Below the pieces are notes generated by a model. It did no database searches, was not told the origin of the DNA, and was given only the letters and a program-made list of their open reading frames with translations. DNA of 64,000 nt from an uncultured Verrucomicrobiales bacterium (GTDB lineage: Bacteria; Verrucomicrobiota; Verrucomicrobiia; Verrucomicrobiales; Akkermansiaceae): the NCBI GenBank assembly GCA_937934595.1, contig CALGZA010000006.1, forward strand, positions 1-64,000. The letters are read 5' to 3'. Positions 1 to 64,000 of the stretch are shown here, in pieces. A program made the translations under genes and the position numbers. The stretch's first letter is position 1; each line of letters starts with the position of its first letter.

Positions 1-209
1 AGCTTTTATACTTTGGGGAAATTTGCGTGAATAATTGATTGCATTTGGGTTTCTAGGCATTCGTTCATCATGCTTATGTAAATACATTGTACAAGCCTTA
101 ATTGTTGAAAGCTTAATTTTTCCCGAATGTAGTCCCCCTGATAACAAATCACTAAAAATAAACTCGACAAGAAACTGGGCGTTTCTACCCTCATATCAAT
201 GTAATATAT

Positions 210-3200
210 ATGATCAAAAAAAATTCTCACCCACCGCAAAAACAACTATTCCCACTTAACAAAATACTGATCATTTTAAGTATCTTTTGTGCAAATTGCA
301 GTGAAAAAAAAATAACACAACCTCACCCTACTTCATCAAACAATAAAGCCAAAACCACACAATTCTTCCTAACCAGCCAGGCAGAAAAACAGAGCCTCGT
401 AAAGCGTCAGTCAGCATTCAAAACCAATAAAAACAACTGGGAAAGTGAATTCTGGCATGAACAGACACATCAAGCCCTTAAGGAATTAGGCATAGCTCTT
501 CAGCTAAATCAAACTCCAGAAAAATGGATACATAAATCTCATCATTTAAAATCCACATCGAACACTTTCCGTCCTTCAAACCCCAAAATTATACACCAAT
601 ACCAAGGAGTAAACATTTCTCGCTCTAATCACCCCACCACATCCCTCTGCGGTAAACACCTCATAGACGCACTGTCAAATACTCTCAGAAACACCTCCCA
701 AGCTTGGTCACACTTCAAACAATACGGCATCAAAAAACTCAAAAAACAAAATAACATACAAACCCAAGTCTTCGCTAAATTTGGAGGAAACCGAAATAAA
801 CATAAATTCATCACTGAAATGCACTGGATCGTAAACTGGGAAATCCATAATAACGTGCCACGTATCACACAAATCAAATTACAAAAGTGGCAAGAAACCA
901 CTGCCCCAATTTCAAAAAAATGGTTCGTCGACCGCTCTACAGATACCATCGGCCACTCACCCTCATATCAAAAACAACTTACAAAAGGAGCCAACCACTG
1001 GGTCAAACTTATAACAGGTGTTTCTGGTCGCGGTTACCAAGGCATCGCTATCGGTGACCTCAACGGCGATGGATTCGATGACGTCTTCTGCCCACAACCA
1101 GAAGGACTAGCAAACTGCCTATTCTTAAGCCAAAAAGACGGCTCTCTATCGGACGAAGCATACAAACTAAAACTAGCATGGACCGACGAAACAGTCTCAG
1201 CACTTATCGTCGACTTTGACAATGACGGCCACCAAGACCTCGTCATTGGAACTGCCAATAATGTCGTTTTTCTCAAAAACCAAGGAGCCGCATCCAGCTT
1301 TCAAATAAAACAACAATTCAAACAGGAAGACTGTTCCTCATTAGCAGCAGCTGACTTTGATGGTGATGGACTCCTAGACCTCTTCGTCGGAAACTATCTA
1401 GGCGCCGAAAAATCACTATCGATCGTAAAACCAGATCAAGTCTATGACGCCGTCGATGGGAGCCCGAATCACCTATACAAAAACCTCGGTAACTTCTCAT
1501 TTATCGATGTTACTAAAGAAACTGGTATAGCAAAAGAATCTAGCAGATTAGCATTAGCTGCATCATGGGAAGACTTTGACGATGATGGTGACCCAGACCT
1601 ATACGTCGCTAATGACTTTGGTAAAAACTGCCTCTACGTGAACCATAACGGAAAATTCATAGAGCTCTCAAAATCACTCGGGGTAGATGACCCATCCACA
1701 GGAATGTCAGTCTCATGGGGAGATCCTAACAACGATGGAAAAATGGACCTCATCGTCGGAAATATGTTTTCCGCCGCAGGAAACAGAATAACCAACCAAC
1801 CCAAATTTACCAACAACCTACAAGCAGAGCTTAACAGCGAAAAAATCCGCTACCTAGCAAGAGGTAACTCACTACTAATAAACAAACCAAACCGATTTAA
1901 AGAAACAAGCGCATCCAGCGGTGTCATCAATTCTCAATGGACATGGAGCATGCTTTTTGCAGACATCAACAATAACGGACGTGAAGACATACTCGCTCTC
2001 AACGGCTACATCACAGGAAATAAAGATGACGACCTCTGAAGTTTCTACTGGAGGCAGGTCATGCCTGAAACAGGAAAAGTCAATCCAGCCAAAAACACTC
2101 TAGAAACACTCATCCGAGATGGCCTCTCTCTCAGCGGAAATGAAAAAAATGTTGTATTCCTTAACGTAAATAATGAATCCGGAAAGTTCGCAGACATCTC
2201 CCCTCTTACAGGATTCGATGACCCAGGAGATGGACGTGGACTAGCCATCACCGACTGGGACGGAGATGGTGACCTAGATGCTTGGATCAGCAACAGAACA
2301 GGCCCAACCATTCGTGTCTTAGAAAACAAACTCGGTGGCCGCTCCATAGCTTTTGAACTCACAGGTACACAACCACGGTGCAATAGAGATGCCATCGGAG
2401 CTAAAGTAGAGGTCAACGTTTCAGGAAACAAACTAATCCGTAGCCTCAGAGCAGGTGACGGCTACAAAAGCCAAAGCTCTAAACGACTTCACTTCGGACT
2501 AGGAACAACAGGACAAGTGAAATCCATTCTCGTAAAGTGGCCAGATGGATCCAATGAAACCTTTAAAAATGCCCACTCCTCAGGAATCTACAAACTCATA
2601 CAAGGCAGTGGCATCGCTATCAAAATAAATAGAAATAGAAAATGGAATAACAAAAAAACTGAACCAAAACCTCATCAGCACAATACATTGATTAAACTCC
2701 AACACCCACCAAATTTCCCAGAACTCAGACTAAATCACATCACAAAAAAAATAACAAAATCAACAAAAACAAAAACCCTCGTCCTTCTATGGCAACCAGA
2801 ATGTCCACTCTGCGAGAGACAACTACATGAAATAACAACTCACAAAAACAAAATCAATGATGCCAATATAAGAGTCCTAGCTCTCACCTCAGTAACAACC
2901 ACGTCCAAACTAGATACTATCAAAGCATTACTTAAAAAAACCAACTTCCCCTTCGAAGTAGCTACCATCCCTGAAACAAGCATCCGTGAAATAGAAACCC
3001 TCCACAGACATTTATTTTATCAGCCATACCACCTCACAGTACCAAACAGCTTCATCCTTAATAATACAAACCGCCTAACAGGGCTAGCACGAGGATTTAT
3101 ATCCATCCCCAAGCTACTAAAATCAATCTCTAACCAATCAAGTAATAATAGACCTCAACGCATCACTACACCCATCGGTCTTCGCCCCGCAGTTTTAATA

Positions 3201-3854
3201 AAAGAATACCTCCAGCAAGGACTACCCATCGCCGCAGAGCAAACCTTCAGAGCTGACACAAAACACCACACCATAGCTCCTCAAGCACCTGAAATCCTCA
3301 GAGCTATCGGAGAATCTCATCTAACACTTAGAAACTTCACTTCAGCAGAACGCCTACTAACAGAAGCTGCCAACTTATCACCAAAGAACCCCAGAGTCCT
3401 CAACAGCCTCGGAGCCGCACTAATGGGAAACAAAAATCCAAAAACAGCTATCTTAAAATGGCGTCAAGCTGCCAGACTATCGCCCAGCTACCCAGCACCA
3501 AGATTTAACTTAGGAAAAAACCTCCTCCGCATTGGAAACACCTCAGAAGCAATGTCATTCCTTACTGAGTTCCATAACCTAAATCCCAACACCCCAGAAG
3601 GCCACAAATACCTTGCTATCGGTTATATCAGACAAGCTGAATATAAAAAATCCATAACCCACCTCCAAGCACTCATCACATTACTTCCAGACAATGGGGA
3701 ACATTATTTAAACCTAGCTAAAGCATACCTAAAAATCACTAATAAAAATAAAGCCATCCAGATCATAAAACAAGGCATCTCCAGAAAAAAAATGCCCCAC
3801 CATCAACACTTCAAACTGAAACAGCTTCTTCAAAGACTTAAAACCAGAGAATAA
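210..3854 (+). CDS. FG-GAP/VCBS repeat + ASPIC/UnbV + thioredoxin-like + TPR protein; candidate selenoprotein with in-frame UGA at 2037-2039
   Basis: ORFs 210-2039 and 2061-3854 are in the same frame, separated by one TGA plus 7 sense codons. The join reads ...NGYITGNKDDDL-U-SFYWRQVMPETG.... FG-GAP motifs (DFDGDGLLDLFVGN) precede it; ASPIC/UnbV-like RAGDGYKSQSSKRLHFGLG, a CPLC thioredoxin-like motif and TPRs follow it. Confidence 0.8.
2041..2071 (+). promoter_or_regulatory. SECIS-like hairpin downstream of UGA 2037-2039
   Basis: GTTTC(2041-2045)/GAAAC(2067-2071) lower stem, 6-nt 5' bulge TACTGG, AGGCA(2052-2056)/TGCCT(2062-2066) upper stem, loop GGUCA. The loop starts 17 nt after the UGA and resembles the AGGUCU loop of E. 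coli fdhF. Confidence 0.75.
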
Positions 3855-3901
3855 TAACCCCAAACAGGAAAAAATATCATCAATTAAACCATAATCAAAA
3901 C

Positions 3902-5317
3902 CTACAACTGATCAGCTATCGGCTTCAACCAAGACTTCTCTAATCGTGAATATTCTATCTCATACAGACGCTTAGAATTCGCTATATCCTTCTTAAAAAG
4001 CCGACTTATCAGATCCTCTGCTAACCTCTTTCCGGTAAATGAAATGTTAAGCTCTTCGTTGATTCTCATACTAAGTGCATCAAAATTAGCAGAACCCACA
4101 CACACCCAGTCATCCACTACTAGTGCTTTCACATGGCTAAATTTAGGATACGCATAAACTTTAGCTCCAGCCTTAATCATACTATCTGCAAAATGCCTAT
4201 TCGTCTTAGCCAGTATCTTAGAATCATTCTCCGCCGGAAATACCATCCTTACATCCACACCTCTCTCAGCAGCCTTCCTCAACTCACGCTCCAGCGAATT
4301 CGAGGTGAAATATGAGTTCTGTATATACACTCGATTCCTCGCCATCCGAATAGCTCCCACAATAGCCCTCTCTACTTCCAACTTCCCAGGCGATGTCTTC
4401 AAAACGCGTATACCAAGCTCATTCGCTTCTATCCCCTTGCGGTATGACAATGAACGCTTGATCGGATAAGTCCAGTCACCAGTCCTCCCCTGAAGTCGCC
4501 ACGCCTTATTAAAGTCATTCTGTAACACCTTAACCACAGGTCCTCTAACACGTACCATCATATCATGCCAATCCACCCTATATTCTCGCCCTATATTCAT
4601 TCCTCCCAGGTAAGCCTCCTTCTCATCAAACAAAAATAACTTCGTATGATCTGTTACTAAACCAGGGTTCTTGGATAACCGGACACTCACAGAACTACCC
4701 TGTTTCAAATACTTATGAATAGATACAGGTGGCCTAAATCCATCAGGCATAGAACTTTCAGGCTTCACCCACCAACTCGAAAGTGACCCTAACTCATCCA
4801 TAATCACCCTACACCTTACATCCTTACTCCTCTGCTTCAAATGATTCGCATACGCCACAGCTAAATCATCATTATCAAAAATAAAAACCCTAGTATCAAT
4901 CTTATCCCTAGCCTCATCAACTGACCTCTTCAAAGCACTAAAAAAAGCCTCCCCATCTATAAGATAATCAACATACCCTCCCACCCTCTCAGGTAAACCT
5001 ATCTTATCCAAATGCTCTTCCAGACTATAGCGCTCCCTATAATCTTGATCTACTTCTGCAAAAGACATCACATCACCAGCCACTATCTCTGAACGCTTCT
5101 TATACATCCATAGCCTCTTCTTGTTACTAGATACAGGATTCCTTATTAAGGTCTTCAAGTTACCTAAAACCACCACCTTAGTAATAGCCTCAGCTGGCAT
5201 CCTTACTGATTTTGCAGTCTCTCGCTCATTCCAAATCGGGGTCTCCGGGACACTACATGATGCCCCTACCACGACTAAAAACAGCACCAAAAACCTTGCA
5301 AACATTTCCATCTTCAA
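3902..5317 (-). CDS. Phospholipase D-like / cardiolipin synthase-like lipoprotein
   Basis: Two HKD-type motifs (DHTKLFLFDEKEAYLGGMNIG; HVKALVVDDWVCVGSANFD) and a lipobox-like GASC. Confidence 0.8.
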   Translation of the reverse strand: MKMEMFARFLVLFLVVVGASCSVPETPIWNERETAKSVRMPAEAITKVVVLGNLKTLIRNPVSSNKKRLWMYKKRSEIVAGDVMSFAEVDQDYRERYSLEEHLDKIGLPERVGGYVDYLIDGEAFFSALKRSVDEARDKIDTRVFIFDNDDLAVAYANHLKQRSKDVRCRVIMDELGSLSSWWVKPESSMPDGFRPPVSIHKYLKQGSSVSVRLSKNPGLVTDHTKLFLFDEKEAYLGGMNIGREYRVDWHDMMVRVRGPVVKVLQNDFNKAWRLQGRTGDWTYPIKRSLSYRKGIEANELGIRVLKTSPGKLEVERAIVGAIRMARNRVYIQNSYFTSNSLERELRKAAERGVDVRMVFPAENDSKILAKTNRHFADSMIKAGAKVYAYPKFSHVKALVVDDWVCVGSANFDALSMRINEELNISFTGKRLAEDLISRLFKKDIANSKRLYEIEYSRLEKSWLKPIADQL

Positions 5318-5437
5318 ACCAAAGCCAATTTCTCAACACCATTCAACACTATTTCAACAAATATTCCCATAAACATCGAAAATTTCATCATTCCACACTT
5401 CCCAGATTGCTACTCAGCGTTTAAAACTCCAACACAA

Positions 5438-7942
5438 ATGGCAGCACCTAAATCACAGAAATCAAAAAAACTCACCCCAATGATCGCTCAATACCAGACG
5501 ATCCGGAGATCATTGCCTGATGACGTTGTGCTATTCTTCAGACTAGGTGATTTCTATGAAATGTTCTTCGAGGACGCTAAACGAGCAGCTGGCGTTTTAA
5601 ACCTCGCCCTCACTAAACGTCACGATGTCCCAATGTGCGGCTTCCCTTTCCACTCAGCACAAGGATACATCGCCAAGCTAGTAAAAGCTAACACGCGAGT
5701 AGCCATCGCCGAGCAAACTAGCACACCTGTCGCAGGTCAGCTCGTTGAAAGAGAAGTCACTAAAATCATCTCCGCCGGAACCGTCAGCGATGTCAACCTC
5801 CTAGATGACTCAAAAAACAACTACCTCGCATCTGTCTTTCACGGAGGATCAAAGAAAAAACCATCCTACGCGCTAGCCTGCGCTGACCACACCACAGGAG
5901 AATTCACCCTCGCCGAATTCCCTAATAAAGATCTAATGAGAGACGAACTTAGCCGTCTAGCTCCATCAGAAATCATCATCCCAGATGACCAACTCCAAGA
6001 ACTCGGTGACATCGCATCCTGTCAACCATATGATGCATACGCCTACCTCCACGAGACCGCTCTACACACACTTAAAGAACACTTTAAAGTAAAATCTCTA
6101 GACGGCTTTGGCTGCGCTGAATTGCACACAGCCACATCCGCAGCTGGTGCCATCCTCCACTACCTTACTCACCAACTTCGTAGATCATGTGATCACCTCA
6201 GAAAACTATCAGTCAGAGAATCAGCTAACTACGTACTAATTGACGCATCCTCACAGGCTAATCTAGACCTAGTCGAATCCCGCACCGGTAAACAACACAC
6301 ACTACTCGGTGCACTTGATAGAACATCCACACCAATGGGCGCCAGAAAACTTCGTGATTGGATACTACACCCACTCCGTGACCTCCCCCCTCTACTAGCA
6401 CGCCAAGACCTCGTTGCCGCATTTCTAGCACAGCCCTATCTCCTCTCTCAGTGCAGAACCACACTCAAAAATATCCGTGACATCGAACGAACTACCGGAA
6501 GACTCTCACAGCGTGGTGGAACACCCAGAGACCTCCAGTCCATGGGCAACTCTCTAGCTCACATCCCCACACTCAAAGAAGATCTAACAGCCGTCGCCGC
6601 ATCCACACCTCTAGCTTCTCAATTACTCCAACAAATCGAAGAATTCCCAGATCTTGTAAACCTCCTAGAATCAGCTCTAGTAGATGAACCACCCGCTAAC
6701 ATGAAAGACGGTGGAGCCATCAGAGACGGATACCACCCAGAACTTGACGAACTACGTGCAGCTACCACTGACGGAAAAAAATGGATCGCAGAGCTCCAAG
6801 AAACAGAGCGCAAACGATCAGGCATCGATAACCTCAAAATCAAGTTCAACAACGTCTTCGGATACTTCATAGAAATTACTAAATCTAAAGCAGACAAAGT
6901 CCCAGAAGACTACACGCGTAAGCAAACCATGGCTAACGCAGAACGCTTCATCACCCCAGAACTCAAAGAAGTAGAAAATAAAGTACTCGGCGCAGAAGAA
7001 CGCTCAAAACAACTCGAACTAGAAGAATTCAACAAACTACGTAACCAAATCTGTGAACACATAGACGACCTACAATCAACTGCTGACGCTCTCGCAACCT
7101 TAGATGTCCTTCTCGGATTAGCTGAAACTGCTCAGCTACACAACCACTCACGCCCAATACTCGATGAATCCACTCATCTCCAAATTATAGAAGGAAGGCA
7201 CCCCGTCCTAGAACAAACACTAGAAGACGAAAAATTCGTCCCAAATGACACCCTGCTTGCCCCAGAAGACTCAAATCTCATCATCCTAACAGGCCCCAAC
7301 ATGGCAGGTAAATCCACTTACATACGCCAAGTCGCACTCATCACACTCATGGCTCAAATCGGAGCATACGTACCAGCAGAGTCAGCACACATAGGACTGG
7401 CCGACAGAATATTCTGCCGCGTCGGCGCCAGTGATGACCTCGCCAAAGGACAATCCACCTTCATGGTAGAAATGAACGAAACATCACTAATCATTAACAA
7501 CGCTACAGAGCGCTCACTCGTCATCCTAGACGAAATCGGCAGAGGAACTGCCACCTTTGATGGACTCTCCATCGCATGGTCCGTCGCAGAACACCTCCAT
7601 GACCAAATTAAGGCCAGAACCCTCTTCGCCACCCACTACCATGAACTAACCGATCTAGCCAACACCAGAGAAGCCGTTGCTAACTACAACGTCGCAGTCA
7701 GAGAATGGAACGATGACATCATCTTCCTAAGAAAAATCCTCCCAGGAACCGCAGATAAATCATACGGCATCCAAGTCGCAAAACTCGCAGGCCTCCCACC
7801 TAGTATCGTCAATAGAGCTAAAGACATCCTCTCACACTTAGAAATGAACTCATCCAAGCCAGACGCCAAGAAAAACCCAAAACCAAAAAACACCAGACAA
7901 ACAATGCCAGAATCTGACTCACCACAGATGGACTTATTCTAA
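5438..7942 (+). CDS. mutS: DNA mismatch repair protein MutS
   Basis: FFRLGDFYEMFFEDA, Walker A GPNMAGKSTYIRQ, DEIGRGTATFDG, ATHYHELTDL. Confidence 0.97.
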   Translation: MAAPKSQKSKKLTPMIAQYQTIRRSLPDDVVLFFRLGDFYEMFFEDAKRAAGVLNLALTKRHDVPMCGFPFHSAQGYIAKLVKANTRVAIAEQTSTPVAGQLVEREVTKIISAGTVSDVNLLDDSKNNYLASVFHGGSKKKPSYALACADHTTGEFTLAEFPNKDLMRDELSRLAPSEIIIPDDQLQELGDIASCQPYDAYAYLHETALHTLKEHFKVKSLDGFGCAELHTATSAAGAILHYLTHQLRRSCDHLRKLSVRESANYVLIDASSQANLDLVESRTGKQHTLLGALDRTSTPMGARKLRDWILHPLRDLPPLLARQDLVAAFLAQPYLLSQCRTTLKNIRDIERTTGRLSQRGGTPRDLQSMGNSLAHIPTLKEDLTAVAASTPLASQLLQQIEEFPDLVNLLESALVDEPPANMKDGGAIRDGYHPELDELRAATTDGKKWIAELQETERKRSGIDNLKIKFNNVFGYFIEITKSKADKVPEDYTRKQTMANAERFITPELKEVENKVLGAEERSKQLELEEFNKLRNQICEHIDDLQSTADALATLDVLLGLAETAQLHNHSRPILDESTHLQIIEGRHPVLEQTLEDEKFVPNDTLLAPEDSNLIILTGPNMAGKSTYIRQVALITLMAQIGAYVPAESAHIGLADRIFCRVGASDDLAKGQSTFMVEMNETSLIINNATERSLVILDEIGRGTATFDGLSIAWSVAEHLHDQIKARTLFATHYHELTDLANTREAVANYNVAVREWNDDIIFLRKILPGTADKSYGIQVAKLAGLPPSIVNRAKDILSHLEMNSSKPDAKKNPKPKNTRQTMPESDSPQMDLF

Positions 7943-8050
7943 AACCCATCCCCCCCCTCCCAGCGAACTAACCACAGCACAACCATACCGCCACAACCCC
8001 CTCCAAATATATAAAATTATGAATTTGACTAAGCACAACAAATTCATAGT

Positions 8051-11000
8051 ATGCGCGTTATGCATTTCAGAACGTTCCAAAATCTCGTTGCGTGTCTGTG
8101 TTTATTGATTGCTAACACTAAATACATCCACGCACAGATTATACCAGACTTCACCAATGGTGACCAAATACCAGAAGCAGAAACAGCACAATGGGCTGAC
8201 TGGAACCTAGGTGCAACAGGAGCAAGAGGCTGGGTATACAGCCCCATCCCAGGTGAATCAGTCAGAACAGACGCCAGACAAATTTACGTAACCAGCATCG
8301 CACCAGGATCACCAGCTAGTAATAAACTACAAGTCGGAGACGTCATACTTGGAACTGACAGATCCCTATTCACTAGCGATCCACGAGTCGCACTAGCAAA
8401 AGCAATAACCACAGCTGAAAGCAACCAAGGAAACGGAAACCTCCTCCTCAGAATCTGGAGAGCAGGAACCACTTCTGACATTAACCTCCAACTACTCGTA
8501 ACAGGAAATTACTCAGACACAGCCCCATTTAACTGCAATAAATCAGAATTTATAGTCAATAGAGCCATATCTAACTTAACCTCCAGAATGCAAAGCGCAG
8601 ACTACGCTCCTAAAGCTGTGCCACGCACGCTAAACGCTCTTGCGCTTCTATCCACAGGAAACCCCATTCATCACAACCTTGTCAGAGAACAAGTCATCTG
8701 GGGAATCCAAAAAGCCAATAATGAGCGCAGAACCTGGATCTTTGCCTATGTGCTAATCTTAATGTCAGAATACACTCTAGCTACCGGTAACAATGAGTTT
8801 ATTCCAGAAATCAGAAATCTAGCACTCAAAATAGCCAACATCCAAAGCCCAGTCGGATCATGGGGACACCGCGGCATCAGAAGTAACGGACTACTCGGCG
8901 GATACGGTATGATAAACGCCACCGGAATCCCTCTCAATATAGCTCTAATCCTAGCCAGAAAAACCGGTGTCAATGACCCAGTCATCACAGATGCTATCAA
9001 TAAAAAAGCGAACCTCATCAGATTCCACTCAGGAAAAGGAGCCATCCCCTACGGTGATCACAGCTCATTAGAAGAATATCACGAGGATAACGGCAAAAAC
9101 AGCATTGCCTCTATCATGTTTGACCTCCTAGGAGAAACCCAACACGCTACATACTTTTCCAAATCAGCACTAGCATCCCATAACGGGGAAAGAGAAAGAG
9201 GGCACACCGGCAATTTCTTTAACATATTGTGGTCACTAATGAGTATCTCAAAAAACGGAGCAGATGCCTCCGGATTATGGATGAAAGAATACGGCTCTTG
9301 GTACTTCGACCTCGCTCGAACCTGGGATGGCAGCTTCATTCACCAACGTGGGTTTAACAAAAGCCTCGAAAGCTACCGCGGCTGGGATGCCACAGGCGCA
9401 TTTATTTTAAATTATAACACTAGACTAAAAAAAATATTCATCACCGGCAAACAACCAAGCCAAGTCATAAACATCAGCAGACAATCCGCAGAACAAATCA
9501 TTGATGACGGCAGAGGCCTAACAAATACTAACCAAGACATAAACCACTACAAGGACATGTCAGATGACAGACTATACCAAAAACTATCCAGCTGGTCACC
9601 AACTGTCAGATTAAGAGCCTCCAAAGAATTAGTATCAAGAAAACCCCTTCCTGAACAGCGTCTCATCCATTCACTATCATCCACATCTTTAAATACTAAA
9701 TTAGGTGCCTGCCAAGCTCTCACACTATACAAAGATAAAGCAATAATCGCACTCCCCACACTAAGACAACTCCTATCCGCTAATGATCTCTGGCTAAGAG
9801 TAAAAGCAGCCACAGCCATAGCAGCAATAGGACCCGCCGCTCAAATCGCAGCAGAAGACATCCTATTAAACTTTACCAAAAACACCACAAGTGAAGACCC
9901 TCGTAAAATGGAACAAAGATTCTATATCTTTATCCTTTTCGATACAAATAACGGGCTCCTCAAAGACGCATTACACACAATAAACAGCCAGACTCTTGTG
10001 AAAGTAATCAACCAGTCCCTAAAAAATGATGATGGCTTCGCAAGACAATTTATTGGTAATTTATACTCTCAACTAGGATCAGATCTAGTAAAAATCATCA
10101 TGAGAAATATTTACGATGCCAGTAAAACCTCCGCCCCCAGCGGCATCATGTTCGCAGATAATGTCAGAATAAATGGACTACAAATACTTCAGCAGTTCAG
10201 AGTAAAACAAGGCCTAGAAGCGGCTATGGAATATCTAAAAAATCAAAATCAATGGAAAAGCGAACTAAGAACCGAGCAAATCCTAGAAATCATCGAGTCA
10301 TACGGCATACACGCAAAAAGCAAAATTCCTGAGCTAAACAATATCGCAAACTATTTTGATACAGAACCAGATTTCCCAGAAACTCTCAGAAAAATCAAAG
10401 CCGCAAGCGTCAGAGCTTCCATTGATAGAATTCAAAATAATAACCAACAAATGATACTCCTAGATCTTGAAGGATTCCCAACGGTAAACTTACTCGATGA
10501 AATAATAACAGAATCGACAACATCAGACTCTCTAAACTTCTTATCTAACACTATACGCAACAGCAATCATCCAAATACAGGCATCCCATGGAAACTAGGA
10601 GACACCTACCGCGTCATGTTCGTTACAAGCGAACTCAAAGACGCCCTCTCACCAAACATTGAAAACTATAATAACTTCGTATCCCAACTAGCAGCATCAA
10701 GCGCAATCCCCCTCATCAAAGACGCCTCATGGAAAGCCCTCGGCTCCACAAGCAACATAAACGCCAGAGACAATACCAAAACAAACCCCCAGATTAACGG
10801 CAAAGGATGCCTCATAGTCCTTTCCGATGGAAGCACCATACTCGCCCAAAATAACCAAGACCTATGGGACAGCAACCTACTAAACCCTATCAACAAAGAC
10901 GAAAACGGAAACTCTTTACCCGCTAATGCAAACATGAATGTCTTTACGGGCTCCAGTAAAGACGGAACAAAATCTCCCTTCGGGCAAGTGCTCGGCAACA

Positions 11001-11536
11001 ACACACTCTCAGAACCAGGCCACACATTCATACAAACCGGCTCAGCCAGCGCTAAAGATAAACGCTGGATCTATCAATTCAGATTCGATGACTTCTCCAA
11101 ACAACGATTTTTCGCTCTATCTGCACCCATTATAATTTCAAACCAAAACAGCCCAACACCATTAGATCGCGATAAAGGCGGAATCCCAGACACACTCGAA
11201 AAAGCCCTAGGTGGAGACCACCTCAACAGCTCGGACGACGTTTTACTCCAACCCAAGCTAACCGTAAAAACAAATAATAACTCAAAGGTCACATTCACTT
11301 TTAGCCAGCTAAATGAATCCAAACGCCAAGTATTCACTGACCTTAATGTAGAATATAGCAATGACTTCATAACATGGAAAACCGCTACCCACCAAGGAAC
11401 AGCTAACCATCAAATAACCTTTACCACATCCACTGATTTCTATGGCCCCGGCATAGACCAAGTTGCTGTAGACTTCCCAGAATCTCTATCATCAGCATCA
11501 GGAAAATTCTTCGTCCGTCTAAAATTAAACGAATAA
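8051..11536 (+). CDS. Large secreted PDZ/HEAT-repeat protein (DUF6288-like)
   Basis: Signal peptide, PDZ-like segment (VTSIAPGSPASNKLQVGDVILGTD), HEAT-like repeats, C-terminal D-rich segment TPLDRDKGGIPDTLEKALGG. Confidence 0.55.
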   Translation: MRVMHFRTFQNLVACLCLLIANTKYIHAQIIPDFTNGDQIPEAETAQWADWNLGATGARGWVYSPIPGESVRTDARQIYVTSIAPGSPASNKLQVGDVILGTDRSLFTSDPRVALAKAITTAESNQGNGNLLLRIWRAGTTSDINLQLLVTGNYSDTAPFNCNKSEFIVNRAISNLTSRMQSADYAPKAVPRTLNALALLSTGNPIHHNLVREQVIWGIQKANNERRTWIFAYVLILMSEYTLATGNNEFIPEIRNLALKIANIQSPVGSWGHRGIRSNGLLGGYGMINATGIPLNIALILARKTGVNDPVITDAINKKANLIRFHSGKGAIPYGDHSSLEEYHEDNGKNSIASIMFDLLGETQHATYFSKSALASHNGERERGHTGNFFNILWSLMSISKNGADASGLWMKEYGSWYFDLARTWDGSFIHQRGFNKSLESYRGWDATGAFILNYNTRLKKIFITGKQPSQVINISRQSAEQIIDDGRGLTNTNQDINHYKDMSDDRLYQKLSSWSPTVRLRASKELVSRKPLPEQRLIHSLSSTSLNTKLGACQALTLYKDKAIIALPTLRQLLSANDLWLRVKAATAIAAIGPAAQIAAEDILLNFTKNTTSEDPRKMEQRFYIFILFDTNNGLLKDALHTINSQTLVKVINQSLKNDDGFARQFIGNLYSQLGSDLVKIIMRNIYDASKTSAPSGIMFADNVRINGLQILQQFRVKQGLEAAMEYLKNQNQWKSELRTEQILEIIESYGIHAKSKIPELNNIANYFDTEPDFPETLRKIKAASVRASIDRIQNNNQQMILLDLEGFPTVNLLDEIITESTTSDSLNFLSNTIRNSNHPNTGIPWKLGDTYRVMFVTSELKDALSPNIENYNNFVSQLAASSAIPLIKDASWKALGSTSNINARDNTKTNPQINGKGCLIVLSDGSTILAQNNQDLWDSNLLNPINKDENGNSLPANANMNVFTGSSKDGTKSPFGQVLGNNTLSEPGHTFIQTGSASAKDKRWIYQFRFDDFSKQRFFALSAPIIISNQNSPTPLDRDKGGIPDTLEKALGGDHLNSSDDVLLQPKLTVKTNNNSKVTFTFSQLNESKRQVFTDLNVEYSNDFITWKTATHQGTANHQITFTTSTDFYGPGIDQVAVDFPESLSSASGKFFVRLKLNE

Positions 11537-11596
11537 TAACCCTCAACTAAGCATTTGACTGACCCGTTTCACAGATTAGCAACACTTCCCACTCAG

Positions 11597-12565
11597 CTAT
11601 GCAATAGCATCACCATTCCACTCGCCATACTTCCTAAATTTCTGATATCGCTGATCTAACATCTCTTCCACACTTAAGGCCTGCACCTCCCTAATCTGAG
11701 CCAAAACAGCATCCCTAAAACTAATAGCTGTCGCATGATGATCATGATGCGCCCCACCTCTCGGCTCAGGAATCACTTCATCAATAAGGTTTAACTTGCC
11801 TAGATCAGGTGCAGCTATCTTCATAGCCTCAGCAGCCTCAGGAGCATACTGCCTATGCTTCCATAAAATCGCAGCACAGCCCTCAGGACTGATCACAGAA
11901 TAATAAGCGTTCTCCATCATCATCACTCGGTCAGCCACTCCTATACCCAGCGCACCACCAGATCCACCTTCACCCAGAACGCATGCTACTACAGGCGTCT
12001 TGAGATTCATCATCTCCTTCAAATTAAACGCTATCGCCTCAGCTATATTCCTCTCCTCAGCTCCAATACCAGGAAATGCCCCAGGAGTATCGATCATACT
12101 CACCACAGGCAACTTGAAACGCTCTGCCAGCTTCATCAACCTCAGCGCCTTTCTATATCCCTCAGGATGAGCACTACCAAAATTCCTTAACAAATTCTCC
12201 TTTGTATCCCTCCCCTTCTGATGCCCTATCACCACCACCTTCTGGTCACCTATTCGCGCAAAACCACCAGGCATCGCATGATCATCACCAATATGACGGT
12301 CACCATGTAACTCAACAAAATCAGTGAATCCATAAGCCAAATAATCCAACATAAACGGCCTATTAGGATGCCTCGCTATCTGAACACGCTGCCATGGCGT
12401 AAGATTATCATAAATCTCACTCTTCAATGCCGTTAGCTTATTCTCCATCGAAGTTATCTCACTACTTAGATCAATATCCTGCGTATTAGACTGATTCTTT
12501 AACTTCAAAATCTCACTCTCCAGATCCGCAATTGGCTTTTCAAACTCTAGTGGTTTCATGCTCAT
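11597..12565 (-). CDS. accA: Acetyl-CoA carboxylase carboxyltransferase subunit alpha
   Basis: LTPWQRVQIARHPNRPFMLDY, GGFARIGDQKVVVIGHQKGRDTKEN, IDTPGAFPGIGAEERNIAEAIA. Confidence 0.96.
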   Translation of the reverse strand: MSMKPLEFEKPIADLESEILKLKNQSNTQDIDLSSEITSMENKLTALKSEIYDNLTPWQRVQIARHPNRPFMLDYLAYGFTDFVELHGDRHIGDDHAMPGGFARIGDQKVVVIGHQKGRDTKENLLRNFGSAHPEGYRKALRLMKLAERFKLPVVSMIDTPGAFPGIGAEERNIAEAIAFNLKEMMNLKTPVVACVLGEGGSGGALGIGVADRVMMMENAYYSVISPEGCAAILWKHRQYAPEAAEAMKIAAPDLGKLNLIDEVIPEPRGGAHHDHHATAISFRDAVLAQIREVQALSVEEMLDQRYQKFRKYGEWNGDAIA

Positions 12566-12605
12566 AATAATATTTTGCTACGATTATCGCCTTAGCGCAA
12601 TGGTT

Positions 12606-13538
12606 TTAATAACGTATTTCAACTGTATTAGACCTCCTCAGAAGCAACGCTAACTCTTCCATATCAGGCTTCGTAAGGATTATCCCCCTAAATGACTTAC
12701 CTACATTTACCTCATCACTAATGATAGATATATTAGGCTTCAAAATATTTATCTTCTTAGACGCATCACGATAATCCTTTCGGGTCACACTCACTCTCTT
12801 CCTTCCCTTATAAGCTCTCACACTCTCAACACTTGACTTTACAGTCTCCAAGCCACCTCGCTTCATCGGAACAGTCATATCCACCACAGGCTCGTAGTAT
12901 TTCACCACAGAACCATCAGAATCCATCAAAAACAGCTGATTCAAACGCGGTATAATCTGAAGAGATAAATTCAACGGCATAATCAATAACTTATCATTAG
13001 GCTGAAGCCTATCCAAACGTGTAAGACCATTCAAATACATCAATATATCTAAACCAGTTTCATGCTTATCCGCTATATTAAGATAATTATCATTCGGCTT
13101 AACCGTATAAATAAATTTCCCATCTCCTGGCCTATACTCCAATATATCATCTAACCTCATCTCCCCTAATACTCGGTAAGCCTCCCTCTCCGCAGGAGCT
13201 CCAGGATACCTCTTAATAATCTCCTTCAACATCACCCTAGCATCCCCATACTCACCACGCTCTAATAATCCACGCGCCTTCTCAAAAGCAGGATTACCCA
13301 GCACTATCTCTGGCAAAGTCTTACTCTTCAATTTACGCCTCAATGAATCAATCACTACTAAACTATCCTCAGATGCCATCGTCCCAGAGCCAGCAACACC
13401 AGAACTCCCTCCTCTCGGACCATTTCCACCAGGCTTACCTCCAAGCCCAATATCTTTAGATACAGTCACTAAAGTCAACACCACGATCGTTAAAACAATG
13501 ATCGCTGCTACCAACCGTATGAGTGTCTCTAATCGCAT
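12606..13538 (-). CDS. LysM-domain protein with N-terminal TM helix
   Basis: YTVKPNDNYLNIADKHETGLDILMYLNGLTRLDRLQPNDKLLI. Confidence 0.65.
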   Translation of the reverse strand: MRLETLIRLVAAIIVLTIVVLTLVTVSKDIGLGGKPGGNGPRGGSSGVAGSGTMASEDSLVVIDSLRRKLKSKTLPEIVLGNPAFEKARGLLERGEYGDARVMLKEIIKRYPGAPAEREAYRVLGEMRLDDILEYRPGDGKFIYTVKPNDNYLNIADKHETGLDILMYLNGLTRLDRLQPNDKLLIMPLNLSLQIIPRLNQLFLMDSDGSVVKYYEPVVDMTVPMKRGGLETVKSSVESVRAYKGRKRVSVTRKDYRDASKKINILKPNISIISDEVNVGKSFRGIILTKPDMEELALLLRRSNTVEIRY

Positions 13539-13541
13539 CTC

Positions 13542-14066
13542 CTAAATCAGCCCCTTACGTCTAAAATCAAACTGATTTATCTCCTGAGACTTCTGAATCA
13601 TATCTACTGAAAACTTCAACAAGCCAATCTCCCAAGCATCTTCAATCGTCTCTATAACCGCCAGCATCGGATCATCCTCCACCCGCACCTTATCCAGTAA
13701 CTCAGCTTTCACCACCTCATAAGTCCCACTCAATATCTCTGAATAAACCTCAGTTCGCTTGAAATTAAATCCATACTGAAAACATACAGGCTCCATGTCA
13801 TGCTCTTTTAACCAATCAAGTAACTCTCGCGCCTTTTCATCAAAACCCTCAAGCTCAACAGATGAGTAATGAGACGGCTTGATTATCTGCGGCTTACTAG
13901 CCTCCACAGACCCTCGTCTCACAATAACCTTACCCACTTGATCCATCACTTCAGAAAGTATGACAAAATGAAACCTACTACTACCAAATGTATCTATCCT
14001 CCTATCAGGCTCACGTAACACGTGAGTGTTCTCCATGGCATACTCTATATCAACTTGGTCAGGCAT
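13542..14066 (-). CDS. Conserved hypothetical protein
   Basis: Uninterrupted ORF adjacent to and co-oriented with the LysM gene. Confidence 0.55.
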   Translation of the reverse strand: MPDQVDIEYAMENTHVLREPDRRIDTFGSSRFHFVILSEVMDQVGKVIVRRGSVEASKPQIIKPSHYSSVELEGFDEKARELLDWLKEHDMEPVCFQYGFNFKRTEVYSEILSGTYEVVKAELLDKVRVEDDPMLAVIETIEDAWEIGLLKFSVDMIQKSQEINQFDFRRKGLI

Positions 14067-14147
14067 CTCCTCTTGCTAGATTATATCAAAAAAGGTGGCA
14101 TCATCTAAATGAGCCACCTTCTATAAATTTTTAGGAATAACCCGTCT

Positions 14148-14384
14148 CTATGAAACCTTCTCAATGTATGAAACAATATCGTTCACACACATGAGCTTCT
14201 CAGCCTCTTCATCAGGAACCTCTATGCCAAACTCCTCCTCGAAAGCCATTACTAATTCAACTGTATCAAGTGAATCCGCACCGAGATCATCGATGAATTT
14301 AGCTTCGTTCTTAACCTGATCTGGAGTTACATTGAGTTGCTCAACGATGATTTCTTTAACTTTTTGTTCGATTGATTCAGACAT
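14148..14384 (-). CDS. acpP: Acyl carrier protein
   Basis: [57 protein letters not shown]; start trimmed from the ORF track. Confidence 0.95.
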
Positions 14385-14484
14385 TTTGATGTTTGTGTTG
14401 TTTGATTTTTCCCCTTGAGGATGATGACTCTTAATATTCTGATTCCGATTTAGCAATCACGAATTTACCCAAACTGCCAACTTC

Positions 14485-15360
14485 TTAAGCTCCCCCCTCT
14501 TTTTCTGTCTCCTGACTGACATCCTCATCACCCTCTTCTCCCTCATCATCATCCACAAATTCAATAACCTCTCCTTTGAAATGATCCATAATCTGACCAA
14601 ATAATACCTCCGCCGGCTCCCCATCTTCTTTCTTGAACTGACCATACACCATCCCATCCACTTTAGCCTTCTTTGTCACACCATCATCCTCATAGTAAAT
14701 CATCGCCAGCCCTTTATTCGCCCACTTCCTCTTATCAATCTTGCGCATTGCAGAATAAGGAATCTCATCACCCCCAGGCGGTGAATACCCCGTTGCCGTA
14801 ACCATCATCTTACGCCCCATGATTCTTATACAAATAAAAGCAGCATAAAATAAAAACAACACACAAACCCCACATACAATATACTGCTCTCCAATAGTCC
14901 CAGAATCAAATAACTTCTCAGATGGCTCCAAAGGCATAGAAACCCTCCCTGAATAAGCCTTCCACAACATGAAGGAATTCCCCTCCTTAAGCTCATCATA
15001 GCCATTCACTATCTCCTCAGGCCACCTAGTCGTATAATCAAAATCTCTCGGCAATAAATCCTTATCTGCAGGAGTAGGCACCACCTGAGCACTAGCATAT
15101 TCCGCCCACGCCTCCCTCGTATAATCCTTCTTTTTAAACTCATCCACCGCTTTCACAGCAAAATCCACATTCTTACTCGCCTCCTCATTCTCCCCTAAAA
15201 ACAACTGCTTCATTACCACCTCAACATTCTTATCCCTATAACCCCAATATCCATCCTTAAAAAACCAAAGTGAAAAAAAAGTGAGCATGAACAATATCGC
15301 CACCGCTCTTATTTTAAACCACTGCGATGGTTTACACTCTATAGTTTTTGAATCAGACAT
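14485..15360 (-). CDS. Hypothetical membrane protein
   Basis: Two predicted TM segments; acidic C-terminus. Confidence 0.55.
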   Translation of the reverse strand: MSDSKTIECKPSQWFKIRAVAILFMLTFFSLWFFKDGYWGYRDKNVEVVMKQLFLGENEEASKNVDFAVKAVDEFKKKDYTREAWAEYASAQVVPTPADKDLLPRDFDYTTRWPEEIVNGYDELKEGNSFMLWKAYSGRVSMPLEPSEKLFDSGTIGEQYIVCGVCVLFLFYAAFICIRIMGRKMMVTATGYSPPGGDEIPYSAMRKIDKRKWANKGLAMIYYEDDGVTKKAKVDGMVYGQFKKEDGEPAEVLFGQIMDHFKGEVIEFVDDDEGEEGDEDVSQETEKEGGA

Positions 15361-15465
15361 AAATAGTTTTATTAGTTATGAAAATCAAATAATCATTGGT
15401 TTCATCATAAATCAATGCAATAAATCAACACCATCAGAATAATAAACCTAACAACCTAACAAAAC

Positions 15466-16509
15466 ATGACAGATCATATCAAACTCACCTCACTCGTCTC
15501 CTGCGGCGGCTGAGCTTCTAAGCTAGATCCAGAATCACTCTCGCAAGTTCTGCGAGACCTACCACAGTCCAATGACCCTAACCTACTCGTCGGCTCAGCC
15601 ACAGCAGATGACGCAGGTGTCTACAAATTATCCCAAAACACAGCACTCGTCCAAACCCTAGATTTCTTCACACCCATTTGTGATGACCCATACCTGTTCG
15701 GCCAAATCGCAGCAGCTAACTCACTCTCTGACGTCTACGCAATGGGAGGAAGACCCATCACCGCCATGGCTATCGCAGGTATGCCAGACTCCATCCTAAG
15801 CACTGATGACATTAAAGCCATCTTCAAAGGCGGCGCCGATATGGTCAAACATGCCAATTGCTCACTCGTCGGAGGTCACACCATCAAAAACCCAGAACCT
15901 ATCTACGGCCTCTCAGTCACAGGCCTCGTCCACCCAGACAGATTCACCGCTAACGCACACGCCAAAATTGGCGACTCCCTCATCCTCACCAAACCACTCG
16001 GAACAGGAATCATCTCAACCGCTCTCAAACAAAACAAAGCCAACTCATCACTCAATGACCTAGCTGTCACCTCCATGATTACACTGAACACCCCAGGCGC
16101 AGACCTTGCAGAGCAAAACCTCATCAACGCATGCACTGACGTCACAGGCTTCGGACTCCTCGGTCACCTAAAAGAAATCTGCTCCAGCTCAAACGTCTCA
16201 GCTCACCTAAACTGCTCAGACATCCCACCCATCTCACCTCAGGTCCTATCACTCATCGCCAATGAAATCGTCCCAGGAGGCACCAAGAAAAACCTCTCCA
16301 CAGCACTCCCCCACATAACAACAAATAACATATCAATCGTTACCCAGCTCCTTCTCGCAGACGCACAAACCTCCGGAGGCCTACTCATCTCAGTACCAAA
16401 AGAAAACAAACAAAAGGTCATCGAAATCCTCCACTCGCACAACTCCCTCTGCGCAGTCGAAATAGGTCACATCACACCAAAAGAAAATAAATACATCATT
16501 CTAAACTAA
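15466..16509 (+). CDS. selD: Selenide, water dikinase; selenocysteine-containing (UGA 15511-15513)
   Basis: From ATG 15466: MTDHIKLTSLVSCGG-U-ASKLDPESLSQVLRDL...DFFTPICDDPYLFGQIAAANSLSDVYAMGGRPITAMAIAG. The ORF track starts downstream at 15742 only because of the UGA. Confidence 0.95.
15539..15557 (+). promoter_or_regulatory. SECIS-like hairpin of selD
   Basis: TCTCGCA(15539-15545)-AGUUC-TGCGAGA(15551-15557), perfect 7-bp stem with GU in the loop; loop starts 32 nt after the UGA. Confidence 0.7.
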
Positions 16510-16529
16510 CTCCAACACCCTCCTAAGCA

Positions 16530-17462
16530 TCACCCCCTAAGAACAGCCATACCACCTTCTAAGTCCCTCGCTATCTGCGCCTTCAACGCATCAAGCGACT
16601 CAAACTTCTCCTCCCTACGAAGGTAACTTACAAACTCAGCCTCAACAACCTCCCCATAAATATCCCCCTCAAAATCAAAAATGTGAATCTCCAACAACCG
16701 CCTCGCACCCTCAACCTCAACAGTAGGCCTCCTCCCCAAATTCCCCACACCATCATAAACCTCCCCACCCACCTTCACCCGCAAGGCCCATACCCCATCC
16801 GGAGGTAACTGTTCATTATGTACCGTCACATTAGCAGTTGGAAACCCCAACTGCCTTGCCAGCTTCTTACCCTCTATCACCGTCCCCACCACATCATAAG
16901 GCCTGCCTAACATCTCTCTCACTGCATCTAAATTTCCATCCCTCACAGCCTGCCTTACACGCGTACTACTCACCCGCTCACCTCCCACCATTACAGGCAC
17001 TGCTGCAGACACACAAAAACCCATCGCCTCACCCCACTCCCTAAGCTTACCTACATTCCCAACCCTCCCTTTACCAAATACCCAGTCCTCACCCACCGCG
17101 ATCGTCTTCAAATCTCCACTACATCGAACCAAATCCTCAATAAATTCCTCCCCCTCACATGCAGCAAACTCCAGCGTAAACTCCTGCACACATAAAAAAT
17201 CCACCCCCATCCCTTCTAACAAATCTACCTTATGCTCAATAGATGCCAAAATCCTCCGCGGAGCTCTATCCGGAGCTAAAACCCTCACAGGATGCGGCTC
17301 AAAAGTCACCACACCCACCAGACCACCATCACTCCTCGCTGCACGCAAAGCATGATGAATAACCTCCTGATGCCCAACATGCACTCCATCAAAAACACCC
17401 AAAGCCAAATGCACAGGCTTCCCAAGCTGCTCTAACTCATGAATATCATCGAAAATCTGCAT
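16530..17462 (-). CDS. ribF: Riboflavin kinase / FAD synthetase
   Basis: LALGVFDGVHVGHQEVI, VTFEPHPVRVLAPDRAP, GKKLARQLGFPTANV. Confidence 0.95.
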   Translation of the reverse strand: MQIFDDIHELEQLGKPVHLALGVFDGVHVGHQEVIHHALRAARSDGGLVGVVTFEPHPVRVLAPDRAPRRILASIEHKVDLLEGMGVDFLCVQEFTLEFAACEGEEFIEDLVRCSGDLKTIAVGEDWVFGKGRVGNVGKLREWGEAMGFCVSAAVPVMVGGERVSSTRVRQAVRDGNLDAVREMLGRPYDVVGTVIEGKKLARQLGFPTANVTVHNEQLPPDGVWALRVKVGGEVYDGVGNLGRRPTVEVEGARRLLEIHIFDFEGDIYGEVVEAEFVSYLRREEKFESLDALKAQIARDLEGGMAVLRG

Positions 17463-17567
17463 AACTCACAAAACACAGAAGCCATCACATTAGCAAGAAT
17501 CATATCCCCCTAATGAATAGCAACCATCAACCTCAAAACACCAAACTCAAAAACACTAAAAAAATAC

Positions 17568-18488
17568 TCAATCTACCTCTAACCCCTGCACAGCATCCAT
17601 CAACCAGCTCCGCGTCGTCTCCTCATCTTCTAACATAAGAAAATGCCCCTTCCCCTTAACCACCCTAACAGAATCACCCCCCAATTTCAAATACCTCGCT
17701 CTTCTTGCAAGTAATCCCCGTCGCACAAATGACTCATTACCCCCAGCAATAATCCGAACCTTCGACACCTGTGCCTCAGTAAGAACATTCAAAACATCCT
17801 TAGGGGGATAAGAAACCATACAAACATATCCCTTATAATCCCCGCCACATCGAGCATAATGCCTGAAACCACCATTCCCTCCAGCAGAGAGCCCCACTAA
17901 AACAGGCTTAGCCACCTTCAGACCTAAAACCCGAGAACACTCCCCCAAACACTCACTGAGATAACGGTCAGGAACTCGAGCCATACTCACACCATAAGCA
18001 GGACACAAAACCACACTCTTCGGAAATAAAGTAGCAAAATAATGTAAATAAAAACCAAAACTCCCTCCATAGCCATGCAAAAACATAATCACAGGAGTCT
18101 CTGCATTCACCACCCTAGGAACATAAACATTAGCATAGCCTTCCACATGTTTTTTCTCTGAATAGCAATAAGCAAGCGCTGAGGGAATTTCAGGAAATTT
18201 TCCTGCCTTCACACCCGAATCCATCCCCCTATAGTATGCAGAAACCAACTTGCCCATACCTTTAGCCGCACCACTCTCCAGCCCCATAAAAGCAGCTCCC
18301 CCACCAGAGAGCTGCATAAGTTGATGTTCTGAAAAATGAGCCACACCAGCGCGGACCATATTCAAACCCAATTTTTTATTTTTTCCTACCTTAAAAACAG
18401 GTGCAGAATGCTTCGTCTTCCAATGCAGCGAAATAATCTTCTGTGCTCCTAATGGCTGGAACACAGAAAAAAAAAATAAATCCCGCAA
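17568..18488 (-). CDS. Alpha/beta hydrolase-like protein
   Basis: PVIMFLHGYGGSFGFYLHYF, nucleophile elbow VGLSAGGNGG, late His GKGHFLM. Exact start uncertain. Confidence 0.65.
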   Translation of the reverse strand: MRDLFFFSVFQPLGAQKIISLHWKTKHSAPVFKVGKNKKLGLNMVRAGVAHFSEHQLMQLSGGGAAFMGLESGAAKGMGKLVSAYYRGMDSGVKAGKFPEIPSALAYCYSEKKHVEGYANVYVPRVVNAETPVIMFLHGYGGSFGFYLHYFATLFPKSVVLCPAYGVSMARVPDRYLSECLGECSRVLGLKVAKPVLVGLSAGGNGGFRHYARCGGDYKGYVCMVSYPPKDVLNVLTEAQVSKVRIIAGGNESFVRRGLLARRARYLKLGGDSVRVVKGKGHFLMLEDEETTRSWLMDAVQGLEVD

Positions 18489-18525
18489 GCAGAAATGGAA
18501 TCCAAACAGACCTCATAAAATAATC

Positions 18526-19524
18526 TTAATCCAACAAATCAGCCACCGCCTCTTTCTCCTCTCGGAGCTCTTGAACACTAGCATCTATCTTACCTCTTGA
18601 AAAATCATTCACTTCTACTCCTGTCACAACCTCCCAAGTCTCGCCATCATTCGTGCGAATAGGCATAGAAGCTATAAGACCCTCATCGATCCCATATTCA
18701 CCACTTGAACACACAGCCACACTCGTCCAGTCACCCTCAGGTGTCGGATTCACCAAGCTACGCACAGTATCCACCACACCATTGGCAGCAGATGCCGCAG
18801 ATGATGCACCCCGCGCTTTAATAATAGCTGCTCCTCGCTGCTGAACAGTAGAAATAAACTCACCCTCAAGCCACTCAACATCGCTAATCGCATCAGTCAC
18901 AGGAGAACCATTGATCAACGCATTCGTAAAGTCCGGATACTGAGTCGCAGAATGATTACCCCATATACACAGATTAGTAACAGCCGAGTTATGAACTCCA
19001 GCCTTCGCAGCTAACTGAGACTTAGCACGGTTCTCATCCAGCCTAGTCATCGCAAAAAACTGATTATTTGGCACTCCCTTCGCAGCATTCATCGCTATCA
19101 AACAATTCGTATTACATGGATTTCCAACCACCAAAGTCCTCACATCACTAGCAGCATTCGCAGCTATAGCCTGACCCTGACCAGTAAATATCTTACCATT
19201 AATCCCAAGCAAATCCTTACGCTCCATCCCCGGCCCACGCGGCACAGAACCAACCAAAAGCGCCCAGTTAGCACCCTCAAACCCCTCAGCAAGATCACTC
19301 GTCGCCACCACCTCATTTAACAAAGGAAATGAACAATCATCCAGCTCCATCACCACCCCCTCAAGCGCCTTCATACCAGGCTCAATCTCAATCAAACGCA
19401 AATTCACTGGCTGATCTGGACCAAACATCGAACCAGAGGCTATACGGAAAAGCAACGCGTAACCAATCTGGCCCGCCGCTCCTGTCACGGATACTGTAAT
19501 AGGATCTTTCATAGATAAACCCAC
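18526..19524 (-). CDS. mdh: Malate dehydrogenase
   Basis: [66 protein letters not shown]. Start likely MKDPITV. Confidence 0.96.
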
Positions 19525-19929
19525 TTACTAAACAATGTCCGCATTTAGTCAACCGATAAACCATAATTACTAACTCCCATCACCACAATCAAACCAAACA
19601 AACAACTCAACAAGGTTAATAATAACATACAGTGAAACACAGTTAACAAACTTGTGTTAGTTTCCTATACCCAGCTTAATTAATGAGGCTCTCAGACAGA
19701 AAAACTCAAAACATCCGTCTAAACCAGAGCAGTATTACACCACACAGCACTAAAAAATATAGTCCGCAATCCAGTCAGCATCTTAAACCCAAAAACGCCT
19801 TCGTTTAATACGCTATATCCGTAACCTCACCCGCAACAGGCAAACAGGCTGTTTTGACTTGCCAAATGAAATATAATCTATTGTTTTGTTAATGTTATTT
19901 TTTAACTTAGGAAAAAAACAACAAAAACA

Positions 19930-19965
19930 ATGAAAACAATGAAAACAATGAAAACAATGAAAACT
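19930..19965 (+). repeat. 9-bp tandem repeat ATGAAAACA at the gene start
   Basis: (ATGAAAACA)x3 plus ATGAAAACT encodes MKTMKTMKTMKT. Confidence 0.9.
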
Positions 19966-20730
19966 TGCTGTGGACTCTTATTTATTGGAATGAGTATGAT
20001 AGGATCGGGGGCAATTTGGACAACAAATACATTACAACCAAATGATGGTGCCTTCGGAACACTAGGTTCAATTTCAGGTAACACTATTAATGGAACCATT
20101 GACAGCTCAACATTCACCTTCACCTCTTCTACAGCTGATCATTTTAGTCTTGGAAGCTCAAATGATCAGCTAGCTCGTTATGAAGAAGACATCTCGTCTA
20201 ATCTATCTTTTCAAAGTAGCCAAGGTCTAGAAAACTTCGCCATCTTAATTCATAATATTATTGATAACAGAGAACGTGGCGAAACACTGAACTACATAGG
20301 TAATTTCACTTTAACATTTGGCGATGGAAGCTCTTTTTCCAATGTTACACCTATCCTTTCAAACATCGGCTCTCCCAGTGAATTTGCCGTTAACGGAATT
20401 GATCAAGAGCCAACAGGACTCAATGCAGCATTCGATGATTCTCAGATATTGACTTTAAGTAGTTTAGATCCTGATGGCGCTGGTCCAGCTCCTTTCGCTA
20501 ATTATTTGAGTGATTCAGATGGCAGGTTAACTCAGGCTTCTGGTATACTAAGGTTTGATGAGAGTCTTGCTACAGGAGGTATTCAGAGAGTGGACTACAC
20601 ATATGTTGCTGGAAGTGATAATGGCAACACAGCCTTTATAGGCTTTGCAGGAACGTCTGTACCTGAACCCAGCTCTACTGTATTGTTAGGGCTCGCTGGT
20701 CTTTGTCTACTAACCAGACACAAACGCTAG
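19930..20730 (+). CDS. PEP-CTERM sorting domain protein
   Basis: N-terminal signal; C-terminal VPEPSSTVLLGLAGLCLLTRHKR. Confidence 0.85.
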   Translation: MKTMKTMKTMKTCCGLLFIGMSMIGSGAIWTTNTLQPNDGAFGTLGSISGNTINGTIDSSTFTFTSSTADHFSLGSSNDQLARYEEDISSNLSFQSSQGLENFAILIHNIIDNRERGETLNYIGNFTLTFGDGSSFSNVTPILSNIGSPSEFAVNGIDQEPTGLNAAFDDSQILTLSSLDPDGAGPAPFANYLSDSDGRLTQASGILRFDESLATGGIQRVDYTYVAGSDNGNTAFIGFAGTSVPEPSSTVLLGLAGLCLLTRHKR

Positions 20731-21262
20731 CACCTCATACACAGAGAGATCCAAAAAAATAAAAATACCCTCCCTCATAACATCTCATCTGTAAAAAAAA
20801 TACACCAAACTACAATACTTAGTTAATCATGTTGTCGTTCTAAACTTTGCTCTAGCTACTATATCGATCACGTCAGATTAACGAAGGAAAATATAAAGAT
20901 CGTGCTCAAAAACATCACACTCATACACAAAATATGAATCTGTTTTGTTTCACTATCATTTACTTTTACCACCCGTCAGAAAAAACTCTCCATCAAAACT
21001 GTTGAAAAGCGAAAGTATGATCACTAAGAAGCACATCATATAGACAATTAAAATTCCCTTCTCTATTAACGTAACACTTTATAAAAATTAAATCAAAGAA
21101 AGCATTTAACATCTCAGTCCGTTTCTCTTCAACCAAGAAAACATAATTAAAATAACACGCAAATCACTCATTACAAACAACCTACAATCACAATAAAACT
21201 AAATTAGTTTTTTATATATTTTTTATTTACACAAAGCAGAATTAAATTAAAATAACCATACT

Positions 21263-22180
21263 ATGCTTAATAAAAAACATATTATATCAATAATTGGTCT
21301 TACCCTTCTAAACCCTCTTCATGCTGCCATCGGCTGGGTCGAAGGCGAATCACTTACCCAAGCCGATTTTGATTCAGCCTACGGTGGTGCAAACAGCGGA
21401 ATTAGTAGTGTCAATCTCAACGGAGGGGTGGCAACCGACTCAATAGTAATGAGCGCCATTTCCGGTGGACCTGGAAACGGCACTATCTACACTCACAGCT
21501 CTGGAGCAAATTTCACAGGAACTTTCACATCTTCATTTTTTGATGCTTCCGCAGGCACTACAAGCCCGCTTGATCTTGTCTGGAGTGTGAATGACTCTTC
21601 ATTTTACAGATTTGGCCAAATCATCCCTGAACTGAGTTCTAACCTAAGCATGGATATTGGTGACAAAATTATTATTAATACTTCTCTATCGCACCTCTGG
21701 GAGGGTCCTCAAAGCACCAGCGACAGTGATCTCTCTACAGTAGTAAGAGATATTAGTTTGAATCTTCCTGGTGGCTCTTCACAAACTACCTTAGGCTTCA
21801 ATCAAACCGTATTTGGTAACAATATCGATTTGACGCAAACTACTGGTAGTGGTGATTTAATAATAGCCCTCCAGAATCTTAGCAGTTTTAACTTTAGTGA
21901 CATCACACCTGATACAACTGATTCATTTTCAGCAGGTGGAGGTCAGGGAATATACTTCAGAGAATTTAAGACCGACACGGATGTCACAGACGCACAAGTA
22001 AGCGGCTACTCTTTTGAGTTAGAAGCCCTAACATCAGCATCACTGCAAGCTGGTGCCCAGTTCTTTATGACTCTCGATGGCAATCTCAGACCAGATGCTG
22101 ACCTCGTTCCAGAACCTAGTGCCTCACTACTTTTATTAGGTGCCTTTCTACCATTCGCCCTTAACAGAAAAAGAAAATAA
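21263..22180 (+). CDS. PEP-CTERM sorting domain protein
   Basis: Signal peptide and C-terminal VPEPSASLLLLGAFLPFALNRKRK. Confidence 0.85.
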   Translation: MLNKKHIISIIGLTLLNPLHAAIGWVEGESLTQADFDSAYGGANSGISSVNLNGGVATDSIVMSAISGGPGNGTIYTHSSGANFTGTFTSSFFDASAGTTSPLDLVWSVNDSSFYRFGQIIPELSSNLSMDIGDKIIINTSLSHLWEGPQSTSDSDLSTVVRDISLNLPGGSSQTTLGFNQTVFGNNIDLTQTTGSGDLIIALQNLSSFNFSDITPDTTDSFSAGGGQGIYFREFKTDTDVTDAQVSGYSFELEALTSASLQAGAQFFMTLDGNLRPDADLVPEPSASLLLLGAFLPFALNRKRK

Positions 22181-22219
22181 TCTTAGTTAATTAATCGAAT
22201 ACATCACCCCAAACTCAAT

Positions 22220-22245
22220 GCCCATCTACATGATGGGCTTTTTTG
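22220..22245 (+). terminator. Rho-independent terminator
   Basis: GCCCATC-TACAT-GATGGGC-TTTTTT. Confidence 0.85.
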
Positions 22246-22621
22246 TTTACAATATCATCCCTAGAATAACTTAATTCGTTAACTAAGGCACCCATGCTCC
22301 AAAAGCCAAATCAAATATATGAACCCCTAGCACCAGACGCCACAGTCGAGAACCATCGTTAGGATATAATAGAACTTACTGAGGAAATCCATATGGATTA
22401 ACAGCACCTAATTGCACAGCTTCCGCTATCTCAACCTAAAGCAACTTGTCTCAATCGCCCCTCACCATATTAAAATACACTAAATCACCACCTAACTAGG
22501 GGTTTATTTTCACTCTACTAATAAGATAATATTTTTCACTCTCCAAACATCTCTCACATTTACTATTGATACAGCATACACTTTATTCATAGACTCATAC
22601 CACTATAGTAATTTAAAAAAC

Positions 22622-23704
22622 ATGATCGAGATAACTAACTCTAATAAAAACAACAATCACCCTGATGACTTCAGGTCTCGCATGTATGAATCTCTCAAAA
22701 AACACCCCAAACGTATCGTCTTCACAGATGGAGAAGATATCCGCGTTCTTGAAGCCGCAGCAGCTCTCGTTAAAAAACAAGTCATAGCCCCCATTCTCCT
22801 TGGTAATAAACCACGCATCAAAGCACTTGCCGATAAGCACCAAATCAATACGACACTCATCAATATCCTTGACCCAGCCACATCTTCTGACCTGCCCTTA
22901 TTCTGCTCCAGACTTAAAACCATCAGTAAATACCAAAAAAAAATCATCGCAGACCCAGAGGAACTAATTACCAGACCACATAACTTCGCAGCTATGATGG
23001 TTCAGTATGGTCAAGCCGACGGCATCGTCTCAGGTAACAAATCGCACCCCTCAGCCATCGCCAGAGCTGCCAATAACTTCATTAAACCACTCGCTCACGT
23101 CCCAAAAATTTTCAGCACAGTCGCTCTCGTAGCACCCCATATTGAAAACTTCGGCAAAGAAGGCATTATCCTCCTAGCTGATTGCGGTATCATCCCAGAA
23201 CCTAATGTCGATGAACTAGCCATAATAGCCATCGAAACAGGAAAGCTCGCTCAGCACTTACTCGGACGCACACCAAGAGTCGCCATGCTCAGTCACTCCA
23301 CTCACGGAAGCATGTCTACCCCATCATCTCAAAAAATGAAAGCCGCCAGCATCCTTGCCAAAGACACTATCAAAAAAGAATACCTTGAAATCGAAATAGA
23401 CGGAGAACTCCAAGCCGATGTCGCCCTAGACTCCGTAGCTGCAAAAATCAAACTCAACGACACCCGTGCTCATCAATCCGCAGACGTCCTCGTCTTCCCT
23501 AACCTAGACGCAGCACACATCGCATACAAGCTACTCCAGCACATCGCCGGAGCCCATTGCTACGGTCAACTCCTAATGGGTCTCACTCGTCACGCAGCAC
23601 AAGTCCCCATGACTGCCAGTGTCGAAATGATAGAAGGAACAGCAGTCCTAGTCGGATGTGAATCCATCAAATACAGACAACTATACCCAGACGGAGAACA
23701 ATAA
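22622..23704 (+). CDS. Phosphate acetyl/butyryltransferase family protein
   Basis: KRIVFTDGEDIRVLEAAAALVKK, DGIVSGNKSHPSAIARAA, SHSTHGSMSTPSSQKMKAA. Confidence 0.85.
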   Translation: MIEITNSNKNNNHPDDFRSRMYESLKKHPKRIVFTDGEDIRVLEAAAALVKKQVIAPILLGNKPRIKALADKHQINTTLINILDPATSSDLPLFCSRLKTISKYQKKIIADPEELITRPHNFAAMMVQYGQADGIVSGNKSHPSAIARAANNFIKPLAHVPKIFSTVALVAPHIENFGKEGIILLADCGIIPEPNVDELAIIAIETGKLAQHLLGRTPRVAMLSHSTHGSMSTPSSQKMKAASILAKDTIKKEYLEIEIDGELQADVALDSVAAKIKLNDTRAHQSADVLVFPNLDAAHIAYKLLQHIAGAHCYGQLLMGLTRHAAQVPMTASVEMIEGTAVLVGCESIKYRQLYPDGEQ

Positions 23705-24304
23705 ATGAAACGCAATGACTCAGGGCTATTCATCGTAATAGAAGGTATCGATGGAACCGGTAAATCAACCCAAGCCAAACTACTTCAAAAAGCACTTCTA
23801 GATCAAGGCCAGACTGTAACCCTTGACCACGAGCCATCAGACGGACCCTACGGGAAAATCCTCAGAGACAGCGCTACAACCGGCAGACTATCTCCACAAG
23901 AAGAACTAGACCTCTTTCATAAAGACAGAAAACAACACGTTGATGAACTCATCATCCCTGCTCTCAATCGCGGAGAAACAATAATTCTTGATCGCTACTA
24001 CTTCTCCACCATGGCATACCAAGGCCAAAGAGGATTTGACCAAAAAGAAATCCAGAATACCAATCTCAGCTTCGCTCCCAACCCAGACATCCTATTTATT
24101 CTCGACCTCTCTGTAGACCATGCCAGAAAAAGAATCGGAGCCAGAGGCGACAACACCAACGAATTTGAAAAACACGACGCACTACAATACTGCCGTGATA
24201 CCTTCCTCAGCGTTAAAAACGAAACATTCGCGCACGTCATCGATGCATCCAAAACCATCCAAGAAGTCCACCAGCAAATGCTAAACATATCCCTCAACAA
24301 ATAA
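23705..24304 (+). CDS. tmk: Thymidylate kinase
   Basis: FIVIEGIDGTGKSTQAKLL, LDRYYFSTMAYQG. Confidence 0.95.
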   Translation: MKRNDSGLFIVIEGIDGTGKSTQAKLLQKALLDQGQTVTLDHEPSDGPYGKILRDSATTGRLSPQEELDLFHKDRKQHVDELIIPALNRGETIILDRYYFSTMAYQGQRGFDQKEIQNTNLSFAPNPDILFILDLSVDHARKRIGARGDNTNEFEKHDALQYCRDTFLSVKNETFAHVIDASKTIQEVHQQMLNISLNK

Positions 24305-24338
24305 ATCTCCCACTCTGCAAAAAAACATCCCATGATAC

Positions 24339-27300
24339 ATGACTCCATCTTTTAAAAATAGCATTAAAAGAATACACATAACCAATGTATCAATAATAAT
24401 AATCACATCACTGCATCTACTGCTAACAGCATGCTCAGAAAACCCTCAGAAAAATGCAGAAAACATAACTAAAGAAAGCAAAGACCTAGCCACCCAAAAG
24501 CAACACACACCCACCCAAAAAACTCCCCCTCTCTCATTCAACGAGCATATCCAACCTATCTTATCAGCCAATTGCTACCACTGCCACGGGCCAGATTCCG
24601 GAACCCGTGAACCTAAAGATAATCCACTCAGACTAGACACTAAATCAGGAGCATTTGCTAAGCGGTCTAACGGTAAACCAGTCATCATTAAAGGTGACCC
24701 AGACAGCTCCTACCTCATCCAGCTAATTGAGTCAAAAGACCCACAACTCGTCATGCCTCTTCACCCTACCAGAAGCCCGCATGGAAAAATAATGCCCCCA
24801 TCAGACATAGCTCTCATTCGCCGCTGGGTCAAAGAAGGTGCCCACTACCAGAAACACTGGTCATACATACCACCTAAAAAAACACCCCTACCTATCGTCA
24901 AAAATAAGCACTGGCCAAAAAATTACATCGACCACTACATACTCCACAAACTAGAAAAACATAACCTCTCACCTAATCCTCCACAAAATAAAGCTCGCCT
25001 CCTACGCCGACTCTCATTCGATCTAACCGGACTCCCACCCACTCCAAATGAACTCGCAGCATTCACATCAGACACACGTGAATTCGAAACCGTCTACCAA
25101 GAAAAAATAACCGCTCTACTTAACTCAAATGCCTACGCTGAACACTTCGCGCGTCACTGGTTAGACGTAGCGCGCTACGCAGATACTCACGGAATCCACC
25201 TAGACAACTTCCGCTCCATTTGGCCATACCGCGATTGGGTAATCAACGCATTCAGAAGCAACATGAAATTTGATCAGTTCACACTCGAACAAATCGCAGG
25301 CGACATGCTCAACAACCCCACACTAAACCAAAAAATAGCCACAGGATTCCACCGCTGCCTCCCAACAACAGGAGAAGCTGGATCCATCGAAGAAGAATAT
25401 CACGCCGTCTATGCTCAAGAAAGAGTCAACACCACATCCTCAGTATGGCTAGGACTAACTACCGGCTGCGCCGCATGCCATGACCATAAGTTCGATGCCA
25501 TCACGACCAAAGAAAACTACCAACTCACTGCCTTCTTCCGTAACACAACCATGTCCGCGCTCGATGGACACAACGCCATCCATCCACCAAACATCTCCGT
25601 CCCAGCAAAAACAGACCAAAACAGATACCATCAGATCAAACAAAAAATACAGCAACTCACCCAACAAAAAAAATCGCTAGCTAACACCCTAAATGCCCCA
25701 TTCCAAAAATGGCTAAAACTAAACAAAACCTCACCAAATAAAAACACTCCCACCTCCCTAACATGGCAAAATAATACAACAGAAAAAGCAACCACCATCT
25801 CAAAAACAAATGCTATAAAACTAATCAACAAAGGAGACTTTGAAAAAAATCAACCATTCAGCTTCTCCGCATGGATCAAAATCCCAGATAACCCATCAGG
25901 CTCAATCATAGCCAAAATGCAATCAACAAAATCACTCCGCGGCTACGACCTACACTTCAAATCAGGCAAACTCGTAGTCAGCCTCAACCACTCGTTCCCA
26001 AAAAACTACCTCCAGGTTATGACCATCAAAAAAGCACCCACTAATCAATGGTCTCACATCACAGTCACATACGATGGCTCAGAAAAAGCACACGGAATCA
26101 ATATCTACATCAACGAAGAAAAACTAAAACTAATGCCACAAATGGAAACACTCACCAAATCCATCAGAACAAAAACCCCACTCATCATCGGCAGAAGAGA
26201 AAAAAATAACACATTTGAAAACGGCCAAATCAAAAACCTCCGCATCTATAACCATGAACTAAAAGCACCAGAAATCTCCAAAATAGTTACCCTAGACACA
26301 CTCAATAAAAATAACCTAACTAAAAAAGACACCAATAAAATAAAAACACACTACTTCTCCTACATCCACCCAGACACACACACTATACATAACAACATAC
26401 TAACCCTCCAAAAAGAACTCCATCAAATCAGAACAAGAGCCACCTACACTCTCATCATGGACTCTAACCCCTATGCTAAACCCACCGCTCACATCCTCAT
26501 CCGCGGCGAATACGCAGTCAAAGACAAAGAAATACTCACCCCAAAAACACCCGCATCACTCCCTCCCATGACAGCTGACATGCCACCTAACAGACTAGGC
26601 CTAGCTAAATGGCTCATAGACAAAAATAACCCACTTCCTGCTCGCGTCACTGTAAATCGCTACTGGTCCTACCTCTTCGGCACAGGTATCGTAAACACAA
26701 ACCAAGACTTCGGCATCATGGGCGCACGCCCATCACACCCCAAGCTCCTAGACCACCTCGCTGTTGACTTCACCGAAAACAGCTGGGATCTACACCACCT
26801 CATCAGACAAATAGTCACCTCCTCAACATACCGCCAAAGCAGTAAAATATCACCAAATAAACTACAAACCGACCCCCTCAACAAGCTACTCGCAAGAAGC
26901 CCCAGATACAGACTTGATGCCGAACAAATCAGAGACCTCGCCCTCAGCTCATCCAATCTGCTACACAACGAAATAGGAGGCCCCCCAGTCAAACCCTACC
27001 AGCCCTCTAACATCTGGAAAGAAGTCTCCATGCCTCAATCAAACACCAAAAAATACCAACATGACTCAGGCTATAAACTCTACCGCAGATCAATCTACAC
27101 ATTCTGGAAACGAACCGCCATCCACCCCGTCATGGAAATCCTCAACGCCCCCAGTAGAGACACCTCATGCGTCCAAAGAGAACGCACCAACACACCACTA
27201 CAAGCACTAGTCATCATGAATGACCCCCAGTTCATCGAAGCCTCAAGACAACTAGCCGCCAAAGCCATCAAAAACGCCACATCCACTGAAAAGAGAATCA

Positions 27301-27533
27301 ACATCATCGCCACATCACTCATATCAAGAGAAATGACACCCAGCGAAATACAAATAATCAAAACAACTCTCGCAACAGCCATACAAAAATTCAACACATC
27401 ACCAAATAACGCCAAAAAACTCACCTCCATCGGTGAAACCAAAGCACCAAATACTATCAATACATCAGAACTCGCAGCATGGACCATAATCGCTAACCAA
27501 ATCCTAAACATGGATGAAACACTAAATAAATAA
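24339..27533 (+). CDS. PSD1 and planctomycete cytochrome c domain lipoprotein with LamG-like insert
   Basis: Lipobox LTAC; NCYHCHGPD heme motif; LRRLSFDLTGLPPTP; DRYWSYLFGTGIV-like VTVNRYWSYLFGTGIV; QRERTNTPLQALVIMNDP. Confidence 0.9.
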   Translation: MTPSFKNSIKRIHITNVSIIIITSLHLLLTACSENPQKNAENITKESKDLATQKQHTPTQKTPPLSFNEHIQPILSANCYHCHGPDSGTREPKDNPLRLDTKSGAFAKRSNGKPVIIKGDPDSSYLIQLIESKDPQLVMPLHPTRSPHGKIMPPSDIALIRRWVKEGAHYQKHWSYIPPKKTPLPIVKNKHWPKNYIDHYILHKLEKHNLSPNPPQNKARLLRRLSFDLTGLPPTPNELAAFTSDTREFETVYQEKITALLNSNAYAEHFARHWLDVARYADTHGIHLDNFRSIWPYRDWVINAFRSNMKFDQFTLEQIAGDMLNNPTLNQKIATGFHRCLPTTGEAGSIEEEYHAVYAQERVNTTSSVWLGLTTGCAACHDHKFDAITTKENYQLTAFFRNTTMSALDGHNAIHPPNISVPAKTDQNRYHQIKQKIQQLTQQKKSLANTLNAPFQKWLKLNKTSPNKNTPTSLTWQNNTTEKATTISKTNAIKLINKGDFEKNQPFSFSAWIKIPDNPSGSIIAKMQSTKSLRGYDLHFKSGKLVVSLNHSFPKNYLQVMTIKKAPTNQWSHITVTYDGSEKAHGINIYINEEKLKLMPQMETLTKSIRTKTPLIIGRREKNNTFENGQIKNLRIYNHELKAPEISKIVTLDTLNKNNLTKKDTNKIKTHYFSYIHPDTHTIHNNILTLQKELHQIRTRATYTLIMDSNPYAKPTAHILIRGEYAVKDKEILTPKTPASLPPMTADMPPNRLGLAKWLIDKNNPLPARVTVNRYWSYLFGTGIVNTNQDFGIMGARPSHPKLLDHLAVDFTENSWDLHHLIRQIVTSSTYRQSSKISPNKLQTDPLNKLLARSPRYRLDAEQIRDLALSSSNLLHNEIGGPPVKPYQPSNIWKEVSMPQSNTKKYQHDSGYKLYRRSIYTFWKRTAIHPVMEILNAPSRDTSCVQRERTNTPLQALVIMNDPQFIEASRQLAAKAIKNATSTEKRINIIATSLISREMTPSEIQIIKTTLATAIQKFNTSPNNAKKLTSIGETKAPNTINTSELAAWTIIANQILNMDETLNK

Positions 27534-27543
27534 CTGGATCCAC

Positions 27544-29016
27544 ATGAACCTAACAGACATCCTAAAATCCATAGACCTCCATGACAGCGCCCTATCTCGC
27601 AGACAGTTCTTCCGCCAAAATGCCATGGGACTAGGCTCAGCCGCCCTCACTGCACTCCTACCTAACAAAACACACGCAGCCAACCATAACACCTCAACAA
27701 ACCCACACTTCCCAGCTAAAGCAAAACGCGTCATCTACATCTCACTCGTAGGAGCTCCCTCACAATTCGAAACATTCGACTACAAACCAGAACTCAAAAA
27801 AGAATTCAACAAAGACCTAAAAGACTTCCTCATCGCCTCCGGTCAGCGCCTCACTGGCATGACATCAAATCAAACCAGATTCCCCGTCGCTCCAGCCATA
27901 ATTGACTTCAAACAACACGGCCAATGCGGCACCTGGGTATCAGACTACCTCCCACACACAGCCAAAATGGTCGATGACATCTGCATCATCAAATCCATGC
28001 ACACAGATGCTATCAACCACGCCCCAGCTAATCAACTCATCTACACCGGATCCATGCAGAGCGGAAAAGCATCCATCGGTTCATGGCTCTCATACGGACT
28101 AGGATCACTCAATAATGACCTCCCCACATTCTGCGTCCTCATCGCCAAAAACACCAGCTCCGCAGGAATACAAGCAATCTCATCCAGCCTTTGGAACGCC
28201 AACTACCTTCCAGGCAAGCACTCAGGTGTAACCCTCCGCTCATCAGGAGACCCCGTCCTCTACCTAAAAGACGCCCCAGGCATAGACCGTGAACTTCGGC
28301 GCTCTATGCTAGACGGCCTCTCAAAACTTAACCAAAAAACACTCCATAACATCGGAGACCCAGAAACCCAAAATCGTATCCAACAATACGAAATGGCATA
28401 CAGAATGCAAATGTCAGTCCCAGAGCTCACAGACATGAGTAAAGAAACCCAAGCAACATACAACCTCTACGGCCCAGAATCACAAAAACCAGGCTCATTC
28501 GCCTCATGCGCCATCCAAGCTCGCCGCCTCGCAGAACGAGGAGTCCGCTTCACTCAAATTTTCCACCGTGGATGGGACCAACACGCAAACCTCCCCAAAG
28601 ACATCAAAACCCAATGCCTTGACATCGACCAAGCATGCTACGGACTCATCCAAGACCTCAAACAACGTGGCATGTTAGAAGACACACTCGTAATATGCGG
28701 TGGCGAATTCGGCAGAACCGCATACTCACAAGGAACACTAACAGCCACAAACTACGGCAGAGACCACCACCCACGAGCCTTCTCACTCTGGATCGCCGGA
28801 GCCGGCATCAAAGGTGGAATAGTCCACGGAGAAACAGACAAATACTCATTCAACATCACCACCCCAGATAAAGCCGTCCACGTCAGTGACCTCCACGCCA
28901 CCATCCTTGAGCGCTGTGGTCTAGATAATCACAAACTCTCATACCCATTCCAAGGCCTAGAACAACGCCTAACAGGTGTCGAACCAGCAAAAGTGATCAA
29001 GGACATAATCTCATAG
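27544..29016 (+). CDS. DUF1501 (sulfatase-like) protein
   Basis: SRRQFFRQNAMGLGSAAL Tat-like signal, GGEFGRTAYSQG, GRDHHPRAFSLWIAGAGIKGGIVHGETD; partner of the PSD1 gene. Confidence 0.92.
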   Translation: MNLTDILKSIDLHDSALSRRQFFRQNAMGLGSAALTALLPNKTHAANHNTSTNPHFPAKAKRVIYISLVGAPSQFETFDYKPELKKEFNKDLKDFLIASGQRLTGMTSNQTRFPVAPAIIDFKQHGQCGTWVSDYLPHTAKMVDDICIIKSMHTDAINHAPANQLIYTGSMQSGKASIGSWLSYGLGSLNNDLPTFCVLIAKNTSSAGIQAISSSLWNANYLPGKHSGVTLRSSGDPVLYLKDAPGIDRELRRSMLDGLSKLNQKTLHNIGDPETQNRIQQYEMAYRMQMSVPELTDMSKETQATYNLYGPESQKPGSFASCAIQARRLAERGVRFTQIFHRGWDQHANLPKDIKTQCLDIDQACYGLIQDLKQRGMLEDTLVICGGEFGRTAYSQGTLTATNYGRDHHPRAFSLWIAGAGIKGGIVHGETDKYSFNITTPDKAVHVSDLHATILERCGLDNHKLSYPFQGLEQRLTGVEPAKVIKDIIS

Positions 29017-29158
29017 AACCAATACAACGCTATCCCCCCTCATCAAAAACTTCGAAATAAATATCTAGCAGAGCACTCAACCCATCCCCCCCTAAACACT
29101 AAAGACACCAAAGAAAAAATCTACAAATCACTACAGTATATTTATCAATAAAAATCAT

Positions 29159-29175
29159 AGTGTTTATTTTACACT
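29159..29175 (+). promoter_or_regulatory. Candidate NrtR-type operator, site 1
   Basis: AGTGT-TTATTTT-ACACT palindrome. Confidence 0.6.
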
Positions 29176-29187
29176 TTAATCTTGCAA

Positions 29188-29204
29188 AGTGTAAAAAATA
29201 CACT
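29188..29204 (+). promoter_or_regulatory. Candidate NrtR-type operator, site 2
   Basis: AGTGT-AAAAAAT-ACACT palindrome, centred 29 bp from site 1 and ending 24 bp before the ATG at 29229. Confidence 0.6.
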
Positions 29205-29228
29205 ACTCTGCATTCAGAAAGATAAATC

Positions 29229-29927
29229 ATGGCAAAGAAAAAATTTACATACGAATACGAAAGACCCGCTGTAACAACAGACTGCGTCGTCTTTGGACTA
29301 GATGAAGACGATCTCAAAATTCTTCTCATCCAGAGAGACATAAAACCCTACGAAGGCCAATGGGCACTACCAGGCGGCTTCATCAAAATGGGCGAATCAG
29401 TTGATGATTGCGCTAAAAGAGAACTACATGAAGAAACAGGACTAAATAACATCTACCTAGAGCAACTCTACACATTTGGATCACCAAACCGAGACCCAAG
29501 AGAACAGGTCATAACCATAGCCTACTTCGCACTTGTCAACTTAATAGACCACCGCCCACAAGCAGCAACAGACGCCAGAAACGCAGCATGGTTCGCTCAA
29601 GATGAACTGCCATCACTAGCATTCGACCACAAAGAAATTCTCGCAAAAGCCAAACAACGTCTCAAAGGAAAACTCAAATACGAGCCTATCGGCTTCGAAC
29701 TGCTCCCTAAAAAATTCACCCTCACCCAAATGCAGCACCTCTACGAAATCATCCTAGAAACCAAAATAGACAAACGCAATTTCCGCAAAAAACTCCTCAA
29801 ACTAGACATCCTCATAGAAACAAATGAAGTAGAACAAGACGTCGCAAGAAGAGCCGCAAAACTCTACAAATTCGACCAAAAAAAATACAACAAACTAACA
29901 AAACAAGGAATCAACTTCGAAATCTAA
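29229..29927 (+). CDS. NrtR-like Nudix/winged-helix protein
   Basis: Intact Nudix box [23 protein letters not shown] plus C-terminal basic wHTH-like domain ([30 protein letters not shown]). Confidence 0.85.
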
Positions 29928-29939
29928 CAAAACCACATC

Positions 29940-31109
29940 ATGATGATATTTCCAAAAACAATTCAAGACGGCCAAGCAGTCATCCGCTGGAACAACAACG
30001 GAACACGTGACATCATAACCGGCCCTACTACTATCTACGCCCCATTTGCTAACATCACACCACTAAGAAGAGTCAGCGCCGCAGAAGAACAGTTCCTCAA
30101 CGTCGCATTCCTAGACGGCCACACTGAAAACATCCCAGGCCCCTGCGCAGTCTGGTTTGACCCACTACTACACCAAAACATCACAACCAAACCAGTGATC
30201 CACCTCGACGCTCACGAGGCCATCGTCATCTATAACGAAAAAGACAACACCGTCACACACAGAATCCTAAAAGGACCAGCCATTCACATTCCCTCACCCA
30301 CTGAAACACTTCACCAGTTCAGTTGGCACGGTGACAACGGAAAAGGAAAGAAAATACCAAGAACCCTCAAATTCGAAAAACTAAGAATCATCCCAGACCA
30401 AATGTACTTCGATGTAGCAGATGTCCGCACCGCAGATGAAGCACTCATTACAGCAAAACTCATGGTATTCTTCGAACTCGTAAACATCGAAAAAATGCTC
30501 CAAGAAACCCATGACCCTATCGCAGATTTCATTAATGCTCTTACAGCAGATGTCATCAGCTTTGCAGGAGAATGTAACTTTGAAGCATTCAAAACCAGAG
30601 CCCACGAACTAAACAAAACAGAAACCTACCATGCCCTACTCGAAGGAGCAGCTCGCATAGGATACAGAATCAATAAAGTCGTTTACCGTGGATACACCGC
30701 CAGCTCACAACTACAAGCCATGCACGACCACGCCATAGAAACACGCACCAAACTCGTACTCGAAACAGAAATAGAACACCAACAACAAACTCTCACAGAC
30801 CTAAAACAAACCAAAGAACACCAACGTGCCACAGAGCACCGCAATGAAGAAATCAGAGCACAACAACACATACTAAACCAAAATCAAAAAAAACATGATC
30901 AAGACCTCGCCATAAAAAAAGAAATCCAAACCATGGACAAAATACACCAACAAGAAATCCTCAAACTCAAACAACAAGAATGGGAACACCTCAAACAACT
31001 AGACACTGACCTAACAGCAGTACTCGTTGCCAAAGAACACAACCCAGACAAAACAATCAGACTAGACACCACCAAAAACACACCAATCCACCTGCACGAA
31101 GCCATTTAA
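29940..31109 (+). CDS. Vault (MVP) shoulder / SPFH-like protein with C-terminal coiled coil
   Basis: DVRTADEALITAKLMVFFELVNIEKMLQETHDPIADFINALTADVISFAG, then YRINKVVYRGYTASSQLQAMHDHAIETRTKLVLETEIEHQQQ and a long Q/K/E-rich helix. Confidence 0.6.
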   Translation: MMIFPKTIQDGQAVIRWNNNGTRDIITGPTTIYAPFANITPLRRVSAAEEQFLNVAFLDGHTENIPGPCAVWFDPLLHQNITTKPVIHLDAHEAIVIYNEKDNTVTHRILKGPAIHIPSPTETLHQFSWHGDNGKGKKIPRTLKFEKLRIIPDQMYFDVADVRTADEALITAKLMVFFELVNIEKMLQETHDPIADFINALTADVISFAGECNFEAFKTRAHELNKTETYHALLEGAARIGYRINKVVYRGYTASSQLQAMHDHAIETRTKLVLETEIEHQQQTLTDLKQTKEHQRATEHRNEEIRAQQHILNQNQKKHDQDLAIKKEIQTMDKIHQQEILKLKQQEWEHLKQLDTDLTAVLVAKEHNPDKTIRLDTTKNTPIHLHEAI

Positions 31110-31127
31110 AAACGCATACCACTTAAA

Positions 31128-31748
31128 ATGAAAACACTACTCATCATAGACATCCAAAACGACTTCCTCCCAGGCGGTTCACTAGCAGTTACTAATGGAG
31201 ACAAAATCATCCCCATTGTCAACGAACTCATACCTCACTACGATAACATCATAGCCACTCAAGACTACCACCCACCTGAACACGGCAGCTTCGCTAGTAA
31301 CCATCAAGGCAAAAATATCGGAGACACAATACAGCTTTCTGGACTACCACAGATACTCTGGCCAACACACTGCGTCGAAGGAACAACAGGCGCTGAATTC
31401 GCAGACACCCTTCACACTCAGCGGATCGACACCATATTCAGAAAAGGCACCAACCCTAACATCGACAGCTACAGCGGATTCTACGACAACGGACACCTCA
31501 AATCAACTGGCCTCGCTAAACACCTCAAAGAAATAGGAACCACCCAGCTCCACCTTGTAGGCCTCGCCACAGACTACTGCGTCAAATTCTCAGCCCTTGA
31601 CGCCCTAAAAGAAGGCTTCGAGACAACACTCATAAAAGACGCCATCCAAGGCGTCAATCTACAACCCAACGACTGCACGCAAGCAATCCAAGAAATCAAA
31701 AACGCAGGCGCCAGCGTTATAAGCAGTAATGACATAATAGGAAAATAG
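31128..31748 (+). CDS. pncA: Nicotinamidase
   Basis: LLIIDIQNDFLPGGSLAV, ATQDYHPPEHGSFAS, LWPTHCVEGTTGAEF, VGLATDYCVKFSALDA. Confidence 0.93.
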   Translation: MKTLLIIDIQNDFLPGGSLAVTNGDKIIPIVNELIPHYDNIIATQDYHPPEHGSFASNHQGKNIGDTIQLSGLPQILWPTHCVEGTTGAEFADTLHTQRIDTIFRKGTNPNIDSYSGFYDNGHLKSTGLAKHLKEIGTTQLHLVGLATDYCVKFSALDALKEGFETTLIKDAIQGVNLQPNDCTQAIQEIKNAGASVISSNDIIGK

Positions 31749-31752
31749 ACAC

Positions 31753-32679
31753 ATGAATGCCTTAAGAGATAGATACAGAGGAGCTATGCTCGGTTTAGCT
31801 GCAGGGGATGCATTAGGAACTACCGTCGAGTTCTCTATGCGTGGAACGTTTGAACCCATGACTGATATCATAGGTGGAGGCCCCTTCGAACTAAAGGCTG
31901 GTGAATGGACAGATGATACTTCAATGGCACTCTGCCTTGCTGAAAGCCTTATTGCTAAAAACGGCATGGATCTGGCTGATCAATTAGAACGATATTTATC
32001 GTGGTGGCGATCTGGCCACAACAGTGTCACTGGTAAATGTTTCGACATAGGCAACACTGTAAGATCAGCCTTGGAACGATACTGGTTTAATCATGAACCC
32101 TACTCAGGATCAGTTGATCCTAACACAGCCGGAAATGGTTCAATAATGCGGCTAGCACCAGTACCTATGTTCTATGCTACAGATATAAATGAAGCCATCC
32201 ACCAATCAGCCGAAAGCTCTAAAACAACACACGCTGCCTTAGAATGCATAGACACGTGCAAAGCAATGACATCTATTATCGTGACATTACTAAACGGAGC
32301 TACAAAAGAAGCCTCCCTCAGACACCCACAAATAACTGAAAACATCAAACCAAAATCCCCAAAAATATCAGAAATTCTCGAAGGGTCTTACAAAAACAAA
32401 ACTACAGACGATATCAGCGGTTCAGGCTACGTTATAGAGAGCTTCGAAGCCGCACTATGGGCGTTTTGGAATAGCAAGACCTTCCAAGAAGGCGCCCTGT
32501 TAGCTGTTAACCTTGGTGATGATGCCGATACTACAGGAGCTATCTACGGTCAAATAGCAGGCAGTTACTACGGAAAAAAAGGAATACCAAAACACTGGTT
32601 AAATAAAATCGCTTGGCGCCATAAAATCCAAAATATAGCCGACAAAATCTATGACCTCTCTCAATCTCATGGCAGATAA
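31753..32679 (+). CDS. ADP-ribosylglycohydrolase family protein (copy 1)
   Basis: GLAAGDALGTTVEF, GEWTDDTSMALCLAESL, NLGDDADTTGAIYGQIAGSYYG. Confidence 0.93.
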   Translation: MNALRDRYRGAMLGLAAGDALGTTVEFSMRGTFEPMTDIIGGGPFELKAGEWTDDTSMALCLAESLIAKNGMDLADQLERYLSWWRSGHNSVTGKCFDIGNTVRSALERYWFNHEPYSGSVDPNTAGNGSIMRLAPVPMFYATDINEAIHQSAESSKTTHAALECIDTCKAMTSIIVTLLNGATKEASLRHPQITENIKPKSPKISEILEGSYKNKTTDDISGSGYVIESFEAALWAFWNSKTFQEGALLAVNLGDDADTTGAIYGQIAGSYYGKKGIPKHWLNKIAWRHKIQNIADKIYDLSQSHGR

Positions 32680-33790
32680 ATCTATATGCCATGAAAACAA
32701 GACCAAAGGCATCCTACTCGGCACCGCAGTCGCTGACTCCATCGGCCTACCAATGGAAGGCATATCACCTAAACGCATTAAAAAACTAAATTGGATCAAT
32801 GAAAAATCCCCACTCACTCACCACTTCCTACTCGGCAGAGGAATGTGGAGCGATGACACAGAACATACCATCATGCTATCCCAAGCCCTACTAGCCAGCC
32901 ATGGAAATCTCAACAAATTCCAACGCTCATTCGCCTGGGAGCTAAAATGGTGGCTACTAGCCTTACCCGCAGGTGTCGGACTCGCCACCGCTCGAGCCAT
33001 CATCAAGCTTTGGCTAGGATACTCTATAAAACACTCTGGCGTATTCTCAGCAGGAAACGGCACAGCCATGAGAGCAGCCATCATAGCGGCCTACTTTCCT
33101 GACCACCCAAAAAAAAGACAATCCTTCACCATCGCACAATCCACCCTCACTCACACCGACCCAAAAGCAACAATCGGCGCCCTATCCGTAACAGAACTAA
33201 GCGCACTCCTAATCAAATCAAAAACACCACCCTCAACTCAACAAATCATCCACCTACTATCAAACATAACAAATATTATAGATAATCAAATCCACGGCTC
33301 AAAATCAGCAAAACAAGACTGGAAATCCATCACAAACCTCATACAAAAAAGCTGGAACAGTAACCACACCGAAACTCAATTCCTAACAGAACTAAATCAA
33401 ATAACCGGCGGCTCCACAAAACGCGGCGTCACCGGCTACATTTACCAATCTCTGCCCATCGCCATCTACTCAGGAACCAAACACAACTGGGAATACAAAA
33501 CAGTCATCACCAATGTCATCTCACTCGGCGGAGATACAGACACGGTTGCCGCAATTGCAGGCGCCATGTGTGGAGCCTATGGAGGCCACAAATCCATACC
33601 GCATCAATGGCTATCCAAAGTCACTGAATGGCCATGCTCAATCAACGACCTAGAAAAACTAGCAACCGCCATCTCAGAAAAGAAGCAATTAAGAGTTCGC
33701 CCCAGATTCTCACCCCAGCTCATCATCAGAAACATCATATTCCTCGCCGTCGTCATCACCCACGGATTCGCCAGACTAATACCACGTTAA
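32669..33790 (+). CDS. ADP-ribosylglycohydrolase family protein (copy 2)
   Basis: LLGTAVADSIGLPMEG, MWSDDTEHTIMLSQALL, SLGGDTDTVAAIAGAMCGAYGG. Start at MADKSICHENKTKG is preferred over 32651. Confidence 0.88.
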   Translation: MADKSICHENKTKGILLGTAVADSIGLPMEGISPKRIKKLNWINEKSPLTHHFLLGRGMWSDDTEHTIMLSQALLASHGNLNKFQRSFAWELKWWLLALPAGVGLATARAIIKLWLGYSIKHSGVFSAGNGTAMRAAIIAAYFPDHPKKRQSFTIAQSTLTHTDPKATIGALSVTELSALLIKSKTPPSTQQIIHLLSNITNIIDNQIHGSKSAKQDWKSITNLIQKSWNSNHTETQFLTELNQITGGSTKRGVTGYIYQSLPIAIYSGTKHNWEYKTVITNVISLGGDTDTVAAIAGAMCGAYGGHKSIPHQWLSKVTEWPCSINDLEKLATAISEKKQLRVRPRFSPQLIIRNIIFLAVVITHGFARLIPR

Positions 33791-33793
33791 ACC

Positions 33794-34633
33794 TCACACC
33801 CTGCCCTGGTCCTCATCACGCGCCTTATTCCACTCCTCATCCATCTGCTTCATCGATGCATCCTCCAAAGCCACACCCTTAGCCTTCAACCGAGACTCCA
33901 ACTTCTGAAAACGATCCATAAACTTATGATTCGTCCTATCCACAGCAACCTCAGGATTCACACCTAACTTACGTGCCATATTCACCGTAACAAAAAGCAA
34001 ATCACCAATCTCCGCCTCCAGCTCATCAGGAACATCCCCTCCCTCCTCATAACCCTCAAATGCCTCCTCCACCTCAGCCAGCTCCTCTCGCACCTTACCT
34101 AAAATCGACTTCGCATCCACCCAGTCAAAACCCACCTTACTAGCCTTCTTCTGTAACTTAGCAGCCTTCAACATCGCAGGCAACCCATCCCCCACACCAT
34201 ACAAATAAGGCTTCTCCTCACTCCCCCTCTCCTGCCTCTTTATCTCATCCCACTGGCTAAGAACTCCCTCAGAATCAATCACCCCTCTATCATTAGCCCC
34301 AAAAACATGCGGATGCCTCCTAATCAACTTCTCAGAAATACCACGCGCCACATCATCCATATCATACCTCCCAGCCTCACGCGCTATTTCAGAATGAAAA
34401 ACAACCTGCAACAACAAATCCCCAAGCTCCTCCTCCAAATGTTCATGATCCTCACACTTAATCGCATCCACCACCTCATAAGCCTCCTCTATCAAACAAG
34501 ACACCAAACTCCCATGAGTCTGATCCGCATCCCATGGACAGCCCCCCGGAGCTCTAAGCCTATGCATTATCGCCCTCAGACGCTCCACCTGCCTCTCAGG
34601 CACCACACTTCCCATCATCTCATCATCAGTCAT
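33794..34633 (-). CDS. mazG: Nucleoside triphosphate pyrophosphohydrolase
   Basis: LRAPGGCPWDADQTHGSLVSCLIEEAYEVVDAI, EELGDLLLQVVFHSEIA. Confidence 0.95.
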   Translation of the reverse strand: MTDDEMMGSVVPERQVERLRAIMHRLRAPGGCPWDADQTHGSLVSCLIEEAYEVVDAIKCEDHEHLEEELGDLLLQVVFHSEIAREAGRYDMDDVARGISEKLIRRHPHVFGANDRGVIDSEGVLSQWDEIKRQERGSEEKPYLYGVGDGLPAMLKAAKLQKKASKVGFDWVDAKSILGKVREELAEVEEAFEGYEEGGDVPDELEAEIGDLLFVTVNMARKLGVNPEVAVDRTNHKFMDRFQKLESRLKAKGVALEDASMKQMDEEWNKARDEDQGRV

Positions 34634-35484
34634 TTTTTTGAAGCAAATTTTAATATCTCACGCTCATCATCACTCAAGTTCCCTATACCCTCCTCAGACA
34701 CCTTATCCAGTATACGGTTCACTTCAGCCTCACTCTTACTCACCTTCATATTCAGCTCAGTCCTCGCCCTCATTCTCCCACCAGTCTTTGCCACCTTTCG
34801 CTTCTGCACACCCACATCACTCCCCACACCCTTTTTACCAATACTACCCACACCCACATCAAGCCAACTAAGATTCTTCAAACATAAAAAACCTACTCCA
34901 ACCCCACTCAAATGAGCCAAACTCTCAGCAGGATCAGCCCTCTGCGCTATCGACATCACCACCAATAAACCAATCAAACCATAACCCAACGTCTTCAAAC
35001 TCAACGTCACAGGCGGTAACAACAACCGCACCTTCTGATCAGGATACCTCAACGCCACCACAACCAATAAAGCCATTGCCAATCCACCAGCACCACTCAA
35101 AGGAACAACAGACCCAGAACTTAACAGCGCATAAACTATCGCCCCCACTAAAGTCGTCATCACTAACATCACACCAAACCTCCGTGACCCCAAACTCCTC
35201 TCAGCCATAGGCCCAAAAACAAAAAAAGCAATCAACGTAAACAACCAATCCCCCAAATTAACATTCACCAAAGGATAACTACCCCACCTCCATATCTCTA
35301 ACAAATCACCCCGTTTCATAGAAAAATAAACACTCAACCGCCCCTCAGAACTACCTCGGCCAATTACGTCCACCAAAAACACCACCACCAAAATAACCAA
35401 CATCCACTTCGAAACAGACGCCCCACCAAACCGACTCCCTCCTCCCCCAAACGAACCATAAGAACCAGATCTATATACTTTTTT
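34630..35484 (-). CDS. Rhomboid-like membrane protein
   Basis: Multiple TM helices, WRWGSYPLVNVNLGDWLFTLIAFFVFGPMAERSLGSRRF, GAGGLAMALL, SLAHLSGVGVGFL. Start likely MKKVYRSG. Confidence 0.65.
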   Translation of the reverse strand, partial: KKVYRSGSYGSFGGGGSRFGGASVSKWMLVILVVVFLVDVIGRGSSEGRLSVYFSMKRGDLLEIWRWGSYPLVNVNLGDWLFTLIAFFVFGPMAERSLGSRRFGVMLVMTTLVGAIVYALLSSGSVVPLSGAGGLAMALLVVVALRYPDQKVRLLLPPVTLSLKTLGYGLIGLLVVMSIAQRADPAESLAHLSGVGVGFLCLKNLSWLDVGVGSIGKKGVGSDVGVQKRKVAKTGGRMRARTELNMKVSKSEAEVNRILDKVSEEGIGNLSDDEREILKFASKK

Positions 35485-35772
35485 CATCCACCAAATACTT
35501 ACACCCACCACACCACCAGCGCAACACCTATCATCACAACAAAATAAATACCCCACTCCTCATCAAAATATCCAGCCCCACAGCAATAAACACCCCAAAC
35601 CACTCACTACATAAAATAAAACAATAGCACATTTGATTTCTAGAGGGCGTATCATACATCCTCACCCCCTCAGATCGCTGAACACATCTATTTAATAAAT
35701 AGAAAAATTGAACCAAAGGGTTTACAAATCACTTATTAAAGCAGACAACATTAATATTTAAACACACTTAAT

Positions 35773-36600
35773 ATGAATTATACAATTACATCCACCCTAA
35801 TCCCCCTATCTCTTGCTCTGTCAAGTTTGTGCGACGCTGCTTTTACCAGAGTTAATTTCACAGTCGGCTCTGAAGCAGCCTTCATCATAGAACCAGCCAC
35901 AAGAGCGGCTAACAATCCTTGGATAATGTATGCTCCCACACTGGGCTCAGACCTACCCGGCAGCTCAGAAGCTTTCATGATACAACAATTTGCAGACAAC
36001 GGAATTACAGTAGCCGGCGTAAATGTAGGTGAGTCTTACGGAACTCCCCGTAACATTGCAGGTTATGATAGTCTCTATAATGACATGGTAAATACACGTG
36101 GCTTCTCTGACCAATTATCCATGCTCACCAGAAGTCGAGGCGGCCTAATGGGGTTTAGCTGGGCAATGAATAACCCAGAAAAAGTAACCGGCATAGCGGG
36201 CATATACCCTATTACTAGCTTGTTAGGTTGGTCAGGAGCAACTGCTACCGCAAATTCATACGGAAGTAACCTATCAGATTTCAACCCAATAGATAACCTT
36301 ACCGACATGGCTAATGAAGGCGTCAAACTTTTCCTCCTTCACGGAGACAATGACTCCGTAGTCCCCCTCACAGATAACTCACAAATCACTCACGACAGAT
36401 ACCTAGCTCTCGGAGGAGACTCTACACTCTCTATCATCCAAGGCGGTGGTCACGACTTAAGCAACCACTGGTTCACAGATCAACCCCTTACTGATTTCCT
36501 TATCCAGACCAGCCTCATCCCAGAACCTTCATCAACACTACTCATCAGCTTCGCCGTCTTGGCATTCTCTACGATACGCCGTAGAGACCAGAACCAGTAA
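35773..36600 (+). CDS. PEP-CTERM-anchored alpha/beta hydrolase-like protein
   Basis: LTRSRGGLMGFSWAMNNPEKVTGIAGIYP, FLLHGDNDSVVP, GGGHDLSNHW; C-terminal IPEPSSTLLISFAVLAFSTIRRRDQNQ. Confidence 0.75.
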   Translation: MNYTITSTLIPLSLALSSLCDAAFTRVNFTVGSEAAFIIEPATRAANNPWIMYAPTLGSDLPGSSEAFMIQQFADNGITVAGVNVGESYGTPRNIAGYDSLYNDMVNTRGFSDQLSMLTRSRGGLMGFSWAMNNPEKVTGIAGIYPITSLLGWSGATATANSYGSNLSDFNPIDNLTDMANEGVKLFLLHGDNDSVVPLTDNSQITHDRYLALGGDSTLSIIQGGGHDLSNHWFTDQPLTDFLIQTSLIPEPSSTLLISFAVLAFSTIRRRDQNQ

Positions 36601-36814
36601 AGTAGCCAATTGATTCATCACAGATAGTGATATAATCAGACAAATAGCGGAATGCTTCTAGCCTACACTAAGGAGCGCATAAAATTAAACGGACTTCATG
36701 ACCGAGGAACATCCCAACTAGCAACAAAAAATGCCCAATTCCACTCACAACGAAAAACACTTTCTAAAATCTATCATAACAACCATTTGTCTGAGCTAAC
36801 TTAAAGATTAGCAG

Positions 36815-36838
36815 CATAAAAATTGAACAATTTTTATG
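36815..36838. repeat. Short perfect inverted repeat
   Basis: CATAAAAATTG-AA-CAATTTTTATG. Confidence 0.8.
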
Positions 36839-37020
36839 GACTAATTGAAGATCGTAATAGTCATAGCCACAAGACATAAAAAAGACGCATAACAGGCGGC
36901 ACAACTAACTCATAGAGAAACTAATTTCACTGCAGCAGTTTGCATAAAAAATCAGCTTTGCTACAAAAAATAAAATCATTAAAGCTTCCTGAATAGTTCA
37001 TAATAGCTGTGAAGACGGTA

Positions 37021-37231
37021 TTATACCATTTGAACTGTTAGAATGGATTGATAGCACAACAAGATAGCAAGAGTAGCGAGGCAAGAGGAAAGCGCATAGC
37101 GGACTATGCAACTGACGAATAACGAAGCTAATCTTGATATATTGTTGTGCACTTCAAAAAATCAGCTCTGCTGCTGGTCCCTAATATATTGAAACTACTA
37201 TCAATCCAGAATAACTGTAAAAATGGTATTA
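37021..37231. mobile_element. MITE-like non-coding repeat, copy 1
   Basis: About 211 bp; ends TATACCATTTGAACTGTTAGAATGGATTGATAG / CTATCAATCCAGAATAACTGTAAAAATGGTATTA are inverted repeats; similar copies at 52129 and 62730. Confidence 0.85.
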
Positions 37232-37291
37232 CCACAATACCATAAAACCACATCCGCAAAACGAAAGAAAAGCACCTACAGCCGTGCAAAT

Positions 37292-37324
37292 AAAAAAAGA
37301 GCACCTCAATAAAAGAGATGCTCT
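37292..37324 (-). terminator. Terminator of rpsU
   Basis: Minus strand AGAGCATCTC-TTTTATT-GAGGTGCTCT-TTTTTT. Confidence 0.8.
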
Positions 37325-37377
37325 CACTAAAAAATGTCTGATCTGAAACCTTAGAAGTCTAACTACATATCAGATGA

Positions 37378-37638
37378 TCAAGATGATGATGCCTCAGATC
37401 TTTCAGCAACCTTAGCGGCAGCTGTTGCATCCTGTGTAGGACTTGTATATTTAAAACGTTGCTTCTTACGCTTAGATGCAGAACGTAATTTACGCTTAGC
37501 TCTCTCTACTGGCGTTTCGAATGAACGTCGACGACGCATCTCCTCAAGAATGCCTTCGTTGTCTAATAAAGTCTTCATGCGCTTTAACGCACGATCCACT
37601 GTCTCGCCTTTGCTTACTGTTACTCCTCTAAGTGACAT
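37378..37638 (-). CDS. rpsU: 30S ribosomal protein S21
   Basis: VTVSKGETVDRALKRMKTLLDNEGILEEMRRRRSFETPVERAKRK. Confidence 0.92.
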   Translation of the reverse strand: MSLRGVTVSKGETVDRALKRMKTLLDNEGILEEMRRRRSFETPVERAKRKLRSASKRKKQRFKYTSPTQDATAAAKVAERSEASSS

Positions 37639-37849
37639 AATGTCTGTATAATAATGGTTAAATAATTCCTAATGTTTCAGGTCGGCGCAAAACCTATTCA
37701 TTTCAAATCACAAAGTCAAGCACCAGAAACGAAAAATCTATACTTTTATCTAACTCAAATTACATGCTAAGAAAATTCACTAAATTTAACACATTTCTAC
37801 ATTGCCAGAACCCAATAAATAGGCAGTATAGAAAGAGTAAATCATTATT

Positions 37850-40060
37850 ATGGTAGAAGAACGCTACGAAATACGAGGAAAAATTGGACAAGGCGGAGTA
37901 GGGGTCGTGTATAAGGCATATGATACACAACTCCGTAGAGAAGTTGCTATCAAACGCGTCCTTGCAGATGAAGACACTGAAGGCAACGAAACAGCTACCG
38001 CAAACCTCCTCAAAGAGGCCACAGCTCTCTCCTCCGTGCAGCATCCACACATCTGCACCGTCTATGATGCAGGCATTGACGATGGCGGTCCATTCGTTGT
38101 CATGGAACTCATCAATGGTAAAACCCTAGATGAAATGGTTGAACGCGGCACTCTCACCTACGAAGATTTCAGAGAAGTCGCTATCCAGACTCAAGAAGCC
38201 ATGATCGCTGCTCAAGAACTAAACCTCGTGCACCGTGACCTTAAACCCAGTAACGTTATGGTCAGCTGGCTACCTTCAGGTAGATTCCAAATCAAGTTAG
38301 TTGATTTCGGACTCGCCAAATTCTCAGCTAAGCCATCTCTGCAAACGATAGACCACGGAGACGCTGTTTTCGGATCTATCTTCTTTATGGCTCCAGAACA
38401 ATTCGAAAGAAAAGCCCTAGACCAGCGCACTGATATGTACTCCCTAGGAGCCATGTTCCACTATGCACTCACAGGGAACTACCCATTCGATGGCGATACC
38501 GCACCTCAAGTAATGGCAAGTCACCTCCAAAACTCCGTCATCCCTCTTCAACAAGTTCGCCCAGACCTTCCCGTCTGGCTCTGTGAATGGGTAATGTGGC
38601 ACATTCAAAGAGATATGGACAATCGTCCAGAATCTGCTGCCATCGCACTACAAAAATTCCTGCACGATGAATCAGTTGCAGCTCAAGGAGGTACACCCCA
38701 GTCACAATTCCCTAACGCTAACGCTGCTCCTACACTCCAAAAAACAGCTATGCAGATTATCCAGCCAGCAGGTAACATAACTGGCCCAATGAGCGTTCAA
38801 CCCACCGGTAACTCACTTACAGCAACAGCACCCCAACGCATTGTATCTCCTAATGGCCTCCTGAGCCCCAGCACAGCACCAGTCGGCATCCAACCAGCTC
38901 ATGCCAACACCGGAATACAGAATACAGTTCCAGCTACTCAAAACACCCAGCCACATCAACTACACATAAACCAAACAAAAAAAAGCAAAACTCTTCCTAT
39001 AGTTATAGGCTCCATGGTTGCTGTCGCTGTTATTATTGGCGGCATGATCATCTATGACGGCAGCTCCACTAAGAATCACCAGGAACAATATTCCGCTCTC
39101 ATAAAAGACATTGAGCCTAAGACATCTATTACTGTAACTGAAGAAGAATTAAACATACTTTTAAAAGGCTTAGTTAGCTCCAACATCAAAGACAAACAAG
39201 GCGCTTTGATAGCATTGAGTAAAGCAAATGCCAAAGATAAACTCTTCTCACCCACCCTCCTCATCGCAAATTTTGCTACCACTCCAAATCAACCTCTTTC
39301 CCCTGAATCAAAACAAAGCATTTTTGCATCGATAGACAGAAACAAAAATAAAGACCTAAATGCCTACAGAGTTGTGTTAGATTATGCTTTAGCAAACCCT
39401 AACAGCCTAGAATCAGGCAAAGCCATCCAAATAATGATTAATAATGCGGATGATTCATTTGTAGATAACTTACTAAAATTTTACAACAAGAAATCAACTC
39501 TCGCCAGCAAAAACAATTGTAAAAAAGCACTCATCAACATCATTCAAAAATCAAACTACAAGAAACAAATCTCTGAAAAAATTGTCTTAAGTTACAATAA
39601 CGCTTATGATGATGACTACAAGCTAGCACTACTAAGAATAATGGGTGCAACTAACTCAAAAGAAGCTTTAAACATACTATACAAAGAATTAGATAACGAT
39701 AATACTATCAATAGGCTAGCCGCTACTGAAGGACTCTCTGAAGCCTCTACTCTTGAACCATTTGATAAAATCATTGACATGTTATCTAGTAAAGAAAATG
39801 CAAGCCAATCAAAACAAATGGAAGCACTTACAGCAGATTTACTAGTAAAAAATGATAGTATCCCAGAGTTAAACAAGGAAAAACGCTGGATACAATTACT
39901 CTCAATCGCTAAAAATAAAGCTCCTGTCTACAGTAAGGCACGCAACTTAAAGTCTGACTGGGTTAAAGAATTCCTCACCAAAGTAGCAGCAAACGAGCAA
40001 TTACCCATAGGCATGCAAACTAACGCTAAAGATTTATTGAAAAAATTATCACCCCAATAA
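37850..40060 (+). CDS. Ser/Thr protein kinase with TM helix and HEAT-like C-terminal region
   Basis: YEIRGKIGQGGVGVVYKAYDTQLRREVAIKRV, HRDLKPSNVMV, VDFGLAKFS, MAPEQF; TM near LPIVIGSMVAVAVIIGGMII. Confidence 0.93.
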   Translation: MVEERYEIRGKIGQGGVGVVYKAYDTQLRREVAIKRVLADEDTEGNETATANLLKEATALSSVQHPHICTVYDAGIDDGGPFVVMELINGKTLDEMVERGTLTYEDFREVAIQTQEAMIAAQELNLVHRDLKPSNVMVSWLPSGRFQIKLVDFGLAKFSAKPSLQTIDHGDAVFGSIFFMAPEQFERKALDQRTDMYSLGAMFHYALTGNYPFDGDTAPQVMASHLQNSVIPLQQVRPDLPVWLCEWVMWHIQRDMDNRPESAAIALQKFLHDESVAAQGGTPQSQFPNANAAPTLQKTAMQIIQPAGNITGPMSVQPTGNSLTATAPQRIVSPNGLLSPSTAPVGIQPAHANTGIQNTVPATQNTQPHQLHINQTKKSKTLPIVIGSMVAVAVIIGGMIIYDGSSTKNHQEQYSALIKDIEPKTSITVTEEELNILLKGLVSSNIKDKQGALIALSKANAKDKLFSPTLLIANFATTPNQPLSPESKQSIFASIDRNKNKDLNAYRVVLDYALANPNSLESGKAIQIMINNADDSFVDNLLKFYNKKSTLASKNNCKKALINIIQKSNYKKQISEKIVLSYNNAYDDDYKLALLRIMGATNSKEALNILYKELDNDNTINRLAATEGLSEASTLEPFDKIIDMLSSKENASQSKQMEALTADLLVKNDSIPELNKEKRWIQLLSIAKNKAPVYSKARNLKSDWVKEFLTKVAANEQLPIGMQTNAKDLLKKLSPQ

Positions 40061-40162
40061 CTAAAAAACACGTTCAAATAACACATTAAATCCATCAATA
40101 TGTAGCTTTTCTACATTTTACCATTGTCAACCACACACTAAATAGTACAAACTAACAAAGAT

Positions 40163-40594
40163 ATGAAGAAAATCCTAATTACCGCGATCGCATTAATCAC
40201 TACAATGACCAGCTCAATGGCTGATATCCACTCACCTCCAGGATCTCATTACACTTCCACGCGTAAGCTTGGCAGAGCAATCAGTAATATCCTTTATGGT
40301 ATCGTCGAAATTCCTGAGCAAATCGTACGCAAGAATGAGCGCTACGGACGCAAAGCAGGATACTCATACGGTGTAGTTGACGGAACTCGCAGAGCATTCA
40401 GCCGCATAGGCTACGGCTTCTACGAGCTCTTCACTTTCCGTTGTCCTACTTACCACGGTACGTTCAAACCACCATATGAAAGATGCGGTGCTGATGGTAA
40501 CATCGGCATGAACGTCCACGAAGGACTATCTGAGTTTCCACCTGAACTAGGCGCTGAAGGTTACTACTCTCACGTAAGATCTCAGAAATACTAA
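40163..40594 (+). CDS. Exosortase system-associated protein (TIGR04073-like)
   Basis: Signal peptide; YTSTRKLGRAISNILYGIVEIPEQIVRKNERYGRKAGYSYGVVDGTRRAFSRIGYGFYELFTF. Confidence 0.75.
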   Translation: MKKILITAIALITTMTSSMADIHSPPGSHYTSTRKLGRAISNILYGIVEIPEQIVRKNERYGRKAGYSYGVVDGTRRAFSRIGYGFYELFTFRCPTYHGTFKPPYERCGADGNIGMNVHEGLSEFPPELGAEGYYSHVRSQKY

Positions 40595-40622
40595 TATAAG
40601 CATCTTCTCATACATATTCATG

Positions 40623-40654
40623 AAGCACTCTAGCGAAAGCAGAGTGCTTTTTTT
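40623..40654 (+). terminator. Rho-independent terminator
   Basis: AAGCACTCT-AGCGAAAGC-AGAGTGCTT-TTTTTT. Confidence 0.88.
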
Positions 40655-40790
40655 ATGCTAATCACCTCCCATCACCTCCCATCACCTCCCATCACCCCCA
40701 TCATACAAATCATACTAGACATTTTGGAAAATTCATCCACATTCACAGTCTATAAGCCGTCCTAAATACGGCATAAACTAAATACATACT

Positions 40791-41696
40791 ATGAAAACCA
40801 AACAACTACTAACTTCTGTAGCAATAAGCACTGCAGCCATCTTTGGTCTAAACTCCTGCGGCAGCAAGAGCACCACTACAACAAACACATCTAATGCTCT
40901 CGTCATCACAGCAATTCCTGACGGAAATATTTCAGACATCAAATTAAAATACCAACCCCTAGTAGACTACTTAACAAAAGAACTAAATATTAAAGTAGAA
41001 CTCAGCATATCAGATAACTACGATGCAGCTGTAACACGCTTCGCTAACAATGAAGTACAGCTAGTCTGGTTCGGTGGACTCACAGGTGTCCAAGCACGCA
41101 ACAAAGTCAAAGGTGCTCAGGCTATTGCCCAAGGTATAGCTGATCCTAACTACAAGTCATACTTCATCGCACACAAAGACACCGGCCTAGAAAAATCAGA
41201 AGACTTCCCTAAGGAAATCGCTGACATGACATTCACCTTCGGCAGCCAAAGATCTACCTCCGGAAGACTAATGCCTACTTGGTTCATAAAGCAAATAACA
41301 GGACAAACCCCTGACGAATTCTTCAAAAAAGGCGTTCAATTCCGCAAAAGTGGAAGCCACGAAGCCACAGCAAAGGCCGTTCATGACGGCACAGTCCAAG
41401 TAGGCGCACTCAGCTACAGGACATACGACAAACTTGTCGCCAAAAAAATAATCGATCCAGAAGTAGCAAAAATCATCTGGGAAACTCCACCATACGCAGA
41501 CTACAACTTCACCGCTCACCCGTCACTCAATGACAAATTCGGCGAAGGCTTCGTAACCAAACTTCAAGAAGCACTCATCGCATGTAAAGATGAAAAAGCA
41601 CTTGCTGCCATCAACCGTAAAGGAATCATCAAAGCCAAAAACTCAGACTTCGACGGCATCGTTAAAGTAGCCAAAGAACTAGGCTTCCTAGACTAA
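40791..41696 (+). CDS. PhnD-like ABC transporter substrate-binding lipoprotein (candidate selenate/phosphonate-type)
   Basis: Lipobox LNSC; VITAIPDGNISDIKLKYQPLVDYLTKELNIKVELSISDNYDAAVTRFANNEVQLVWFGGLTGVQAR. Confidence 0.8.
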   Translation: MKTKQLLTSVAISTAAIFGLNSCGSKSTTTTNTSNALVITAIPDGNISDIKLKYQPLVDYLTKELNIKVELSISDNYDAAVTRFANNEVQLVWFGGLTGVQARNKVKGAQAIAQGIADPNYKSYFIAHKDTGLEKSEDFPKEIADMTFTFGSQRSTSGRLMPTWFIKQITGQTPDEFFKKGVQFRKSGSHEATAKAVHDGTVQVGALSYRTYDKLVAKKIIDPEVAKIIWETPPYADYNFTAHPSLNDKFGEGFVTKLQEALIACKDEKALAAINRKGIIKAKNSDFDGIVKVAKELGFLD

Positions 41697-41723
41697 ATAA
41701 TTCACATAGCGTGATCAACTATC

Positions 41724-41756
41724 AGCATCCTTTGAGCTAACCACTCAAAGGATGCT
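41724..41756 (+). terminator. Intercistronic hairpin / attenuator
   Basis: AGCATCCTTTGAG-CTAACCA-CTCAAAGGATGCT, perfect 13-bp stem directly before the ATPase ATG at 41764. Confidence 0.75.
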
Positions 41757-41763
41757 TTGTTCC

Positions 41764-42525
41764 ATGGCCAATCTATTTCAACTCATAAACATCCACAAAA
41801 CCTTCGGCTCAACAACAGCCCTAGACAAGATAAACATTGACGTCGAACAAGGAGAAATCATCGCACTTATCGGACCATCCGGTAGCGGCAAAACCACACT
41901 CCTCAAAATGCTCAATGCCCAGCACTCCCCCACCTCAGGTGAAATAAAAACCTCCAACACACCCATATCCTCTCTCAACCAAAAACAACTCCGTAAAACA
42001 CGCAGCAAAATCGCCTTCATCCCACAAGACCTCGGAATCGTTAAAAACCTCAAAGTCTTCCAAAACATCCTCCTCGGAAAAATAGGCACCCACAGCACCA
42101 TCGCAATGCTATGGAAATTCCTATTCCCTCCAAAACCAGAACTCATCAAAATCCACAAAATCCTCGAGCGCACCGGCATCGCAGAAAAACTCTACAGCAC
42201 CACATCCACACTCTCCGGCGGCCAACAACAACGCGTCGCCGTTGCCAGATCACTCTACCAAGAAGCTCACACCATTCTTGCTGACGAACCCATCTCATCA
42301 GTAGACCCAGCCAGAGCACGTAGCCTCATCCAGCTCCTCATAGACATCAGTAAGGAAAGCAACCTCACTCTAATCATGTCTATTCACAACATCGAGTTGG
42401 CAAAAGAATTCTTCCCCCGCCTCATCGGCCTTAAAAACGGTAAACTCCAGTTCGACAGCACATCAGTCACCCAAGAACAAATAAAACAACTCTACCAACT
42501 AAGCGATAAACAACTCGCACAGTAA
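41764..42525 (+). CDS. ABC transporter ATP-binding protein (PhnC-like)
   Basis: LIGPSGSGKTTLLKML, LSGGQQQRVAVARSLYQEAHTILADEPISSVDP. Confidence 0.9.
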   Translation: MANLFQLINIHKTFGSTTALDKINIDVEQGEIIALIGPSGSGKTTLLKMLNAQHSPTSGEIKTSNTPISSLNQKQLRKTRSKIAFIPQDLGIVKNLKVFQNILLGKIGTHSTIAMLWKFLFPPKPELIKIHKILERTGIAEKLYSTTSTLSGGQQQRVAVARSLYQEAHTILADEPISSVDPARARSLIQLLIDISKESNLTLIMSIHNIELAKEFFPRLIGLKNGKLQFDSTSVTQEQIKQLYQLSDKQLAQ

Positions 42526-42528
42526 ACC

Positions 42529-44349
42529 ATGAGAGACCTCAGGGCCATTAAAACCTACCAACAAAAAGGCAGCAAAAAACGCTCCTTCATCGTAGCTACA
42601 TCCATCATCATAATCATCTGCCTTAATCAGCTAGGCCTAGAGTGGAAAGACTTCATACCTAACGAAAACGGCTACAAAGTAATTAAAAGATTCGCTCTAG
42701 CAGCTCTCAGCCCAGCAACAGACTACCAAAGCACAGGAATCCCAGATAGCGCACCACCATACTACCACAAAATAATAGGCTCACTCTGGCGCACCCTCCA
42801 ATACGCCACCTGCGCCATGAGCATCGCCATCCTCATCGGAATCACCCTCGGCTTCTTCTGCTCTAAATCATGGTGGCCACCAGCCAGACACTCTCGCAGT
42901 CTACACATACTACACCGCCTCATCCACAGAATAGCCAGAACCATCATCACATTCGGCAGATCCATTCACGAACTCCTCTGGGCACTCCTCTTCATCACAG
43001 CACTCGGCACCTCCCCATTCGCCGCCATCATGGCCCTCGCCATCCCATACGGTTGCACACTCGCTAAAGTCTTCTCAGAAATAATCGATGAACAAGACAC
43101 CAGCAACAGCCAATGCCTCAAAGCCCATGGCGCCCTATCTCTCAGCTCATGGCTATTCGGTATGCTTCCTAGCGCAATACCAGACCTCATCAGCTACGCT
43201 CTCTACCGCTACGAATGCGCCATCCGCTCCGCCGCCATACTCGGATTCGTAGGTATCACCACAATAGGCTACCACATCAAGACATCATTCGATGACCGCT
43301 TCTATAACGAACTCTGGACACTCCTCTACAGCCTTCTCATACTACTCATCATCGTAGAAAAAATCAGCAGCTACTGCCGCCACAAAATCAACACACCTCT
43401 AACAATTCACAAAAAAACACAGAAACTAGATCCCACCACAACCAAAAGAATCGACAAAATAAAATACCTGAACAAACAATCTAACAAAAAAATATCACTC
43501 TACATCATCGCCACCTGTCTCGGCATATTAACAATCATAGCATGGAACACTGGCGAACCCATCTTCTCAAAACTCAGCAGCGAACAACGCGCCATAAACC
43601 TAGAACGTTTCCTCACCAAAGAAATCACCCCACAACCAGTCAGAGAATCAGGAAACTGGTTAGACTCCATCCCGTGGGCCAAAAAACTCCTCCTAGATCA
43701 AGGCCTCTATGCTGCTATCCAGACCCTCTACATCGCCACATCAGCCATCATCATCGCATTCTTCTTAGGCCTCATCAGCATCCCATTAGCCGCTAAATCT
43801 CTTAACAAAGAACACTACAGAGGCGTCGCTCTAGGACTCACTAAAACAAAAACATACATCCGCAAAGCATCATCCCTACTCACTAAAGCCATCCTCATGC
43901 TCACCCGCTCCATGCCAGAATACCTCCTCGCATTTATTCTACTCGGCATCCTAGGACCCACAGCATGGCCTCTCATCCTCGGCCTCGCCATCCACAACTA
44001 CGGAATCATTGGCAGATTAGGTGGAGAAATCCTCGACAACGCAGACCACAACAACGCCAAAATCACAGCCGCACACGGCGCAAACACCAACCAAATCTAC
44101 CTCTTCACACTCCTCCCAACTGTCTTCAACCGCCTACTTCTCTACTTCTTCTACCGCTGGGAAACATGCATCAGAGAAGCCACAGTCATGGGTATGCTTG
44201 GAATAAGCTCACTCGGATTCCTCATAAAAGACTCCCGCGCAAGAGACAACGCAGACGAAATGTTCTTCTACATACTGCTCGGCGCATGCCTAGTCATGAT
44301 CGGTGACATCCTATCAGACATCGTCAGAACCAGACTCAGAACAGCATAA
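42529..44349 (+). CDS. PhnE-like ABC permease, two permease domains fused
   Basis: Two PhnE-like halves with similar motifs (RYECAIRSAAILGFVGITTIGYHIK; RWETCIREATVMGMLGISSLGFLIK). Confidence 0.85.
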   Translation: MRDLRAIKTYQQKGSKKRSFIVATSIIIIICLNQLGLEWKDFIPNENGYKVIKRFALAALSPATDYQSTGIPDSAPPYYHKIIGSLWRTLQYATCAMSIAILIGITLGFFCSKSWWPPARHSRSLHILHRLIHRIARTIITFGRSIHELLWALLFITALGTSPFAAIMALAIPYGCTLAKVFSEIIDEQDTSNSQCLKAHGALSLSSWLFGMLPSAIPDLISYALYRYECAIRSAAILGFVGITTIGYHIKTSFDDRFYNELWTLLYSLLILLIIVEKISSYCRHKINTPLTIHKKTQKLDPTTTKRIDKIKYLNKQSNKKISLYIIATCLGILTIIAWNTGEPIFSKLSSEQRAINLERFLTKEITPQPVRESGNWLDSIPWAKKLLLDQGLYAAIQTLYIATSAIIIAFFLGLISIPLAAKSLNKEHYRGVALGLTKTKTYIRKASSLLTKAILMLTRSMPEYLLAFILLGILGPTAWPLILGLAIHNYGIIGRLGGEILDNADHNNAKITAAHGANTNQIYLFTLLPTVFNRLLLYFFYRWETCIREATVMGMLGISSLGFLIKDSRARDNADEMFFYILLGACLVMIGDILSDIVRTRLRTA

Positions 44350-44369
44350 CAAACCCATAAATACCCAAA

Positions 44370-45416
44370 CTAAAACTTAGCCACCTCCTGCAGCTTCCTC
44401 AACCTATCCAATGCAGCACCAGAGTCTATCAACTCAGCCGCCTTCTGCACTCCAGCCGCCAAATCATCCACTAACCCAGCACAAGCTAAACCACCTCCAG
44501 CATTCAATAAAACCATCTCACGCTTAGCCCCCCTCTCCTCACCAGACAAAATCGCCTCTAATATCCGCGCATTCACAACCGCATCACCACCCACCAAGTC
44601 AGACACCTCACACTGATCCAAACCCACATCAGTCGGTAAAATAGACTCATCCACCATATCCTGATACGCCCCAGACTTATAAATATGAGACTCCCCCATC
44701 AAACTCAACTCATCCACCACCGCACCACCAGCCGTTCTACCCAGAACCACCCACGCACTATCTCTCTCCAGTCTCTGTAAAATCTCAGCATACAGCTGAG
44801 CATGCTCCTCACTACAGATCCCCACAAGCTGACAATCAGGCTTTGCCGGATTCAACAAAGGACCTATCAAATTAAAAATCGTCCGCACCCCCTCATCCGC
44901 CAGCATCTTCCTCACAGGAGCCACAGCCTTAAAAGCCGGATGATAAGCAGGAGCATACATAAACCCCACACCAGCCACCCGCAGACACTCCCTAAAACAC
45001 GCAGTAGAAACCTCTAAATCAATACCCAAAGCCTCTAACACATCAGCCCCACCACTCTTTGAAGTAATCCCCCTATTACCATGCTTCACCACCACAGCCC
45101 CACCCGCTGCTATCACAAACATACTCGTCGTAGATACATTAAATAAATCCAACTTATCACCACCCGTTCCACAAACATCTATACTCGGCCCCATCAACTC
45201 TACCTTATCAAGCTCAGGATCCACAGCCCTCTCCAAACAAGCCTGGACAAAAAAAGTAATCTCCGCAGAAGTCTCCCCCTTCAACGTCAGCCCACGTAAA
45301 AAATCAGCCTTCTTCCCATCGCTAATCGTCTCATCTAAAAGCATCCCCACCGCCGCATAAACCTCCCTCTCACTCAGCTCCTTACCCTCATTCAAATATT
45401 TAATCAATGCATCCAT
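44370..45416 (-). CDS. trpD: Anthranilate phosphoribosyltransferase
   Basis: DVCGTGGDKLDLFNVSTTSMFVIAAGGAVVVKHGNRGITSKSGGADVLEALG. Confidence 0.96.
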   Translation of the reverse strand: MDALIKYLNEGKELSEREVYAAVGMLLDETISDGKKADFLRGLTLKGETSAEITFFVQACLERAVDPELDKVELMGPSIDVCGTGGDKLDLFNVSTTSMFVIAAGGAVVVKHGNRGITSKSGGADVLEALGIDLEVSTACFRECLRVAGVGFMYAPAYHPAFKAVAPVRKMLADEGVRTIFNLIGPLLNPAKPDCQLVGICSEEHAQLYAEILQRLERDSAWVVLGRTAGGAVVDELSLMGESHIYKSGAYQDMVDESILPTDVGLDQCEVSDLVGGDAVVNARILEAILSGEERGAKREMVLLNAGGGLACAGLVDDLAAGVQKAAELIDSGAALDRLRKLQEVAKF

Positions 45417-45551
45417 TACAACGCCAAAAATAGCACTACCTCATTACAAAACACCAGAACTTTCAGCACCCAAAAAAATCACCAACTCAACAACACGAAA
45501 AATTCTCAATTCGATCTCGACGTACCATCACACATCATTACATTAAGTAAT

Positions 45552-45665
45552 ATGAAATCATGTCTCGCTATGATCATTGTCCTTATCATCTTCGGTGGCT
45601 TCGCTGGCACCATGGCAGTAATGTACTTCGCCAGCTCAAATACCGAAATCGAAAGCACAAAATAA
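45552..45665 (+). CDS. Small single-TM protein, 37 aa
   Basis: MKSCLAMIIVLIIFGGFAGTMAVMYFASSNTEIESTK, missed by the ORF track length cutoff. Confidence 0.45.
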   Translation: MKSCLAMIIVLIIFGGFAGTMAVMYFASSNTEIESTK

Positions 45666-45799
45666 ACACCATTAAACCTCCCCATCTCAACACATGGCAA
45701 CAAAAGGCAACACTAAATGCCCTCATACGCCTAACCCACGTGCACCAGCAACCCCGTAACCACCAAGCACGCCTCCCTGAATCCAACATCACACTCACC

Positions 45800-47647
45800 A
45801 TGACAGCCCCAATATCACCCATCCTCAAAGCTTGCATCACAGTCACCGGAATCATCCTATCCATCAGCTCACTCCTCGCACAAGCTACCACCTCCCCTCA
45901 AGATACAGACAAAATACCCATCGTAGAAGAAAACCCAAACCGCCCAAATGTCATCATCATCATGACAGACGACCAAGGTTGGGGAGACTTCGGAGTTAAC
46001 GGAAACAAAATCATCGAAACACCAAACCTAGACAAACTCGCCAACAACTCCCTAACATGGGAAAACTTCTACGTCAGCCCAGTCTGCTCACCCACCAGAG
46101 CATCACTCATGACAGGCAGATACAACCAAAGAACCAAATGCCTCGACACATACCTAGGCAGATCCATGATGGCAAATGACGAAGTCACCATCGCAGAAGC
46201 ACTCCAAGGAGCAGGATACGCCACAGGCATCTTCGGTAAATGGCACCTCGGTGACAACTACCCCATGCGCCCATCAGACCAAGGATTCGAACACTCCCTC
46301 ATCCACAAAGGAGGCGGCATCGGCCAGCCATCAGAACCCATCGAAAACAATCGTAACTACACCAACCCCATCTTATTCAAAAATAACTCAGAAATCGCCA
46401 CCAAAGGATACTGCACAGACATCTTCTTCAATGAAGCCATCCAATTCATCGCATCATCCATGACATCACAACGGCCATTCTTCGCATACATCGCCACAAA
46501 CGCCCCACACGGACCATTCCATGACGTTCCAGAAAAACTCCTCCAGCACTACAAATCAAAAAACCTCAAATCCATCATGCCAGAACAAGACCATGATGAC
46601 CCAAAAAAAATCGATAAACTACAACGCATCGCAGCCATGATCACAAACGTTGACCAAAACATCGGTAAACTACTCTACATGCTCGAAATCAACAAACTCA
46701 CAGAAAACACCATCATCATCTTCCTCAACGACAACGGACCAAACACAAACCGCTACACAGGACCATTCAAAGGAAAAAAATCAAACATCCACGAAGGCGG
46801 AATCCGCTCACCACTCTGGATACATTGGCCAGCCAAAATCAAACACAACAAAAAAATCAACACCAACATCGCCGCCCACATCGACATCATGCCCACCATC
46901 ATGGACGCATGTGACCTCGGCGTCCCAGAAGCCCTCGCATTCGACGGCAGAAGCCTACTCAAAAAACTCATCAACCCAGAATCCAAACTCCCACACAGAC
47001 CCATCATCATCCAAGCTCACCGAGGCGCCAAGCTCATCCGCTACCACAACTTCATGGTCAGAGACAAACAATGGAAAATGTCTCACAACTCAGGATTCCA
47101 AAACACCAAACTACAAAAACAAAAACCATTCGAACTCTTCGACCTCTCAAAAGACCCAAGCGAAACCAATAACATCGCCAAAGAAAACCCAGAAAAAATC
47201 AAACAACTAACCAATATCTACAACCAATGGTACGATGACGTCACATCCACACGCATCAGAGACAAAGGCACACCATACATCATCGCCGACAAAACACACG
47301 AAAACCCACTCACTCTCACCTGGCAGGACAGAATATCAAAAAACTGGAACATGAAACGTGACGGCATATGGAAACTCTCATTCCCCACCACCAGCCGCGC
47401 AGACCTCATCATCTACGCCCCGCCTAACAGACTCATCAAACCTGAACAACTCACCGGCCTCACACCCACACTCCAAATAGGAACCACCATCTACAAAGGC
47501 AAACCACTCAGCGGAAACACAACCTCACTCTTCCAAGGCATCACCATCCCAAAAGGAAAACACCACATCAAAGCCAAATTCTCAACCACAGATAACACAC
47601 AAAATCAAGACATCCACGCCTACCAAATACGCATCATCCACAGATAA
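45800..47647 (+). CDS. Sulfatase family protein
   Basis: NVIIIMTDDQGWGDFGVNGN, CSPTRASLMTGRYNQR sulfatase signature, HLGDNYPMRPSDQGFE. Start trimmed to MTAPISPILKACITV, a signal peptide. Confidence 0.92.
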   Translation: MTAPISPILKACITVTGIILSISSLLAQATTSPQDTDKIPIVEENPNRPNVIIIMTDDQGWGDFGVNGNKIIETPNLDKLANNSLTWENFYVSPVCSPTRASLMTGRYNQRTKCLDTYLGRSMMANDEVTIAEALQGAGYATGIFGKWHLGDNYPMRPSDQGFEHSLIHKGGGIGQPSEPIENNRNYTNPILFKNNSEIATKGYCTDIFFNEAIQFIASSMTSQRPFFAYIATNAPHGPFHDVPEKLLQHYKSKNLKSIMPEQDHDDPKKIDKLQRIAAMITNVDQNIGKLLYMLEINKLTENTIIIFLNDNGPNTNRYTGPFKGKKSNIHEGGIRSPLWIHWPAKIKHNKKINTNIAAHIDIMPTIMDACDLGVPEALAFDGRSLLKKLINPESKLPHRPIIIQAHRGAKLIRYHNFMVRDKQWKMSHNSGFQNTKLQKQKPFELFDLSKDPSETNNIAKENPEKIKQLTNIYNQWYDDVTSTRIRDKGTPYIIADKTHENPLTLTWQDRISKNWNMKRDGIWKLSFPTTSRADLIIYAPPNRLIKPEQLTGLTPTLQIGTTIYKGKPLSGNTTSLFQGITIPKGKHHIKAKFSTTDNTQNQDIHAYQIRIIHR

Positions 47648-47720
47648 TAAACAAATAAGCTAAAAAACTTCTCCCCAAAGACTTGATTTATACACCACCT
47701 AATCCTATTACCCACTCGTA

Positions 47721-49097
47721 ATGCCTAAAGTATTTATCAAAACCTACGGATGACAAATGAACGAACGTGATTCTGAGCAGGTTGCTCGGATGTTCTCTGA
47801 AGGTGGATACACCATCACAAAAGACGAGTTTGACGCAGACGCCATACTCGTAAACACATGCTCAGTAAGAGACCAAGCTGAACAAAAAGCACTCGGCAAA
47901 ATGGGCCACATGGGAAAACACAGAATCCGTAAACCACACGTCGTATACGGATTCATGGGCTGCATGGCTCAGTCTCGCGGAGAAGAACTATTCCAAAACG
48001 TCCCACACCTAGACGTCGTCGTAGGAACCCAAAAATACCACAAAGTCTTCGAATACGTAGACAACATCCTCACACAGAGACTAGAACGTAGAATGGATGA
48101 AGTACAACTCTCCATGATCGGTGAAAACGTCTGCGACACAGAAGAAGAAACAGACTCACAAAACACCATCAAAGACCACATCGAGGAAAACATAAATCCA
48201 TCCACATTCGTCTCCATCATGCAAGGATGTAACATGAAATGCTCATACTGCATCGTCCCAGACACCAGAGGCCGTGAAAGAGGCAGACCCATAACAAGCA
48301 TCATAGAAGAAATCAAAAAACTAACCGACAAAGGAGTCGTAGAAGTCACACTACTCGGCCAAATCGTCAACCTTTACGGAAGAACAGAATTCCCCAAAAT
48401 AGACGGAAAATCACCATTCGTACAGCTCCTAGAAGCCGTCCACGATATAGACGCCATCAAACGCATCCGCTTCACATCCCCACACCCCATCGGATACCGT
48501 GATGACCTCATAAATGCATTCACCTACCTCCCCAAGCTCTGCTCACACATCCACTTCCCCATGCAAAGCGGTAGCGACAGGATCCTCAAAAAAATGAGAA
48601 GACCCTACAAAAACCAAAAATTTATCGAAATCTGCGAGAAAATGAAAGCCGCTCGCAAAGACCTCGCCATCACTACTGACGTCATCGTCGGATACCCAGG
48701 TGAAACCGAAGAAGACTACCTCATGACCAAAGAAACCATGAAAAACATCGGCTTCGACAACGCATTCATCTTCAGATACTCAAAACGCAAAAACACACCA
48801 GCAGCAGAAATGCATGACCAAATCGCGGACTCCATCAAAGAAGAACGTAACCAAGACCTCCTCGCCATGGTCAACCAAATAGCCATGGAAAAAAACCAAC
48901 TCCAAGTCGGCACCACACAAGAAGTCCTCTGCACCGGCGGATCAAAAAAAGACCCAAACAAAATGACCAGCAGAACCAGCCAAAACAAAATCGTCATTTT
49001 CGACGGCAAAGCCGAACGCATGTCAGGACAAATCCTCCCCATCAAAATAGAAAAATCATCCGGATTCACACTCTTCGGAACCCCCGTAATCCACTAG
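47721..49097 (+). CDS. miaB: tRNA-2-methylthio-N6-dimethylallyladenosine synthase MiaB; candidate selenoprotein (UGA 47751-47753)
   Basis: From ATG 47721: MPKVFIKTYG-U-QMNERDSEQVARMFSEGGYTIT.... Radical SAM CNMKCSYCIVPDTRGRERGRP; other cluster Cys (NTCSVRDQAEQKALG; GFMGCMAQSRG) retained. The ORF track starts at 47757 just after the UGA. Confidence 0.95.
47772..47790 (+). promoter_or_regulatory. SECIS-like hairpin of miaB
   Basis: TCTGAGC(47772-47778)-AGGUU-GCTCGGA(47784-47790), with a further GAAC/GTTC helix (47763-47766/47792-47795). Loop starts 25 nt after the UGA. Confidence 0.7.
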
Positions 49098-49506
49098 AAA
49101 AACAACAACCCACCACTACCTCCTCACACAATACATCCTCCTAAATCCCCCCACCCCTCACCCCCCACACACAATTTCTTGATAAATTGTCGCTCTTAAA
49201 CGCGTTATAAAATCTACCAGCTTATGTAATAGCTCATATCATGAAACTAACGTTTTATAAATAAAACTAAAATCAACAAAGATTACATCATTTAACAACG
49301 TATTATCACTAACAAATAGCCAAAAACAAAAAAAAGATAAAAAAAGTGTGAACAAATTCAGCCCATCATGCATCTCAATTAGTATAGAGAGCGTTATTTA
49401 CAATGTGAACACATTTTTAGACAAAGCAATAAACACCGCAACGCTAAATTAGTAAGAACGAGACCATAGAGAACTTTTTACACAAAAATAGAGAGACAAA
49501 CAAACC

Positions 49507-50364
49507 ATGACAGCCAACAACAACAATAACAGCTTAAGAATCTATCTCCGCGAGATAGCTAAGACAGAGCTCCTCACTCGAGAAGAAGAGGTAGAGCTAG
49601 CGGCTAGAATTAAAAAAGGTGACAAAAAAGCCCGCTCTCTCATGATACGTGCCAACCTCAGACTAGTCGTAAAAATCGCTCAAGACTACGCAAACTACGG
49701 ACTACCACTCTCAGACCTCATCTCAGAAGGTAACATCGGCCTCATGAAAGCAGTCGAAAGATTTGACCCAGAAAAAGGTGGCAAACTCAGCACATACGGA
49801 TCTTGGTGGATCAAACAGTCTATCAAACGCGCCCTAGCTAACCAAAGTAAAACAATCAGACTACCAGTCCACATGGTAGACAAAATCTCCAGAATGCGCA
49901 GAATCGCTAACATACTCTCGGAAGCCCTCGGCCGTGAACCCACCAACTCAGAACTCGCTGAAGAACTCGGTATTCCACGCAGTAAACTCGCCATGCTCAA
50001 GCAAGCAGCCCAGCGCCCAGCATCACTAGACGCACCCATCGGCGATGACGACAGCTCAGACTACAGCGAGATCATCGGTGATGAAAAAGCAGAAGACCCA
50101 TCATCCGCTCTACAAAGCAAAAACATGCACAACCAGCTCTCAGATCTGCTAGACAACCTAGACGAGCGTGAAACACGCATCATCGGAGCCAGATTCGGAC
50201 TAGACGGCCAAAAACCACTCACCCTAGAAGAAATAGGAGTCGAATTCGGAGTCACCCGTGAAAGAATCAGACAGCTACAAAACGTAGCACTAGCAAAAAT
50301 GCGTAAAAGTCTTCGCAAAAAAGATCAACCCATACCAACCACCCTATCCGGTGAAATGGTATAA
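49507..50364 (+). CDS. Sigma-70 family RNA polymerase sigma factor (RpoD/RpoS-type)
   Basis: LRIYLREIAKTELLTREEEVELAARIKKGD, DLISEGNIGLMKAVERFDPEKGGKLSTYGSWWIKQSIKRAL, LDERETRIIGARFGLDG..TLEEIGVEFGVTRERIRQLQ. Confidence 0.95.
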   Translation: MTANNNNNSLRIYLREIAKTELLTREEEVELAARIKKGDKKARSLMIRANLRLVVKIAQDYANYGLPLSDLISEGNIGLMKAVERFDPEKGGKLSTYGSWWIKQSIKRALANQSKTIRLPVHMVDKISRMRRIANILSEALGREPTNSELAEELGIPRSKLAMLKQAAQRPASLDAPIGDDDSSDYSEIIGDEKAEDPSSALQSKNMHNQLSDLLDNLDERETRIIGARFGLDGQKPLTLEEIGVEFGVTRERIRQLQNVALAKMRKSLRKKDQPIPTTLSGEMV

Positions 50365-50407
50365 GGAATAAAACTTTCAATCCGTAGTGATTGGGATCGT
50401 AGGTGTG

Positions 50408-50440
50408 ATGAGCGGTGGGCCTAGCCCGCCGCTCATTTTC
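50408..50440 (+). terminator. Rho-independent terminator of the sigma factor gene
   Basis: ATGAGCGGTGGGC-CTA-GCCCGCCGCTCAT-TTTTC. Confidence 0.85.
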
Positions 50441-50728
50441 TATTCACACCAAGCACAAAAAAAACTCCCAAATCCAAAAATTCTAAATTCTAAATTCCAA
50501 ACAAGTAATATCAACCATACTGAAAACTCCCGATATCCAGTCATTAAAAAATAATGGCAATAAACAGTTTGAAACAACATCAAAAACAACAATTCACAGT
50601 TGCTCAAAATTTCACATTTACATACAATAAAAATATAAACCACTACCTTACGACTAGCAACCAGCTTAAGGTGTGATATCACATCAGCGGGAATAATCTA
50701 ATACTGTTCTGCTAAAAATTCACCATTA

Positions 50729-50989
50729 ATGTCATTTCTACTCTTAATACCTGGATTCATCGGAACACTATCTATTTGGATGTTTGGTATTCGACCATTT
50801 GTGGTGTCCAACAATGAAGGCTATAAAACTGGAGCAAATCTAGGTATTGCTATGTGGGTTGATTGGCAGTCTTGTGGAGAAATAGCCAAAGAGAAAAACA
50901 ACTCTAAAGGACGCAATATTTATCGTATTTTTGGTCTGTTTCAGTTGATATCAGCAGCCGGAATTATTCTCCTGTGCATAGGTTATTAG
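50729..50989 (+). CDS. Small hypothetical membrane protein
   Basis: 86-aa ORF with two hydrophobic segments. Confidence 0.5.
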   Translation: MSFLLLIPGFIGTLSIWMFGIRPFVVSNNEGYKTGANLGIAMWVDWQSCGEIAKEKNNSKGRNIYRIFGLFQLISAAGIILLCIGY

Positions 50990-51533
50990 TAAGTTAACCC
51001 TTCCATCGATTAGCAACAAGATGCAAACTAATCCTAAGCAACGATTTTCGTTTCCGCCCCCTATAAGAGCGGCATCTTGAAGCGTGAAGACTCCCAGAAG
51101 TAAAATGACATTTTTGGCAGCACCTAAATCTGATCAAAGAATTCATCCGAACAAGCTGATACCCCAGCACTAAATGACACCCCTGTTATGGTCATAGCGT
51201 ATTCATTAAAATTATTACTGAATAGCATAAAGATTTCCCCAACAGCGATAAGCTGTAAAGAACATGACTTGGTCTGTCATTATCATAGCTAGCCTGTGCC
51301 ATCTCACCATACTTCCCAGAACTCGTATGAGATTCTTGTTCATTCTATTACAACAAGGAGGCTTGAACCTTTTCTCATTTCAGTGCATGCTAAGCGCACA
51401 CAAGTCAAAGCAAGCAATTCGTTAGACATTCAAAAGTTGAGATCTATGATTTTAGAACCCTTAACCCCTTCGTCCAACTAGCGCTGTCTTTAACTAATTC
51501 CAATCCATTGACGATCTATTAAAAACACCCGAA

Positions 51534-51980
51534 ATGAAGCCGCCTACTAAATTGAAGCGTATTATCAGATCGCTCTTGATCTTGTGTATTCTCTATCTAG
51601 TTCTCTGGTGCATAGGATTTTACAGAGTTTGGTCTTTTCAAAGAAATCTAACAACTGAACATATAGAGCGAGGTAAAGAAATTGAACTATTTATCACTAG
51701 TTTAAAGATTGGCCAGCCTGCTGATCTGGTTAAAGGTTTCCCTTATTCAGTTCAACAGGAAGATAAGTCTGAATATGTAATCTGGTATTATTCGATTATA
51801 GATGAGAACTCATCGGTGAGCAATAGAGGAGGACCTGTTTATCTAATTAAAGTAGAGGATAATATCGTCACTACAATTGATAAGCGTATGCCTCTTACTC
51901 ATGGAGATAAGTTCAGTAGTCCACTGTATTATTACCCTATAGTTGCTATATCTGGTCTAGGCCCCACCGCCGATCACTAA
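51534..51980 (+). CDS. Hypothetical protein with N-terminal TM
   Basis: MKPPTKLKRIIRSLLILCILYLVLWCIGFYRVW. Confidence 0.5.
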   Translation: MKPPTKLKRIIRSLLILCILYLVLWCIGFYRVWSFQRNLTTEHIERGKEIELFITSLKIGQPADLVKGFPYSVQQEDKSEYVIWYYSIIDENSSVSNRGGPVYLIKVEDNIVTTIDKRMPLTHGDKFSSPLYYYPIVAISGLGPTADH

Positions 51981-52128
51981 AAATAAAGAACCAGCTAGCT
52001 TACGGATTCTAACTGTCACATGTAATAAATCGACAGAAAAAATATAAACTATCTAGCTCTCCTTCATTGATTCAGTCCCTCATCAGCAAGCATTTCCAAA
52101 GATCTCCTTATTTCACTGACTCAACAGC

Positions 52129-52339
52129 TAATACCATTTGAACTGTTATAATTGATTGATAGCACAACAAGATAGCAAGTGTAGCAAGGCAAGAGGAACG
52201 CGCATAGTGGACTATACAACTGACGAATAACGAAGCTAATCTTGATAGATTGTTTTGCACTTCAAAAAATCAGCTCTGCTACTGTTTCCAGATATATTGA
52301 AACTACTATCAACCCAGAATAACTGTGAAAATGATATTA
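52129..52339. mobile_element. MITE-like non-coding repeat, copy 2
   Basis: TAATACCATTTGAACTGTTATAATTGATTGATAG ... CTATCAACCCAGAATAACTGTGAAAATGATATTA; shares the interior with copies 1 and 3. Confidence 0.85.
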
Positions 52340-52549
52340 TGCTAAGCAGTCAAACAAATCAGACAGATCGCGAAGTAGTTTTTATTTCTATCAAGGAATC
52401 TCACAAGAATCATTCGGCCATATCGGCTAAGAATTAAAGCAAATATCTCACCAAGATCTCGACCATCTTAAAACCATGAACCACGCCAGTTCCTAAAAAA
52501 ATTAAACTAAAAAACACTACCACTTAGGAATAACTCTAAAGCCAAAACA

Positions 52550-53329
52550 CTACACTTGATTAGCTATTTTAAGAACATCCCCAGCCACATAACCAGCATT
52601 CTTGCTACCCAAAACATGCTCAAGCGATGCCGCTAATATCAAAACTCCACGCGTTGACTTCACAGAAACAAACTCCAAATACTCTACAGCAGACAGCTTC
52701 AAACAAATATTCCCAAACTCCCCATCCCCAACACCCATCAACTTAGTATCCATCATCGAATCAACCGTAAATGCCACCAACCTATCATTCGCCATAGAAG
52801 AATAAAGCACATCACCATCACGATCAATCACACATATCCCTCCAGTCCTCACAGTCTTTGCCAACTGCCTATCAATCTGCTCAAAAGTTCCCAATTCCTT
52901 CCCTGCATGAACACCAGGAGACACAACCTCACTCCCCCCGCCCAAATCACAAGGCACAGTATTGATGCAATCATCACACAAAGTAACAAGCGAATCATCA
53001 CCTACCACTTCCTCAACAACTACAGAAGCAATACGCTCCTCAACCTTAACAACCTCAGAATCATCAGCTAACTTCCCTCCACCTAACAAACCAGCTGAAG
53101 CAGCCATAGCACTCGCACTCGCAAGTGATACAGAATGACTAACCTTGATCTCTTCCGCCACATCCTCATCTTCTAGATCAGTAGCAGACGCATCACCCTG
53201 CCTCTCAGGAATAGCAAAACCACCTTCACCACCACTCTGCCATGCCCTGACTACCTCTGGGCTCGCAGTCAAATCATCAGCCAACTGACGAACCTCCTCT
53301 TCATTTATCCATGAGTTTATAGAATCCAT
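52550..53329 (-). CDS. Hypothetical protein with roadblock-like C-terminal domain
   Basis: ICVIDRDGDVLYSSMANDRLVAFTVDSMMDTKLMGVGDGEFGNICLKLSAVEYLEFVSV; next to the ParA-like gene. Confidence 0.45.
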   Translation of the reverse strand: MDSINSWINEEEVRQLADDLTASPEVVRAWQSGGEGGFAIPERQGDASATDLEDEDVAEEIKVSHSVSLASASAMAASAGLLGGGKLADDSEVVKVEERIASVVVEEVVGDDSLVTLCDDCINTVPCDLGGGSEVVSPGVHAGKELGTFEQIDRQLAKTVRTGGICVIDRDGDVLYSSMANDRLVAFTVDSMMDTKLMGVGDGEFGNICLKLSAVEYLEFVSVKSTRGVLILAASLEHVLGSKNAGYVAGDVLKIANQV

Positions 53330-53357
53330 TTTATTACCTATCTAATTTACCAGTGAA

Positions 53358-54125
53358 CTAACTACCCAAAAGCTTCTTCTCTATCTCCTTCCTCAGAGCA
53401 TCAAACTCCTCAAGAACCGCTGTCCCACTCTTTAAAACCCCCACAGGTAAACCTCGCGCACTAGCCTTCACAAAAATATCCTCCCTAGGAATCTCCGCAT
53501 CCATCACTAATTTCTTAGGAAGCACCGAGCGTAAACCCTCTCCAGCCTCCACACTCTCACGTAAATTCCTCTGCACCATCGTTAACAATACACCCAAAAT
53601 ATGCAACCTCGGATTAAGCAACCTCACCTTCTTCAAAGCCTCTAACATCTTCGGCATACTTCGTATCCCCAAAGGCTCAGACTGCTGAGGAACCAAAACC
53701 GCATCAACCTCAACTAACACATCCCTCGTAATTCCAAATAATCCAGCCGCCGTATCAACAATACATACATCATATCCAGCCTTCTCAACATCAACTAAAA
53801 AAGACTGAACACCACTAGAACTATCACTATCATAACCAAACCCCATATCATAATCACTCCCCTGACCCGCAGGAACCAAACACAATGTCTCTATCCTAGT
53901 GGGCACCACCACACTCTCCAAAGTAGTCTTAGGATCATTCAAATAATCAAAAAAACCTTTCAACTTCCTCGTCTTCCTCGTCAAAGACAACCCCACAGAA
54001 CCCTGTGGATCTGCATCTATAACCAACACCTTCCGCCCAGAACGAGCAAAGGCATAAGCCAAATTTATCGAAACCGTGGTCTTCCCCACTCCACCTTTCT
54101 GACTAGAAATTCCTATCGTGATCAC
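53358..54125 (-). CDS. ParA/MinD-family ATPase
   Basis: ITIGISSQKGGVGKTTVSINLAYAFARSGRKVLVIDADPQGSVGLSL; VDTAAGLFG; VPQQSEPLGIRSM. Confidence 0.93.
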   Translation of the reverse strand: MITIGISSQKGGVGKTTVSINLAYAFARSGRKVLVIDADPQGSVGLSLTRKTRKLKGFFDYLNDPKTTLESVVVPTRIETLCLVPAGQGSDYDMGFGYDSDSSSGVQSFLVDVEKAGYDVCIVDTAAGLFGITRDVLVEVDAVLVPQQSEPLGIRSMPKMLEALKKVRLLNPRLHILGVLLTMVQRNLRESVEAGEGLRSVLPKKLVMDAEIPREDIFVKASARGLPVGVLKSGTAVLEEFDALRKEIEKKLLGS

Positions 54126-54294
54126 TCCTCAGACACTATACATCACATACCATCTGAAAAGCTAAATTTACAAGGAATCTTCAACAACAACAAAGCCAAC
54201 AACCACAGCAAAAAAATCCACCTCAACCAAAATCCAAAATGCTAAATGCTAAACTCTTTACACCCACCACCCTATCTCTATCATCATAAATACC

Positions 54295-55668
54295 ATGTCA
54301 CTAAGAGAGCTACCATCAGTCGAAAAACTCGCCAACTCACTCAGCAAAGTCACACCACTCCCCAAACCACTCATCATCGGCTTCATCCGCAGAGAACTAG
54401 ACAACTGGCGTCAGCAAATCATCAAAGGAGATGATCCAAAACGCGCAGATATTGAAACCTCCATCACAGAAAAAATCAACCACTTCTCAGCATCCAGACT
54501 ACAACCAGTCATCAACGGCACAGGAGTCCTCATCCACACAAACCTTGGCAGATCACCACTCGGACAAACCGCAGCATCCGCTCTACAAAAGATCGCCACA
54601 GGATACTCAAACCTAGAATTTAACCTACCAGAAGGCACCAGAGGAAAACGCGCAGAATACCTTGAAACCGCTCTCGCATGCCTTCTAGACGCCCCATCAG
54701 CCACCGTCGTTAACAACTGCGCAGCCGCACTCGTCATCATCCTCCGCCACCTCGCCAATGGCAAAAAAAACGAAGTCATCGTCTCTCGCGGAGAACTAGT
54801 CGAAATAGGCGGCGGATTCAGAATCCCTGAAATCCTAGAAACATCAGGAGCAAAACTCGTTGAAGTCGGCGCCACTAACAAAACACACATCTCAGACTAC
54901 GAAAAAGCCATCACCCCAAACACAGCACTCATACTCAAAGTCCACAGATCTAACTTCTTCATCGGAGGATTCACCGCAGAACCACATATCTCAGAGCTAT
55001 CACAACTCGCTCACAAAAACGGATTCCCACTCGTAGAAGACATCGGATCAGGTGCCATCATGAACACAGACGAACTCGCACCCATCGACCACGAGCCCAC
55101 ACCACAAGCTGCCCTCAGAAACGGCATCGACCTCGTCTGCTTCTCAGGTGACAAGCTCCTCGGAGGTCCACAGTCAGGAATCATCGCCGGAAATACTGAC
55201 CTCATAGCAGGCATCAAAAAAGAACCATTCTACCGTGCCATACGCTGCGATAAACTCATCCTAACAGTCCTCCAAGAAAGTATCGACGAATACCTTCGCA
55301 CCCAAGCAGATCCAAGCCAAACAGACATCCCCACACTCAAAAACCTCGCAGAACCCACAGAAAACCTAAAACTCCGCGCACAAAACATCATCAAAAAAAT
55401 ATCCAAAACCTCAAAAGCTGACATCTCCATCATCTCATCCACCGCCACCACCGGAGGAGGCACCATGCCCACATCACAAATCCCATCCATCGCCATCGCC
55501 ATCAAACCAACAGGCATCTCTCTTAACAAACTCTCTCGCACACTCCGAACCTCCACACCAGCCATCGTAGGATACACAGAACAAGACAAACTCTGCCTCG
55601 ACCTTCGCACCATCTTCCCATGGCAAGACAAAGACATCACCAATAAACTCACAGAAACACTCAACTAA
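54295..55668 (+). CDS. selA: L-seryl-tRNA(Sec) selenium transferase
   Basis: MSLRELPSVEKLANSLS, VINGTGVLIHTNLGRSPLG, YSNLEFNLPEGTRGKR, FSGDKLLGGPQSGIIAG (PLP Lys). Confidence 0.96.
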   Translation: MSLRELPSVEKLANSLSKVTPLPKPLIIGFIRRELDNWRQQIIKGDDPKRADIETSITEKINHFSASRLQPVINGTGVLIHTNLGRSPLGQTAASALQKIATGYSNLEFNLPEGTRGKRAEYLETALACLLDAPSATVVNNCAAALVIILRHLANGKKNEVIVSRGELVEIGGGFRIPEILETSGAKLVEVGATNKTHISDYEKAITPNTALILKVHRSNFFIGGFTAEPHISELSQLAHKNGFPLVEDIGSGAIMNTDELAPIDHEPTPQAALRNGIDLVCFSGDKLLGGPQSGIIAGNTDLIAGIKKEPFYRAIRCDKLILTVLQESIDEYLRTQADPSQTDIPTLKNLAEPTENLKLRAQNIIKKISKTSKADISIISSTATTGGGTMPTSQIPSIAIAIKPTGISLNKLSRTLRTSTPAIVGYTEQDKLCLDLRTIFPWQDKDITNKLTETLN

Positions 55669-55734
55669 AACATCAAAAAAAACACACTCCAAAAACTCAC
55701 CAAAACCCATAAAAACACTAAATCGCAAAACACC

Positions 55735-56259
55735 ATGACACACACACACATCATCGTAGCACTCTACCTATCCGTCATCGCACCACTCACCGCTCAAACA
55801 AAAACCCCACCCACTCTAAACAAAAAAGAAGCAACCAAACCCAAAGAAAAAAAAACCGCTAACAACATCACCCTAGAAACCCTAGAACACGTCAAAAGCA
55901 TCTTCGCAGCTGCAGCCATATCCACAACCAAAGAAACCGCCACCCAAGCAGCCAAAGACATCAGCACCACTACAGAAAAAATAGTCGCTCTCCAAGCCAC
56001 ACTCCAAGCATCCCCAATGCCAACCACTCAAGAAAAAAAAGCATTCGCCCAAAAAATGCTCCAATTCCAACCCCAAGTCATCCTCATCATGAAAAAAATG
56101 ACAAACACATTCCAAGCAAACTCAGAAGAAATAAACGCCATCATCCAGCCCCCATTCACCGAATTCAAAGAAAAAACAAAACAAATGATGACCCTCATAA
56201 ACACCTACTACCCAAAAAAAGAAATGGACGCATACATCGAAAAACTCAAAAACCAATAA
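55735..56259 (+). CDS. Hypothetical secreted protein
   Basis: Signal-like N-terminus IIVALYLSVIAPLTAQ; K/A/T-rich. Confidence 0.5.
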   Translation: MTHTHIIVALYLSVIAPLTAQTKTPPTLNKKEATKPKEKKTANNITLETLEHVKSIFAAAAISTTKETATQAAKDISTTTEKIVALQATLQASPMPTTQEKKAFAQKMLQFQPQVILIMKKMTNTFQANSEEINAIIQPPFTEFKEKTKQMMTLINTYYPKKEMDAYIEKLKNQ

Positions 56260-56331
56260 ACCAAAAACTATTCACACAAATTTCCACCTTCACACATTGA
56301 CAAACTAACCCACTATACCCAGCCTAAAGCC

Positions 56332-56847
56332 ATGACTTGGAATGATCAATTTCTCAACCTATTTCGCAGCTCTCTAGAAAAATTCAACAACGGTAACACC
56401 AACCTAGACAGCTACTACTCACCAGAAGACATCACCTTCCTCACCTCCATCGGATGCAAACCTCGTGAGCTCTTTGACTTCGTCGAAGACCTAGGAGGAG
56501 AAGGTGAACCCACAGAATCCACAGCCCTCCTCGTCGCTGCAGTCAGACGTGACTACCTCCTAGCTGTCCAAGACGGCATACTCAGTGACAAAGAAATCAC
56601 CAGAGATGACCTACCTACATTCGGTGACACCCTAGCAGACATCCCCTACTTCCCTCGCATCGTAACCAAAGCACGCGCCAAACTCAAAGGTGAACTAGAC
56701 CCAGACATCATGTTCGGATGCGGAGGCGACAGAAAATTCCTCAGAGACCACGGAAACATACCAATGGCAGACTTCCTTCGTAACGTCTGGGCAGCAGGCA
56801 CAGATGACCTGAAAATTATCAACTACGTCAAAAACTACTCAGCATAA
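56332..56847 (+). CDS. DUF5069-like protein
   Basis: DDLPTFGDTLADIPYFPRIVTKARAKLKGELDPDIMFGCGGDRKFLRDHG. Confidence 0.65.
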   Translation: MTWNDQFLNLFRSSLEKFNNGNTNLDSYYSPEDITFLTSIGCKPRELFDFVEDLGGEGEPTESTALLVAAVRRDYLLAVQDGILSDKEITRDDLPTFGDTLADIPYFPRIVTKARAKLKGELDPDIMFGCGGDRKFLRDHGNIPMADFLRNVWAAGTDDLKIINYVKNYSA

Positions 56848-56861
56848 ATAACATAAATCAT

Positions 56862-57476
56862 ATGAAAGACTATAAAGGCGAACAAATACTCGTCGTCAAA
56901 CGCTCACTATTCGACGAACTAGGATCATTCCAAGGCATAAACACCAACACAGACAAATACTACTCAAGCCTACTAGACCCATCCAACAACTACTTCATAG
57001 ACAGAGCAAAAGCAGAAGAAGACCCCACCCACAAACAACTCATCCCATACGCCCTATTCCACCACAACGGAAAATTCCTTAACTACCAACGCGGAAAATC
57101 CGGCGGAGAAGCTCGCCTACATGCCAAACGCTCACTCGGTATCGGCGGCCACATCAACCCACTAGACACTCGTGATGACAGCCTCGGACTCGAGACATAC
57201 ATCGCAGGAATCGAACGTGAAATCAAAGAAGAACTCAACATCAACGGCAAATACAAACAAAGAATCGTAGCCATCCTCAATGACGACTCAAACGACGTAG
57301 GACAAGTACACCTCGGAGTCGTCCACCTATTCGATCTAGAATCAGATGACGTCACAGCAAATGAAGACGCCATCGCAGACCTAAAATTCAGCACCATACC
57401 AGAACTCCAAGGAGAAATGCGTGACTCACTAGAATCATGGTCACAGTTCTGCGCAGACATACTAGACCAGCTCTAA
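56862..57476 (+). CDS. Nudix-fold protein
   Basis: GIGGHINPLD...LETYIAGIEREIKEELNI, a Nudix-like box with an expanded spacer. Confidence 0.7.
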   Translation: MKDYKGEQILVVKRSLFDELGSFQGINTNTDKYYSSLLDPSNNYFIDRAKAEEDPTHKQLIPYALFHHNGKFLNYQRGKSGGEARLHAKRSLGIGGHINPLDTRDDSLGLETYIAGIEREIKEELNINGKYKQRIVAILNDDSNDVGQVHLGVVHLFDLESDDVTANEDAIADLKFSTIPELQGEMRDSLESWSQFCADILDQL

Positions 57477-57573
57477 ACACAACTACCAAAAACACAACCA
57501 CCCTCCCATAACAACCCCTCCCCCACGTGCCACCAATTGACAGCCCATAAATAATCATGTATAATATGATAAA

Positions 57574-58362
57574 ATGGCCCACATCTTCACAGCACTCTTT
57601 CTCCTTGCACACTGCCTCAGTATCAGCACTCTCAGCGCACATGAAGCACTCTCTAAACCAGCCATCATCGGCGCCAGCCTATCAGACGGCTATCACCACC
57701 TAGAAAAATTCGGTGGCCCCAAATCTGACGCCCTCGCACTAGACATCTCCCTTCAGAGAATCCTTCCACCCACCTCCGGAAAAATCTCAAACTTCGGAAA
57801 CCGCTTCTGCTTCATCTTCCCCCTAGGAATCGCACACAACCAAATCCAAGACGCCACCAAAATAAAACCCAGCATCATCATCGCGGTTGACCAACTATTC
57901 TGGCACCTATACGGCAGCTTCGCCTCCACAGAACAACGCCTCATCACATTCAAAAACGCACTAAAAAAACTAGAACCCATCACCTGCCCACTCATCATCG
58001 GCAACATCCCAGACGCATCTCACTCCGTCCACAAAATGCTAGCTCCCAGCCAGATACCAGACCTCAAAACCATCACCACAGCGAATAAACTACTCACAAA
58101 ATGGGTCAAAAAAAGAAAACAAACCACCATCATAGACATCGCCACATTCATGAAGCAATGCATCCAAAATAGAGAAATAAAACTCAAACACATCACCTTC
58201 CCAGCCGGCACCACCAAGCAACTCCTCCAGAAAGACATGCTCCACCCCACCAAATCAGGAGTCACAGCCATCAGCCACGCCATCATAGAATCCATTCAAA
58301 AAATAACCACCCTTACAGACAAACAACTCAACCTAAACAAACCCAACAGCAATAAAAAATAA
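57574..58362 (+). CDS. Secreted SGNH-like hypothetical protein
   Basis: AIIGASLSDGYHHL near the N-terminus; DMLHPTKSGVTAISHAI resembling a Block V Asp-His. Confidence 0.45.
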   Translation: MAHIFTALFLLAHCLSISTLSAHEALSKPAIIGASLSDGYHHLEKFGGPKSDALALDISLQRILPPTSGKISNFGNRFCFIFPLGIAHNQIQDATKIKPSIIIAVDQLFWHLYGSFASTEQRLITFKNALKKLEPITCPLIIGNIPDASHSVHKMLAPSQIPDLKTITTANKLLTKWVKKRKQTTIIDIATFMKQCIQNREIKLKHITFPAGTTKQLLQKDMLHPTKSGVTAISHAIIESIQKITTLTDKQLNLNKPNSNKK

Positions 58363-58367
58363 CCACC

Positions 58368-59801
58368 TCACACCTCAGCATCCAGCCACCGCCCCCTATA
58401 ATGCACCCAGCTAAATACCAACGCCTGCACCACTATATCTAAAATAAACACCATCCAGATCATCTGTAAATTCGCACCCCAGAAATGCACCATCAGCGTC
58501 AATAAACCCACCCTAAAAAACAACATAGCACTAAAAGAATAAAACATCACCGTCCCCGTAGCCCCCACACCGCGCATAGACATCTTCATCACCATAGCCG
58601 TCGCAAAAAATGGCTGAGCAAAAGCCACCATCATGATCAAACTCACCGCACTCCCAGCCTGCTCACCACCCCCCGGACTCATCACCCCCACCAAAAAATC
58701 AGCAGTCAAAAAAATCCCCACTCCCATCAAACTCATCAAAACCAAAGCCAACCTCCAACAAACCCTCACCGCCCTCTGAGCCATCTCCCTCGAACCAGCA
58801 CCCAGATACTGCCCTGCCAAAGTCGCAGCCGCTGTCCCTATCGCAAACCCTGGCATAAAACTTATAGACTCTATCTGAACCGCCAAGCCATGAGAACCTA
58901 TCAACCCAGAATCCCTATCACCCACACGCCCTATCATAAATAACCCATAAGCATGAATCGACCACATCCCCATTATCTCTACCAACTGAGGAACCCCCAC
59001 CCTGATAATACGCATGCCAGTCTCACCATCCCACCGCAACCACTCACGCCTTAAAACCAACAAACTACGCGGCCTCTCTCGCGGATAAACCTTCCACAAA
59101 ATCATCCCCAGCCCCCCCACCCACCCCACCACAGTCCCTAGCGCTATACCCTCCACACCCATACCAAAATAAACCGCAAAAACATAACTCGCCACCGCAT
59201 TAAAAACATTCACAGCCACCATCGCATTAAACGGAGTCCACGTATCACCAGCTCCACGTAAACACGCACTCAATACAAAAACCACCCCACTCATCGGTGC
59301 AGAAAAAACCAAAATCTCAATAAACCCCAAAAAATAACCACCAGCCGCCGCACTCAAACCAAAAAAACCAACCAACATCGGCGCCAATACCCACAACAAC
59401 AACCCCGCCATACAACCAGTCACCAAACCCAATATAATAGACTGACCCACCGCTCGCTCAGCCAGCCCATGATCACCAGCACCATAAGCTCGCGCCACCA
59501 ACGCCTGCGCACCAGTCGCTATCGCCCCCTGCATAATCATCATCAACCAGCCCATATACATCATCAGACCCATCATATCCATCACAGCCCCTAGCTCCCC
59601 AGCCTCAGAAACATGACCAGCTATCACACGGTCTGCAAAACCCACCATCACACTCATCAGATTCTGTAACAACGGCCACATCGCCAATGAAATAATCTGC
59701 TGCCTCAAAGTCAAACCACCAAGCCTCCCACCCAGATCAACAGCCTCCGCCTTGATTGCCTCTGGATTCACCACATTCACTGCCCTTCCTACTCCTTGCA
59801 C
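58368..59801 (-). CDS. MATE family efflux transporter
   Basis: 12-TM-type protein; SLAMWPLLQNLMSVMVGFADRVIAGHVSEAGELGAV; GTAAATLAGQYLGAGSREMAQRA. Confidence 0.9.
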   Translation of the reverse strand: MQGVGRAVNVVNPEAIKAEAVDLGGRLGGLTLRQQIISLAMWPLLQNLMSVMVGFADRVIAGHVSEAGELGAVMDMMGLMMYMGWLMMIMQGAIATGAQALVARAYGAGDHGLAERAVGQSIILGLVTGCMAGLLLWVLAPMLVGFFGLSAAAGGYFLGFIEILVFSAPMSGVVFVLSACLRGAGDTWTPFNAMVAVNVFNAVASYVFAVYFGMGVEGIALGTVVGWVGGLGMILWKVYPRERPRSLLVLRREWLRWDGETGMRIIRVGVPQLVEIMGMWSIHAYGLFMIGRVGDRDSGLIGSHGLAVQIESISFMPGFAIGTAAATLAGQYLGAGSREMAQRAVRVCWRLALVLMSLMGVGIFLTADFLVGVMSPGGGEQAGSAVSLIMMVAFAQPFFATAMVMKMSMRGVGATGTVMFYSFSAMLFFRVGLLTLMVHFWGANLQMIWMVFILDIVVQALVFSWVHYRGRWLDAEV

Positions 59802-59888
59802 ACTAACAAAATGTCAGCGCCACATGAATTAGCAAGCCCTAAGAAACACACAAAATCACATCCCCATCACTACCCACCTTACACAAAC

Positions 59889-60329
59889 CTACTCACCACC
59901 ACCAGTATCAATCATCACCATCTCAGCAAACTTTCGCAACGACTTATCACAACGCCATATCTCATCCAGCCCACGTAACAAAAAATCAACACCATCAGAA
60001 CCAAGAACCTCATCACGTTCCAACAACTCAGACGCATCCACATCCCCCCAGTCATTATCCGCACTATTCAAAACAGTAAATGCATGATCCTCAAAATCAA
60101 ACATCACACTCGCATACTTACCCAAACCCTCCATATAAACCAACAGCGCCACACCATGATCACCCTTACCATCCGTCCACCGTGCCACATACTCCATCTC
60201 AGGCATATCATCCTCATCCTCCAGATAAACAAACCCAGACGAATAAACCGTCATAAACCCACAGCACTCACACGCTATATCCGTCACATCCTCTAACTGC
60301 TCATCTACAGGCATAATCCTAATCACCAA
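59889..60329 (-). CDS. Hypothetical acidic protein
   Basis: ORF overlapping the start region of the upstream ABC gene operon. Confidence 0.5.
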   Translation of the reverse strand: MVIRIMPVDEQLEDVTDIACECCGFMTVYSSGFVYLEDEDDMPEMEYVARWTDGKGDHGVALLVYMEGLGKYASVMFDFEDHAFTVLNSADNDWGDVDASELLERDEVLGSDGVDFLLRGLDEIWRCDKSLRKFAEMVMIDTGGGE

Positions 60330-62121
60330 GCTGAGTATCCGCCAGCAACTTATAAGTTCCAGTCCTAGCCATCAACTCATCATGACTACCACTCTCCACA
60401 ATCTTACCATACTGAAGAACCAGTATCCTATCCGCATTCCTAACCGTACTCAACCTATGAGCTATAATCATAGACGTCCTACCCTCCATCAACCTATCCA
60501 AAGCAGACTGAACCAACCTCTCACTCTCAGAATCCAACGCACTCGTCGCCTCATCCAATAACAAAATCTTAGGATCAGCCAAAATAGCCCGCGCTATCGC
60601 CACCCTCTGACGCTGACCACCACTCAGCTTAATCCCTCGCGGCCCCACCAAAGTCTCATAACCATCCTCAAAATCAGAAATAAAATCATGCGCATTCGCC
60701 TGCCTCGCTGCCTCCATCACCTCATCCCTACTTGCACCAGGCCGCCCATAAGAAATATTCTCCTCTATACTCCCACCAAACAACAAAACCTCCTGCGGAA
60801 CCACAGCTATAGAACTCCTCAAACTCTTCAACCCAATCTCAGAAATCGGCTTCCCATCAAACAACAACTCACCCTCATGACCCTGATAAAAACCCAAAAG
60901 CAACGCAAACACTGTCGACTTACCACCTCCACTCGGACCCACCAAAGCAACACGCTCACCAGTCTTAACCTCAAAATCAACCCCATCCAAAACCTTCCCA
61001 TCTGGCCGTGACGGATATGAAAACCCCACCCCCTCAGCACGGATACTCCCCACCAAAGAAACCTCAGAATCACCCTCATAATGAGCCTCCATCTCCTCAT
61101 CTATCAAATCTCGAATCCTCTCAGTCGCACCAGAAGTAACCTGCAGCTGACTCATAATCTCAGGCACACTACCCAAAGACGCCGCCACAAAAACACTAAA
61201 CAAAATAAAACGCACATAATTCTCTATATCTATCTCACCATTCGCCAACATCTGCGCACCATACCACACTATAAAAGCTACCGTACTAAACAAAACCAAT
61301 ATTATAAAACTAATAAAAGCCGCACGCGCCTTCGCTCCATCCACAGTCACTCCCAAAAAACGAGCCAAAGCAGAATCATAACGTCCCTCCTCATAAGCCT
61401 CATTACAAAAAGCCTTCGTATCATAAATCCCCATTATCGTCTCCTCCACCACTATATTCGTATCAGCCAAAGCATCCTGAGTAGCCTTAGAATATCGCTT
61501 TATCTTCTTACCAAACACGGCAATCGCCAAAACAACCACAGGAACACTCCCAAGCATAATCAAAGACAACTTCCAAGAACACAAAAAAATCACCACCAAA
61601 CCACCTAACAAAGTCACTATCATACGCCCAAACTTCGGCACAGTCGTTATCAACGTCTCACGCATAATCGCCAAATCACCCGCTATCCTAGAACTCAACT
61701 CCCCAGAACGCTTCTCAGTCAAATAATTCATCGGTAACCTAACCATCCGCTTAAACAAAGAACTCCGTATCTCATTCAATGCTCCCTCACCTGAATTAAT
61801 AAAACCACGCACTCGCCAATACGTAATAAAAGACTGCAACAACAACGCCCCAACCAACCACAACACAATCCCATTCACATTAGATATTATATCAGCCTTA
61901 CTCGCCGCAGCATCCACCCCACCACCAGCAACCATAGATCGCCCTATCAACTTAGACAAAAAATAAGGAAACGCCAAAGACAACGCCGCAGTCGTATACA
62001 AAGCCAACAACGAAGGAATAAAAATACGCTTATACCGGTCCATATAACCATAAAGACCCATCGCATCCTTCAAGCTCTTCCCCGCCTTACCCTTCTGTTT
62101 TTTACGCTCCTCAACTGACAT
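60319..62121 (-). CDS. ABC transporter, fused permease-ATPase (MsbA/multidrug type)
   Basis: VALVGPSGGGKSTVFALLLGFYQG, LSGGQRQRVAIARAILADPKILLLDEATSALDSESE, N-terminal six-TM domain. Confidence 0.93.
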   Translation of the reverse strand: MSVEERKKQKGKAGKSLKDAMGLYGYMDRYKRIFIPSLLALYTTAALSLAFPYFLSKLIGRSMVAGGGVDAAASKADIISNVNGIVLWLVGALLLQSFITYWRVRGFINSGEGALNEIRSSLFKRMVRLPMNYLTEKRSGELSSRIAGDLAIMRETLITTVPKFGRMIVTLLGGLVVIFLCSWKLSLIMLGSVPVVVLAIAVFGKKIKRYSKATQDALADTNIVVEETIMGIYDTKAFCNEAYEEGRYDSALARFLGVTVDGAKARAAFISFIILVLFSTVAFIVWYGAQMLANGEIDIENYVRFILFSVFVAASLGSVPEIMSQLQVTSGATERIRDLIDEEMEAHYEGDSEVSLVGSIRAEGVGFSYPSRPDGKVLDGVDFEVKTGERVALVGPSGGGKSTVFALLLGFYQGHEGELLFDGKPISEIGLKSLRSSIAVVPQEVLLFGGSIEENISYGRPGASRDEVMEAARQANAHDFISDFEDGYETLVGPRGIKLSGGQRQRVAIARAILADPKILLLDEATSALDSESERLVQSALDRLMEGRTSMIIAHRLSTVRNADRILVLQYGKIVESGSHDELMARTGTYKLLADTQLGD

Positions 62122-62215
62122 ATCTATGAGCTAATGGATTTCACACACATTGTAAAGCCAAGTTCAGCTAAATTACTCCTTGCATCCACCCCCCCAAGAC
62201 GCTAACCCATTCCGC

Positions 62216-62641
62216 ATGGCAAAAGAAACAACACTCATTCTACTAAAACCTGACTGCGTCGCTAAAAACCTCTCAGGTAACGTTATAAGCAGATTCCAAG
62301 AAAAAGGACTCACCATCCGAGGTATCAAAATGATGACCCTCACAAACGAGCTCCTCACTGAACACTACGCACACGTTGCAGACAAACCCTTCTTCCCAGA
62401 AATCGTAGAATTCATGCAGAGAACACCAGTCATCGCACTCGCTCTCGAAGGCGAAAACGCCATCACCGTAGTCCGTGACCTACTCGGCCCTACTAACTCA
62501 CAAGAAGCACCAGCTGGAACCATCCGCGGTGACCTCGGCGAAAACATGATGATCAACGTCTGCCACGCCTCAGACGGCCCAGAAGCAGCAGCCACAGAAC
62601 TCAAAAGATTCTTCGCTACAGAAGAAATCTTCACACTCTAA
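62216..62641 (+). CDS. ndk: Nucleoside diphosphate kinase
   Basis: KETTLILLKPDCVAKNLSGNVISRFQEKG, GPTNSQEAPAGTIRGDLGENMMINVCHASDGPEAA. Confidence 0.95.
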   Translation: MAKETTLILLKPDCVAKNLSGNVISRFQEKGLTIRGIKMMTLTNELLTEHYAHVADKPFFPEIVEFMQRTPVIALALEGENAITVVRDLLGPTNSQEAPAGTIRGDLGENMMINVCHASDGPEAAATELKRFFATEEIFTL

Positions 62642-62667
62642 ACAATAACCAAACAAAAAAATCACCC

Positions 62668-62702
62668 AAAGCGCGTTTCCACAAAAAGGAACGCGCTTTT
62701 TC
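62668..62702 (+). terminator. Terminator of ndk
   Basis: AAAGCGCGTTTCC-ACAAAAA-GGAACGCGCTTTTTC. Confidence 0.8.
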
Positions 62703-62729
62703 ATGCCCTAAATGAGATGCGTTAATTTC

Positions 62730-62982
62730 TTATACCATTTAAACTATTAGAATGGATTGATAGCAAAACAAAATAGCAATATAGCAATATAGCAAGGCAA
62801 GAGGCAAGAGGAAAGAGGAAAGAGGAAAGAGGAAAGAGGAAAGCGAATAGTGGACTATGCAACTGACGAATAACGCAGCTAATCTTGATATATTGTTGTG
62901 CACTTCAAAAAATCAGCTCTGCTGCTGTTTCCAAATGTATTGAAACTACTATCAGCCCAGAATAACGGTGAAAATGGTATTA
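62730..62982. mobile_element. MITE-like non-coding repeat, copy 3, with internal tandem expansion
   Basis: Same ends and interior as copies 1 and 2, plus (AGAGGAA)n and (ATAGCAAT)n expansions. Confidence 0.85.
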
Positions 62983-63024
62983 GGGGTATTTACCGGCAAT
63001 AATGAAACACACCAACCAACAACA

Positions 63025-63057
63025 AAAACGCTGTAACCATTACAGTTACAGCGTTTT
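63025..63057. terminator. Strong hairpin at the island boundary
   Basis: AAAACGCTGTAAC-CATTACA-GTTACAGCGTTTT, symmetrical A/T tails, possibly bidirectional. Confidence 0.7.
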
Positions 63058-63061
63058 AGAT

Positions 63062-63109
63062 TGGTTACGGGAGTAGGATTTGAACCTACGACCTTCAGGT
63101 TATGAGCCT
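63062..63109 (-). other. Truncated tRNA-Met(CAU) 3' half, probable att site
   Basis: Minus strand AGGCTCATAACCTGAAGGTCGTAGGTTCAAATCCTACTCCCGTAACCA contains the CAU anticodon loop, T arm, acceptor 3' strand and CCA. No TACGGGA 5' acceptor strand or D arm found upstream. Confidence 0.8.
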
Positions 63110-63208
63110 ATAGACCACCATTATAAACAAAGGGTAAACTTTTTTTACTGTTACGTTTACTGTCATTTATACTTGTTTTATGCAGGAAAATGCAGGCAAT
63201 ATATCACC

Positions 63209-64000
63209 ATGAGCAAACAAAATCAGAGAGTGAGATTCGTTGATAAAACTAAAGCTGGAGAATCGCCAATTATCTCATTAGTCACCCAAGAGAAGAAAGG
63301 CAAAGAATATCATGCTTGGCAGGTTGCTTATAAACTTGGTGGTAAACGCCATCGTAAACAATTTAAAACTCAAAGTGAGGCAGAATCATACCAACATCAA
63401 AAAGCATTAGAGCTAAAAGGCCTAGCAAGCGATAAAAAGGCTAAAATGACAACACTCACCAGCGAACAAATCATATCAGCCGAGAATGCTATAAAAAGCC
63501 TAGGGGATTCCTACACACTGGAACAAGCTGTTCAATTTTTTCTATCCAACCACAAAGCACCAGATCACAAAATCACACTCAAGGACGCATCCAACCTATA
63601 CCTAGAAGATTGTGAGCGTGAAGGCACAAGAGAGAGAACCATTAAACAGAAGCAAAGCGTTCTTCTAATGCTTACCAACGAGCTAGAGAACCCATACACA
63701 CACGAAGTTACTCAAAACAAAATAACTAAATTCCTGAGAGGACTGAGAGCCAAGAATGGAATAACTACCGCCACCAGAAAGACATGGAACAACTACCGCA
63801 ACGAGATCAACCATTTCTTTAAGTGGGCGATCAAAAACGACCCTTCCACAAACCGCCCTTTCACTTTCAAGAATCCAGTAGAGGGCATTACCATTTATAC
63901 ATCCAAGCAAGTAGCAGAGCAGCGCCAAGCAATAGCCATAACGCCACCTGAGAAGCTAGTAAAGAGGCTTTCAGCACTCAGGGCATGGAAAGACGGCGCA
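63209..64000 (+). CDS. Tyrosine-type phage/island integrase, 5' part, runs off the window
   Basis: MSKQNQRVRFVDKTKAGESPIISLVTQEKKGKEYHAWQVAYKLGGKRHRKQFKTQSEAESY... with SAM-like core-binding region (TRERTIKQKQSVLLMLTNELE...WNNYRNEINHFFKWAIKN). No stop before 64000. Catalytic domain not visible. Confidence 0.75.
   Translation, partial: MSKQNQRVRFVDKTKAGESPIISLVTQEKKGKEYHAWQVAYKLGGKRHRKQFKTQSEAESYQHQKALELKGLASDKKAKMTTLTSEQIISAENAIKSLGDSYTLEQAVQFFLSNHKAPDHKITLKDASNLYLEDCEREGTRERTIKQKQSVLLMLTNELENPYTHEVTQNKITKFLRGLRAKNGITTATRKTWNNYRNEINHFFKWAIKNDPSTNRPFTFKNPVEGITIYTSKQVAEQRQAIAITPPEKLVKRLSALRAWKDGA

Follow-up and report, generated by a model that had tools for sequence, protein, structure and literature searches.

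The miaB gene at positions 47721-49097 of the window, a 64,000-nucleotide stretch of an Akkermansiaceae genome, very probably encodes a genuine selenocysteine (Sec)-containing MiaB, in which Sec stands in place of the first cysteine of the auxiliary cluster. The gene lies on the forward strand, as do all window features described here. Our reading draws on the interchange of TGA and cysteine codons on the gene tree, the co-occurrence of the TGA form with selA and selB, a hairpin that is constrained in TGA genes only, and relics of that hairpin in TGT genes. Together, these data strongly support the first-pass annotation of the window, which had proposed a Sec codon at this position of MiaB.

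Reading frame and identity of the window's miaB

The gene begins with ATG CCT AAA GTA TTT ATC AAA ACC TAC GGA TGA CAA ATG AAC (47721-47762), confirming the sequence, coordinates and frame first proposed for it. It contains a single internal TGA at codon 11 (47751-47753), and from codon 12 the frame is open to the TAG at 49095-49097. The predicted product has 458 amino acids with U at residue 11 and the N terminus MPKVFIKTYG-U-QMNERDSEQVARMF. A standard gene finder reports only the 446-amino acid ORF that starts at the internal ATG (47757-49097) and is devoid of the first cluster ligand.

Pfam recognizes the three domains UPF0004 (PF00919, residues 3-102), radical SAM (PF04055, residues 164-336), and TRAM (PF01938, residues 394-456). 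Scored with a cysteine put at residue 11, the protein reaches 442.9 bits against the NCBIfam MiaB model TIGR01574, the cut-off of which is 355.3. The second and third auxiliary-cluster cysteines are Cys-47 in NTCS (47859-47861) and Cys-81 in GCMA (47961-47963), so that the arrangement U11-X35-C47-X33-C81 has the exact spacing of the auxiliary-cluster motif CysX35-36CysX32-33Cys (PMC5352715), with a TGA (Sec) codon instead of Cys for the first ligand. The radical SAM motif CxxxCxxC, comprising Cys-170, Cys-174, and Cys-177 (48228-48251), is intact in the translated sequence. Both by sequence and by fold, the nearest solved structures are PDB entries 7mjv-7mjz, which we take to be the MiaB of Bacteroides uniformis; the AlphaFold model, of moderate quality (pLDDT 77.5, partly low in the radical SAM core), served for the fold match alone.

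Searching the 95.9%-complete genome of the window with the MiaB protein revealed no second miaB and no other methylthiotransferase. An intact second copy, named at the outset as an observation that would speak against a Sec-MiaB, was thus not found. The genome does contain miaA, whose product makes i6A. We also considered the GQIVN motif of the protein (GQNVN in B. uniformis) as an oddity linked to Sec and rejected it; the cysteine forms have GQIVN too, and the motif is therefore unrelated to Sec.

Sec and Cys codons among the Akkermansiaceae

We compared codon 11 of miaB in 195 genomes of the family, using genome sets compiled by hand from tables and confirming the TGA positions on extracted sequences. 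The codon is TGA in 59 genomes and TGC or TGT, or at least not TGA, in 127; the N terminus was unreadable in the remaining nine. The first-pass annotation had suggested looking for a conserved TGA versus TGC/TGT among relatives, and this is what emerged. When the genes were extracted with a pattern that required the flanking motif and left the codon free, the distinct sequences had TGA (57), TGC (73), or TGT (11) there and nothing else. TGA-type genes are spread over seven genera of the family sample and occur in two isolates, Rubritalea marina DSM 17716 and R. profundi SAORIC-165. A strict pattern for TGA-MiaB, applied to a sample of 388 genomes of the phylum (39 of them from the family), matched the window's genome alone. 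Many marine Verrucomicrobia (Akkermansiaceae, for example Rubritalea) appear to carry Sec-MiaB.

A sequencing error or a pseudogene might come to mind for a window taken from a draft genome of 123 contigs. Such a reading is refuted by the comparative data, with 57 distinct TGA sequences, the two isolates included, whose frames are otherwise intact and conserved; we regard its probability as negligible.

Alternatively, the TGA could be a true stop, with translation starting at the ATG at 47757 and yielding a MiaB that lacks the first cluster cysteine and has an altered function or none. In favor of this, the gene caller lists the ORF from 47757, which is long. However, the nine codons that precede the TGA (codons 2-10) are conserved as protein, with a pN/pS of 0.022 in TGA genes indicating strong purifying selection, which would hardly be expected if translation ended at codon 11. 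Moreover, the position alternates between TGA and Cys codons only, TGA is confined to genomes bearing selA or selB, the hairpin described below is constrained in TGA genes only, and no other methylthiotransferase was found in the genome. We therefore consider a true stop very unlikely.

To follow the exchange of the two residues, we placed them on a quick maximum-likelihood tree from which the first 40 columns were left out. The tree requires a minimum of 12 Sec/Cys changes, and well-supported branches force no fewer than six of them. With the direction of change left free, a single gain at the root of the larger clade, with repeated losses thereafter, would account for the pattern. In genus g16, very short branches separate TGA from TGT genes. 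Four TGT genes of g16 and one of g12 keep a relic of the hairpin, GATTCCGAGCAGGTTGCCCGGATG. These five genes (L188, L189, L190, L191, and L017) encode Cys through TGT, retain the SECIS-like hairpin and lie in genomes with selA and selB; they are apparently recent Sec-to-Cys reversions. Since several Sec-decoding relatives do well with a Cys MiaB, Sec is not indispensable. At the level of sequence, the comparison shows that miaB is kept as a frame in which Sec and Cys are interchangeable in Sec-decoding bacteria.

Separately, a contig titled Lysobacterales (L091) carries a Verrucomicrobia-type miaB (66% identity) and represents a mislabelled or contaminated bin.

SECIS-like hairpin and selenocysteine machinery

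The 7-bp hairpin with an AGGUU loop that the first-pass annotation had noticed is real. It has the sequence UCUGAGC-AGGUU-GCUCGGA, spans 47772-47790 within the coding sequence (codons 18-24) and starts 18 nt after the UGA. RNAfold, proposed earlier as a check, folds it with 8 bp, including an extra A-U pair, at -10.3 kcal/mol and a z score of about -1.9 versus shuffled sequences, a modest signal that is mildly above the shuffles for a single sequence. As in a SECIS element, the hairpin lies just 3' of the UGA and carries a conserved G in its apical loop; it is a putative SelB-binding site. Rfam gave no SECIS match at the gathering threshold, and only chance matches appeared when E values up to 10 were admitted.

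The constraint on this segment was evident from the alignment of related genes. In TGA genes, codons 18-24 have a synonymous change of 0.231 (mean 0.806), the lowest of 452 seven-codon windows, whereas the matching codons 17-23 of TGC genes are ordinary, with a value of 0.69 and rank 270 of 442. All 56 TGA genes compared have GAG at codon 19 and CAG at codon 20, whereas TGC genes are mixed at the same two codons (GAG 36, GAA 34; CAG 42, CAA 29). A mean of 6.68 of the seven hairpin pairs can form in TGA sequences, compared with 4.00 of seven in ordinary Cys sequences. Of the 57 distinct TGA sequences, 52 have the loop AGGTT, and pair 3 varies among T-A, C-G, and T-G; mispairs also occur, with one pair being A-C in 11 of the 57 sequences and another C-A in six. 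A TGA at one codon in 59 of 195 genomes, combined with a hairpin constraint in TGA genes only, is far beyond chance.

The window also encodes selA and selD, as had been reported for it. The Sec synthase gene selA (54295-55668) matches TIGR00474 with 510.3 bits. The selenophosphate synthetase gene selD (15466-16509), which the gene finder gives only as an ORF from 15742, has an in-frame TGA of its own at 15511-15513 (SCGG-U-ASKL), followed by the SECIS-like hairpin UCUCGCA-AGUUC-UGCGAGA (15539-15557; 7 bp, 5-nt loop), which provides a comparison for the miaB hairpin within the same window. The TGA is present in every full-length selD gene (19 of 19) detected in the window's genome and in related Sec-decoding genomes. 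Absence of selB and selC from the genome had been named as evidence that would count against Sec; both are present, as selB at G000:C45:4081-5985 and a tRNA-Sec gene with a UCA anticodon at G000:C43:26674-26766. With selA, selB, selD, and tRNA-Sec, the Sec pathway is complete in the window's genome.

Every one of the 59 genomes with a TGA-miaB carries selA and/or selB: selA was found in 54, and the other five all have selB. Single absences of either gene are expected because draft genomes are incomplete. Neither gene was found in 115 of the 127 genomes with a Cys-miaB, and both were found in the other 12. The association is significant by Fisher's test at p = 7e-37, a value uncorrected for shared descent.

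Another reading would have the UGA decoded as Cys or Trp through a code change or suppression, as the residue found in relatives is Cys. This is highly improbable, slightly less likely in our view than a true stop. The genome has a full Sec pathway, and ordinary genes of the window end in TGA; five of six such genes have another stop within the following 3-23 codons, while the sixth is a candidate Sec gene in its own right.

Two genomes with Cys miaB, G006 and G028, are missing selA, selB, and Sec-type selD together, in comparison with selA-positive relatives. Within the family, the whole Sec trait therefore seems to be gained and lost as a unit. Formate dehydrogenase gave no match above the cut-off in the window's genome, and the weaker matches contain no TGA. 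In R. profundi, a formate-dehydrogenase-like gene (G066:C1:2926563-2928812) is split over several frames with a TGA inside one piece, which we attribute to a decayed gene or a frameshift.

Besides miaB and selD, the window holds a third UGA gene family, which is much duplicated. Its member at 210-3854 has 1214 codons, FG-GAP, ASPIC-UnbV, and TPR regions, and a weak redoxin match. A single TGA at 2037-2039 lies in the context DDL-U-SFYWRQV and is accompanied by a SECIS-like hairpin, GGCAGGUCAUGCC. The same TGA occurs in dozens of homologues, with the family motif DL-U-SF[YF]WRQV, and single genomes have many paralogues (about a dozen in G037 alone). The family is missing from a table of 119 selenoprotein families (PMC13188914) and is apparently a second undescribed one.

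Proposed mechanism and relation to known systems

In the mechanism that we propose, UGA codon 11 would be read as Sec by SelA, SelB, SelD, and tRNA-Sec, with the hairpin 18 nt downstream directing the insertion, as the comparative evidence suggests. By homology to the solved MiaB and RimO enzymes, Sec-11 is predicted to ligate the auxiliary [4Fe-4S] cluster, which would then be held by one selenolate (Sec-11) and two thiolates (Cys-47 and Cys-81). In the MiaB family, a sulfide of the cluster receives a methyl group from one SAM, and a second SAM makes a radical that opens C2 of i6A37 (PMC8584467, PMC10002905, PMC10702137). According to recent work, the auxiliary cluster itself is the sulfur donor and is consumed (PMC8584467, PMC10002905, PMC10702137); it must therefore be rebuilt. 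We expect the Sec enzyme to keep this ordinary chemistry: the first SAM would methylate a sulfide on the auxiliary cluster, the 5'-deoxyadenosyl radical would come from the second, and C2 of i6A37 would receive the methylthio group. Sec-MiaB should thus convert i6A37 to ms2i6A37 in tRNA.

The first-pass annotation had also raised the idea of new chemistry, in which methylselenium instead of a methylthio group is passed to the tRNA. Selenium would indeed sit at the cluster, but in the mechanisms now accepted the atom that is moved is a cluster sulfide or cluster-bound sulfide and no protein ligand (PMC8584467, PMC10002905), and giving up the selenium of Sec would destroy the protein. Because Sec is a protein ligand and not the transferred atom, methylseleno transfer is very improbable, about on a par with a true stop.

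For a Sec-MiaB that retains methylthio chemistry, the question is what selenium contributes. A passage in PMC11431864 describes the selenolate as more acidic than a thiolate and as reversibly oxidised. In an aerobic cell, where the cluster is consumed as sulfur donor and rebuilt after each turnover, a selenolate could preserve the reactivity of the ligands and allow them to be oxidised reversibly. Rubritalea species are aerobic and marine. Our favored hypothesis, put forward tentatively and with somewhat less than even confidence, is that the likeliest gain from selenium is a site kept ready for reloading and protected in aerobic marine cells. A changed redox behaviour of the auxiliary cluster through Sec is possible. 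With similar reserve, we suggest that a sacrificial [4Fe-4S] cluster with a selenolate ligand may confer an advantage, be it oxygen tolerance, faster rebuilding, or an altered potential, and may tie tRNA methylthiolation to the selenium supply in these marine bacteria.

The main value of an inserted Sec could instead be regulatory, with UGA read-through coupling the level of MiaB, and hence of ms2i6A, to the selenium supply. In E. coli, recoding of UGA is incomplete and depends on selenium (PMC4513850), and loss of ms2i6A changes decoding and the regulation of amino acid operons (PMC5372745). Our data would also allow for tRNA modification to be switched by selenium. However, the UGA is always at the cluster ligand and is exchanged with Cys only, which points to the chemistry of the residue; we thus consider a mainly regulatory role unlikely, though less so than the other alternatives weighed here.

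Sec-MiaB is absent from the catalogues that we searched; the enzyme itself is known, and its selenoprotein form is new. Neither MiaB nor any methylthiotransferase appears in the main text and tables of a 2026 inventory that covers 119 families and subfamilies of prokaryotic selenoproteins (PMC13188914), or in the text of the 2025 deep-Sep paper (PMC12013277). No seleno-MiaB model is among the 25 NCBIfam models listed, and our search of openly accessible, published literature found nothing that ties MiaB to a Sec residue. With it, the selenoproteome gains an enzyme of tRNA modification. Sulfur-inserting radical SAM enzymes spend their auxiliary cluster, which has to be kept up and rebuilt in vivo. 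Here, evolution appears to have exchanged sulfur for selenium at one cluster ligand, with about a dozen Sec/Cys switches between close relatives, and natural matched pairs, such as the TGA and TGT genes of one genus, could be used to probe the effect of a selenolate on a [4Fe-4S] cluster. On a practical level, ordinary gene callers miss the MiaB start in these bacteria, cultured Rubritalea included.

To our knowledge, none of the other Fe-S families with a predicted Sec is a radical SAM enzyme that spends its cluster as a sulfur donor. These families comprise HdrA, Fe-S oxidoreductase-like proteins, ferredoxin-thioredoxin reductase, and CopZ-type 2Fe-2S proteins (PMC13188914). The TIGR04167 family and TrsS (NF045646), which the 2026 catalogue lists (PMC13188914), are radical SAM proteins with Sec as well, but they are other families and no methylthiotransferases. 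Bacterial SelD with Sec shares the window, the machinery, and a similar hairpin with miaB but is a long-known selenoprotein family. The methylthiotransferases RimO and MtaB have the same architecture and auxiliary-cluster motif as the window's MiaB, and no Sec form of either was seen among the matches examined; the window's protein, however, scores below the cut-offs of the NCBIfam models for RimO, MtaB, and the archaeal-type methylthiotransferase. Its closest counterpart is MiaB itself (TIGR01574; B. uniformis 7mjv-7mjz), with which it shares the UPF0004, radical SAM, and TRAM domains and all other cluster cysteines, and from which it differs in having a Sec codon in place of the first cysteine of the auxiliary cluster and a SECIS-like hairpin within the gene.
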